DNA of 39,617 bases from positions 1-39,617 of the IMG/VR virus record IMGVR_UViG_3300030060_005413; one strand, 5' to 3'. The position numbers and the translations under genes were made by a program. This document shows, one piece after another, positions 1 to 39,617 of the stretch (positions are counted from its first letter, which is position 1; every line of letters starts with the position of its first letter). The notes below the pieces were generated by a model. That model was not told where the DNA came from. It saw only the letters and a list, made by a program, of their open reading frames with translations, and searched no databases. The DNA comes from a virus.

Positions 1-199
1 TAGTAACTGTTGCTCCATCTAATATCTGAACTTCAGACTGTGTTAGGTCAGCTAAAGCACTTGCTGTATTAGCACCCATTGTTGCTAATTCTGTAAGCTG
101 TGCGTCTGAAGCCTGCTTTGCATCTAACTGAGTCTGAATATTACTTGTTACTCCGTCTGTATGATTTAGCTCACTAGTAGTAGCTGTTACCCCATCTAG
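1..199. repeat. Terminal direct repeat, left copy (contig circularisation overlap)
   Basis: Bases 1-199 match 39419-39617 except at two sites: 73 is C and 39491 is A; 124 is C and 39542 is T. Closing the contig here preserves the fibre reading frame exactly, so this is an assembly overlap of a circular or circularly permuted genome. An identical direct terminal repeat of a virion end would not be expected to differ. Confidence 0.85.
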
Positions 200-1579
200 C
201 AAATTAATTTCTGTAGTTGTAGCGGTCACTCCATCTAAAATATTTAACTCAGAGGCAGTTGCAGTCACACCATCTAAAATATTTAGTTCAGATGCAGTTG
301 CGGTTACACCATCAAGAATATTTAATTCTGCTGTAGAAACAGTCGCTCCATCAAGAATCTGTATTTCTGTAGATGTTATTGCAGCTAAGGCAGAAGAAGC
401 ACCAGACTGCATACCAGATAAGTTGTCTAAGTCAGCGTCATAGGCTTGAACTTGGCTGCCAATACTGACCCCAAGACTTGCTCTGGCTGTTGATCCACTT
501 TCAAGAACAAAATTTGACCCATCACCAACAATGAAATTACCATCAGAAGGTGTAAGACCTGCAATATCAGATAATTGCTGGTCAAAAGCCTGAATATTTG
601 TACCGATGGCTAATCCGAGGGCTGTTCTTGCAGCAGAGGCACTTGTAGCTCCTGTACCACCGTCACCGACAGCTAAAGTTCCTGTTATAGAACTAGCACC
701 TAAATCAACAGCCATTTCTGTTGATTCAATTACTATTCCACCGTTAGATTTAAGGTCAACACTAAACTCATTACCAGACTTATCTAAACCATTTCCAGCA
801 GTTAAATTTCCACCACCACTAAATTGTGTAAAAGCTAAGTTATTTGTACCAACAACTGCAGAACCTTTATCAGTTGTGCAAACAAAACCTTGATCTGCTT
901 GTGTACTGCCTTCGCTTATAAATACAAAAACAGAGGAAGCATCAGCACCAGTAGCAAGGTCATCTGTTCTTACCCATGAACTTGCTTTACAAAGATACAG
1001 CCCATTCTGACTAGCAGTAGATTGATTTTTAACAAGAACTCTATCATTTGCAACTACTGAAACACCATCAATGGTTTGCGTTCCAGAAAGTGTAATGTTT
1101 GCAGTGGTAGCTACTCTTGCAGCTTCTTTTATATCAAGCCCCTGTGCAACTCCATCTACATAGCCTTTAGTTGTAAAGTGAGCATCAGCAGTAGGGGTTA
1201 CTCCACTTACAGGATTAGTAGCACTTGCTAACTGGTCAACTCTATTTGCCTGCACTCCAGTATCAAAATCACTTATCTTGGTATGAGCAAGAGAGGGAAT
1301 ATCAGCAGCGACCAAACTTCTAAATGTAGGTGCAGCAGCCGAGCCAGTAGTAGGTCCTGCTAAAATTGCATTTGCACTTCTTGTATCTGTTTTATTAAAG
1401 AAAGCCCCTGCACCTCCAACAGTGATGATAGAACTTGCTTCATTACTACCTGTATCACCGAAACCATAATATAATTTTAAATCTGCTTCATTAAAAGCCA
1501 ATTCTGATGGAGATAAGCTTGAAGGCGCACCGGCAGACCCACTAGCTGCTCTTTTTTTTATTCTTATTGTGTTAGACAT
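1..1579 (-). CDS. Modular tail fibre protein, N-terminal part (gene runs off the contig start)
   Basis: The ATG is at 1579 and the frame is open to base 1. When the contig is circularised through the 199-bp terminal repeat it continues in frame to the stop at 39123, giving 624 aa. The N-terminus (MSNTIRIKKR) is followed by a segment with GYVDGVAQGLDIKEAARV at roughly residues 135-155, typical of phage tail-fibre proteins. Next comes Gly/Ala-rich fibre sequence with two AxDxxLxxL/SG units (QAFDQQLSDIAG and QAYDADLDNLSG), then two arrays of a 13-residue LDGVTATxSELN repeat. It probably forms an extended trimeric fibre reaching the host surface. It is the last large gene of the leftward late operon and starts only 3 bp after the stop of the preceding small gene. 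Function is inferred from composition and position; the receptor is unknown. Confidence 0.85.
   Translation of the reverse strand, partial: MSNTIRIKKRAASGSAGAPSSLSPSELAFNEADLKLYYGFGDTGSNEASSIITVGGAGAFFNKTDTRSANAILAGPTTGSAAAPTFRSLVAADIPSLAHTKISDFDTGVQANRVDQLASATNPVSGVTPTADAHFTTKGYVDGVAQGLDIKEAARVATTANITLSGTQTIDGVSVVANDRVLVKNQSTASQNGLYLCKASSWVRTDDLATGADASSVFVFISEGSTQADQGFVCTTDKGSAVVGTNNLAFTQFSGGGNLTAGNGLDKSGNEFSVDLKSNGGIVIESTEMAVDLGASSITGTLAVGDGGTGATSASAARTALGLAIGTNIQAFDQQLSDIAGLTPSDGNFIVGDGSNFVLESGSTARASLGVSIGSQVQAYDADLDNLSGMQSGASSALAAITSTEIQILDGATVSTAELNILDGVTATASELNILDGVTATASELNILDGVTATTTEINLLDGVTATTSELNHTDGVTSNIQTQLDAKQASDAQLTELATMGANTASALADLTQSEVQILDGATVT
158..367 (-). repeat. First array of 13-residue LDG repeats in the tail fibre
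   Basis: There are about six consecutive 39-bp units encoding variants of ELNILDGVTATAS, beginning with EIQILDGATVSTA and ending with ELNHTDGVTS. Units differ at synonymous and conservative positions, so they are diverged rather than freshly duplicated. A second array lies at 39273-39452, separated by a coiled linker (QTQLxAKQASDAQLTELA). Confidence 0.85.
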
Positions 1580-1582
1580 GTC

Positions 1583-1819
1583 CTAAAAATTACCTCCATT
1601 AACAAGTTTTTGTTTAGTAACATTGTTATCTAATATCAGTTTATCACCACTCGCTTGATAATACATTATGGAATTATCAACTTTAGCACTATGATCTAAA
1701 GTTATATCAAAGCCTTCTCCTTGTGCGCCTTGTGGACCTGCTGTCTTAACTGTGACAACTCTAGTTTCACCATTAACAGTAACAGTGTTTTTATTTTGTG
1801 TAATTTTAATTTGACTCAT
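1583..1819 (-). CDS. Small fibre-associated protein with collagen-like GPQGAQG
   Basis: 78 aa. The N-terminal half has alternating polar and aliphatic residues suggesting beta strands (KITQNKNTVTVNGETRVVTV), followed by a short collagen-like GPQGAQGEG at about residues 29-37 and a beta-rich C-terminus. The ATG overlaps the stop of the upstream gene by 4 bp and the large fibre gene starts 3 bp after its stop, so the three are likely translated together. Probably a tail-fibre accessory or adaptor. I do not recognise a named family. Confidence 0.7.
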   Translation of the reverse strand: MSQIKITQNKNTVTVNGETRVVTVKTAGPQGAQGEGFDITLDHSAKVDNSIMYYQASGDKLILDNNVTKQKLVNGGNF

Positions 1820-2169
1820 GAAGATTGAAACTCTGTATAACCTTCTTTAACAAAAATTATACCTGCTACATAGTATTCTTGCTTGTCAGATGGGTCTTTT
1901 AACTTTACATCATAATGCAATTCATTAGGTGTAAAAGTTGCTGTTTGTGTTCGAGTTAAACTTATAAAAAAAGTCCCATTAGAAGGTGTTGGAATTGATA
2001 CTGCAAAATCAGCAAATTTAGTTGTTCTTTCTTCATTAAAAACACTTGCAGCTACTTCAAAACCAGTTAAATTAACAGGATTATCGTTACCATCAGTAAC
2101 AGATAATTCCTGTGTGTTATCAGATCTCCTTCTTACCTCAAAGTCATAATCGCCTGCAATAATAGCCAT
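1816..2169 (-). CDS. Small beta-rich tail/baseplate accessory protein
   Basis: 117 aa, predicted all-beta with no membrane segment or signal peptide. It has the look of an Ig-like or BppU-type N-terminal domain: an early DYDFEVRRR strand, a DGNDNPVNLTGF turn and a C-terminal strand ending in EGYTEFQSS. It lies between two small tail-fibre-region genes, 1 bp after the upstream stop and overlapping the next ATG by 4 bp. Assignment to the tail is from context; the fold is a guess. Confidence 0.65.
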   Translation of the reverse strand: MAIIAGDYDFEVRRRSDNTQELSVTDGNDNPVNLTGFEVAASVFNEERTTKFADFAVSIPTPSNGTFFISLTRTQTATFTPNELHYDVKLKDPSDKQEYYVAGIIFVKEGYTEFQSS

Positions 2170-2430
2170 TTAATTATAGGGTGAAGAACCAAGTATATCA
2201 GTTTTCCATTGTGCTTTTAATGCGTCAGCATCACTAGCAGCAGCTATTTCAGAATCAGCAGGTGCATCCCTTAATGCTTGTCTTTTTGCTGCTATATCAG
2301 TTGTACTTGTGCCAGCTTCTAAAGCTTTTGTGAACTCAACATCAAGTTCCTTAAATTTTTCTTCTCTAGCAGCACGAATTTTATCTTTGTGAATTTCTCT
2401 GGCTTTCGCCATATCTATGCCAAATCCCAT
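2170..2430 (-). CDS. Small charged helical protein of the tail-fibre region
   Basis: 86 aa and largely helical. The N-terminal half is rich in Lys, Arg and Glu (KAREIHKDKIRAAREEK), followed by an AAKRQALRDAP motif at about residues 47-57. That KRQALRD motif also appears, as YRQALRDIT, in the tail-fibre assembly chaperone-like protein at 3959-4333. I infer a role in fibre assembly or as a chaperone; this is not established. Confidence 0.65.
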   Translation of the reverse strand: MGFGIDMAKAREIHKDKIRAAREEKFKELDVEFTKALEAGTSTTDIAAKRQALRDAPADSEIAAASDADALKAQWKTDILGSSPYN

Positions 2431-2433
2431 TTT

Positions 2434-2634
2434 TTACTCCGTGTAAGTCCAAGCGTCTCTGAAACTCCTATCTGTAGGAATTGCAGATTTATCAACAGTA
2501 TAAACTGTCTTGCCACTAGGACAATCTTTATCTTTTATTTGGTCTAAAGTTAAATCGCAATTATCTGCTGGAATGACAATATTAATTCCACCCTCATCAT
2601 TCTCATAGATAAATCTGTTGTCTGAATTAGCCAT
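2434..2634 (-). CDS. Small hypothetical tail-region protein
   Basis: 66 aa. Features are an acidic N-terminus, a NIVIPADNCDLTLDQI stretch and a C-terminal IPTDRSFRDAW motif. Proteins ending with a PTDRxFRxAW motif recur, as I remember them, in marine phage tail-fibre regions, but I know of no function. It stands 3 bp upstream of the next gene in the same direction. No signal peptide or membrane segment. Confidence 0.6.
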   Translation of the reverse strand: MANSDNRFIYENDEGGINIVIPADNCDLTLDQIKDKDCPSGKTVYTVDKSAIPTDRSFRDAWTYTE

Positions 2635-2666
2635 AAAGTTTTTCTTTTATTATATCTTAAGTGTTA

Positions 2667-3047
2667 TCAATCGCCAAAAACAGCAACAGTATTAATTTCG
2701 CCATCAAAAGCATACGGAGAGGCATCTTGAAATGAAGATACCAGTGTAAATGTGGTTGTTGTAAAGCTATTAAAACAACCTAAGACCCTAAAACCATCAG
2801 TCGAAGTATTGCCCGCAGCAGTCGCTAAAACATAATTTGCATTACTCATAGCAGAAGCCATAGTAACAGTTGTGTGACCTTGGCTTACATCAGTTATGGA
2901 ACTAACATTGAAAGAATCTCTTATTGCTATTGTTCCAGTTCCATTGTAATTAACCCATGCTTTTGCTCTGCCCTGTGAAATCTCCTCTGGTGTTGAACTG
3001 TGAGCAGCAGAGGTGTTTTGTATTGTGTTGACTTTAAGTGTTGACAT
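2667..3047 (-). CDS. Fibre/adhesin module, MSTLKVNTIQNTS type
   Basis: 126 aa. The N-terminus MSTLKVNTIQNTS is a short adaptor motif common in marine phage tail genes. It is followed by GRAKAWVNYNGTGTIAIRDSFNVSSITD, a beta-rich head domain. It is the third of three consecutive genes that start with MSxL-V-(N/G)-I (with 3050-3442 and 3439-3954). Likely a small receptor-binding or fibre-tip subunit, 2 bp from its neighbour in the operon. Family recognition is from memory; the receptor is unknown. Confidence 0.7.
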   Translation of the reverse strand: MSTLKVNTIQNTSAAHSSTPEEISQGRAKAWVNYNGTGTIAIRDSFNVSSITDVSQGHTTVTMASAMSNANYVLATAAGNTSTDGFRVLGCFNSFTTTTFTLVSSFQDASPYAFDGEINTVAVFGD

Positions 3048-3049
3048 AA

Positions 3050-3442
3050 TTATTCAGTAAAGGTCATCCACATCCTTACTTGATCTTTCCTACTGTTACT
3101 GCTTGTATTTTTGAAAAAAGCAATTTTAAATGAACCAGCAGCTACATCTCCAAAAAATGTACAAGGATAAACATGCGCTCCATCAACTACATCACCATTT
3201 CCTAGACAAGATGCTGCGTATGAATCATGAGCAGTAAAAGCTGTAGTAAAATTCGCAGTGCAAATTCCTTCTCCATTGTCTGTCATACTACTTATTCCAA
3301 AACTTGAGCTTATACTAGCAATTGTCATATCATAACGAACAAATGCTTTAATATATCTTGCTTTTTCTACTCCCGCACTATTTTTTATTACTGGTGCAGC
3401 AGATGAAATGCTTTTAATTGTGCCAACGGCAAGTGTACTCAT
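3050..3442 (-). CDS. Fibre/adhesin module, paralogue of 2667-3047
   Basis: 130 aa. It shares the adaptor start (MSTLAVGTIKSISS) and a related core to the neighbouring gene: KARYIKAFVRYDMTIASISSSFGISSMTDNG here against GRAKAWVNYNGTGTIAIRDSFNVSSITD there. The C-terminal part diverges, as expected for a surface-binding domain under diversifying selection. It overlaps the upstream gene by 4 bp. Probably a tail-tip or fibre subunit. Confidence 0.7.
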   Translation of the reverse strand: MSTLAVGTIKSISSAAPVIKNSAGVEKARYIKAFVRYDMTIASISSSFGISSMTDNGEGICTANFTTAFTAHDSYAASCLGNGDVVDGAHVYPCTFFGDVAAGSFKIAFFKNTSSNSRKDQVRMWMTFTE

Positions 3443-3954
3443 CCTGATACCTCCATTAAAGTTAAGAATGAAAAGAAGTGACCATCATCTTGAAAATCTA
3501 CTGAATTATTATTAGTGTTATCTCTACATAAACCTTGAATTTTATAAGTTGTAGCAGAAGTTGTGTTTGGGGAGTCAAGAATTGATCTCATAATTATATA
3601 ACTTATGCTTGCCATATTTGCATATTGACTTCTAGCTCCATACCCATATTGATAAGTTTGAGTAGGTGGTGAAATTGTAGTTGATCCTCTCACTATTTGA
3701 AGATTACCTGCATTATCATTTGCATCTATAAAGACCCTAGATTGTACATCGTAAGTAACTAAAATTTTACTTGAACTAGAAGTTGGAGTAATTGTTGCAC
3801 TTAGTCCAATATCAGTAAAAGTTGTAGCAGTCATTCTGACTTGAGTATTAGTTTGTTGTTGTACGATTTGAATAATTCCACCACCATAAACATTACCTCC
3901 TGATGAAGGTATGCCAGTTATAGGAATTATTGAATTTACTTTAAGTTGAGACAT
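3439..3954 (-). CDS. Fibre/adhesin module with MSQLKVNSI adaptor
   Basis: 171 aa. It begins MSQLKVNSIIPITGIPSSG, the same adaptor as the two following genes, then has a Gly-rich turn (GGNVYGGG). The C-terminal beta-sandwich-like domain contains ITPTSSSSKILVTYDV, a pattern I have seen in other phage fibre proteins. It ends with FSFLTLMEVSG. The head domain is unrelated to those of its two neighbours, so the three genes share an attachment end and vary the tip. Function is inferred. Confidence 0.7.
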   Translation of the reverse strand: MSQLKVNSIIPITGIPSSGGNVYGGGIIQIVQQQTNTQVRMTATTFTDIGLSATITPTSSSSKILVTYDVQSRVFIDANDNAGNLQIVRGSTTISPPTQTYQYGYGARSQYANMASISYIIMRSILDSPNTTSATTYKIQGLCRDNTNNNSVDFQDDGHFFSFLTLMEVSG

Positions 3955-3958
3955 AGAA

Positions 3959-4333
3959 TTAAGAAGGCTTGGTAGGAAAAGTTACCGAGGACATATCTAA
4001 GTTATAAAGAGAATCTAATTTAGGTGATGCTTTTAGAGTGATGTCACGTAAAGCTTGCCTATAGGTTTTCCATTCATCAGTTTCAGCAACCCCTGTTTCT
4101 TCTGCTTTTATTACGACCCAATCAGTTTCTTTAAGCAAAATATCTCTTTCAAGTCTAAGTAATCTCATAGGTTCTGCATTATTTAATTCAACAACTTTAG
4201 CATTTACTTCAGACTCAGTGGGTTGTGTTTGATTACTATCTAACCATTTAAGACCAGAATAAACATTTCCATAAAGAGCCCACTCAGCTTTTGGTTTTAA
4301 ATACGAAATTGCGTCTTTAATTGAGTATTTCAT
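3959..4333 (-). CDS. Tail fibre assembly chaperone-like protein
   Basis: 124 aa. The C-terminal half contains RDILLKETDWVVIKAEE followed by EWKTYRQALRDITL, the signature of phage tail assembly chaperone proteins (R-x-LL-x-TDW, then W-x-x-YRQALRD). The N-terminal half (ISYLKPKAEWALYG, SGLKWLD) resembles a variable fibre-binding part. It sits between two fibre genes, as expected for a chaperone that helps fold or trimerise a neighbouring fibre. Not a virion protein if the analogy holds. Confidence 0.75.
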   Translation of the reverse strand: MKYSIKDAISYLKPKAEWALYGNVYSGLKWLDSNQTQPTESEVNAKVVELNNAEPMRLLRLERDILLKETDWVVIKAEETGVAETDEWKTYRQALRDITLKASPKLDSLYNLDMSSVTFPTKPS

Positions 4334-4352
4334 AAATCTATTATATACACTT

Positions 4353-5153
4353 TTATACTACAGTCCATGTCTCACCAGAACCAACTGTGACTGTTACGCC
4401 TGATTGAATAGTAATCGGTCCAAAACTACCTGCATTTTTTCCATTTGTTATCGAATAACTTTGTGTAATGGTTTGATCATTTTCCCAGAATATTTCATCT
4501 GAACCTCCGCCCTGTGCTCCAGCACCAGCAACACCCCAACTTAAGTTACCACTCCCATCAGAAATTAAAGCATATCCAGCTACAGTCGTATCAGCATTTG
4601 GAAGTTTCCAAACTACATTACCAGATAAAGTATCGGGTGCTTTAAATCCTACATATTCAGATCCAGCACTTGACGGTTCTGATAATCTTAACTCTTTTTG
4701 ATTATTTAGGGTTATGCCATTCTGATCAAAAAAAGTTGTTTCTGCCGTTGCAAAAGTCAATCCTATTTGATTTGTTCCTTTTTTAAATATGCCTGTTGTG
4801 CTATCTCCAAAATTCAAAGATGGTGCAGAAGCAGACCCATTAGAGGCAGCAAGTACACCTGTAAGACTTCCACCTGATACCGATAAAAAACCAAAGTTAG
4901 TTTGACTTACATTACCTAACGTGACAAAAGCTGAATTAGCGCCATTTCTTATTTTTAATAAGTCTGTATCACTATCTATATGTAACTGATAGGCTGCAAG
5001 GTTGGCAGATCCAGAAGGATCGCCAGCCGCACTATTAACTGTTCTTAAGGATTCAAGAATATCTTTAAGTGCTGTTCTAACTGCCAAACCAGTTCCATTA
5101 TCAGGTGAAAAATTACTTGAAGATTCTTTGCCAGTTGAATTTACTCTTGTCAT
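4353..5153 (-). CDS. Tail fibre protein with shared C-terminal beta module
   Basis: 266 aa. It contains SLNFGDSTTGIFKKG and GFKAPDTLSGNVVWKLPNADTTVAGYALISDGSGNLSWG, spacer motifs of modular phage fibres. The last ~50 residues (EIFWENDQTITQSYSI through GPITIQSGVTVTVGSG) closely match the C-terminus of the protein at 38773-39102. It starts 3 bp after the J-like tip protein gene and probably attaches to or extends the tail tip. No intramolecular chaperone peptidase domain was recognised. Confidence 0.8.
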   Translation of the reverse strand: MTRVNSTGKESSSNFSPDNGTGLAVRTALKDILESLRTVNSAAGDPSGSANLAAYQLHIDSDTDLLKIRNGANSAFVTLGNVSQTNFGFLSVSGGSLTGVLAASNGSASAPSLNFGDSTTGIFKKGTNQIGLTFATAETTFFDQNGITLNNQKELRLSEPSSAGSEYVGFKAPDTLSGNVVWKLPNADTTVAGYALISDGSGNLSWGVAGAGAQGGGSDEIFWENDQTITQSYSITNGKNAGSFGPITIQSGVTVTVGSGETWTVV

Positions 5154-5156
5154 TTA

Positions 5157-8100
5157 CTAAGCACCTTTTCCATATCCTAACGCTTGAAATGTAAATTTCA
5201 CATCTATGACTGCATTTGATGAGTTCTTAAAAACTATTGTAAACCCTGCACCACTTATAGAACTTAAAAGAAAAAATGCACCGCTTGGCATATCCTCTGG
5301 AGCTATAGAGATAGAAGGTGAAAATGCTGTGGTTGATCCACCAATGTCACTTGTTCCTGTGAAAAATGGCTTGCCAAAAACAACTGCTAATCCGCTTGCA
5401 CTTGTTCCTGACTGTAAAGGTGTAGAAATAATATTTCCACTTGATTGATATTTATTTTCTGTTCTTGATGGTAAAAAAGCGTCAAAACCTAATTCTGTAA
5501 ATTTTATATTTTCATTGATATCTACTGATATTAAATTACTTGTAAATTTAAAAGCTCTTGCACTAAATGAACCATTAGTTAAATTTTGCTCTGTTGTGAA
5601 ATTTGAGTTATCTTGTGATATTTGAACTTGTAACCTGCTTTTTAAACGATCACTACCAGCACCGTCAAAATTTAATCTTGCATCTAAATCAGGTATAGAA
5701 TCAAATTGATCTGAAACAAAAAAACCTACACTTTTTATATGTCTTTTAAATCTTACATTAGTAAATACAGATCCTAAGTCAAAAACTGAAGCAAATTCAT
5801 AAGTTCCTGTGAGATTGTTTGCCGGATTTGTAAGTTGTAATGCGTTTGAACTAACAGTCACATTAGTTTTTATGCCACTAAATGATGTTTGCTCTCTTTG
5901 GCTTTTTATTAATAATTCATCTGACATCTCAGGTAAACTTAATTCTACTTTTGCCTCTGTTTCTGATACCCTTCCACCTATATCAGCAAATTTTAAAGAA
6001 TAAGTTCCTGTTAAAGCCGGAAGTATTGCTTCATTTGTAGCTCCATTTATGTTTTCATTCAAATCAGTAGAGTTTGCAAAAGTTGCTTGAGCTAAAGCAC
6101 TAGGTGTATGCCTGATAATACATCTTCCACCAAATTCAACATCCAATGATGTTGTTTTAGTCCATGATAATTTTACTTGTGCATTATTTATTGGTTCAAT
6201 TTCTAAATTTGTTGGATTATCAGGAACAGCCGTCAAACCTATAGTGTCAACACTGACCTCTGTAGGACTTGCGCTTCTTTCTCCATTACTATTTATTGTA
6301 AATATCTGTATAACATAAGTTCCAGCCTCAGATGGTAAAATTTCATGCTCTGATTGTTGTGTGTTAACTACAACTGGATTTTCATTATCTTTAGTAAAAA
6401 TTAATTGATACCCAGAAGCACCATCTACAGATTCCCAATCAATAAAAAGCTTTGGAACAGGTCTATTATTATTTAAAACAATTTTTTCTTCTATTGCTTT
6501 TGTACCATCTGATCCGTTAATTATTTGTGGTGATGGTAAAAGAGAAGTTAATAAATTAATATTTTTTACTGGTAATTGCTCACCATCTTCTATTGCTTCA
6601 TATTTATTAGGATTATGAATTATTGCTGTAATTGAAAAACTTTTTTGTTTATTTTCTTTTATATTTACAACTCTGAAAGATTGTGCTGAAAGAGTTGCAG
6701 ATTCTAAAATATATGGGCTATTAACAACAGGGGCTTGTGAAAAATTATCTGATACATTTACTTCATTGCCATTAGTATAATTTGTAATTACCTTTGTTTC
6801 TACCGTTCCATCTGATAACAAACAACTTATAGTTGGGCTGTCGCTTATATCTGGTAAATTAGTCTGTGAAACATCATCTAAAACTATTTTTACATTAGTA
6901 GCAGATTTAACTAAGCCTCCTCTTCTGGTTGCAGCTTTTACTCTGTCAGCAATACCAATTATATTACCAATTCTTAAAACAGAGCCAGCAGCAATATTTG
7001 TTTCAAACATAACTGTTTCTGTTTGGTTTTGCTGTGTTTGTAAAAACCATTTACCAACTCTTTGAGCCATACCACTTGAAGTAATTCCAAAAGTATTAAT
7101 GTTTTTTGTCTGTGTGCCATATTTTTGTTGTGCAGTACTATCTTTTACAGTCACATAATCTATTTCTTGTGTTTCTAAATTTAAATATGAAATATTTATT
7201 ACATTAAATCTTGTTTTAGATGAACTACCAGAATAAACAAATTCACCATTAATTACATTAGCGTTATTAAAAACATAATCAAAACTAATGGCACTTGGAT
7301 TGTCAATATCTTTTGGAGCATCTTGCGCCACTTTTATCGTACCTTCTTCATAATATGGCATTGACCTCATTACAGAACAAATATTTTTAATTACTGCCAT
7401 TGCATCACGTCTATTATTAATATTTACATTTATAGAAAATCTAGGTTCTTGACCACCATTTCCATCATCTACTAATTGACTGCAATATTTACTAACACCA
7501 AAAAAAGAAAAAACGTCTAACTCTGACTCTGGTATTGAACAACCACTAATGCTATCTGTTAAAAGATCATATAGAACAAAAGCAGGGTCACTTGTCCATT
7601 CTTTATCTGTTTTAAAAGAACCATTAAAAGTGCCAGAATAAATTAATCGACCATTTGTATAATCAACAGTCGCATTATGAGGAATTTTTACAAGTTTTCC
7701 TCTTATTCTAAAAATTCTAGAGGGTGCAGAAGTAAATAATTCTGAAGAAAATCTAAGAGAGGAATATGCAATATTAGGATAGTTATTCTGCTCTCTAATA
7801 ATTTGTCTTATTTCTGCTAAGCGCATTGTATTAAAGGTGTTTTCGTCACCAACATCATTTGCTCTTTCAACACTTACAACTACAGGAAAAAAATTTGTTT
7901 CATTAAAATTTGGAAAATCTTTTAAATTTATACCAAAATCTCTTGAATAAGGGTTGAAACTTTTACCAGTGATTGTTTCATCAATCACTGTTGATTGAGA
8001 AGCATTGTTTGGATTGACTTTTATTAAAACTCTGACGCTTGTAGATTCTCTATTACCATTTTCTGTATTAACTTTAAAAAACTGATCAAATTTTACCTTA

Positions 8101-8546
8101 ATTTGAACAGTGTCAATAGATGAATTTGTTATTGTACCTGATCTAGGAGTTGCAGATCCTCCTACTGGAAAGCTACATTCTTGTCCTTTATCACCTGTAA
8201 TAACTTCACTTGATTGTTGTTGTGCTGCAAACAATACTTCATTATTGGCAGTTCCATCTTGAAACTCAAAAGTAAGTCGATCTTTTGGATAATTAAAATC
8301 TGAATCTATAGGACTTGTATTACTTGCATCACCCTGTAACACAGCAGTTTTATTTAAAAATAAATCTTTAAGAAAGGCATTTTTAAATGCAGCACTTGTT
8401 TTATCAGTAATTCTTGCTTTACTTGCAGTTGCAGAACCTTCAATCTGACCTTCTCCTATTACATCAACAACAGTACCAAAATCAATAGATTTAAGTTTAT
8501 CGTTGCCAAGTAAAGCATCAACAATTTTTCTTACCTGAAAGACCAT
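5157..8546 (-). CDS. Tail tip/host specificity protein J-like
   Basis: 1129 aa, the size expected for lambda J. It starts with a VGEGQIEGSATASKARI-type segment at about residues 29-45, close to the phage J N-terminus. It contains a central TAL/J core with DPAFVLYDLLTDSISGC (about residues 320-336), a further J-type segment (SFDYVFNNANVINGEFVYSG), and one or two fibronectin-III-like repeats in the middle (PRPVPKLFIDWESVDGASG and NPTNLEIEPINNAQVKLSW). The C-terminus is variable beta sequence. It caps the tail tip and binds the host surface. Gene order (M, L, K, I, J-like) is exactly that of lambda. Confidence 0.9.
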   Translation of the reverse strand: MVFQVRKIVDALLGNDKLKSIDFGTVVDVIGEGQIEGSATASKARITDKTSAAFKNAFLKDLFLNKTAVLQGDASNTSPIDSDFNYPKDRLTFEFQDGTANNEVLFAAQQQSSEVITGDKGQECSFPVGGSATPRSGTITNSSIDTVQIKVKFDQFFKVNTENGNRESTSVRVLIKVNPNNASQSTVIDETITGKSFNPYSRDFGINLKDFPNFNETNFFPVVVSVERANDVGDENTFNTMRLAEIRQIIREQNNYPNIAYSSLRFSSELFTSAPSRIFRIRGKLVKIPHNATVDYTNGRLIYSGTFNGSFKTDKEWTSDPAFVLYDLLTDSISGCSIPESELDVFSFFGVSKYCSQLVDDGNGGQEPRFSINVNINNRRDAMAVIKNICSVMRSMPYYEEGTIKVAQDAPKDIDNPSAISFDYVFNNANVINGEFVYSGSSSKTRFNVINISYLNLETQEIDYVTVKDSTAQQKYGTQTKNINTFGITSSGMAQRVGKWFLQTQQNQTETVMFETNIAAGSVLRIGNIIGIADRVKAATRRGGLVKSATNVKIVLDDVSQTNLPDISDSPTISCLLSDGTVETKVITNYTNGNEVNVSDNFSQAPVVNSPYILESATLSAQSFRVVNIKENKQKSFSITAIIHNPNKYEAIEDGEQLPVKNINLLTSLLPSPQIINGSDGTKAIEEKIVLNNNRPVPKLFIDWESVDGASGYQLIFTKDNENPVVVNTQQSEHEILPSEAGTYVIQIFTINSNGERSASPTEVSVDTIGLTAVPDNPTNLEIEPINNAQVKLSWTKTTSLDVEFGGRCIIRHTPSALAQATFANSTDLNENINGATNEAILPALTGTYSLKFADIGGRVSETEAKVELSLPEMSDELLIKSQREQTSFSGIKTNVTVSSNALQLTNPANNLTGTYEFASVFDLGSVFTNVRFKRHIKSVGFFVSDQFDSIPDLDARLNFDGAGSDRLKSRLQVQISQDNSNFTTEQNLTNGSFSARAFKFTSNLISVDINENIKFTELGFDAFLPSRTENKYQSSGNIISTPLQSGTSASGLAVVFGKPFFTGTSDIGGSTTAFSPSISIAPEDMPSGAFFLLSSISGAGFTIVFKNSSNAVIDVKFTFQALGYGKGA

Positions 8547-8550
8547 AATA

Positions 8551-9150
8551 CTAACTATTTACAACTTGAAAAGTATCAACAGAAGAACTGACAACTGTGC
8601 TACCTACTAAAGTTTCTCCATAAATAATATTTATTGGAACACCTTGTTTTGAATTATTTAAAAGCCCTGTAAAGACATAACTGGGATCTTGTGGATCTTC
8701 TTGTCTGTCAAAATTTTGAGGCTTTGGATCTGGTGTAAATAAATCAGCTACACCACCAATTACCATGTTTACCCCTATTGATGAAATAGCACCACCAATA
8801 AGCGCACCTACTGTAGTGTTAAATACCGTAGCACCAAGTATTCCAGCGGCTGAAGCTGCAATAGCTGATCCGCCAAATACTGCACCGAGACCCAAAACAA
8901 TTCCAAATATTTCACCATGAACCACAGGAATTATTTTTATATCACTTTCAGTCTGCATATCTAATAAATCTTCAGTAATTCTTACATTACCAGCCATAAC
9001 ACAATATTCTTGTTCTTTTATATGTTCCAAAACACCTTTAAAATTATTAATTAAAAAACTAAAAGCTTCTTTAGGACTTTTTGCATTTATTTCAAATGTT
9101 GATTGTCCTATAAACTTTCTTAATCTGCCATAAATAGTTAATTTAATCAT
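8551..9150 (-). CDS. Tail assembly protein I-like, beta-grasp plus hydrophobic domain
   Basis: 199 aa. Residues 1-80 (MIKLTIYGRLRKFIG, SPKEAFSFLINNF, VVHGE) fit the ubiquitin-like beta-grasp domain of lambda gpI. Residues ~80-145 are a long Gly/Ala-rich hydrophobic region with two helical hairpins. The C-terminus contains QGVPINIIYGETLVGSTVVSS, a tail-tip motif. It overlaps the JAMM-domain gene by 8 bp, the classic lambda K-I pairing. Needed for assembly of the tail tip; the biochemical role of the beta-grasp part is not known. Confidence 0.85.
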   Translation of the reverse strand: MIKLTIYGRLRKFIGQSTFEINAKSPKEAFSFLINNFKGVLEHIKEQEYCVMAGNVRITEDLLDMQTESDIKIIPVVHGEIFGIVLGLGAVFGGSAIAASAAGILGATVFNTTVGALIGGAISSIGVNMVIGGVADLFTPDPKPQNFDRQEDPQDPSYVFTGLLNNSKQGVPINIIYGETLVGSTVVSSSVDTFQVVNS

Positions 9151-9490
9151 TTACCTCAGATGGATATACAACAATAATAGACTCTGTTTTAGGTTCAACA
9201 AGATAAAAAGGTAAATCATTAAACTTACAACTTATTTTATCAGTATGACTAAAAGCTAATTCACCGTCAGGGTGGCTATGTACGATACCAAGAACTTCAC
9301 CTTGATCTTCGCCATTTGCCCAATCAAGTGGATCTATAACAAATGACTTTTCTTTATATGTACCTGATATATTTTTACATTTCCAATAAGTTTCAATACC
9401 ATCTATATCAATTATTAATCCACAGGATTCCTCTTTATCACATTCTAAAGCGTGATTAAATGCGTCTGTAGCCCATGTATATTCTGTCAT
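9143..9490 (-). CDS. Tail tip assembly protein K-like, JAMM metallopeptidase domain only
   Basis: 115 aa. The JAMM motif is intact: Glu21 in ESCGLII, then His71-Ser-His73-Pro, Ser81 and Asp84 in HSHPDGELAFSHTD, the zinc ligands and catalytic residues of the family. Lambda gpK is about twice as long and carries a C-terminal NlpC/P60 peptidoglycan hydrolase domain. That domain is absent here: the frame stops at 115 aa and the next gene starts inside its end. It may process tail-tip proteins or the neighbouring beta-grasp protein, though no substrate is known for lambda-type JAMM domains. Confidence 0.85.
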   Translation of the reverse strand: MTEYTWATDAFNHALECDKEESCGLIIDIDGIETYWKCKNISGTYKEKSFVIDPLDWANGEDQGEVLGIVHSHPDGELAFSHTDKISCKFNDLPFYLVEPKTESIIVVYPSEVND

Positions 9491-10113
9491 TAAATAAATG
9501 TTCCAACAGCAGGAAACAAGTCTCTTGTGACTACTCTTTGAGGTATTAACCTATTCTCTAAGTCATGTGCAGCTGTAAGTTCAAATTGTACAACTGTTCT
9601 ATTTTCAACAGCTTTTCTATCAATCACAAATACTTCATCTCGTAATCTATCATTACTAGGAGTTCCAAAAGGATTTGAGCCGGATGTAAAATTTAAATTG
9701 TCAAGAGCAGAAGCCAAAGGCATTTTTCTAGTAAACTTTGCACCTATCAAATCATTATGTGGAGTTACTAAATTCACACTATTTAAAAAATCACTCATTG
9801 TTATAACTAAGCCTGTTGATAGATTTTGAACTATACCACCTAAATTAGAAAAAGTTAAAGTTGGTCTTGCAATTGTACCTGCGCCTTTTTTCTCAAAACC
9901 TTGCGTTCCTACAGCAACTCTTTGATAAGGATTACCACGGAAAATTATTTCACCAAAATTGTTTAAATTAGCACCAGCATGAAATCTATACACAGTAGGC
10001 AAACTTTGTGGATTTCCAGTAGCTATATGAATTCCTACTGTAAGCTCAAGTTCAAACAGTTCAATAATAGAACTTGGATTTATTTTATTTAGTTCAACAA
10101 AAGGAATTGCCAT
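9490..10113 (-). CDS. Minor tail protein L-like
   Basis: 207 aa. It contains FELELTVGIHIATGNPQSLPTVYRFHAG, QGFEKKGAGTIARPTLTFSN and GAKFTRKMPLASALD, matching the pattern of phage minor tail protein L (distal tail/hub region). It shares single-base stop/start overlaps with the genes on both sides. In lambda, L binds an iron-sulphur cluster through C-terminal cysteines. No cysteine is visible in this protein, so cluster binding is unlikely here. Confidence 0.8.
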   Translation of the reverse strand: MAIPFVELNKINPSSIIELFELELTVGIHIATGNPQSLPTVYRFHAGANLNNFGEIIFRGNPYQRVAVGTQGFEKKGAGTIARPTLTFSNLGGIVQNLSTGLVITMSDFLNSVNLVTPHNDLIGAKFTRKMPLASALDNLNFTSGSNPFGTPSNDRLRDEVFVIDRKAVENRTVVQFELTAAHDLENRLIPQRVVTRDLFPAVGTFI

Positions 10114-10454
10114 TATGCCTCGAATACCTCTCTAAAAACACAAGATAATCTAACTCTATTTAAAAATGGGATTAATCTTGGAAAAGAATCACAAACAAAT
10201 TTTCTAGAACTTGTTTCGCTTGGTAATGTGAAATCAAAAGATGCACCATCTGTTATTCTTGAATTTAAAAAACTAATAGCTGTATTAGCATCTGATTGAG
10301 ATAATTCAAAAACTAAATTTACAGATAAAGGATTTTGGTTCAATCCCATTGTTAAGCGTTGTTCAAACCCATCACCAAAAGAAATTACATTTACAGATGG
10401 TTTTGGGGTAATTCTTGTGTTATAAACTGGGTTTGCAATTGGAAATGTAGCCAT
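10113..10454 (-). CDS. Minor tail protein M-like
   Basis: 113 aa. It has the M-family layout: an N-terminal PVYNTRITPKPSVNVISFGDGFEQRL segment, a SLNQNP-like turn, and the C-terminal CVFREVFEA. The size matches lambda gpM (about 109 aa). It joins the tape measure gene and the L-like gene with one-base overlaps, supporting the distal tail hub role. Confidence comes from both the motif and the gene order. Confidence 0.8.
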   Translation of the reverse strand: MATFPIANPVYNTRITPKPSVNVISFGDGFEQRLTMGLNQNPLSVNLVFELSQSDANTAISFLNSRITDGASFDFTLPSETSSRKFVCDSFPRLIPFLNRVRLSCVFREVFEA

Positions 10455-12571
10455 TAATTTAATAAACCTCCAGATCTTTTTTGATTTATTATTTCAGCTT
10501 GTATTGCTGCTGCAAGCTGTTCTCCAAACTGATTAGCATTTGCATCATTACCTTGAACAGAAGTACCAGAGGCATCTACATTTACATTAATAGATACATT
10601 ACCTAAAGATGAATTTGGACTTATCATTCCAGAACTATTTGGTGTAAAAATTTCAGGTCCTTTTTCACCAACTATAAATGACTTACCTGCTTTAACTGCA
10701 CCTCCTGTTGCTCTTTTGCCAAATATTCCACCTAATAAACCACCTCCTTTTTCACCTCCAAAAATCGCATCACCTATTCCTGAGAAAACATTACTTAATG
10801 CTCTGTCAAGTAATTTATCTTTTAATCTATTTAAAACATTTGTCATAGCTTGACCAAATGTTTGTGTTCCGTTGATTGCTCCTTTAATATTTTCAACCAA
10901 ACCTTGCTCTAAAGTATCACCTAATTCTTTTCCAATACTGACGCTATCCTTTAATTTACTATTTAAAATATCTTGTTTATCAATCATAAATTCTTTATTT
11001 AAAAGTTCTAATTTCTGTGTTCTTAAAGTTTCATCTTCAATATTTAAAGCTTCTCTTATTTTATCTGTATGTTGAAACTGTAGGTCTAAAAGATCACGGT
11101 CAGTTTCATCCTCAGTTTGTTTTAACTGTATTCTTCTCTTAATTAACTTTATAGAATTAGCTGCTTCCTGACCTGCCTTTTCGTCAAATTTTCTTGGTTC
11201 AAGTGGTTTTTTAGTATTTTGATTTAAAAATGCAGTTAATTGGTCTTCTTTATTCATATCTTCAATATCTTTATCTGTAAAACCTTGTGCTTTTAATTGC
11301 TCTTCTCTTGTCATTTCTAAAAATTTTAATCTTTCTTTTAATTGAACTATTTGATCTTTATATTTTTGAGTGTTTGCAACTTCAGCGGCACCTAAACCTG
11401 TAACCATACTTGTACTTTCTTTTTCTTTTTTAATTTTTTCTTCTAATGCTTCAATTTGTTTGTTAATTGTTTCTTTTGAATCTGACTTTAAAACGTCATT
11501 AAATTCTTTTTGTGCTTTTTTATGCTTATTTACTTGATGAATAGCTAATCCTGTTGCTGCAACTAATGCTGCAAGTGCTATTGTAAATGGTCCGCCCATA
11601 ATTGCAGCACCTAATTTCACAGTAGCTATAAGTGTTTTTATCGTTCCTACAAATGCTTTGATAACTGGTATTGCAATTGTTAAAGTTGCAACTAAAGTTG
11701 TAGTCACACCTACAAATGTGATTATAGGCTCAGGTATCATTGCTACAACATCAACTAAGAGCGTTAAAACTTTGACTGTTTCCTTAGCTGTTGGTAAAAA
11801 GGCTTTACCGACAGCAATCTCTAAATCTTCAACTGCATTTCTAAAATCTTTGAAAACTTGAGTTGGATCATTTTCAAGTAATTTCTTTAATTGAGCCCCT
11901 CCATCATTACCAATTTTTGCCAAAGCTCGTAAAACTACCTCACTCGTTAGCTTTCCCTCAGCAGCAAATTGTTTCAAACCTCCAACTGTTGTATTAAGTT
12001 CAGCAGCGATAGGTGCAAGTAAAGTTGGTACTTGTTCTGCAATACTTCTAAATTCATCACCTTGTAATCTTCCACTGCCAAGTGCTTGAGCTAACTGCCT
12101 AAAAGCATTAGACGCTTCAATTGTTGAAGCACCTGCTAATTTTGCTGCGGTGTTAAATCCAAAAAATGTAGTTTTAATATCTTCAACACCAACATTTAAA
12201 GGTGCAAGTCGGGCAGTAATATTTGTAATACCTTCGAGTGCTTCTGTTGAACTTAATCCAAATGTTTTTTGAGCTTCAGAAGCAATATCTAAAGACCTTT
12301 TAAAAGTACCACTTTGTTCAGTTAATAATTTTAATCTAACTTCTAATTTTTCAAAATTTGCAGCAGTAGATATTGCTCTTCTACCAAATTCAGCTAATCC
12401 AACACCTGCTATTATTTTTCCTAAATTATTAAATTTTGTTGTTAAACCTTTATTTCTTTTCTCTAATACATTAAAAGTTCTGCCTAATCTTTTTCCACCA
12501 TCATTTATTTTCTTTAAAGCATTAATCGCTTTAGCTGCATTAACATCTATAAATACACTTGCTATTGCCAT
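10454..12571 (-). CDS. Tape measure protein (H-like)
   Basis: 705 aa. The N-terminal part has the phage tape measure domain: LGRTFNVLEKRNKGL, the helical run NFEKLEVRLKLLTEQSG, and QLAQALGSGRLQGDEFRSIAEQVP, characteristic of TIGR02675-type tape measure proteins. Residues ~275-350 hold hydrophobic helices (VDVVAMIPEPIITFVGVTTT and following) that could insert in the inner membrane during DNA entry. The rest is coiled coil, ending in ATGGAVKAGKSFIVGEKGPEIFTP, a common tape-measure C-terminal motif. At about 1.5 Angstrom per residue it would fit a tail somewhat over 100 nm; this is a rule of thumb. Confidence 0.92.
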   Translation of the reverse strand: MAIASVFIDVNAAKAINALKKINDGGKRLGRTFNVLEKRNKGLTTKFNNLGKIIAGVGLAEFGRRAISTAANFEKLEVRLKLLTEQSGTFKRSLDIASEAQKTFGLSSTEALEGITNITARLAPLNVGVEDIKTTFFGFNTAAKLAGASTIEASNAFRQLAQALGSGRLQGDEFRSIAEQVPTLLAPIAAELNTTVGGLKQFAAEGKLTSEVVLRALAKIGNDGGAQLKKLLENDPTQVFKDFRNAVEDLEIAVGKAFLPTAKETVKVLTLLVDVVAMIPEPIITFVGVTTTLVATLTIAIPVIKAFVGTIKTLIATVKLGAAIMGGPFTIALAALVAATGLAIHQVNKHKKAQKEFNDVLKSDSKETINKQIEALEEKIKKEKESTSMVTGLGAAEVANTQKYKDQIVQLKERLKFLEMTREEQLKAQGFTDKDIEDMNKEDQLTAFLNQNTKKPLEPRKFDEKAGQEAANSIKLIKRRIQLKQTEDETDRDLLDLQFQHTDKIREALNIEDETLRTQKLELLNKEFMIDKQDILNSKLKDSVSIGKELGDTLEQGLVENIKGAINGTQTFGQAMTNVLNRLKDKLLDRALSNVFSGIGDAIFGGEKGGGLLGGIFGKRATGGAVKAGKSFIVGEKGPEIFTPNSSGMISPNSSLGNVSINVNVDASGTSVQGNDANANQFGEQLAAAIQAEIINQKRSGGLLN

Positions 12572-12612
12572 TAAACTTTTTTTCTTAGTTTACCTTTAAT
12601 TTAACCATAAAT

Positions 12613-12774
12613 CTATTTTGATTTTTCTGCTCTTACTTCGTAAAAAGCAGCAAAATAAATAAGCTCATCATCTGACAATTCAGATCTTAATTTACTTACA
12701 GTCATACCCAATTCTGTTGCTAGGAAAAATTCAAAATAAAGCCAATTATCCCCCTCTATTCTTCCTTTGCTTCT
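12613..12774 (-). CDS. T-like C-terminal extension of the tail chaperone (probable -1 frameshift product)
   Basis: This is the -1 frame relative to the gene at 12756-13109. It opens after a TGA at 12777-12775 and has no ATG, GTG or TTG before the conserved part. It encodes KGRIEGDNWLYFEFFLATELG followed by MTVSKLRSELSDDELIYFAAFYE, matching the minor tail protein T family, whose lambda member is made only as the G-T fusion. The two frames overlap at 12758-12774, where a -1 slip on AGCAAAGG or AAGGA could join them. Such fusions chaperone the tape measure before tube assembly. The frameshift is inferred. Confidence 0.75.
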   Translation of the reverse strand, partial: RSKGRIEGDNWLYFEFFLATELGMTVSKLRSELSDDELIYFAAFYEVRAEKSK

Positions 12775-13109
12775 TCAATCGAATTAATACTTGCTTCAAA
12801 TAGAAATAACTCTAAATCATTTAAAACTTTTTCTGGAAGTTCACGTTTTAATCTTACAGCATCACCTGACCCAAAAGCAGGTGTGCCATCTTCAAGTTCA
12901 GCTTTTTGACAAAGCATTTGAGTTGACATTTTTAAAGCATCTTCACCTGCTAATGCTTGCACCGCTAATCTGTCAGATCTTGTAATAGGTTTGAAGTAAA
13001 GATCACAAAGGAACTTTCCATTTTCATCATTAACAGTAAACTTTCTTCTTTGTGAAAGATCAAAAGCACCAGTTAATAAATCAATAGTGCGAGATTTTGC
13101 TGCGGTCAT
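12756..13109 (-). CDS. Tail assembly chaperone (G-like)
   Basis: 117 aa. It lies between tail tube and tape measure, the fixed site of siphovirus tail chaperones. The sequence DLLTGAFDLSQRRKFTVNDENGKFLCDLYFKPITRSDRL fits phage tail assembly chaperone proteins, and the C-terminus is acidic (SIEEAKEE). Its stop at 12756-12758 lies inside a longer -1 frame coding for a T-like domain, so a fraction of ribosomes probably make a G-T fusion. Confidence 0.8.
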   Translation of the reverse strand: MTAAKSRTIDLLTGAFDLSQRRKFTVNDENGKFLCDLYFKPITRSDRLAVQALAGEDALKMSTQMLCQKAELEDGTPAFGSGDAVRLKRELPEKVLNDLELFLFEASINSIEEAKEE

Positions 13110-13112
13110 AAA

Positions 13113-13523
13113 TTAAATAGCAATAGTTACAGGTCCACTTACCTGAAAGTTTACAGTTTGGGTTGTAAGTTCGCCAACTGTTGATGATGCGCCAGTTCCT
13201 GTAACAACAGCATTAAAAGAATATTTTTTACCTGATTTTAAAAACAAATTAAATGAAGCATCTGCACCATCAAGTGTTGTATTTACGTCCGTTAAAAGTT
13301 CAGCAGCAGCATCACCAGTAGCCTCAGTATATTGAACTTCAACTGATCCTGTAGCAGTTTTAAGTCCGCCTGCAAATGTTCTTGCAGTAGCGCCATGAGC
13401 AGTTGTTTCTACAACATCCTTAACCATATCCAATGACCATGATGTAGTGCCGACAACAGCACTTACAGAACCAGATCCGTTGTCAAACTCACAAGAGCCC
13501 TCTTCACCTCTTACTACAGCCAT
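13113..13523 (-). CDS. Major tail tube protein
   Basis: 136 aa. It is small, beta-rich and Gly/Ala/Thr-rich: SWSLDMVKDVVETTAHGATARTFAGGLKTATGSVEV is the signature of phage tail tube proteins of the V-like fold. It ends with TQTVNFQVSGPVTIAI. Position directly upstream of the tail chaperone and tape measure supports the call. It polymerises into the hexameric tail tube. Confidence 0.88.
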   Translation of the reverse strand: MAVVRGEEGSCEFDNGSGSVSAVVGTTSWSLDMVKDVVETTAHGATARTFAGGLKTATGSVEVQYTEATGDAAAELLTDVNTTLDGADASFNLFLKSGKKYSFNAVVTGTGASSTVGELTTQTVNFQVSGPVTIAI

Positions 13524-13550
13524 AATAAAAAAATAATATTTAAAATTATA

Positions 13551-13691
13551 TTAGCCTTTTTTATTCTTTTTTTCTAGTTTTTTGCGTTTTAAAGCAGAAT
13601 CACATCTACCATCCCAATAATTAACATTTCTTACTCCTTTTATTTGTTCAAGAATTTCAAAATGTTCTTCAGTAAAATCTTCTGGTTTCAT
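13551..13691 (-). CDS. Small hypothetical protein between tail terminator and tail tube genes
   Basis: 46 aa: starts MKPEDFTEEHFEILEQIKG, contains NYWDGRCDS, and ends in a Lys-rich tail. The ATG overlaps the upstream stop by 4 bp (ATGA). It is otherwise too short to be distinctive, but frame, spacing and codon composition match the operon. No function can be assigned. Confidence 0.6.
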   Translation of the reverse strand: MKPEDFTEEHFEILEQIKGVRNVNYWDGRCDSALKRKKLEKKNKKG

Positions 13692-14113
13692 AACTCCTCA
13701 AATACTTGAAAATCTATAGTCATTCTACTCTGAAGATAACCTTCGGGACTACTATTTTGTAACACTGCAGGTCCGTTTGGTGCTTCGTAGAAAACACCAT
13801 CTTGATCTATTCTGTTAAATAAATTTCTTAATCTTGTAGCAACATTTAAACTTGCACCAATACCAACCCCATCTTTTGTGAAAATATTCAAAGTTAATTG
13901 ACCTTTAATTATATTTGATTTTTTAGGATTACTTACAAAATCTATATATTCGCTTTGTGTAAATTCAATTTCGGACAGAATAAAAGTATCATCAGTTAAT
14001 GGTTTAAAAGGAATATTATTAAAAACAACAGGAATAGGAGGTGTTTTTCGTAGTTCACCAAACAACCTGCCTTCTATATTTGTTCTGATTGTGTTTAAAT
14101 CAACTGCACTCAT
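13688..14113 (-). CDS. Tail terminator-like protein (DUF4128/U-like)
   Basis: 141 aa. Located between the neck proteins and the tail tube. It begins with a helical segment (DLNTIRTNIEGRLFGEL), then a beta-alpha-beta layout with a SEIEFTQSEYIDF strand, a KGQLTLNIFTKDGVGIGASLNVATRLRNLFN block typical of DUF4128-type tail terminators, and a final beta strand (SRMTIDFQVFEEL). Probably forms the ring that ends the tail and joins it to the head. Confidence 0.7.
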   Translation of the reverse strand: MSAVDLNTIRTNIEGRLFGELRKTPPIPVVFNNIPFKPLTDDTFILSEIEFTQSEYIDFVSNPKKSNIIKGQLTLNIFTKDGVGIGASLNVATRLRNLFNRIDQDGVFYEAPNGPAVLQNSSPEGYLQSRMTIDFQVFEEL

Positions 14114-14550
14114 TTTTCTTTAGGCTTGGCTTTTTTTACAAGATCAGCGACTGCTCTAACTTGTGCGTCAGGCCAACCCGCTTTTTTATCTTGTCTTGAT
14201 CTAAACGAACCACCCCAAGAAGGTGGTAGGTTCGTTCCGTATGTTATTGCTTCAGCATAAGGCATTGTATTTATAAGACTGTAAATATTTCCAGCTTTTT
14301 CTTTTTGATAATTATTTCTTATTGCAGGTAATGCAGATCTTGAAACTAACTTTTCTTTTTGAAAAGGACCAAAAGCTATTGGTGCAGATTTTGAGTTTTG
14401 TGATATTGTCCAATTACCTCTAAATCTACCAGTATCTACAGGTGACGCTTCTTTTAATCGAGCATCAAGTTCAATGACTGCAAATCTAAGAACTTTGTCA
14501 AACTGTTCTTCACTAAATTTTCCAATATCACCAATTTTAATTCTTCTCAT
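14110..14550 (-). CDS. HK97 gp10-like neck/tail completion protein
   Basis: 146 aa. ASPVDTGRFRGNWTIS at about residues 35-50 is the hallmark of the HK97 gp10-like family (PVDTGRLR-x-SW). INTMPYAEAITYGTNLPP further on matches the Y-A-x-x-xEYG block. The C-terminus is Lys-rich. It overlaps both neighbours by 4 bp in the head-tail connector block and likely forms part of the neck or tail completion complex. Confidence 0.8.
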   Translation of the reverse strand: MRRIKIGDIGKFSEEQFDKVLRFAVIELDARLKEASPVDTGRFRGNWTISQNSKSAPIAFGPFQKEKLVSRSALPAIRNNYQKEKAGNIYSLINTMPYAEAITYGTNLPPSWGGSFRSRQDKKAGWPDAQVRAVADLVKKAKPKEK

Positions 14551-14903
14551 GCTCTTAAAAATAACTCGTAATTAACATCTTCCCCATTAACCATGCTTTT
14601 ATTAACAGATAGTATTGTATAAACAATACCTGCTATTTTTATTCTGTCTTGAGGTGTCGGCTCAAATGTAATATCATCTCTTGATATTATTAATTTTTTA
14701 TCTGTTTGCTGAATCAACTCATTAACTTCTTGTCTTTTTAAATCTTCAAGAAAACCTTTAATTGTAGTTTCAGTTATTGATTCACTTATAGTACCTGTAT
14801 CCCTATTGTAAATACCATTCTGAATTTTCTGATAAGTAACATCACCGCCAAACGCTTTTACAATGTTACTTGATGCTGTTCTAAAACCTTTAAATTGTGT
14901 CAT
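14547..14903 (-). CDS. Head-tail connector/stopper-like protein
   Basis: 118 aa. The order (adaptor, stopper, gp10-like, terminator) places this as the head closure or stopper protein. It has a beta-barrel-like pattern with DRIKIAGIVYTILSVNKSMVNGEDVNYELFLRA at the C-terminus, which resembles the closing strands of stopper-like proteins. The call relies mainly on position, size and the C-terminal strands. Confidence 0.6.
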   Translation of the reverse strand: MTQFKGFRTASSNIVKAFGGDVTYQKIQNGIYNRDTGTISESITETTIKGFLEDLKRQEVNELIQQTDKKLIISRDDITFEPTPQDRIKIAGIVYTILSVNKSMVNGEDVNYELFLRA

Positions 14904-15124
14904 TAGCGAGAATAAGCAATAACAGAACCACTTGTTAATTTAATGCTTAAAACGTCTAGTTCTATTGCTACGTTTTTACCTAAATTAACACTAGATAAAG
15001 TTCCTGTAATTACATCAGAAGTTAAAGTATGAATGACAGTATCTTCAAGTGCCACAATTTTTGCGAATTTACCAGAATGAACTGAAGTTCCTGTAAGAAT
15101 TTTTGCTGTTGTAAAGATGTCCAT
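14903..15124 (-). CDS. Small beta-rich structural protein, possibly spike or decoration
   Basis: 73 aa, almost all beta strand, with KIVALEDTVIHTLTSDVITG and a final LTSGSVIAYSR. Small proteins with the pattern ending in SGxVIAY occur in marine phage head-tail regions, as I recall them. It sits between the adaptor and stopper genes with one-base overlap and 3-bp spacing. No established function. Confidence 0.6.
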   Translation of the reverse strand: MDIFTTAKILTGTSVHSGKFAKIVALEDTVIHTLTSDVITGTLSSVNLGKNVAIELDVLSIKLTSGSVIAYSR

Positions 15125-15127
15125 AAG

Positions 15128-15688
15128 TTAGCTCCTTTTAATTGCTATGTTACCAGTACTGCTGATTCTTAGACCAGTAAAAAATCTTTCAAATAAAGGC
15201 GGAACCCTATCTGCACCAACAGCACCAAAGAAATTTGGCTTTGCTTCAAGACTACCAAGTTTTACTTCTTTGTAGTCTTCAAGCCCACTTAATGCTAATC
15301 CGTTTTTATTATTATTCAAATATGTTGCCAAAATAACTTGTGCTTCTTTTACTTCGGGAGGAACTTCTGTCGCTGTATAGTAATCAGTTGTTACTCGAAA
15401 TGGAAAGCCTATTGAATATGTATTAATATAATGATCTGGCTTGCGTACACCGACTCTTGGCCATTGTAATGCTTGGGTATTAGTTGCTCTTGCACCTAAA
15501 AATCTTTCTCTATCAATTCTTTTAACTGCAGTTACAAGTGCTCTGTTTTTTTGGTCAGTTGTTGCACTTGACCAAGCAGTAACATCATCATCTTCTACAT
15601 AACCATCAATCAGATCTTGAGCTTCCTGTAACGTCAAGTAACTGTTGGCTATGTTGCTGCCTACTGTCGTGTGTAATGTTATTGCCAT
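15128..15688 (-). CDS. Head-tail adaptor, DnaT-like family
   Basis: 186 aa. The start ITLHTTVGSNIANSYLTLQEAQDLID (with SxYLTLxEA), then LVTAVKRIDRERFLG and LQWPRVGVRKPD, match the family named DnaT-like in phage genomes. These proteins have the helical head-tail adaptor fold (gp6/gp15-like). The gene is first in the connector block after the capsid genes. The DnaT name reflects sequence similarity only and does not imply primosome function. The start ATG is preceded by a poly-A tract with no clear Shine-Dalgarno sequence. Confidence 0.75.
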   Translation of the reverse strand: MAITLHTTVGSNIANSYLTLQEAQDLIDGYVEDDDVTAWSSATTDQKNRALVTAVKRIDRERFLGARATNTQALQWPRVGVRKPDHYINTYSIGFPFRVTTDYYTATEVPPEVKEAQVILATYLNNNKNGLALSGLEDYKEVKLGSLEAKPNFFGAVGADRVPPLFERFFTGLRISSTGNIAIKRS

Positions 15689-15785
15689 TTTTTTTGTTTT
15701 TTCTTTTTGTTTTTTTGACAGGAGAAGTGGCTGATTTTATTTCAGCCACTTGTTCTCTTGCTCGCTTAAAAGCAAATAAACCCAT
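15606..15785 (-). CDS. Small basic protein overlapping the adaptor gene start
   Basis: 59 aa: MGLFAFKRAREQVAEIKSA, then a Lys-rich stretch, then a polar tail. The ATG at 15785 overlaps the stop of the decoration-protein gene (TAATG), which favours coupled translation. Its last 83 bp overlap the adaptor gene in another frame, so the C-terminal tail may be incidental. The A-runs at 15694-15710 could also allow slippage. Similar short MGLFxFKRARE proteins are familiar to me from marine phages, but I cannot name a family. Confidence 0.45.
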   Translation of the reverse strand: MGLFAFKRAREQVAEIKSATSPVKKTKRKNKKNGNNITHDSRQQHSQQLLDVTGSSRSD

Positions 15786-16162
15786 TATTTTCTGAATGCA
15801 GAAACAGTTGTACTGCTTGTGACTCTAAAAATAAAAGATCCAGATGTTGCTGCTGCTACATCTGCATCACCAACTATTGTTACGTTTGAACCTGCGGTCA
15901 AAGTAAACTTGTGAGTTGATGCTGCTTTATTAACAATAGTCAGTTCAAAAGTTTGACCAACTTTGTTTTGAACACCTAATGCTGTCAGAATTTCCGCAGC
16001 AGTTGGTGTAGTGACAGTTCTGTTACCAGTAGGTGTACCATCAACTATGCCTTCAATTAATTCAGCAGTTGTTAAGGAATGAGCACCATTTTCTGTCTTG
16101 ATAACTTTGGTCTTTGTTAATTGACCAAAATTAGGATTTTGAAGTTCAAATAAACTTGCCAT
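15785..16162 (-). CDS. Capsid decoration-like protein
   Basis: 125 aa. Placed directly after the major capsid gene in the transcription order (2 bp apart). It has a polar N-terminal arm, then GVQNKVGQTFELTIVNKAASTHKFTLTAGSNVTIVG, a beta-sandwich pattern seen in phage decoration proteins. Likely stabilises the expanded capsid. The assignment is from context and composition. Confidence 0.65.
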   Translation of the reverse strand: MASLFELQNPNFGQLTKTKVIKTENGAHSLTTAELIEGIVDGTPTGNRTVTTPTAAEILTALGVQNKVGQTFELTIVNKAASTHKFTLTAGSNVTIVGDADVAAATSGSFIFRVTSSTTVSAFRK

Positions 16163-16164
16163 AA

Positions 16165-17196
16165 TTAATCCTGAGTTGAAATGTTAGTTGCTCTAACAAT
16201 ACCAATATTTTTTGTCTCATAGACCTTCGACCACTTGCCTACTGTTTCTAAAACTGATCTTGTTGGATTAGTATCAGTTGTTGCCCACTTTGCTCCTACT
16301 GGGTGGTAGCAGTAATGTAGATCAATAGCCATAGCATCAGATTTTGCGAGAATGTCTCGATCTGTTTCTGTTGTTAAGCCTGCTTGCTCTCCACTTGCAA
16401 CTGCACCTTGAGTAAAGAAGTAAGTAGCATATTCTGTACTTGAACCACTACCTGCAGTTTGTACATCATCTGAAACTATAACTCTAAGGCCACAGTATTG
16501 TGGAACTGTGTCATTCCCTGCAGTATAAGCACCAGAAATTGTACCACCAGAAGCTGTTGCTGACCCTCCGTTTCCGTCAGATGCAAGAACATAGTCAACC
16601 ATTTTTCTTTCTACAAGATCATAGTAAACTTTGCTGTGCATACAAACAGCAGTTAATTTGTCACCGGCATCACCAAGAATTGACCTTGCTTTTGCAACGT
16701 GACGAGGTGCAAGAGTAGTAGGGGTATCACCAGAACCTCCATCAATTGTTAAATCAAAAAATGCAGCAGATGATGTTGTGCTATTAACGCTTCCAAAAAC
16801 ACCTGCAAGACAAGAAAGCAAATCTTTCTGTCTTTGGTTAGCAATGTAAGCACCAACTTTTTGACCAATCGCAGCCATTGGATCTGAGCCTGCTGCAAGT
16901 GCAGCCAAGTCTCTAGATTCAAAAGCTCGACCTCTGTGTAAAATTACACCAACTTGTTTATCTGAGCCAATTTTGCCCGGTACAAGTGATGAAGAATCTG
17001 AGAGAACTTCAAAGTCTCCCTGCAAATCAGCAGAGAAAAATGGAATATTGACGAAATCTCCCCCTTCTGTAGCATTCAATTCTGCTAACGGTGTTACCAC
17101 ACCGCTATTTAGAAAGCCATCTCTTAAGGTTGTCTGTTGTATGACATAAGGCGTAAAAACCTCTGGGATGATAACGTCACTTCTTAATACAGCCAT
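16165..17196 (-). CDS. Major capsid protein (HK97 fold)
   Basis: 343 aa, right size for an HK97-fold coat protein made with a separate scaffold. It begins with an N-arm (SDVIIPEVFTPYVIQQTTLRDGFLNSG), then a GGDFVNIPFF strand, KIGSDKQVGVILHRGRAFESRDLAALAAGSDPM and the spine helix (AYIANQRQKDLLSCLAGVFG). Late strands include CGLRVIVSDDV. It follows the scaffold gene and precedes the decoration gene. No N-terminal delta domain or protease is seen, so assembly is likely scaffold-dependent. Confidence 0.9.
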   Translation of the reverse strand: MAVLRSDVIIPEVFTPYVIQQTTLRDGFLNSGVVTPLAELNATEGGDFVNIPFFSADLQGDFEVLSDSSSLVPGKIGSDKQVGVILHRGRAFESRDLAALAAGSDPMAAIGQKVGAYIANQRQKDLLSCLAGVFGSVNSTTSSAAFFDLTIDGGSGDTPTTLAPRHVAKARSILGDAGDKLTAVCMHSKVYYDLVERKMVDYVLASDGNGGSATASGGTISGAYTAGNDTVPQYCGLRVIVSDDVQTAGSGSSTEYATYFFTQGAVASGEQAGLTTETDRDILAKSDAMAIDLHYCYHPVGAKWATTDTNPTRSVLETVGKWSKVYETKNIGIVRATNISTQD

Positions 17197-17296
17197 CTGT
17201 AAAAATAAAAAGAACGGTGTGGGCGTAACCCTAAATTTAAAAACTTACAAGCGTAACCTGTAACTTTATATCTGCGTAACAGATTTATTTAGTATA
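17197..17296 (-). promoter_or_regulatory. Scaffold-capsid spacer with three GCGTAAC repeats
   Basis: This 100-bp spacer between the scaffold stop and the capsid start is one of the longer gaps in the packed late operon. It holds GCGTAAC three times on the plus strand (17223-17229, 17251-17257, 17274-17280), i.e. GTTACGC in the transcribed direction. It could hold a promoter, RNA processing site or leader that raises capsid expression. No clear -10/-35 pair or terminator hairpin was found. Confidence 0.35.
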
Positions 17297-17989
17297 TTAG
17301 CGACTTTCTGCAATATCTCGCAACTTTTGCCACGTTTCTACACCATAAACTGATGCTATTCTGTGCTGTTCTGTCTGATTTTCAGTCTCTTTCAAAAATG
17401 GCTTAAGCATTTCTTCGCTAAATTGTCCGTTTGAACTTGGCTTTGTAATAGGGGCGCCACCACCAGAAATACTACGAGTTTTTAAAAGATATGGCTTTTC
17501 TTTTTCTAATTTATTTTTCACATATTCATCTACAGGTAGCTGCTCATATCCATCTATTATGAAAGGCTTTCCATCTTTCATTTGTAGCTGATCTTTCGGT
17601 AATAAATTATTGAGCACTAATTCTGGGTCGTGTGTAATTTCAGAGAGAGCTTGAATTGCCGGACCGATTAGTTCAAGCTCTCTATTTCTTAATTCTAACT
17701 CTTCAATTCTTTTTTTGTCCGCAGCACTTTTATCTCTGTACTGTTGTTCAAGTGTTTCTTTTGCCTTTGTATATTCACCTGCTTGTTCTAATTTTATTTG
17801 TTCAGCCTGCCTTTTAAATTCTTTCAATTGCTCATAATCATCTGGAACTTCAATCAATTCTTTTTTCTGCATTTTTCCAATCAACTCATGATTTTTTGCT
17901 TCAAGTTTTTTTACTGATTCTCTTAATTGCTGTAACTCGGCATCATTATTAGGTTGTACAGGTGGTGTTGCTTCTAGTTCTTCAGCCAT
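17297..17989 (-). CDS. Capsid scaffolding protein
   Basis: 230 aa, highly charged and mostly coiled coil: residues ~15-115 are helical (AELQQLRESVKKLEAKNHEL and onward), followed by a Pro/Gly break. The C-terminal region (KPFLKETENQTEQHRIASVYGVETW) is probably the capsid-binding end. Placed directly before the major capsid gene. Scaffolds of this kind line the procapsid and leave or are degraded during maturation. No protease motif seen. Confidence 0.82.
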   Translation of the reverse strand: MAEELEATPPVQPNNDAELQQLRESVKKLEAKNHELIGKMQKKELIEVPDDYEQLKEFKRQAEQIKLEQAGEYTKAKETLEQQYRDKSAADKKRIEELELRNRELELIGPAIQALSEITHDPELVLNNLLPKDQLQMKDGKPFIIDGYEQLPVDEYVKNKLEKEKPYLLKTRSISGGGAPITKPSSNGQFSEEMLKPFLKETENQTEQHRIASVYGVETWQKLRDIAESR

Positions 17990-18018
17990 ACATTTTAAAG
18001 ATATTATATTTAATTATA

Positions 18019-18294
18019 CTACCATTTCACTTTGTTTGCCCAATATGCTGCAGACATAGGACCTCTTTCTATGTCTTTTCTAAATCTTGCTTTAAATGAG
18101 GCTCTTCTTGTTTTTGCATCTTCAGACTCACCTTTTCTTTTTGGACTACCTTTAACTCCTTGCTGACCAAATCTTATTAATTTTATTTTATCTCCTTCTT
18201 TCGCTAAAACTGCATGACTACTTCTTGGATGTTTTGAAGTTCTTTTTGGCTTATTGTAACCTTCGAAAGTTTCGCCTCTATATGTAATACTCAT
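18019..18294 (-). CDS. Small basic conserved phage protein (DUF6321-like)
   Basis: 91 aa. It has FEGYNKPKRTSKHPRSSHAVLAKEGDKIKLIRFGQQGVKGSP, then KARFRKDIERG and the end MSAAYWANKVKW. This arrangement is a widespread marine and enteric phage family that I remember as DUF6321; function unknown. It is basic and may bind nucleic acid or be packaged with the capsid. It sits between portal/head genes and the scaffold gene. Confidence 0.75.
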   Translation of the reverse strand: MSITYRGETFEGYNKPKRTSKHPRSSHAVLAKEGDKIKLIRFGQQGVKGSPKRKGESEDAKTRRASFKARFRKDIERGPMSAAYWANKVKW

Positions 18295-18298
18295 TTTC

Positions 18299-18559
18299 CT
18301 ATTTCTTTTTACCTCGAGCTTTATTATAAATATCTTTATCTACTCTTCTTGCAGGTCCACCTCTCATATATGAATTAACTCGTGCCATTGACCACGCAGC
18401 CATACTGACATTTCTACTTCCACTTGATAAATAGGCACCCTGACCTTTTCTGTAAACAGAAGCAAGTTCACCATAAGTAAACCTATTTCCTTCTGCTTTT
18501 TTTCTTAGTGCTTTTTTTGTTTGCTCGTTTAACGGCTTTCTTCGACTTTTTTGAGGCAT
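18299..18559 (-). CDS. Small basic conserved phage protein (DUF5824-like)
   Basis: 86 aa from the ATG at 18559; a TTG three codons earlier is possible. It contains FTYGELASVYRKGQGAYLSSGSRNVSMAAWSMARVNSY followed by GGPARRVDKDIY, the pattern of the DUF5824 family common in large and marine phages. Function unknown. It overlaps the end of the neighbouring basic gene by 77 bp in another frame and lies 4 bp before the next gene. Confidence 0.7.
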   Translation of the reverse strand: MPQKSRRKPLNEQTKKALRKKAEGNRFTYGELASVYRKGQGAYLSSGSRNVSMAAWSMARVNSYMRGGPARRVDKDIYNKARGKKK

Positions 18560-18734
18560 CTTGTTCAACTCGTGATTTTTGGACAGCTTTTACATCAATA
18601 TAAGCACCTGCCTTATATAACGCAGCAGTACGTTTTATTTCAGCAGCTTTTGCTGCTTTGTTTTTAGATCCCCTTAAATATGCTTTAGGAATATTAGTTT
18701 TTTTGTCTTTAAGAACTCTGCGAAGTTTTGGCAC
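18483..18734 (-). CDS. Small Lys/Arg-rich protein, GTG start
   Basis: 83 aa, starting at a GTG that overlaps the TAG of the preceding 23-codon gene. It has PKLRRVLKDKKTNIPKAYLRGS followed by AAEIKRTAALYKAG and a Lys-rich tail. Very basic small proteins at this site are common in marine phages, as I recall. The tail overlaps the start of the next gene by 77 bp. Possibly DNA-condensing or capsid-internal; not shown. Confidence 0.6.
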   Translation of the reverse strand: MPKLRRVLKDKKTNIPKAYLRGSKNKAAKAAEIKRTAALYKAGAYIDVKAVQKSRVEQDASKKSKKAVKRANKKSTKKKSRRK

Positions 18735-18805
18735 TACTTTTTCTTTTTCTTTTTAGTTTTTGTTTTTGGTTTCATAGATGAACCATAACCTATTCCTTTT
18801 GGCAT
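18734..18805 (-). CDS. Very small Lys-rich protein
   Basis: 23 aa: MPKGIGYGSSMKPK followed by a Lys/Thr tail. The stop TAG overlaps the GTG start of the next gene, and the spacing to the head protein gene is 24 bp. The MPKGIGYG start recurs in marine phages as I remember them. Short enough to be chance, but its coupling to the next gene argues that it is translated. Confidence 0.5.
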   Translation of the reverse strand: MPKGIGYGSSMKPKTKTKKKKKK

Positions 18806-18829
18806 GTTAAAAAAGTAACTAAGTAAAGT

Positions 18830-20074
18830 CTAACTGTTTTTTGTTATTCTTTCTAGTTCTTCAAGTGTTAATTCTGATCCATCTTGTCTCACAAATTGCT
18901 TAAAAACATCTGTAGGGCTACGACCTTTCTTTATTTGCTTACGAAATAATGCTGATCTTTTTTTACCAAAGACTTCATTTTGTAAAGCTATATCTTGTTT
19001 ACTAAGCCATGTAGCATAGTTTTGGTTTGCAGGTACAGTTTTCCCCATCTGAGCCAATCCTGTTTTGCTTGGCCTCACCCTAGCTACGTTTAGGTCTTCT
19101 CTTGTAAGTCCAAACTCATCTAAAAAACTATCGCTTATAATTGCAACTGTTACTGAACGACAGTTGAAATGTTGCGGAGGTTGTGGCCCTTTCCCATATT
19201 TGAAAATCTGACCATCGAGCCTTGCACAGATGGCAGATGTTCTGCTATCAAGTGTAGCTACATATTTATACTGATCTGTAATATCTTGATTTGCTTGGTA
19301 AACCTTCTGTGTAGCAGCATTACTAACTTGATTAATTGAAGTTCTAACTATTGTTAATACTTGATTATTAGCAACTTTTGTTAATTGACCACCTGCTGCT
19401 ATCACTTGCCTAACATTACCCTCTTGACCAAATTCAAGCCTACCTTTTAAATTTCTTGCTATTTGCTGAGTAGTTTGACCAGTTAATAGTCCATTTCTTA
19501 CAGTTTTTGTAAATAAATCTGTTTGAACTTCAGCAATACCTCTAAATGCTTTTTGAACAGTTGCACCATTAGGCAAAGTTATAACAGCACCATCACGAGC
19601 AGTTAAAGAAAAAGTCGGTGCTGCACCTGTAACCTGTGCTTGCAATTCTTCGGGCAAGGTAAAAACATTTATTCTTGTAGGATCAGTTGTTACAACAGAC
19701 TGAGCAAATTGTGGACTTATTTCAACAGTTCTTACAGCACGTTTAGCAGCATCAGAAGGTAATAAATTTCTTAATTGATCTTGAATAAAATCAGATTGCA
19801 GCACAGCTAAACCTTGAAGCTGTTGCTGCGTTACATTTGCACTATTAATTGACCAAGTTCCCAAACTTTCTTGCAATTGAGCAAGTAAAGTTCGAAGTCT
19901 CAAAGTAGTCCCCGGACTCGTTACTGGATCTATGGCTGCAAGTTGTGCTGAAGCCTCAAGAATGATGTCATTGTATGCTTGAATAATTTCTTTAGATACG
20001 CTGTTGCTATATCTATTTAAATTTATAGCGTTTCTATATAACGCTTCAGGAATTGCTTGATCTTTTGGAGCCAT
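18830..20074 (-). CDS. Head morphogenesis protein, Mu F / SPP1 gp7-like
   Basis: 414 aa. The C-terminal half has TLDSRTSAICARLDGQIF, then PPQHFNCRSVTVAI at about residues 290-315, the C-x-x-LDG ... PP-H-x-x-CR signature of phage Mu F-like head morphogenesis domains. The N-terminal part is helical (YRNAINLNRYSNSVSKEI). These minor head proteins enter the procapsid in small numbers and act in assembly or DNA ejection. It shares a one-base overlap with the portal stop. Confidence 0.88.
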   Translation of the reverse strand: MAPKDQAIPEALYRNAINLNRYSNSVSKEIIQAYNDIILEASAQLAAIDPVTSPGTTLRLRTLLAQLQESLGTWSINSANVTQQQLQGLAVLQSDFIQDQLRNLLPSDAAKRAVRTVEISPQFAQSVVTTDPTRINVFTLPEELQAQVTGAAPTFSLTARDGAVITLPNGATVQKAFRGIAEVQTDLFTKTVRNGLLTGQTTQQIARNLKGRLEFGQEGNVRQVIAAGGQLTKVANNQVLTIVRTSINQVSNAATQKVYQANQDITDQYKYVATLDSRTSAICARLDGQIFKYGKGPQPPQHFNCRSVTVAIISDSFLDEFGLTREDLNVARVRPSKTGLAQMGKTVPANQNYATWLSKQDIALQNEVFGKKRSALFRKQIKKGRSPTDVFKQFVRQDGSELTLEELERITKNS

Positions 20075-21513
20075 TATTCATCTGACTCATCTTCTGGCTC
20101 TGCAGATTTTGTTGGCATATTTTCTTCAGCTTCTTGTTTTGGCGGTGCGATTGATGATAAGCCACCTGATTCTAAACTTTCCAACTCCTCCTCTACATCA
20201 AAATCATCTCCTAAAACTTCACCTTCATGTAATTGAGTTAAAAAGGTTTTAGATGTAATTTCATTTTGAGCCCTTACTTGAAGTAATGCTGTTATTTCTT
20301 GAGGATCTAAACGCTGTGATAAGAAATCCCTATTAACAAAACAACTTCCCGCTTCTGCATTTATAAATTGGCCATGAAATCGTAAACAGTTATCTATCAT
20401 ATCTTGCATCTGTTGTGCTACTACCATCATTGTCGAGTCGCCTTGACTTCTATCAATTTTTTTACTTTCTGCGGTTTCTGCTGATAATTTTTGTCCTAAT
20501 ACAGCAGCAAGTCCAAGTTCATTTATTTGCTTTTCTACCTTATCAATCGCTTGAAACTGTGCGTTATAACTCTTGCCATCAGGTTCAATATATTCTGCTC
20601 TACCGTCAGCAGGAAATGCTATAGCCTCGCCCGGACCTGCAGACACTTCTTCTGATTGTTGAGGAAATCCATAAAAGGCAAGAAAAGGTACAGCCGAGAT
20701 GTGCAACTGATTATATAAATCTGAAAGCATTTGATATGCCTTTAGATTTAATTCTGCAATATCTGACATTGGAGGTCTTGATTCTAATAAATTAATTCTG
20801 TTTGCATAAGCAACAGAAAATGGTATTTCAGAAAGTGATGTAGTACCTTCATCAACCTTTACAAAACTATTACTTTTGCCCTTTCTGTGAATCTCAAAGT
20901 TGCCCGGTGTCAGCAATCTGACTTGCTCAACTACTTTTTCACCATATAATCCGTCTGGTTCAAAAACTTTTTCTAATAATCGCAACTGAGTTAATTTTAA
21001 TTGTCCTTCTGACATTTCAGTTCTCCAACCTAATATTTCTCTTGGAGTATATGAAACCCAGTAAGGTCTGCCAGATTGACCACTACTTGGTGCATCAACT
21101 AAAACTCCTACATGACCATATCTAATCATTTTTCTAGCAGTTTCGTATGTCCAGACATTGAGATCGTTCCCCTGCAAGTCCACATCAAAAAGCTGGAGAC
21201 GTAAAGCATCTGAAGTATCGTTTAGTCTTACTGGTTTTCTTGTTAGCATACCTGCAAGCATTCTTTCAAGACGAAGATAATACGGAGGACAAACAGAACG
21301 AGCTAATCTGTTATCGTAAGCTTCATCTATTTCTCTAGGTTCTTGCGGTAAGTAGCGTCTGTGTTTTGACCTCATCTCATAACTACCACCGAGTAAATCT
21401 TCAATCAAAACCCAATGAGGTTCTTGATTGAACCAAGCATTATTTGGGTCATTTATTTCAGTACCTCTATTATTTTTAGTTGTTCTTGTGTTGTAGTTAT
21501 AGCCAGAATACAT
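20074..21513 (-). CDS. Portal protein (DUF4055 family)
   Basis: 479 aa. It begins with WVLIEDLLGGSYEMRSKHRRYLPQEP, then YDNRLARSVCPPYYLRLERMLAGML. The YGHVGVLVDAP block and PYWVSYTPREILGWR are diagnostic of DUF4055 portal proteins. The C-terminus is acidic (about 40 residues of Glu/Asp/Pro). It forms the dodecameric ring at the packaging vertex and works with the large terminase encoded just upstream. Confidence 0.9.
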   Translation of the reverse strand: MYSGYNYNTRTTKNNRGTEINDPNNAWFNQEPHWVLIEDLLGGSYEMRSKHRRYLPQEPREIDEAYDNRLARSVCPPYYLRLERMLAGMLTRKPVRLNDTSDALRLQLFDVDLQGNDLNVWTYETARKMIRYGHVGVLVDAPSSGQSGRPYWVSYTPREILGWRTEMSEGQLKLTQLRLLEKVFEPDGLYGEKVVEQVRLLTPGNFEIHRKGKSNSFVKVDEGTTSLSEIPFSVAYANRINLLESRPPMSDIAELNLKAYQMLSDLYNQLHISAVPFLAFYGFPQQSEEVSAGPGEAIAFPADGRAEYIEPDGKSYNAQFQAIDKVEKQINELGLAAVLGQKLSAETAESKKIDRSQGDSTMMVVAQQMQDMIDNCLRFHGQFINAEAGSCFVNRDFLSQRLDPQEITALLQVRAQNEITSKTFLTQLHEGEVLGDDFDVEEELESLESGGLSSIAPPKQEAEENMPTKSAEPEDESDE

Positions 21514-21549
21514 TTGAATCCTTAAATTAGTTTTAGTATAAACTTTAAT

Positions 21550-22890
21550 TTAATAAAGTCTAACCCCTGTTCTGCGACCTGCACCTAAATGAAGTGGGTT
21601 GAATAATCTCCAACAGATATACCCAAGAGCATCTACTGAGTGGTCATAACCTGCTTCTTTATCTGGTTCTCCTTTTTCAGTATAACTTTGCAGTTCCAAA
21701 CACTCAATTAATTTTTTGGCAGAACTGTGAATTTTTAATCTTGTCTTACCTTTACCATCTTCAAATAATCTTTGAACTGAGTTTACTCTATCTCTTACAG
21801 GTGGGTTTGAAGATGCTGATTGATTTATAAAGCCATGACTTTCAAGTATTTGGATGTCGGTCTTTGAAGCATTTGTACTTCTGTTTCCGCCTGAAGCGTC
21901 AGGGTAGATATAAATTTTATTAAAGGGGTATCTGATTTTGATTTCTTTGGCCAAACTATCAGTGTCATAACTAGCGGTTATTTCATCAAAGACTGTCATT
22001 GAATCACCAAAAGCAACTGCTATCACTGCGTTTGTGTTTCCGATATTAAAATCAATTCCGATTCTTAGTGGCTCATTGTCAATATTTGGCTTCTCTTCAA
22101 TGACATGGGTAGATCTATTAAAACGACTATAGACTACACCTGTTGTTATATTACAGAACTCGCCATTCAGATAAGCCTGTAATAAACCTGCTTCATAGTT
22201 ATCTTCAAGTCTTGAAATAAAATCTGATGGTAAGTGTGGATTATCATAAGTCCTCATTTTTATAAGTCTTCTATCAGTTTTATTTTTTGAATCATTACTA
22301 GCAAAAGTGTTATACATCCAACGAAAACCCTCTGGTGTTGAGGCCACACCAAACTGACGCTGATTACCACTACGCAATCTTGCAAGAATACGAGGAAAAG
22401 CACGGTCTGCAATACTTGGTGCTACTGTATCAATCTCATCTGCAAGAACCCAAGCCAAATTAAGACCGATTATTCTTGACCAATTCTCAAACGATCTACA
22501 CAAAATCTTACTTTCCCCATTAGGCAGATGTAGGGAATACTCGGGTAAAGGGGACTGACGGAGGGTAAATGGTATTCCATACGCTTCTAAAAATGTCTCA
22601 AAATCATTCTGCCAAATATCACGAATAAGCGGTGCAGTAGGTTCCATGACTGCACCTGTGAAACCTTGATTTCTGATAGCCAACTGAACAGCTTTAGCAC
22701 AAAGACTTCTTGTTTTACCTGCACCATAACCTGCTGACAGTCCAATTATTTCTGTTTCTTCATCATTAACAAAATCTAATTGACCTTTGTGAAGATCTAA
22801 CTTGATTGCTTGCAGTATTTCATCAGTATCTAAATCACTTGATGCTGAATTATCTAATATTCTGCCTTCTTGTATATCTAATATGCTCAT
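21550..22890 (-). CDS. terL: Large terminase subunit
   Basis: 446 aa. Walker A GYGAGKT at residues 54-60, Walker B VLADEID at about 148-154, and a motor-coupling motif near GVASTPEGFRWMYN. The C-terminal RNase H-like nuclease has RIGIDFNIGNTNAV (first Asp), YPDASGG (second Asp) and YDHSVDALGY (last Asp). This is the packaging ATPase and headful or cohesive-end nuclease. Its start overlaps the small terminase stop by 4 bp. Confidence 0.95.
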   Translation of the reverse strand: MSILDIQEGRILDNSASSDLDTDEILQAIKLDLHKGQLDFVNDEETEIIGLSAGYGAGKTRSLCAKAVQLAIRNQGFTGAVMEPTAPLIRDIWQNDFETFLEAYGIPFTLRQSPLPEYSLHLPNGESKILCRSFENWSRIIGLNLAWVLADEIDTVAPSIADRAFPRILARLRSGNQRQFGVASTPEGFRWMYNTFASNDSKNKTDRRLIKMRTYDNPHLPSDFISRLEDNYEAGLLQAYLNGEFCNITTGVVYSRFNRSTHVIEEKPNIDNEPLRIGIDFNIGNTNAVIAVAFGDSMTVFDEITASYDTDSLAKEIKIRYPFNKIYIYPDASGGNRSTNASKTDIQILESHGFINQSASSNPPVRDRVNSVQRLFEDGKGKTRLKIHSSAKKLIECLELQSYTEKGEPDKEAGYDHSVDALGYICWRLFNPLHLGAGRRTGVRLY

Positions 22891-23204
22891 TTTATTACCT
22901 GACTAATCTTTGCCATTGTATTTATACAACCTAAAGCAACATGAGGCTGATTATTTCTACGAGCATCTTGAGCTAATGTGCTTAATTGTGATAAAAGTTC
23001 CGCTTGAAATTGCCTTCTATCAATATCCCAATCTGTTGCTATGATTTGATTTGCTTCTCTCAAATATTCATCTACCTGTCTGGGTTTCACCCCCCATTCC
23101 CTTGTGCCATAAGCCACAATTTCACTACGACTAGCATTGCGAGCTTTTAAACCTGCTACCTTTCTTACTCTAAATTCAAATTCTTTTTTTGTAGCTCTCT
23201 TCAT
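22887..23204 (-). CDS. terS: Small terminase subunit
   Basis: 105 aa. Residues 1-55 suit a DNA-binding HTH (RSEIVAYGTREWGVKPRQVDEYLREA) and the C-terminus is helical and likely oligomerises. Placed directly upstream of the large terminase. It would recognise the pac or cos site. The glycosyltransferase-like gene ends one base upstream, so both come from the same message. Confidence 0.78.
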   Translation of the reverse strand: MKRATKKEFEFRVRKVAGLKARNASRSEIVAYGTREWGVKPRQVDEYLREANQIIATDWDIDRRQFQAELLSQLSTLAQDARRNNQPHVALGCINTMAKISQVIK

Positions 23205-23205
23205 T

Positions 23206-24030
23206 TTATTTTTCTTGTAATTTTAAATTAAAAGATTTTGGTTTGTAATTAGGATCTTTAATTAATGGTATATCTTTGAACATTCTCCAATTATTTTTAA
23301 TGTGAAAATGAGGTCTTCCGTATTTGTTTTTTAGCTCTACAACGTCAGGCCATCTTCTTTGTAAAGCTCTAGAACCAAAAGCTCTTATGTCAAGATTTTG
23401 ATATGCAGTACTATTTCCTCCTTTCATACTCATAGTCTTCATTTTTTCTTGAGTTATAAAGGTTGTACCAATTGTGCAGTATTTATGTGCGAGAGTTTGC
23501 AGACATAAATCAACATCTTCATTCCACGGACCTCTCCAATTAAAAGGCAAACTGTTTAAAACACACATACAAGAATAAACGTGAACATTTTTTCTAAAAG
23601 GTACAGGGGTTATTCTTGCATTAGAAAGAAAAGAATAATATGGTCCATATATTCCAACATTTGTCCACTGATCACAAAATTCTTCACATAATCTCAAACC
23701 GAGATGAGGTTCAATTTGTATTCTTGTTCTTCCGTTAAAATGACAAAACCATCTTATATTGTCATCAATCTGCCAATGTCTTAAATCTCCTTGTTTTCTT
23801 GAATAATCAGTAATCCAAGAACGAGGTGGTGCTGAAGTTCCATCATTAAGAAACGGAAGAAGCAATATTTTTTCAGTACCAAATATTTTTTCATATTTAT
23901 CATACTCAGTCTCATCGACTACAAGTTTAAATGGAACTCCATATTCCATAAATAATCTTGGTGTTAAACAGTTTTCAGATCGTTTATGACTTGGTATGAA
24001 TATTGGATATTTAGGTAATATTTTATTCAT
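23206..24030 (-). CDS. TET-associated-type glycosyltransferase (TAGT/GREB1-like)
   Basis: 274 aa. It shows the family layout: PIFIPSHKRS at residues ~9-18, the predicted sugar-nucleotide end, then LVVDETEYDKY, a PPRSWITDYSRKQGDLRHWQIDDNIRWF block whose DDN is the metal/nucleotide-sugar motif (about residue 95), a YGPYYSF segment, and a WRGPWNEDVDLCLQTL block carrying a conserved acidic pair. A KGGN motif follows. Known members (Iyer and Aravind) are predicted to glycosylate modified DNA bases. The donor and acceptor here are unknown. It overlaps the radical SAM gene by 8 bp and precedes terS by 1 bp. Confidence 0.75.
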   Translation of the reverse strand: MNKILPKYPIFIPSHKRSENCLTPRLFMEYGVPFKLVVDETEYDKYEKIFGTEKILLLPFLNDGTSAPPRSWITDYSRKQGDLRHWQIDDNIRWFCHFNGRTRIQIEPHLGLRLCEEFCDQWTNVGIYGPYYSFLSNARITPVPFRKNVHVYSCMCVLNSLPFNWRGPWNEDVDLCLQTLAHKYCTIGTTFITQEKMKTMSMKGGNSTAYQNLDIRAFGSRALQRRWPDVVELKNKYGRPHFHIKNNWRMFKDIPLIKDPNYKPKSFNLKLQEK

Positions 24031-24988
24031 TGTTATAAAGACAATTGCGGCAAGCTGAAATCATTTCCCAATTGTTTTCAGCATGAGCTTTTCTTAAATT
24101 TTGCATTTTTTCGCTTTTCCAAGCTTCTTTTAATGTCATGTCTTTAATATTACCCACAACCAATTCTTTACCCCATAATTTACAGCAAGGTAAAATATCA
24201 CCGCTACTGTCAACTACTAATTGTTTATTAGGAAAACTACAAGGCTTTGGTTTTTCATTTTCAAATAAAGTAAGCCCAGTAACTATGCCCGGAACTTTGT
24301 TCATAGTTTGGAATGTTATTACATCTACAACCTCTGACCATTGCTTTTCAAACATTTCTGCTTCATGTTCGTTGATTTTATTTTTTAAAAAACTAACTCT
24401 TACCTTTGGAAATTCAAGTCCTAACTCATTTCTTCTTTCTACAAGCTTTCTCACATTTCTTACCACAGTCTTATAAAGACCATTTTTTCTTTGCTTGTTA
24501 TAAGTTTCTTCAGTTGCTGCATCAATGCTTATAAAAACTTTAGTCACACCACTATGAAGTAACTTTTCAATTCTTTTGTCAGTTAATAAAGAACCATTAG
24601 TTACAAAATAGATATTAATAATCCCTTTAGATCTTGCATAAGCTATAGCTTCTTCAAGATCTTTACGAAGAAGTGGCTCGTTTATATAGTTTAATTTTAT
24701 TGATTTTGTCCCCATAGATGAAGCTTCGTCTATCAATTCTTTAAACTTCTCAAACTGTATTGTTTCGCCAGTTCTTCCTCCACCTATCCCATGAATACAG
24801 AAAGGACAAGCCATATTACAACTGCCATTCAACTCAAAATCTATTTGAATAGGTGCTTCTGGAACTGTTTTAAAAGTTTCAGCATCTTTTTGATTGTTTA
24901 TATAGTCATCCCAAGCGATGGGATCTGTTTCTGGAGGTCTTTTATATAGAGCCTCAAGATTTTTAATATCAAAAAAGCTGTCACTCAT
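24023..24988 (-). CDS. Radical SAM enzyme with SPASM-type C-terminus
   Basis: 321 aa. CxxxCxxC at Cys57, Cys61 and Cys64 (GSCNMACPFC) binds the SAM-coordinating 4Fe-4S cluster. A GGRTGE segment and LNYINEPLLRKDLEEAI follow in the TIM-barrel core. C-terminal cysteines (PCSFP, DILPCCKLWG, and Cys313/Cys316 at the end) with the GNIKDMTLKEAWKS motif define a SPASM auxiliary-cluster domain. Relatives modify peptides, carbohydrates or nucleic acid bases; the substrate here is unknown. It overlaps the ParB-like gene and the glycosyltransferase gene by 8 bp each. Confidence 0.85.
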   Translation of the reverse strand: MSDSFFDIKNLEALYKRPPETDPIAWDDYINNQKDAETFKTVPEAPIQIDFELNGSCNMACPFCIHGIGGGRTGETIQFEKFKELIDEASSMGTKSIKLNYINEPLLRKDLEEAIAYARSKGIINIYFVTNGSLLTDKRIEKLLHSGVTKVFISIDAATEETYNKQRKNGLYKTVVRNVRKLVERRNELGLEFPKVRVSFLKNKINEHEAEMFEKQWSEVVDVITFQTMNKVPGIVTGLTLFENEKPKPCSFPNKQLVVDSSGDILPCCKLWGKELVVGNIKDMTLKEAWKSEKMQNLRKAHAENNWEMISACRNCLYNNE

Positions 24989-26066
24989 TTACTTCATCTG
25001 AGACATTTACAACTGTTTCACCTTCAAATACATAGTTAAGATGGGCAAATTTATTTTTTTCTTTAAATGGCCACCAAATGTATTTTGTTTTATCTGTTAT
25101 CTCTGCACCAATAAATTTAGCAAATTCATCTCTGTCTTTTTCATTTTCAAAATTTACAATGAGTTTAGGATTTGCCTTTACTGCTTGAAAATCCATAAAA
25201 TCACCCCACTGCTCATCTTCTAGCTTACTTACTTCATCTTTTGATCGGCTTACCAAAAGCAAGTTTTCAATCTTTGCTTTGTCATAGCCTGTGCCTAGTA
25301 AATCATCTTCAACAAGTAATTCTTTCAAAAGCTCACTCATTTCTCTTGCATTAGTCTCTGCTAAATGTGAGACCTCATTATCTGCGGTAAGTAATTTGAT
25401 AGATTTGGTGGAATCAGGTGGGAGGTTCAGTCTCAATATTGGAACTGAAGTCAAACCTAGTAATTTAGCAGCTTCTACAATGCCATGCCCTGCTAAAATC
25501 GTATAATCATTGGCTACGAGTATATTCCTGTAAATACCATTTTCTTTTATTGACTGCTGAAGATGCTCGAGTTGTTCTGGTGGGTGAATTTTATAGTTTC
25601 TAGGATGTGGCTTTATTTTATCTATTGATATTTGCTGTGCTTTTGTTCTAACAAAACTGTCAATATCAAACAAAGAACCTAAATCTTCGTCTGTATCAAA
25701 GTCTTGTAGATCATTTAGTTCTGATAATAGGTTTTCTTCGTGCCATTCAGAAATTTCAGCAATTTTATTATCAGCAATGATATATGCTTTTTTTTCTTTT
25801 TCTGATAATGATTCAACAATTCTACATGGCACAATGGAATACCCTAATTCCAAAGCTGCCCTAAATCTGCCATGACCTGCCAAAATGACTTTGTTCTCGT
25901 CACAGATAATTGGCTGTGTGAAACCAAATCTTTTAATTGCTGCAGATAATGCTTTTATTTGTTCGGCAGAGTGGGTTCTACTGTTCTTCTCGTATTCCTT
26001 TAATTGATCAATTGGTATTTCTGTATTTGTTATAACTGACATACTGATTCTGTTTTTTACAAGCAT
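24981..26066 (-). CDS. Protein with two tandem ParB-like domains
   Basis: 361 aa. Two ParB/Srx-like units: residues ~15-120 with VILAGHGRFRAALELG and a following IIADNKIAE, and residues ~145-245 with TILAGHGIVEAAKLLG and LLTADNEVS. Each has the G-H-G loop that binds nucleotide in ParB; the first keeps the Arg (GHGR), the second has GHGI. A C-terminal domain (PKLIVNFENEKDRDEFAKFIG, then TKYIWWP) is unlike a methyltransferase, the usual phage partner. Start could be 26066 or the ATG at 26042. First large gene of the late operon. Confidence 0.8.
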   Translation of the reverse strand: MLVKNRISMSVITNTEIPIDQLKEYEKNSRTHSAEQIKALSAAIKRFGFTQPIICDENKVILAGHGRFRAALELGYSIVPCRIVESLSEKEKKAYIIADNKIAEISEWHEENLLSELNDLQDFDTDEDLGSLFDIDSFVRTKAQQISIDKIKPHPRNYKIHPPEQLEHLQQSIKENGIYRNILVANDYTILAGHGIVEAAKLLGLTSVPILRLNLPPDSTKSIKLLTADNEVSHLAETNAREMSELLKELLVEDDLLGTGYDKAKIENLLLVSRSKDEVSKLEDEQWGDFMDFQAVKANPKLIVNFENEKDRDEFAKFIGAEITDKTKYIWWPFKEKNKFAHLNYVFEGETVVNVSDEVNE

Positions 26067-26112
26067 AATCTAAATTTAATTGGTTGACAAATAAATAAGA
26101 AAGATTGGGAGG

Positions 26113-26322
26113 TTAATCCCAATCAAAGTTTGATACAGCGTCAGCTAGGTTTCCGGCATAAAAGCCTCCACCTTTTTCGCCTGTTACTGGGTTTGAAGCA
26201 TGGTCGTGCATTATTATAAGAATTTCAGATTGACCTGAATTCTTAAATAAGTTTCGATCATCTTCAATTCTGAAGATGTCTGGGTGGCTTTGAAGCTCTG
26301 CCCATGATCTCGGCTTTTTCAT
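26113..26322 (-). CDS. Small hypothetical protein, first gene of the leftward operon
   Basis: 69 aa: starts KKPRSWAELQSHPDIFRI, then SEILIIMHDHASNPVTGEKGGGFYAGN. A Gly/His-rich central region and a polar end, no signal peptide. The ATG at 26322 is 48 bp from the nearest palindrome of the divergent promoter region. I do not recognise the family; leading the late message suggests an accessory or regulatory role. Confidence 0.6.
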   Translation of the reverse strand: MKKPRSWAELQSHPDIFRIEDDRNLFKNSGQSEILIIMHDHASNPVTGEKGGGFYAGNLADAVSNFDWD

Positions 26323-26369
26323 AGTCTTTAGTTATCAAGTTTCAAAAGTGTTAGTAACCCTAACAATTT

Positions 26370-26480
26370 AATTATAATACAATTAATTTAATTGTAATAC
26401 AATTGTAAATAATCTGAAACATTTTAATTATAATACAATTATTACAGATTAGTAACAATCATTGTAATTGTAATACAATT
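26370..26480. promoter_or_regulatory. Divergent promoter with four palindromic operators
   Basis: Four copies of the 15-bp palindrome AATT(G/A)TAATACAATT lie at 26370-26384, 26390-26404, 26426-26440 and 26466-26480. They separate the leftward late operon from the rightward early genes. On the plus strand TTGTAA at 26468-26473 is followed 17 bp later by TATAAA at 26491-26496, a rightward promoter. On the minus strand TTGTAT (26402-26397) is followed 17 bp later by TATTAT (26379-26374), a leftward promoter. The -35 boxes lie within the palindromes, so a bound protein would control access to RNA polymerase. Confidence 0.7.
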
Positions 26481-26514
26481 GATGGTATTATATAAATATA
26501 CACAAGGAGGACAA

Positions 26515-26745
26515 ATGACTACTACTCACAAAACTCAGGAACAAATCAAACTTGAGGATATTCAAAACTGCAAACAGGTCGAAAAACTTGTTGATACTTA
26601 CGCAGAAATGTATGACTTGAACTGCACCCAAGCCTTAACTGATTGCTTGTTAACTCTTGTAAGACAAGGCGATTTTACAACTGCTGATGCTATCGAGAGA
26701 TTAAATAATACAAATGACGAGTATATGGAGGAAATGGGATTATGA
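26515..26745 (+). CDS. Small hypothetical early protein
   Basis: 76 aa from the ATG at 26515, chosen because a strong Shine-Dalgarno AAGGAGGA is 3 bp upstream; longer in-frame starts lie in the promoter. Sequence is helical and acidic: KLEDIQNCKQVEKLVDTYAEMYDLNCTQALTDCLLTL, then GDFTTADAIERLN. No family recognised. It is the first gene of the rightward early message and overlaps the next by 4 bp. Confidence 0.7.
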   Translation: MTTTHKTQEQIKLEDIQNCKQVEKLVDTYAEMYDLNCTQALTDCLLTLVRQGDFTTADAIERLNNTNDEYMEEMGL

Positions 26746-26975
26746 AATTTGACAAATCAAAACTTCTCTTAAAAATACTTGAGAATTTCTATGACAAGAA
26801 CAATGTTGAGGAATCTGAACGCTGTGACGCTGAAACTTATTTCTTTGAAGACAATGACAAAGCAAATGAATGGCTCGAAAGATACTGTTGGATTTGGGAA
26901 TCTGCTGAAGCTAGAAAATTTACAAAAAACAACTACAAATTTACGAAACCTACAGGGGTTGGTAGGGAGATTTAA
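26742..26975 (+). CDS. Small acidic hypothetical protein
   Basis: 77 aa, helical and acidic, with an aromatic-rich segment ANEWLERYCWIWESAEARKF. It overlaps the previous stop by 4 bp (ATGA). Its TAA is shared with the start of a palindromic operator at 26974. Function unknown. Confidence 0.65.
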   Translation: MKFDKSKLLLKILENFYDKNNVEESERCDAETYFFEDNDKANEWLERYCWIWESAEARKFTKNNYKFTKPTGVGREI

Positions 26976-27028
26976 TTATATTACAATTGTTACAGTTTTA
27001 TTAAAAGGGTTGTAATTGTATTACAATT
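26974..27028. promoter_or_regulatory. Paired palindromic operators with promoter
   Basis: Copies at 26974-26988 and 27014-27028, 40 bp apart, with a conserved TTACAGTTTTAT between them. TTGTAT at 27016-27021 and TATAAA at 27039-27044 are 17 bp apart. The downstream leader continues with an AAAGGAGG ribosome site. The block is almost a copy of the one before 26515, so both probably arose by duplication. Confidence 0.65.
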
Positions 27029-27062
27029 AATGGTATTATATAAATATACCAAAGGAGGCACT

Positions 27063-27245
27063 ATGACTCAACTAAAAACAATCGACCAAACTTGCAACAC
27101 TATCATTGATAACGCAATTCTACTAAATACACAATACACAAAAGCTGAGGTTGAACAAAGGTTGGTCGAATGGACAGGTCTTGCTCGTCACCTTGCAACA
27201 CAGGTTGCGGATGAAGTTATGACTGAACTTGCCAAAATTGGTTAA
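27063..27245 (+). CDS. Small hypothetical early protein
   Basis: 60 aa from the ATG at 27063, preceded by AAAGGAGG at a good spacing. Amphipathic helix layout (KAEVEQRLVEWTGLARHLAT), no membrane segment. Unknown function. Its leader is a near copy of that of the gene at 26515. Confidence 0.65.
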   Translation: MTQLKTIDQTCNTIIDNAILLNTQYTKAEVEQRLVEWTGLARHLATQVADEVMTELAKIG

Positions 27246-27259
27246 GTTCAATCTACCTT

Positions 27260-27313
27260 TATTGTATTACAATTGTTACAGATTTATTAATTACCAACAA
27301 TTGTATTACAATT
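27260..27313. promoter_or_regulatory. Paired palindromic operators with promoter
   Basis: Copies at 27260-27274 (first base T rather than A) and 27299-27313, 39 bp apart, again with GTTACAGATTTAT between them. TTGTAT at 27301-27306 lies in the second copy; a TAATAA or overlapping TATAAT follows. AAAGGAGG then precedes the ATG at 27349. Confidence 0.62.
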
Positions 27314-27348
27314 AATGGTATAATAATAATATAAACAAAGGAGGCCAA

Positions 27349-27501
27349 ATGACTAACTTCGAACTTCAAACAATCAAAAACGAAATCCTCGAAATGGCTC
27401 CTCTTGCAACTTTGGCTATTGAAAAATGCCAAAACAATTTACCAAAACTCATTGAACTAAAAAAAGCTGTTCTTGAGGATATCTACGGAGAGGACTACTA
27501 A
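27349..27501 (+). CDS. Small hypothetical early protein
   Basis: 50 aa: MTNFELQTIKNEILEMAPLA and then NNLPKLIELKKAVLEDIYG. Helical and acidic. AAAGGAGG is 5 bp upstream. The stop overlaps the next ATG (TAATG). Unknown function. Confidence 0.65.
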   Translation: MTNFELQTIKNEILEMAPLATLAIEKCQNNLPKLIELKKAVLEDIYGEDY

Positions 27502-27668
27502 TGACTATCAATCAAAAGCGAAATCAACTAAAAAGAAAACTTCGTCAACAAGAAGCATGGTTAAGGAACCCTCCACATCATCTAGGAATTACTGAAGCTG
27601 ATGTTGAATTTGAGAAAAAAGTTTATGGAATTCTTTACAGAAAACTTGAGCAATTACAAAACTTATAA
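27501..27668 (+). CDS. Small basic helical protein
   Basis: 55 aa: MTINQKRNQLKRKLRQQEAW and then a coiled-coil-like end (EFEKKVYGILYRKLEQLQNL). Basic N-terminus. It is coupled to the upstream gene by a 1-base overlap and followed by a terminator 8 bp later. Function unknown. Confidence 0.65.
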   Translation: MTINQKRNQLKRKLRQQEAWLRNPPHHLGITEADVEFEKKVYGILYRKLEQLQNL

Positions 27669-27675
27669 GCAACAA

Positions 27676-27703
27676 AAAAGAGGGAGCTACCACACCCTCT
27701 TTT
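27676..27703 (+). terminator. Rho-independent terminator
   Basis: Stem of nine pairs AAAAGAGGG (27676-27684) with CCCTCTTTT (27695-27703), loop of ten. The T-run is modest, but position just after a stop fits the end of the first early message. Confidence 0.7.
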
Positions 27704-27717
27704 CTGATACCAAATTG

Positions 27718-27749
27718 ACTTAAGTTTTAACGCACCGTGTAACTTAAGT
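27718..27749. repeat. Inverted repeat ACTTAAGTT / AACTTAAGT
   Basis: Nine-base arms at 27718-27726 and 27741-27749 with a 14-base spacer, in a 131-bp gap without a confident gene. The arms also contain the palindrome ACTTAAGT on their own. Could be an operator pair, a second transcription signal, or part of a replication origin; nothing decides this. Confidence 0.5.
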
Positions 27750-27799
27750 TGGAGACATAGACAGATGACTAGGCTGCCTACAATTGTATTATATCAGAT

Positions 27800-28084
27800 A
27801 TGAAAGACCTTTCAACAATTAACAGAGTCTACATTAACTTAAACAACAATGAGTTAAAGCGACTTATAAAACAATTAGAAAATAAAAATCAATCTATTGA
27901 TTGGTGGTCAGTTATCGACAAATCAAAAGACGCTGATCCTCTGCGTGCTACAGCGATTGATAAAGCAAGAATTAGATCTGCCATGAGATATCACGAGACA
28001 GGTGGACCTAAGAAACGAAGAACACAAGATAAAAGAAAAGAAGTTGTAATGAGCAGAACGGAAATAAGAAAAAGAGGTTTGTAG
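27800..28084 (+). CDS. Basic hypothetical early protein
   Basis: 94 aa. The N-terminus is helical (NRVYINLNNNELKRLIKQLENK), the middle has DWWSVIDKSKDADPLR, and the C-terminus is basic (GPKKRRTQDKRKEVVMSRTEIRKRG). The charge suggests DNA or RNA contact. A partial palindrome starts at 27782, 18 bp before the ATG. No family recognised. Confidence 0.65.
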   Translation: MKDLSTINRVYINLNNNELKRLIKQLENKNQSIDWWSVIDKSKDADPLRATAIDKARIRSAMRYHETGGPKKRRTQDKRKEVVMSRTEIRKRGL

Positions 28085-28103
28085 TATTACTGAGTGTTAC
28101 TTC

Positions 28104-28138
28104 AATTGTTTACAAATACTTATAATTGTATTACAATT
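28104..28138. promoter_or_regulatory. Palindromic operator before the DUF932 gene
   Basis: A perfect copy at 28124-28138 and a degenerate copy at about 28104-28117, 20 bp apart. The ATG at 28164 is 25 bp downstream, with no good -10 or Shine-Dalgarno sequence. May regulate the DUF932 gene. Confidence 0.55.
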
Positions 28139-28163
28139 AATAGGTAAACAACAAAACTACCAA

Positions 28164-29093
28164 ATGACTAAAACTACTTCAAAAATTACACCCGCTGATT
28201 CAAAACTTTTCAGAGGTACAGCCGCAGAAGTTCTACCTTTTCATACAAACGAGGACATTCTCAAATCTATAGGTTGCAACTTTGATGTAACTAGAGTTCC
28301 CCATGAATATCAAGGCCAAACTTTCAATGAACTTCAAATGTGGCACCGTTCAGATAATCACGGTTTACTAGGTGTTTTCGGTTCAAGAAGGCAATGTATT
28401 CAACCTGCTACTTTCATTGATTACTTTCGTCAATTCTGTGACGCAAGTCAAAAAGAGCTAACACTTGATCTTGTGGGATCTCTTGACGGTGGCAAAACAT
28501 TTTATATGGCTTCAAAACTTACACAAATTCAAAATAATAATTTTGATAAGGTTGGTGATAAAACCGACAGTTGGCTTGTTATTACTGATTTTTACGGTGA
28601 ATCAAGAGCACCTAAAGTAATGGTTTTATTTAATGAACTTGTTTGCACCAACGGAATGACTCGTCAAATTACAGACAAAAGGGCAACTTTTTCACATCTC
28701 AAAACTATGACTTTTGATGATGTTGCCCCAGTACTTCATTCTGCAATTACTGAATCAAAGGTTTACTCCGATATGAAAGACAAATTTATTAATACTGATA
28801 TTAAATTACAAAGAGCAAAAGATGCGGTACAGAAATTCTTTGATGATGAAAAACTTACTCAAACAAGAACAAAAAAGGTACACAGTATTCTTGAAGGCGG
28901 TCTTATCGGTGGTGACTTATCAACAAGACAAAACAATGTCTGGGGTCTTGTTTCTGCAATGACTCAATATACATCACATAACAGATCTTCAAATGGTGCT
29001 AAAACTTTCAAATCACAAATTGACGGTTCTAGAGGTTACATGAATAAGAGATTTATTGAATTCCTTGAATCTGAAATGCTTGTAACTGCATAA
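28164..29093 (+). CDS. DUF932 phage/plasmid-like protein
   Basis: 309 aa. NELQMWHRSDNHGLLGVFGSRRQCIQPATFIDYF matches the start of the DUF932 (TIGR03299) domain, followed by GGKTFYMASKLT and NELVCTNGMTRQITDKR. This family is common on phages and plasmids; no biochemical function is established to my knowledge. It is followed by a strong terminator and preceded by operator copies, so it is an independent, controlled transcript. Confidence 0.85.
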   Translation: MTKTTSKITPADSKLFRGTAAEVLPFHTNEDILKSIGCNFDVTRVPHEYQGQTFNELQMWHRSDNHGLLGVFGSRRQCIQPATFIDYFRQFCDASQKELTLDLVGSLDGGKTFYMASKLTQIQNNNFDKVGDKTDSWLVITDFYGESRAPKVMVLFNELVCTNGMTRQITDKRATFSHLKTMTFDDVAPVLHSAITESKVYSDMKDKFINTDIKLQRAKDAVQKFFDDEKLTQTRTKKVHSILEGGLIGGDLSTRQNNVWGLVSAMTQYTSHNRSSNGAKTFKSQIDGSRGYMNKRFIEFLESEMLVTA

Positions 29094-29103
29094 ATGATTC
29101 TTG

Positions 29104-29132
29104 AAACCCTGCTTTACTGCAGGGTTTTTTTT
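29104..29132 (+). terminator. Rho-independent terminator after DUF932 gene
   Basis: Stem AAACCCTGC (29104-29112) with GCAGGGTTT (29119-29127), six-base loop, then a run of T. Strong. Confidence 0.85.
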
Positions 29133-29143
29133 ATTTGTTTTCT

Positions 29144-29197
29144 TATCATAATACAAATATTTTATGGGTTGATAATCCTTTTTATTGTATTATGATT
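29144..29197. promoter_or_regulatory. Degenerate pair of operators upstream of the RHH gene
   Basis: TATCATAATACAAAT at 29144-29158 and TATTGTATTATGATT at 29183-29197 are diverged copies of the palindrome, 39 bp apart like the other pairs. They precede the ribbon-helix-helix candidate gene, consistent with weak autoregulation. Confidence 0.45.
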
Positions 29198-29215
29198 ATA
29201 TATACTTATCTAATT

Positions 29216-29398
29216 ATGGCTAACCGACCAAAGGGTTCTGTATTGCGAACTTCTGTAATACAGGCCAAACTCACACCTCAAATTCATTCTGCTTTAAATA
29301 AATTTGCAGAAGCCGAAAAAAAACCTATAAGCACGGTTGTCTTTGAAGTGCTTGAAACTAAACTTGTTGCTGAAGGTTATGTTGAATCCGAAGGATGA
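29216..29398 (+). CDS. Ribbon-helix-helix candidate regulator
   Basis: 60 aa from the ATG at 29216. SVIQAKLTPQIHSALNKFAE is a beta-strand followed by helix 1, then a KPISTVVFEVLETKL helix 2, the Arc/CopG layout of dimeric DNA-binding proteins. Such dimers bind short palindromes with A/T-rich half sites. It is preceded by degenerate copies of the phage's own palindrome, making it a candidate for the protein that binds all of them. Its 3' end overlaps the next gene by 20 bp. Confidence 0.6.
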   Translation: MANRPKGSVLRTSVIQAKLTPQIHSALNKFAEAEKKPISTVVFEVLETKLVAEGYVESEG

Positions 29399-29753
29399 CT
29401 TTATTCCAAACTTTGATGTTGAATTGGATTGTTATAGACGCTTAAAGTCTGTACCGTATTCATTGCCACCTGCTGAATTTAACTATGAACTTGCTGCTTT
29501 CGGGTATTATTCAAAACTTCAAAAAAAACGTGCTGATATTGCTTTAGCTGAATTTGAGAAAGAATTGCAACCAAGAAACAATACACAAATGGATGCTTTT
29601 AAACGGTTACAAAAATTAGGTATTTACAAAGAAACCGAAAACTTCAATCCCGAGAAAGCCGAAAATGAGTTCTACACAAAACGACTCGCAAGAATCAAAA
29701 AATCCAGACGAACTGATCTTACAAGAAGACCTACAAAAATTAGCCTTGATTGA
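29379..29753 (+). CDS. Hypothetical protein with possible internal duplication
   Basis: 124 aa from the ATG at 29379; a longer frame from 29337 would overlap more of the RHH gene. It has two similar stretches: LDCYRRLKSVPY ... FGYYSKLQKKR and MDAFKRLQKLGIY ... ENEFYTKRLARIKK. Basic C-terminus (RRTDLTRRPTK). Its end overlaps the next gene by 89 bp. Unknown function. Confidence 0.6.
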   Translation: MLNPKDDFIPNFDVELDCYRRLKSVPYSLPPAEFNYELAAFGYYSKLQKKRADIALAEFEKELQPRNNTQMDAFKRLQKLGIYKETENFNPEKAENEFYTKRLARIKKSRRTDLTRRPTKISLD

Positions 29754-31224
29754 TGATTATGCCCAAAAAATTATTAAAACAGAAAAAGATATTTCAAGAC
29801 AAGTTGAACTTTTAAAACTTTGGACAAAAAGAGATCTTTCATTTTCAATTGGAACTGATTTTGCTTTTAAAATAATTTGTAAAGCTCAAGGTCAAAAATT
29901 AGGAATAAGTGAACCTGTCACTTCTGATATTGAAATAGATATTACTGAAGACTCAATGGTCTGGGGTGAGATATTAATGTACCAAAGTTGGAATTTAATT
30001 TCCGCATTACCAAAAGTTGGAAAGTCAGCACTAATTATTGGAATAGCGGGTGCAGTTTTAAACAATAAAAAAGAATTTTTAGGTTTACCTATAGATAATA
30101 AATTTGAGAATTTAATAATAGTTGGAAATGACCAATCTAATAAACAATGGGCTAAATTATTTTTAAGGGAAAATTTATGTTGGAAAACTGAAAATAATAA
30201 AATAAAAATTGATAGTCGTATAGCTTTATGGCCACAAGGTTCTGGAATACAGTTAAACGAAGAAGGGATTGATCTGATTGTCCATGAATGTAAAAAAAGA
30301 CCAAACAGCCTGCTGTTGATAGATACCCTTAGATCCGTAACTTCTCAAATGGGTCTTGATGAAAACAAGACTGAGATTTCTTCACCAATAAGAAAACTAC
30401 AAGATGCAACTGCAGATCTGGGTGTTACTGGGGTAATGCTGCACCATACTACAAAATCAGTTTACGGTGGTAACGCAGTTATAGCATCAAGTGGATCTGC
30501 TGCTATACCTGCTGCTTTTGACCAAACTATACTTATGAATTGGCTTAAACAAAATGCAGATCAAAGCACTCAAACTGATAAAAGAATTGCTATTTCTTGC
30601 ATGGGCAGAGGTGCAAGTTCTACTATTGTTGCTGAACTTACCGATAATAAATGGATATCTCATGGTGATGGGGATGCTGCAATCGAAGCGGAAAGATTAT
30701 CTGAAATTGAAGAAAATTTACAAGGAAGGCAAGGGGATGTATATGATTTAATAATTAATAATGCCGAAGCTGATAAATATACCAGTACTTTAGATATAGC
30801 AAATCTTTTAAGTATAACTTCGAACAAAGCCTTAAGAACACTTAAAGCACTTGAAAGAAAAGGTTTGATTAAACAAGAAGGAGTTAAAAATCAAGACAAA
30901 AAAGGACGTCCTGTTGCTTTATTTAGACCTTCTCGTGAAGCTGTAAATATAGGGGGTTTAAATGACTTTAATGACTTTAATAAGAATAAAACACCTTTAA
31001 CCCCTAAAACCCCCACTTTTCCTTCCCCCACGAGCAAGATTGAACTGCCGAGAAATACTGAAGTTGAAAGATTATTAGATAATGGAATTTGGCAAAAGGG
31101 TTGGCTTATTGATGATGCTTCAAACTTAAAAGATATTACCATTTGTAGGATGGGCTCACCTCATCTGAAAATGCCACATTACTGTTGGCAAATTAATTTA
31201 AAACTTGCTACCAATCAATTATGA
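29665..31224 (+). CDS. RecA-fold ATPase, RepA/DnaB-like helicase candidate (AAA_25)
   Basis: 519 aa. Walker A ALPKVGKSALI at about residues 114-124 and Walker B NSLLLIDTL at 214-222, with downstream LGVTGVMLHHTTKS (residues ~250), as in RepA-like and AAA_25 replication ATPases. A winged-helix domain (DIANLLSITSNKALRTLKALERKGLI) lies at about residues 375-400. Likely the phage replication initiator/helicase or loader. Start is chosen at the ATG preceded by GAGAAAG; it overlaps the upstream gene by 89 bp. Confidence 0.82.
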   Translation: MSSTQNDSQESKNPDELILQEDLQKLALIDDYAQKIIKTEKDISRQVELLKLWTKRDLSFSIGTDFAFKIICKAQGQKLGISEPVTSDIEIDITEDSMVWGEILMYQSWNLISALPKVGKSALIIGIAGAVLNNKKEFLGLPIDNKFENLIIVGNDQSNKQWAKLFLRENLCWKTENNKIKIDSRIALWPQGSGIQLNEEGIDLIVHECKKRPNSLLLIDTLRSVTSQMGLDENKTEISSPIRKLQDATADLGVTGVMLHHTTKSVYGGNAVIASSGSAAIPAAFDQTILMNWLKQNADQSTQTDKRIAISCMGRGASSTIVAELTDNKWISHGDGDAAIEAERLSEIEENLQGRQGDVYDLIINNAEADKYTSTLDIANLLSITSNKALRTLKALERKGLIKQEGVKNQDKKGRPVALFRPSREAVNIGGLNDFNDFNKNKTPLTPKTPTFPSPTSKIELPRNTEVERLLDNGIWQKGWLIDDASNLKDITICRMGSPHLKMPHYCWQINLKLATNQL

Positions 31225-31901
31225 CTGCAATTAATTTACAAAAACTTGAACGTCAGCCAATTAAATTTGATGCTGAAACTCATAGATATATATGGGAACC
31301 AACTGGTGAAATTTTTGTCCACTCTGTTACTGGTATTACTGGATTTGATATGGACGAAAAAAAGAAAATAGCAATTGAAAGGACAAAACCTATCTGGGCA
31401 CCAAGAGGTACTGCTGTTCACTCAATATTTGAATGGTGTCTTAATAATATGAAAAATCACAATAATGAAAAAAGAATTGAAGAAGGTAGTGAATTAGCAA
31501 AAAATTGGGAAAATTATAAAGATTGGGTAGAACCATTAACTACTCATAGATATTTTTATGAAGACTTTCTTCCTATCGAAACTGAATTTACAGTTTGCGA
31601 TAGGAAAAATAGCATAGCAGGAACTTTTGATGCTTTTGGATTTGATAAAAGAACTAAAAAGTATGTACTGATTGATTTAAAAACACAGCAATCAGCTAGG
31701 GCTAACCCATACAACACTAATGAACAATTAGGTGCTTACTTGTCTATGCTTTTAAAAATTGGCGTACAGGTGGATGAATGTAGAACTGTTTGGTGTCGGC
31801 CAAATAAAACAGTTATAGGTGAATTCCAACACCCAAATGACTGTCTGTCGGCTTGGAACGATAAATTAGATTTATGGAAAATGTATCAACAGGAATTCTA
31901 A
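31221..31901 (+). CDS. PD-(D/E)XK nuclease, RecB/Cas4-like fold
   Basis: 226 aa. RGTAVHSIFEW (helix with conserved His), ETEF, IAGTFDAF (first Asp) and YVLIDLKTQ (Asp-Leu-Lys core), then NEQLGAYLSML, are in family order. A single-strand or double-strand DNA exonuclease is likely, acting with ERF in recombination. Overlaps the ATPase stop by 4 bp and the next gene start by 1 base. Confidence 0.85.
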   Translation: MTAINLQKLERQPIKFDAETHRYIWEPTGEIFVHSVTGITGFDMDEKKKIAIERTKPIWAPRGTAVHSIFEWCLNNMKNHNNEKRIEEGSELAKNWENYKDWVEPLTTHRYFYEDFLPIETEFTVCDRKNSIAGTFDAFGFDKRTKKYVLIDLKTQQSARANPYNTNEQLGAYLSMLLKIGVQVDECRTVWCRPNKTVIGEFQHPNDCLSAWNDKLDLWKMYQQEF

Positions 31902-31987
31902 TGTCCTTTACTGAACAAAAAATACTTGCTGCTTATGCAAGAATAAGAGAATTAAAATTTCTTATTAAAGAATGGAGTAAAAAATGA
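31901..31987 (+). CDS. Tiny protein in the replication operon
   Basis: 28 aa: MSFTEQKILAAYARIRELK and a short basic end. It starts on the stop of the nuclease (TAATG) and ends inside the next gene's ATG (ATGA), so it is almost certainly translated in the operon. Amphipathic helix; no function known. Confidence 0.6.
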   Translation: MSFTEQKILAAYARIRELKFLIKEWSKK

Positions 31988-32205
31988 AAGTCTGGGCTTG
32001 TCCAAACTGTGAAATAAAATTAGGCGGTGGTATCTTGTGGGAAGTAACTTGGCAGCGACCTAATGAAGATATGCACAGTAAGTTAGTTTTACTACCACCT
32101 TTTGGTTGGTCTGACCCACAACTCTCAGATGATTTGCCATCTGATGTTGTAAAAGCATTATTAAAAAAGTATGGTTTACAAAATGAAAAGTTTTTGTATG
32201 ATTAA
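31984..32205 (+). CDS. Small hypothetical protein with one CPxC motif
   Basis: 73 aa. Begins MKVWACPNCEIKLGGGILWE with a single CxxC; a second pair to complete a zinc site is absent. The rest is acidic (LPPFGWSDPQLSDDLPSD). Overlaps the tiny gene upstream by 4 bp. Unknown function. Confidence 0.6.
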   Translation: MKVWACPNCEIKLGGGILWEVTWQRPNEDMHSKLVLLPPFGWSDPQLSDDLPSDVVKALLKKYGLQNEKFLYD

Positions 32206-32223
32206 TTAGCTACCAATTTTATT

Positions 32224-32421
32224 ATGGCTCAAATGAAACGCTACGCAGAATGGCTCGACGGTAAAGGGTTCAGCCCTTTAGATAAGTTCGGAAGACAAGC
32301 AAAAATGGCACAATTTATTGCTGAACAACAAAAACAAGAAAAAGAAATAAAAAAAGCAAAAAATTCTGATTCTTCTTATGAAACATCAGAAGGTCCTTTT
32401 ATAACTGGTTTTCACGATTAA
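32224..32421 (+). CDS. Small hypothetical protein
   Basis: 65 aa. The N-terminal part (MKRYAEWLDGKGFSPLDKFG) is a possible helix-turn-helix-sized unit; the middle is Lys/Gln-rich and probably disordered. A weak ribosome site. Followed by a hairpin and the terminator at 32469. Function unknown. Confidence 0.55.
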   Translation: MAQMKRYAEWLDGKGFSPLDKFGRQAKMAQFIAEQQKQEKEIKKAKNSDSSYETSEGPFITGFHD

Positions 32422-32438
32422 AAGTTATTATAATTAGG

Positions 32439-32460
32439 AAGAGAAGTTACACTTCTTCTC
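32439..32460 (+). other. Weak hairpin before terminator
   Basis: GAAGAGAAGT and ACTTCTTCTC form a short stem with a TAC-type loop, immediately before the strong terminator. May protect the 3' end or be incidental. Confidence 0.4.
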
Positions 32461-32468
32461 GCTTGGGT

Positions 32469-32501
32469 AAAAAAGGACAAGTTTCGGCCTTGTCCTTTTT
32501 T
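32469..32501 (+). terminator. Rho-independent terminator
   Basis: Stem AAAAAAGGACAAG (32469-32481) with CTTGTCCTTTTTT (32489-32501), seven-base loop. Strong and symmetric, so it could also work on the opposite strand. Confidence 0.85.
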
Positions 32502-32508
32502 AATGCTT

Positions 32509-32562
32509 ATTTGTAATACAATTGTTACAGTTTTATCAAATAGGTTTAATTGTAATACAATT
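32509..32562. promoter_or_regulatory. Paired palindromic operators with promoter
   Basis: Copies at 32509-32523 (ATTTGTAATACAATT) and 32548-32562, 39 bp apart, with GTTACAGTTTTAT between. TTGTAA at 32550-32555 is followed by TATAAA at 32572-32577, 16 bp apart. Leader then has AAAGGAC before the ATG at 32603. Same architecture as the pairs at 26974 and 27260. Confidence 0.65.
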
Positions 32563-32602
32563 ATGTTATTATATAAATATACCAAACCAAAGGACTTTTA
32601 AA

Positions 32603-32911
32603 ATGGACATCTTTGACCGCAACATTGAACGCAAAATCGCACTTCAAAAAGCAATTGACAAAGCTGAAGCTGCAATTCAAGAAACAGAAGAATATCAACT
32701 TCTTCAACTTTTGAAAAAGCAAAGAAAACTTTTACCTAATAATCAATGCTACACAATGTCTGACTTTGAATGGACAAAGGCACAGCAACTTGGACCTGAA
32801 GCACTTGCTGCACACCGCAAAGAAATTGATGACCAAAACAATGCTGACTGGGATCACAATGAAAAGGTTTATCAAGCATTCTGTCGTGTTCAAAGAGTTA
32901 ACCCTTTCTAA
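32603..32911 (+). CDS. Hypothetical early protein, helical
   Basis: 102 aa from the ATG at 32603, which has AAAGGAC upstream; the longer frame reads into the promoter. Coiled-coil N-terminus (DIFDRNIERKIALQKAIDKA), then CYTMSDFEWTKAQQLG and a C-terminal QRVNPF. No family recognised. Its stop lies within the following terminator hairpin. Confidence 0.65.
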   Translation: MDIFDRNIERKIALQKAIDKAEAAIQETEEYQLLQLLKKQRKLLPNNQCYTMSDFEWTKAQQLGPEALAAHRKEIDDQNNADWDHNEKVYQAFCRVQRVNPF

Positions 32912-32926
32912 GGTTAACTCTCTTTT
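32894..32926 (+). terminator. Rho-independent terminator overlapping a stop codon
   Basis: GAGTTAACC (32895-32903) pairs with GGTTAACTC (32912-32920), followed by TCTTTTTATT. It overlaps the end of the gene at 32603. Confidence 0.8.
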
Positions 32927-32943
32927 TATTGACATTTCACTTT

Positions 32944-32958
32944 ATTTGTATTACAATT
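32944..32958. promoter_or_regulatory. Single operator abutting a start codon
   Basis: ATTTGTATTACAATT at 32944-32958, two bases before the ATG at 32961. There is no space for a -10 box or ribosome site, so it could act by blocking transcription from upstream or by controlling translation start. Confidence 0.45.
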
Positions 32959-32960
32959 AA

Positions 32961-33191
32961 ATGGCTACCACCAAAATGATGAAACTTCACTTTGAAACAA
33001 AAAACGATCTCTTTGACAAAATTGCTGAGGTCAGAGAACTTGTAAACACTGCTGACCAGAACTATCAATTTGCTTTTGCTCGTGCCGATTACGTCACTTG
33101 TGGCAAATATTCAAACGAGAGAGCTAAACACAGAAATGTTATGGCAAAACTTTTAAAATACAAAATCAAAAAAGGTTGGACAAATGACTAA
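32961..33191 (+). CDS. Small hypothetical protein
   Basis: 76 aa. Mixed helix: KLHFETKNDLFDKIAEVREL, then RADYVTCGKYSNERAKHRNV and a basic end (KYKIKKGWTND). No clear Shine-Dalgarno; the palindrome ends two bases before the ATG. Overlaps the next gene by 8 bp. Unknown function. Confidence 0.6.
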   Translation: MATTKMMKLHFETKNDLFDKIAEVRELVNTADQNYQFAFARADYVTCGKYSNERAKHRNVMAKLLKYKIKKGWTND

Positions 33192-33324
33192 AGCTTTTTA
33201 TCTCTGTCAGTATCTTGTATTCCCATTGGTACTTTTTATAACCCTTAATACCACTTTCACCAAAATGACCGCTGCAGACTGTGCTGCAGGTGTTCAATTA
33301 GCTTGTGATTCTTTGAAGAAATGA
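33184..33324 (+). CDS. Small membrane protein
   Basis: 46 aa: MTKAFYLCQYLVFPLVLFITLNTTF is a single hydrophobic segment (residues ~5-22), followed by a polar tail with four cysteines in total in the protein. Could be a signal anchor or short secreted peptide. Overlaps both neighbours (8 bp and ATGA). Role unknown. Confidence 0.55.
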   Translation: MTKAFYLCQYLVFPLVLFITLNTTFTKMTAADCAAGVQLACDSLKK

Positions 33325-33635
33325 TTGAATCAGAATTTAAACAAAGATGGATTAAAATTGTCAATCAAGCATCCGAAAATAAATGTAGATTACTTTTAAA
33401 AAGGATGCGAGTTTGGCATACTAAATTCTTACCATTTACTTCAGAACAAAAATTTGTATTTAAGCTTATAAAAAGTAAACTTGAACTTATTTATGCTGAA
33501 CAAAATACGAATAAAAAAATAACTAGATTACCAAGAGCAGATGCCCCTGATTTAAATTGGAAAACCTTAAAAACAGAAAAGCAATTAGATAAAGAAATAT
33601 CTGATTTGATGAGAAATAATAAAATAAAAAAATGA
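33321..33635 (+). CDS. Hypothetical basic protein
   Basis: 104 aa, helical and basic: FKQRWIKIVNQASENKCRLLLKRMRVWH, then FVFKLIKSKLELIYAE. C-terminus KEISDLMRNNKIKK. Coupled to the membrane protein gene upstream and to the RusA gene downstream (4-bp overlaps). No family recognised. Confidence 0.6.
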   Translation: MIESEFKQRWIKIVNQASENKCRLLLKRMRVWHTKFLPFTSEQKFVFKLIKSKLELIYAEQNTNKKITRLPRADAPDLNWKTLKTEKQLDKEISDLMRNNKIKK

Positions 33636-34105
33636 TGCTTATAGAAACTAAACCTTTACTTATTCATGTTCTAGGAAGACCTGCACCTCAAGGCAGTAAA
33701 GTTTCTACGAGATATGGCGGAATGTTAGAAGCTAGTAAATTCGTAGCACCTTGGAGAAATCAAGTAGTTTCTGCTTGTGTTGAGCAGAGAATCAATGAAG
33801 GTAAAGTTATTACTTGCCCTGTAAAAATTGAAATTGATTTTACTTTTTATAGGCCAAAAAGTCATTACGGAACTGGTAAAAATGAAAAGTTGAAAAAATT
33901 AACAGCACCAAGATTTCCTACAAAAAAGAATACTGGGGATATAGATAAACTTTGCAGATCAACTTTAGATGGATTATCAATAAGTAGTGGTGGGGTTTTA
34001 CTTGAAGATGATTCTTTAGTAACTGAATTGATTGCTAGAAAAATATATGTACCCATGGAAACACCCAACAGACAGGGAGCTTGGATAAGGATAACCAAAT
34101 TATGA
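33632..34105 (+). CDS. RusA-like Holliday junction resolvase
   Basis: 157 aa. GRPAPQGSKVSTRYGG at residues 15-30 (RusA normally has PxPKxRPR), FTFYRPKSHYG, then NTGDIDKLCRSTLDGLSI (about residues 100-117), and LLEDDSLVTELIARK with two acidic residues. This D-x-D-K-x(5)-LDGL ... DD pattern is the RusA catalytic signature. Resolves recombination intermediates or frees concatemers for packaging. The start may be the second of two adjacent ATGs. Confidence 0.88.
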   Translation: MMLIETKPLLIHVLGRPAPQGSKVSTRYGGMLEASKFVAPWRNQVVSACVEQRINEGKVITCPVKIEIDFTFYRPKSHYGTGKNEKLKKLTAPRFPTKKNTGDIDKLCRSTLDGLSISSGGVLLEDDSLVTELIARKIYVPMETPNRQGAWIRITKL

Positions 34106-35097
34106 ACGTATTAGTTACTGGGGGTGCAGGTTACATTGGTTTAAATGTATGCGCTGAACTTTTTAAAAAAAATTACAAACCAATTATTTTTGATAATTTT
34201 TCTAATAGTAATATTTACGGAGTAAAGCAGCTAGAAAAATTAATTGGAAAAGTAACTGTTATTGAGGAAAATTTAATTAATTTACCAAAAGTTGTTGAAG
34301 TTTTAGAAAAATATGAAATAGGTGCTGTCATTCATTTAGCAGGTTGGAAATGTGTACCAGAATCTGAAAAAATTCCGCTTTGGTATTACTTCAATAATGT
34401 TGCTTGCTCAATAATACTTTTTAATGCCATGCAGCGTGTTGGTATAAAAAAAATTATTTTTTCAAGCTCTTGTTCTGTTTACGGAAACACAAAAAAGTAT
34501 CCGATTTATGAAGATACTGAAACTAATCCTATTAGCACTTACGGAAAAACAAAATTAACAGTTGAAAATATTTTACAAGATTGGTTCAGAACTGATCCCA
34601 ATATGCAAATAAATTTGTTGAGATACTTTAATCCTATTGGTGCTGTAATAAACTTAGGGGATTGTCCTCCTAAAGTACCTGACAATCTCTTACCTTTTAT
34701 AACACAAGTTGCTTTAGGTAAAATTGATAAATTACAAATATATGGAAATGATTTTGAAACATACGACGGGACTGGAGTAAGAGATTATATTTACATTGAA
34801 GATCTTGCTTATGGTCATGTTGCTGCACTTGAATATCTTAAACCAGAGTGTGAAGTTTACAATTTAGGTACAGGCTTTGGTCATAGTGTTCTTGAAATTG
34901 TTGAGAAATTTCAAGAAATAACTGGTGTTAAAATTCCTTATGAATTTGCACCAAGAAGATTTGGTGACTGTGCGGTAGCTGTTGCTGATGTTGAAAAAGC
35001 ACGAGAAGTTCTTAATTTTAAGTGTTGTTATGATTTGGATTGGATGATTAGATCTGCGTGGGATTTTCAAAAAAACTTTCCAAACGGCTACGTTTAG
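34102..35097 (+). CDS. galE: UDP-glucose 4-epimerase
   Basis: 331 aa from the ATG that overlaps the RusA stop. Full-length match to GalE: NAD loop GGAGYIG (residues 7-13), VIHLAGWK, SSSCSVYG with the catalytic Ser/Tyr region, YGKTK (catalytic Tyr and Lys), LLRYFNPIGA, DGTGVRDYI, and EFAPRRFGD. It interconverts UDP-glucose and UDP-galactose (or the GlcNAc forms). Embedded in a recombination operon, it looks acquired for a phage need: either glycosylation of phage DNA or of host surface glycans. The DCAVAVAD segment replaces the bacterial DLPAYWAD. Confidence 0.93.
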   Translation: MNVLVTGGAGYIGLNVCAELFKKNYKPIIFDNFSNSNIYGVKQLEKLIGKVTVIEENLINLPKVVEVLEKYEIGAVIHLAGWKCVPESEKIPLWYYFNNVACSIILFNAMQRVGIKKIIFSSSCSVYGNTKKYPIYEDTETNPISTYGKTKLTVENILQDWFRTDPNMQINLLRYFNPIGAVINLGDCPPKVPDNLLPFITQVALGKIDKLQIYGNDFETYDGTGVRDYIYIEDLAYGHVAALEYLKPECEVYNLGTGFGHSVLEIVEKFQEITGVKIPYEFAPRRFGDCAVAVADVEKAREVLNFKCCYDLDWMIRSAWDFQKNFPNGYV

Positions 35098-35106
35098 TAA
35101 AATGTT

Positions 35107-35154
35107 TTGATATATCAATAAAGGTTGTCTGTTACTTTACTTTTGATATATTTA
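35107..35154. promoter_or_regulatory. Two TTGATATATCAA-type palindromes before the ERF gene
   Basis: A perfect palindrome TTGATATATCAA at 35107-35118 and a diverged TTGATATATTTA at 35143-35154, 36 bp apart. Different from the main operator family. May regulate the ERF gene whose ATG is at 35176. Confidence 0.45.
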
Positions 35155-35175
35155 TAGTGCCGATAAAATATTTTT

Positions 35176-35889
35176 ATGACTGAAACAAATGAAGAACAAA
35201 CTTGGAAATTGGTCGAGGCAGAACCCCTCAAAAAATCTACTCCCAATCTTGCAAAAGCTCTTGCTGAATTTCAAAAAATCTACGCAAACGCAGTCCGAGA
35301 TGCCGCAGGTAACTTTGGCTCGTATGTTTCATTAGCTGAAGCAGAACAGGCTGTTTCACCTGCTACTGAATATGGCATATCTCATACTTTTATTGTTGAA
35401 TGTTCAACAGATTCTAAAGATCAACCAATCATGTGGATGAAACTTCGTCTGATGCACGAATCTGGTGAGTTTATAGATTCAAGATTACCTTTGATAACTG
35501 AAAATCAAAGAGGTCAGAATATTTACCACAAAATGGGTAGTGCTATTACATACGCCAGAAGGTATTTACTATTAGGAGCATACGGATTAGGACAGGCTGA
35601 TGATGAAGCAGACGCTTTTAGCCAAAAATGTGCTGATGCTGATAATACAGGTAAAACTAAAAAGTCAAAACCAACTGCAAAAATTACAGAAACAAAAGCA
35701 CCTAAAGGTCATGAAAAATTAACACAAGATGCTTTTGACCTTCTTCGTGCAGAATTAAATAGCAGACCTGATAAAAAAGAAATACTGCAAAAATTCAAAC
35801 AAACTTATTATCCAACAAAAGACAAACTGTTAGCTAATGACATAGAACTTGTTGATCATGAAACATTTATTAGAAAATTTATGACATGA
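35176..35889 (+). CDS. ERF-family single-strand annealing protein
   Basis: 237 aa. NLAKALAEFQKIYANAVRD, GSYVSLAEAEQAVSPATEYGISH, then HKMGSAITYARRYLLLGAYGLGQADDEADAF at about residues 115-145, which is the ERF hallmark (GxxxTYxRRYxLxxxxGL...DDD). The C-terminal ~80 residues are linker and basic helices. Catalyses annealing and circularisation of phage DNA by recombination, as P22 Erf. Works with RusA and the PD-(D/E)XK nuclease. Confidence 0.92.
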   Translation: MTETNEEQTWKLVEAEPLKKSTPNLAKALAEFQKIYANAVRDAAGNFGSYVSLAEAEQAVSPATEYGISHTFIVECSTDSKDQPIMWMKLRLMHESGEFIDSRLPLITENQRGQNIYHKMGSAITYARRYLLLGAYGLGQADDEADAFSQKCADADNTGKTKKSKPTAKITETKAPKGHEKLTQDAFDLLRAELNSRPDKKEILQKFKQTYYPTKDKLLANDIELVDHETFIRKFMT

Positions 35890-36071
35890 GTTGGTCAAAA
35901 TATTGCTTGAATAATCAAACTTACAACCGCTATGTTGTATCAGTTAAATTAACTCAAAATTTATACAGAAAATTTTGGCAATACTGCAAAAAAAACAATT
36001 TCAACAAGTCAACAGGACTAAAAAATCTTATTAATTCACATCCCGAAATCAATGGAAACACCAACAACTAA
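35886..36071 (+). CDS. Ribbon-helix-helix-like small protein
   Basis: 61 aa. VSVKLTQNLYRKFWQYCKKN is a strand plus helix and NKSTGLKNLINSHPEI a second helix, compatible with a CopG/Arc-like fold, though less clear than the protein at 29216. It overlaps the ERF stop by 4 bp and the next start by 20 bp. Second candidate for the operator-binding protein. Confidence 0.5.
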   Translation: MSWSKYCLNNQTYNRYVVSVKLTQNLYRKFWQYCKKNNFNKSTGLKNLINSHPEINGNTNN

Positions 36072-36342
36072 ATTCGCTTTATGGTTCAATTGTCAATCAG
36101 AAGCAAAAGAGCATAAGTATTGGGCAAATCAAGAAATATCTGTTGAGGATATTTTAAAACTTTATGATTATGCAATGGATGAAAAAAATCTTATCAAAGA
36201 TTACAAAGGAAATAATGCTGTAAAAATTGCAGCACAAATGTTTCCTGCTACATCAAAGGCAGGTAATACTTATATGAAAATGGTTTTATCAGAACCACAA
36301 CCTAAGAAAAAAGATGCTGAAGAAAATGAAGATGAGTTTTAA
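36052..36342 (+). CDS. Small protein with acidic tail, ssDNA-binding candidate
   Basis: 96 aa. ALWFNCQSEAKEHKYWANQEI in the N-terminal half, a GNTYMKMVLSEPQ beta strand, then KKKDAEENEDEF. The acidic tail ending in Phe resembles bacterial SSB and T7 gp2.5 C-termini that recruit partners. Next to ERF, this would fit an SSB. The fold is not recognised, so this is inference. Its stop overlaps that of the convergent gene. Confidence 0.55.
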   Translation: METPTTKFALWFNCQSEAKEHKYWANQEISVEDILKLYDYAMDEKNLIKDYKGNNAVKIAAQMFPATSKAGNTYMKMVLSEPQPKKKDAEENEDEF

Positions 36343-36590
36343 ATATACTTTTTAATAAATTTTCTTATTGGACTTACATTAAAATGTAATTTTTCTTCCA
36401 ACTCAATAATATGTCCTAATGCTTGCCCCAGAATAAAGTCGTGGCAAGCATTTTTTTTTGTAATTGCGACAGCGTATTCTTTTAATTGATTTATGTCTTC
36501 ACAGTTTTGAATTTCACGAACTTTTAGTTCTGTTTGAAGTTCAATTTCTATAGGTGTCGGTTTTATCAAAATAGTTAAAAAATTTTCCAT
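36339..36590 (-). CDS. Small helical protein on the opposite strand
   Basis: 83 aa with EIELQTELKVREIQNCEDINQLKEYAVAITKKN and LGQALGHIIELEEK. I recall similar ELQTELKxxxIENCxDxxxLKxY proteins in marine cyanophages; function unknown. Convergent with the acidic protein (4-bp overlap) and coupled to the upstream minus gene by TAATG. Confidence 0.7.
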   Translation of the reverse strand: MENFLTILIKPTPIEIELQTELKVREIQNCEDINQLKEYAVAITKKNACHDFILGQALGHIIELEEKLHFNVSPIRKFIKKYI

Positions 36591-36745
36591 TAAGAAAATA
36601 ATTTTGACTCAATATATAAAACTGCTTGGTCATCCAAAGTATTGTCAGTTTGCTTAACTAAAGCTTTGAGCAAATCCACTACAAAGCGTTTGAAACCTTT
36701 ACTTCTTACAAAAACCAAGACTATAGGTTTTAAAAGTTTGAGCAT
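36590..36745 (-). CDS. Small basic/amphipathic protein, marine phage type
   Basis: 51 aa: MLKLLKPIVLVFVRSKGFKRFVVDLLKALVKQTDNTLDDQAVLYIE. LDD near the end and a hydrophobic N-terminus match a small protein family that I remember from cyanophages. The stop overlaps the next gene's ATG. Possibly membrane-associated. Function unknown. Confidence 0.7.
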   Translation of the reverse strand: MLKLLKPIVLVFVRSKGFKRFVVDLLKALVKQTDNTLDDQAVLYIESKLFS

Positions 36746-36809
36746 AATTTAATTGTCTTTATACCCAAACATAACAACTTTTGCTAAATTTGCCATAAAG
36801 CTTTTAAAA

Positions 36810-37058
36810 ATGGAAGATCAAGATGAAAAACAGTGTCCAGATTATGTTGGACACGGTATTAGAATTTTAATTTTGATCTGGGCTTTGACCGTTATGACTT
36901 TGGGATATATGGAACGAATAAGACTTGATACTTTTGCTGCAGGTTTAGTAGGAAATATAGCATCTGCCTATGGTGTTTCGGTAAAAGGTAATCAAAGTAA
37001 CAAGAAGCAAAAATCAGTTATAGTAGATAATAAAGACACAAATGTAGGAATTAAATGA
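36810..37058 (+). CDS. Small membrane protein, holin-like candidate
   Basis: 82 aa from the ATG at 36810; the upstream frame begins with a TTG and no ribosome site. IRILILIWALTVMTLGYMERI (residues ~17-37) is one membrane segment and FAAGLVGNIASAYGVSV (residues ~41-57) may be a second. Cytoplasmic tail is charged. The layout (N-terminal acidic, two short hydrophobic segments, basic end) could suit a holin, but no lysin is nearby. Overlaps the next start by 4 bp. Confidence 0.55.
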   Translation: MEDQDEKQCPDYVGHGIRILILIWALTVMTLGYMERIRLDTFAAGLVGNIASAYGVSVKGNQSNKKQKSVIVDNKDTNVGIK

Positions 37059-37420
37059 AAAAATTTGTTTTTTTATTTGTTTTTTTATCACCACCAGTTT
37101 TTGCAAATGGCACTCCAACTTGGACTACTGGCAGTAGCAACCGCACAGAGAATACTACTCAGACAATAACTCGATCAATAGTGACTGAGAAATACGGGGC
37201 AGCAATCAATACATGGGAAGGTTCTAATATAGAAGTAACTTCTGCTAGTTCTGGAGGCATTGCTCATTCAGATGCAGTATTTACACCAAAAACTGTTACT
37301 GATGATTGGTCTTTAAATATAACTACAAGAGCAGCAAGCCAAATGGTTGAAAAAATTACACAGAATGATTCGATCTCAACTACTAGCGTTATCACTTCTC
37401 TCAGCGTCTTTAGTCAGTAG
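37055..37420 (+). CDS. Secreted beta-rich protein with signal peptide
   Basis: 121 aa. MKKFVFLFVFLSPPVFA is a Sec signal peptide with cleavage near residue 17-18. The mature part is Thr/Ser-rich and beta-strand-like (TTGSSNRTENTTQTITRSI), ending in SLSVFSQ. I remember related secreted Thr-rich proteins ending in LSVFSQ from cyanophages. Role unknown; it may act in the periplasm or on the host envelope. Confidence 0.7.
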   Translation: MKKFVFLFVFLSPPVFANGTPTWTTGSSNRTENTTQTITRSIVTEKYGAAINTWEGSNIEVTSASSGGIAHSDAVFTPKTVTDDWSLNITTRAASQMVEKITQNDSISTTSVITSLSVFSQ

Positions 37421-37925
37421 TTCAGTTCTGGCTGAAGGTGAAACTGATGTAATTGCACAACCTAATGCTGTAGGAAACTCATCAATAATTAATCAAAATA
37501 TGAATATTAACCAAGGTGCTACAAGTAAAAATCAATTTGGTAATTTGGTATGCTCACAACCAAGCATGAGCTTTACCCCTTTTTATACTGGTAATGATGC
37601 TCAAGGTGAAGAAACATACAGTATTAATGAAGGTTGGGGAGCTCAGATATCATTTATGGTACCGTTAGGTGCTAATAATAAAATTTGCTCAGACTTAGCA
37701 GCCGTAAAGCTAAAATTAGCCAAAGAAGAATTAGACAAAAATATATACGATAAAAATCTTGTAAGGGTTTTGAAGTGTTCACAACTTCACGCTGCCGGCT
37801 ATATGATAAATCCTAAATCAAAATACGCTTATCTTTGTGCAGATGTAATAAATATAAGAGCTTATGTGAAAGCAAATGCTAGTCTTTTTTCTTCAGAGAA
37901 GAAACCTCTTTCTTCAAAACCTTAG
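37365..37925 (+). CDS. Secreted protein with signal peptide
   Basis: 186 aa from the ATG at 37365. MIRSQLLALSLLSASLVSSS then VLAEGE is a signal peptide with cleavage near residue 23-24. The mature part has a NMNINQGATSKN turn, SMSFTPFYTGN, EGWGAQISFMVPL and a coiled coil with KCSQLHAAGY and CADV cysteines. Very similar proteins are familiar to me from cyanomyoviruses. Function unknown. Its first 56 bp overlap the previous gene. Confidence 0.75.
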   Translation: MIRSQLLALSLLSASLVSSSVLAEGETDVIAQPNAVGNSSIINQNMNINQGATSKNQFGNLVCSQPSMSFTPFYTGNDAQGEETYSINEGWGAQISFMVPLGANNKICSDLAAVKLKLAKEELDKNIYDKNLVRVLKCSQLHAAGYMINPKSKYAYLCADVINIRAYVKANASLFSSEKKPLSSKP

Positions 37926-38364
37926 TAATAATTTTTTTAAATATTTTTTTTAATTGTGTTACTACAGCTTGTGCTGCTATACCACCTGCAACAGTTACAA
38001 CTGAGGCTGTACCTGCTGCAACAACTGAACTTGCTATCACTTCAGGTGCAGGTATTGGGAACTCTCCAAAAAAAGGTATATTAAAAGTACCTATAGTTTC
38101 AACATTTGAAGTATTTTCTAAGTTTTTTGGGAGGTTCAGCGGTATCGCTTCTTGCTTTATACCTGTTACTTCCTCAGATTGCTCCTTTTCTTTTGAAGAA
38201 GTATCTTCCTTCTCTTCTTCCAAACCCGACTCAACTTGTTCCAGACTTGGAAGTAACAAAGGATTTAAAAAAGGTTCTTCCGCTAGGGGAGGATAAAAAA
38301 TTGTTTTAGGTGGATTGAGTATATTGGTTGTCTCTGGTAAGTTAGGTAAGTATATTTCGTCCAT
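37879..38364 (-). CDS. Proline-rich membrane-anchored protein
   Basis: 161 aa from the ATG at 38364 (an earlier TTG is possible but unsupported). MDEIYLPNLPETTNILNPPK, then an acidic Glu/Lys/Ser region (residues ~50-80), then FNIPFFGEFPIPAPEVI and a hydrophobic segment (VIASSVVAAGTASVVTVAGG, about residues 107-126), and a basic C-terminus. A similar protein family occurs, as I recall, in cyanophages. Convergent with the secreted protein gene (47-bp overlap). Confidence 0.7.
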   Translation of the reverse strand: MDEIYLPNLPETTNILNPPKTIFYPPLAEEPFLNPLLLPSLEQVESGLEEEKEDTSSKEKEQSEEVTGIKQEAIPLNLPKNLENTSNVETIGTFNIPFFGEFPIPAPEVIASSVVAAGTASVVTVAGGIAAQAVVTQLKKIFKKIITKVLKKEVSSLKKKD

Positions 38365-38367
38365 TTT

Positions 38368-38496
38368 ATGAGAAATCAAATTGCACGAGCTTTAATTCCT
38401 GTAACACTAATAACATTTTGTGGTTTATGTGCTTTAGCTCCACTTTACATTTCTCTTTCAATGATGACAAGACAATTAAACTCTAAAACTAATTAA
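38368..38496 (+). CDS. Small transmembrane protein
   Basis: 42 aa: MRNQIARALIPVTLITFCGL and then CALAPLYISLSMMTRQ; a single membrane-spanning helix of about 20 residues. Divergent from the proline-rich gene 3 bp away and convergent with the small zinc-finger-like gene. Similar 40-residue membrane proteins occur in marine phages; function unknown. Confidence 0.55.
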   Translation: MRNQIARALIPVTLITFCGLCALAPLYISLSMMTRQLNSKTN

Positions 38497-38599
38497 CAAT
38501 TTTTGATCTTGAATATCTAGTTTTACATGCACCACTGCAATAAATTTTTCTTTGCTCCATAGTATTAAAATTTGTACCGCAAACAGGACAAGTTTTCAA
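38489..38599 (-). CDS. Small zinc-finger-like protein, TTG start
   Basis: 36 aa: MKTCPVCGTNFNTMEQRKIYC with a second CSGACK. The two pairs CPVC and CSGAC can bind one zinc ion. Start is a TTG with AAGGGG five bases upstream; no better start exists because an in-frame stop lies just before. Ends with a basic tail. Probably DNA- or RNA-binding. Confidence 0.45.
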   Translation of the reverse strand: MKTCPVCGTNFNTMEQRKIYCSGACKTRYSRSKIVN

Positions 38600-38610
38600 T
38601 AATACCCCTT

Positions 38611-38769
38611 CTACTTTTTTACGTCTTCTTTCACCTCTTCTGTCTTATTTATTTCTTTCAACAACAGTTGATAGGCTTGAATACCACCTTCAAGCTTTAA
38701 AATATATTGTCTTTGATTAATTAATTCCTGTTGCCATTCAAGAATTTGCTTTTCAATAATTTCTTTCAT
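38611..38769 (-). CDS. Small coiled-coil protein
   Basis: 52 aa, almost all helix: MKEIIEKQILEWQQELINQR, then QAYQLLLKEINKTEEVKEDVKK. It follows the tail-fibre-end gene at 38773 by 3 bp in the same direction. Marine phages carry similar 50-residue helical proteins, as I remember. Function unknown. Confidence 0.6.
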   Translation of the reverse strand: MKEIIEKQILEWQQELINQRQYILKLEGGIQAYQLLLKEINKTEEVKEDVKK

Positions 38770-38772
38770 ATA

Positions 38773-39102
38773 TTAGACAATAGTAAGAGTATCCCCAGAA
38801 TCAATAGTGACAGTTACACCACTATTAATAGTTATAGGACCTGCTGCCATTGCGTTACAGGCTGCTCCAAATGTAGTGCCTATGGTGTAGTTTGTCGTTA
38901 CTGTTTGAGCGTTTTCAAAAAATAGTTTATCGGTTCCTCCTCCTGTTGGAACGCTACTCCCTCCTCCTCCAATCTCTTTTACTGTACCCCCATCATTGAC
39001 AAATAACTTTTGAGCAGAAGTATCAAGAGCCACTTCGCCATTAACAATATCACTTGTAGTAGGTGTGCTTGTACCTCGTTTTAACTTAATAGTATTTCCC
39101 AT
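38773..39102 (-). CDS. Tail protein with shared C-terminal beta module
   Basis: 109 aa. N-terminal KLKRGTSTPTTSDIVNGEVALDTSAQKLFVNDGG is the repetitive beta-hairpin start of many phage fibre proteins (NGEVALD). The C-terminal ~55 residues match the end of the fibre at 4353-5153. Follows the big fibre gene by 20 bp in the same operon. Probably a fibre tip or attachment module. Confidence 0.75.
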   Translation of the reverse strand: MGNTIKLKRGTSTPTTSDIVNGEVALDTSAQKLFVNDGGTVKEIGGGGSSVPTGGGTDKLFFENAQTVTTNYTIGTTFGAACNAMAAGPITINSGVTVTIDSGDTLTIV

Positions 39103-39122
39103 TGGCTTTTAACTCCTATGGC

Positions 39123-39617
39123 TTAAAATGTACCCCCGTCCAAATCAAATCCAGAAGTTGAGCCATCTTCAAGAAATGTTACCAAGTCACTTAATGCAAC
39201 CTGCTTCATAGTTCCGGCATCATTGCAGACAAAACGATCTCCTGCTGCCAGTGTTGTTGAAGTAGCAGAAGTCCCACCATCCATTAAATTTAATTCTGAA
39301 GTTGTTGCTGTAACTCCATCCATGATATTGAGTTCTGATGTAGTAGCAGTAACCCCATCCATGATATTTAATTCAGAAGCTGTCGCTGTTACTCCGTCTA
39401 ATATATTTAATTCAGAGGTAGTAACTGTTGCTCCATCTAATATCTGAACTTCAGACTGTGTTAGGTCAGCTAAAGCACTTGCTGTATTAGAACCCATTGT
39501 TGCTAATTCTGTAAGCTGTGCGTCTGAAGCCTGCTTTGCATTTAACTGAGTCTGAATATTACTTGTTACTCCGTCTGTATGATTTAGCTCACTAGTAGTA
39601 GCTGTTACCCCATCTAG
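39123..39617 (-). CDS. Modular tail fibre protein, C-terminal part (continues from base 1)
   Basis: This is the downstream end of the fibre that starts at 1579; 39419-39617 repeats 1-199. It contains the second LDG repeat array and ends FVCNDAGTMKQVALSDLVTFLEDG then DLDGGTF, a frequent fibre C-terminus. An internal ATG at 39497 would give 124 aa but there is no reason to start there when the frame is open upstream. Confidence 0.85.
   Translation of the reverse strand, partial: LDGVTATTSELNHTDGVTSNIQTQLNAKQASDAQLTELATMGSNTASALADLTQSEVQILDGATVTTSELNILDGVTATASELNIMDGVTATTSELNIMDGVTATTSELNLMDGGTSATSTTLAAGDRFVCNDAGTMKQVALSDLVTFLEDGSTSGFDLDGGTF
39273..39452 (-). repeat. Second array of 13-residue LDG repeats
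   Basis: Five units from EVQILDGATVTTS to ELNLMDGGTS, including two with IMDGVTATTS. Same 39-bp period as the first array but separate from it. Confidence 0.85.
39419..39617. repeat. Terminal direct repeat, right copy
   Basis: Matches 1-199 with mismatches at 39491 (A against C) and 39542 (T against C). Both change the fibre residue: Ser against Ala, and Asn against Asp. Confidence 0.85.

Follow-up and report, generated by a model that had tools for sequence, protein, structure and literature searches.

A ParB–TAGT gene pair ahead of the phage terminase genes, with an accessory radical SAM enzyme, as a candidate DNA-glycosylation module

The TAGT of T-even phage glycosylates DNA (PMC13216743), and homologous proteins take part in the hmC glycosylation of Aeromonas T4-like phages such as Aeh1 and phiAS5 (PMC13216743). 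In Nonlabens phage P12024L, a tailed phage with a PF20691 protein, a TET gene adjoins the TAGT gene. A TAGT is found without an alpha-GT or beta-GT in 288 of the 753 phage genomes that carry glycosyltransferases, and the 2026 survey that reported them left its role open in these phages, which have no known DNA glucosyltransferases (PMC13216743). In the RB69-type arabinosyl-hmC phages, it has been proposed that a sugar-nucleotide pathway encoded by the phage works together with a DNA glycosyltransferase (PMC6024577). ParB-like proteins also accompany DNA-modifying enzymes in phages. Verrucomicrobia phage P8625 encodes a fusion of ParB with a DNA methyltransferase upstream of the terminase, and ParB is found repeatedly next to CmoX, a phage DNA carboxymethyltransferase (PMC12783734).

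The locus described here lies in the window, by which we mean the whole analysed 39,617-nucleotide stretch of DNA from an uncultured phage (IMG/VR record IMGVR_UViG_3300030060_005413). Genes for a ParB protein, a radical SAM enzyme (rSAM) and a TAGT glycosyltransferase are followed by terS and terL (Table 1). A preliminary description had the three genes chained by 8-bp overlaps and continuing with 1-bp spacing into terS and terL. Both overlaps, ParB/rSAM and rSAM/TAGT, are exactly 8 bp and TAGT is separated from terS by 1 bp, but terS shares 4 bp with terL. Its family calls were reproduced, with a ParB_N domain upstream of terS-terL that matches in two stretches (5.8e-19; PHROG 620, 1.6e-75), Radical_SAM (1.2e-19) with SPASM (1.2e-15), and PF20691 (1.1e-29; 104.4 bits versus a cut-off of 27.5). 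The terS product falls in an unannotated family (PHROG 34910), is kept in relatives and is assigned from its place before terL. The galE gene of the window did not figure in the earlier account of the cassette.

Table 1. Positions of the cassette genes, their domains and motifs, and galE in the window
Feature	Position	Strand	Length or residues	Remarks
ParB	24981-26066	minus	361 aa	two ParB/Srx repeats and C-terminal TAGT-linked domain
ParB repeat 1	25686-26024	minus	residues 15-127	
ParB repeat 2	25257-25643	minus	residues ~142-270	
parbC (name given here)	24984-25226	minus	residues 281-361	C-terminal domain of ParB
rSAM	24023-24988	minus	321 aa	radical SAM, SPASM/twitch C-terminus
rSAM cluster motif	24797-24820	minus	C57-x3-C61-x2-C64	invariant in A1
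rSAM auxiliary-cluster cysteines	24041-24241	minus	C250, C268, C313, C316	invariant
TAGT	23206-24030	minus	274 aa	PF20691 glycosyltransferase
TAGT motif	23758-23766	minus	D89-D90-N91	both Asp invariant in 10 diverse TAGTs
terS	22887-23204	minus	105 aa	1 bp downstream of TAGT
terL	21550-22890	minus	446 aa	Pfam Terminase_6N/6C
galE	34081-35097	plus		UDP-glucose 4-epimerase; away from cassette

The locus resembles each of these systems in part. It shares PF20691 with the TET/JBP-TAGT phages, and a relative of the window phage (L081) has a Tet_JBP-like gene in the same position before terS, but the window lacks TET/JBP and its TAGT is partnered by ParB and a radical SAM protein. Aeh1 has a large genome with a thymidylate-synthase (TS)-family enzyme, and the Aeromonas TAGTs carry at their N-terminus the domain that we call parbC; in contrast, the window has no TS-family gene and parbC is part of the ParB protein. 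The locus differs from the ParB-methyltransferase and ParBc-CmoX systems (PMC12783734) in that its enzyme is a glycosyltransferase and is joined by a radical SAM protein. RB69 uses an hmC substrate and another transferase, ORF003c (PMC6024577).

The nearest annotated relatives of the window TAGT are beta-glucosyl-HMC-alpha-glucosyltransferases (PHROG 842, 4.9e-31), several of them from phages with a TS-family enzyme. The D89-D90-N91 sequence is the probable metal/nucleotide-sugar motif. An AlphaFold prediction of the protein made from 8 close sequences had a pLDDT of 37. No second glycosyltransferase family (alpha-GT or beta-GT, for a first sugar) was found among those window ORFs that were scanned with Pfam or PHROGs. 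In the ParB protein, repeat 1 has a GHGR67 motif and ADNK that are invariant across clade A, the clade of the window. The Arg of the GxxR motif is replaced in repeat 2 (GHGI/V), so nucleotide binding by this repeat has probably been lost.

The parbC domain links the two proteins, as in other phages its homologue forms the N-terminal domain of the TAGT. When its 81 residues were searched with tblastn against 50,697 phage records, 8 records matched and all were TAGT genes. HMMs built here confirmed the domain in the TAGTs of POP12, henriette and 1.076.O and gave 0 decoy hits, and in one phage (L236) ParB, parbC and TAGT form a single polypeptide. The ParB-methyltransferases (Vibrio phage D93) were considered as further carriers of parbC and rejected, since the domain was not found there. 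By Pfam, no methyltransferase domain is fused or adjacent to the window ParB; a relative (L086) has one.

A lack of conservation of the homologues as neighbours had been set beforehand as one half of the condition that would overturn the hypermodification reading, and the neighbours proved to be conserved. Chance does not explain the arrangement. Relatives whose contigs span the cassette keep its gene order down to 55-66% identity, and their overlaps are identical or similar to those of the window (Pfam scans of the unassigned 269-aa and 288-aa ORFs in relatives were negative). ParB, rSAM and TAGT are all under purifying selection, with dN/dS of about 0.015-0.16, comparable to terL. A parbC-bearing gene lies directly upstream of TAGT in 53 of 69 diverse TAGT loci and is fused to it in 2 more; at the level of clusters at 70% identity, the linkage is seen in 33 of 43. 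The preliminary description took the trio as the unit, and this holds for ParB and TAGT as neighbours but not for rSAM, which is missing from most pairs. What is conserved at the core is ParB together with TAGT; this pair is found again in dozens of widely differing phages, and the order ParB-TAGT-terS-terL is seen with several terL types. A collinear sister contig (clade B) is 77-80% identical to the window in terS, terL and portal but only 47% in ParB and 42% in TAGT, which indicates that the pair has been exchanged or has diverged as a unit.

The contents of the position before terS vary among relatives. It holds ParB-TAGT with rSAM in clade A, ParB-TAGT with a UDP-xylose synthase in clade B, ParB then TAGT in L102, a fusion of ParB with an N6/N4 DNA methyltransferase in L082, L086 and L095, and the Tet_JBP-like gene (PF12851, below the curated cut-off) in L081. 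The exchange of ParB-TAGT, ParB-DNA-methyltransferase and TET/JBP-like genes marks this position as a DNA-modification slot. Many relatives have no modification gene in it, and the TAGT of other phages can lie away from the terminase.

The occurrence of nucleotide-sugar genes tracks that of TAGT. The window GalE scores 383 bits against TIGR01179 (cut-off 262) and 295 bits against E. coli GalE, and is a probable donor-sugar enzyme for the cassette. Within the terL family of the window, PF01370 is present in 11 of 16 contigs with TAGT and in 0 of 24 without. The clade B enzyme is a UDP-glucuronate decarboxylase (414 bits to human UXS1). Across diverse loci the enrichment of SDR genes is weak (9/211 near TAGT versus 1/204 far from it, p=0.02).

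The top PDB match of rSAM, both by sequence (3.7e-17) and by fold, is BtrN, a radical SAM twitch enzyme (2-deoxy-scyllo-inosamine dehydrogenase). The auxiliary cysteines of rSAM align without gaps to C169/C187/C232/C235 of BtrN and number four, as in the BtrN twitch, compared with seven in a full SPASM domain. However, the proteins are only 20% identical and BtrN belongs to a bacterial antibiotic pathway with another substrate context. By analogy, rSAM would most likely oxidise or epimerise the sugar in the manner of BtrN, and activation of a base is less likely. A viperin-like defence role (PADLOC pVip, 8e-16) was set aside, since pVip matches no more than the radical SAM core, whereas the BtrN match extends over both halves. 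The rSAM gene is a lineage-specific accessory, present in 1 of 28 long contigs with ParB-TAGT pairs. In two lineages an rSAM gene separates ParB from TAGT, and the rSAM proteins of the two have no significant BLAST similarity to each other. A search of genome contigs with rSAM returned one phage contig (L139, binned as Maricaulis) and only weak bacterial rSAMs, with neither ParB nor TAGT near that of Colwellia (L140), the sole neighbourhood inspected; a search of the phage collection for near DNA gave zero matches.

In agreement with the preliminary description, no TET/JBP or TS-like gene was detected. TET/JBP (PF12851) is absent from the window genome and from all clade A and B contigs, and the same tool recovers PF12851 from P12024L and also, with a score under the curated cut-off, from L081; one TET search gave no control signal and is counted only together with the control-backed searches. 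The TS family (PF00303; dCMP/dUMP hydroxymethylase) was not found in the window genome; the controls gave positive results, and the family was also detected in Aeh1, henriette, Kuja and POP12. The cultured Vibrio phages 1.076.O and 1.124.O encode parbC-TAGT with neither a TS-family nor a TET/JBP gene. In most ParB-TAGT pairs no known hydroxylase was recognised.

Taken together, the cassette is quite likely a DNA-glycosylation (hypermodification) module that is targeted by ParB and whose product is tailored by rSAM. We infer all three of the acceptor (DNA), the sugar and the role of ParB from context and homology. The ParB protein would bind or slide along the phage DNA and recruit the TAGT, with parbC, part of the TAGT itself in other phages, serving as a linker or docking domain. 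The TAGT would then move a sugar from a UDP-sugar onto a base of the phage genome ahead of packaging. The donor would probably be UDP-galactose, via the phage GalE, in the window phage and UDP-xylose in clade B, and the twitch-type rSAM would be an accessory acting on the product. The general proposal of DNA hypermodification has good contextual support from slot swapping, the domain common to ParB and TAGT, and the sugar-nucleotide genes that track the TAGT. The evidence against it is that there is no recognised enzyme for the hydroxyl group used by characterised TAGTs. A route free of hydroxylase is a tentative answer of rather low probability, in which the ParB-guided TAGT would join a sugar directly to an unmodified base and rSAM would remodel the DNA-bound sugar in two phage lineages. 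An exocyclic amine, where the N6/N4 methyltransferases fused to ParB in this slot add their methyl groups, is an example of such a site.

The division of labour first envisaged, with rSAM making the base handle (for example by activating the thymine methyl or a different position on a base) in place of TET/JBP and TAGT glycosylating it, is doubtful. It would account for a genome without TET/JBP or TS-family genes and for the location of rSAM between the other two genes, which is seen in two lineages with unrelated rSAMs, and radical SAM enzymes act on bases during phage thymidine hypermodification. Most ParB-TAGT pairs, however, have neither rSAM nor a recognised hydroxylase. The acceptor must therefore in general come from elsewhere than rSAM, whose target may instead be the sugar; the BtrN-like class oxidises sugar or cyclitol alcohols rather than hydroxylating carbon.

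Protein and glycan maturation likewise employs GT-A glycosyltransferases accompanied by nucleotide-sugar enzymes, as well as radical SAM enzymes of the SPASM type, and the cassette might instead glycosylate an envelope glycan or a protein of the virion or the host, its proximity to the terminase being incidental. We consider this unlikely, as the cassette swaps with DNA methyltransferase and TET/JBP-like genes in its slot, ParB and TAGT have a domain in common, the closest annotated TAGTs are enzymes of glucosylated HMC, several with a TS-family enzyme in the genome, and the order through terL recurs with several terL types. That same recurrence right before terS-terL, with ParB-like DNA binding, could also suggest that the cassette marks particular DNA sites, such as a site of packaging, for recognition by the terminase and does not serve to protect the genome from restriction. 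This is very improbable given that ParB-methyltransferase fusions fill the slot, many relatives package with no modification gene there and TAGTs elsewhere lie apart from the terminase.

For TAGTs like those of the 288 genomes, the ParB-TAGT pair offers a recurrent partner, a common domain, candidate donors (galactose and xylose) and sometimes a radical SAM step, which opens the question of their role to testing. Should a hydroxylase truly be absent, the pair would represent an undescribed route for attaching sugar to DNA, and such glycosylation would bear on phage evasion of restriction and CRISPR and on DNA-labelling tools.

The window, a 39.6-kb uncultured virus record with siphophage-type structural genes, carries genes for a two-ParB protein, a radical SAM/SPASM enzyme (rSAM) and a TAGT glycosyltransferase (PF20691) upstream of terS and terL. 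The 8-bp overlaps that chain the three genes and the 1-bp gap between TAGT and terS, as given in the preliminary description, are exact, and terS overlaps terL by 4 bp.

Layout of the cassette and terminase genes in the window
Feature	Position	Strand	Domains
Two-ParB protein	24981-26066	minus	ParB x2
Radical SAM/SPASM enzyme	24023-24988	minus	
TAGT	23206-24030	minus	
terS	22887-23204	minus	
terL	21550-22890	minus	

IMG/VR was scanned with each protein and the neighbourhoods were annotated. The order ParB–rSAM–TAGT is kept in every relative whose contig spans the region, with protein identities from 97–100% down to 55–66% (lowest in L020 and L059); homologues of the trio are thus conserved neighbours, consistent with the preliminary description. 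dN/dS for the three genes is 0.015–0.16, like that of terL. Three relatives (L019, L020 and L059) have a different terL (28% identity) and retain the cassette genes and the portal, although L019 is a short contig that covers TAGT and terS alone of the cassette region. Between terS and terL, L020 also has an additional ORF of 269 aa (7315-8124) that belongs to no known family. Next to a DUF932 gene, many relatives (L003, L006, L008, L013, L015, L139) have an ORF that measures at most 288 aa, falls in no known Pfam family and is absent from the window. L139, a 7.3-kb contig binned in a Maricaulis MAG, bears the ParB–rSAM genes and neighbouring window genes; it is a phage contig within a bacterial bin and a weak hint of the host. 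Elsewhere in the window (26371-28137 and 32510-32957), the palindrome ATTGTAWTACAAT occurs in twelve copies with at most one mismatch (0.16 expected), preceding small plus-strand genes and in some cases lying within a promoter-like repeat of 98 nt (at 26423 and 26971). It is probably the operator of a phage regulator.

The gene content directly upstream of terS varies among 80 relatives fetched by terL alignment and compared where this region was readable. The slot holds ParB x2–rSAM–TAGT in the window's clade (clade A), UDP-xylose synthase–ParB x2–TAGT without rSAM in a collinear sister clade (clade B), ParB then TAGT in L102, a ParB–DNA methyltransferase fusion preceded by a DnaN-like clamp in L082, L086 and L095, and a Tet_JBP-like dioxygenase in L081 (2.2e-7, 30.7 bits, short of the curated cut-off of 34.9). 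Many other relatives surveyed have no modification gene directly upstream of terS. The trio is read as a DNA-modification system chiefly because the recognisable enzymes in the slot modify DNA. The gene for the DnaN-like sliding clamp, which has Pfam DNA_pol3_beta domains, sits immediately before terS or the ParB–methyltransferase gene in L086 (3448-4488) and at many clade C and D loci.

The core of the cassette is the ParB–TAGT pair. In an alignment of ten diverse TAGTs, the C-terminus of the window ParB protein proved similar to a stretch at the N-terminus of the enzyme from several phages of Vibrio and Pectobacterium. When the 81 residues of this ParB C-terminus (parbC) were searched alone, 8 of 50,697 phage records matched at E≤1, and each match is an Aeromonas phage TAGT gene. 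The sharing was confirmed with HMMs of the domain, which gave no matches to reversed sequences. Used as a query, the alignment of diverse TAGTs yielded at least 74 further loci at 34–55% identity. Among the best-scoring of the matches listed, which are not independent so that the fractions hold for that sample only, parbC is on the ORF directly upstream of TAGT in 53 of the 69 loci having a TAGT ORF, usually preceded by one or two ParB repeats, and is fused to TAGT in 2 more; after clustering at 70%, the linkage is present in 33 of 43 clusters. In L236, ParB, parbC and TAGT form one 515-aa chain. At least 24 of 34 large ORFs after TAGT match one or another of various terminase large-subunit families, and hence the order ParB–TAGT–terS–terL recurs with unrelated terminases. 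TAGT domains also occur in tandem within one protein (L185:2924-4657), and Vibrio phage Kuja (L045) has two TAGT genes side by side; such arrangements may produce two-sugar chains.

DNA glycosylation by TAGT-family enzymes and ParB–methyltransferase fusions are already known. Solitary TAGTs have been remarked on as unexplained (PMC13216743), and ParB has been noted beside a DNA-modifying enzyme with no function assigned (PMC12783734). A literature search, whose coverage did not extend to the survey of Iyer et al. 2013, found no description of the ParB–TAGT pair, the shared domain or an rSAM within the pair.

Sugar-nucleotide genes co-occur with TAGT. The window GalE scores 383 bits against TIGR01179 and 295 bits against E. 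coli GalE. Within the cassette and terL family, 11 of 16 contigs with TAGT carry an epimerase-family gene, versus 0 of 24 without (exact one-sided p∼2e-6, with contigs not independent and several negatives being fragments). In clade B this gene, directly before ParB, is a UDP-glucuronate decarboxylase (414 bits against human UXS1). Over the part compared, which is most of the contig, clade B contig G013 is collinear with the window; terS, terL and portal are 77–80% identical versus 47% for ParB and 42% for TAGT, GalE is absent, the cassette lacks rSAM, and the sole epimerase-family gene is the UDP-xylose synthase. Hence, the ParB–TAGT pair and the sugar gene change together on a conserved backbone.

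The window rSAM contains a CX3CX2C motif and four auxiliary-cluster cysteines (250, 268, 313 and 316), which in an ungapped alignment fall on BtrN Cys 169, 187, 232 and 235, the auxiliary-cluster ligands of that enzyme. BtrN, which oxidises a cyclitol alcohol, is also the top fold match of the rSAM model (pLDDT 71, pTM 0.76, N-terminal 40 residues poor). Apart from clade A and L171, a close relative of it, an rSAM gene is present on 1 of 28 long TAGT contigs, a rarity that argues for an accessory role. This second rSAM, with no significant similarity to that of the window by BLAST, likewise sits between the ParB/parbC gene and TAGT (L227, L250 and L251). That two unrelated rSAM proteins share this position suggests that they work with the pair. 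Relatives of the second rSAM lie after TAGT (L252) or have no TAGT nearby (L253 and L254); that in L253 is near a uracil-DNA-glycosylase/exonuclease protein and that in L254 is fused into a 612-aa protein.

The substrates of characterised TAGTs are bases that have been hydroxymethylated or carry a sugar already. PF12851 and PF00303 were undetected in the window, in agreement with the earlier statement that it has no TET/JBP or thymidylate-synthase-family gene, and in the clade A and B contigs and 28 long TAGT contigs, many of the records searched being fragments. A thymidylate-synthase-family gene is present in four phages with parbC–TAGT fusions (Aeh1, henriette, POP12 and Kuja); neither gene type occurs in 1.076.O and 1.124.O, two small phages of Vibrio. 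The acceptor hydroxyl may come from an unrecognised or host enzyme. The missing hydroxyl is the weakest point of the DNA-modification reading and also its most interesting one.

We propose that ParB would place TAGT on DNA and that TAGT would add galactose in the window phage or xylose in clade B. The rSAM would tailor the sugar, which we prefer to the earlier suggestion that it modifies a base to make the handle; its role and the sugar's attachment point are the least certain parts of the mechanism. The resulting sugar modification would shield the phage genome.
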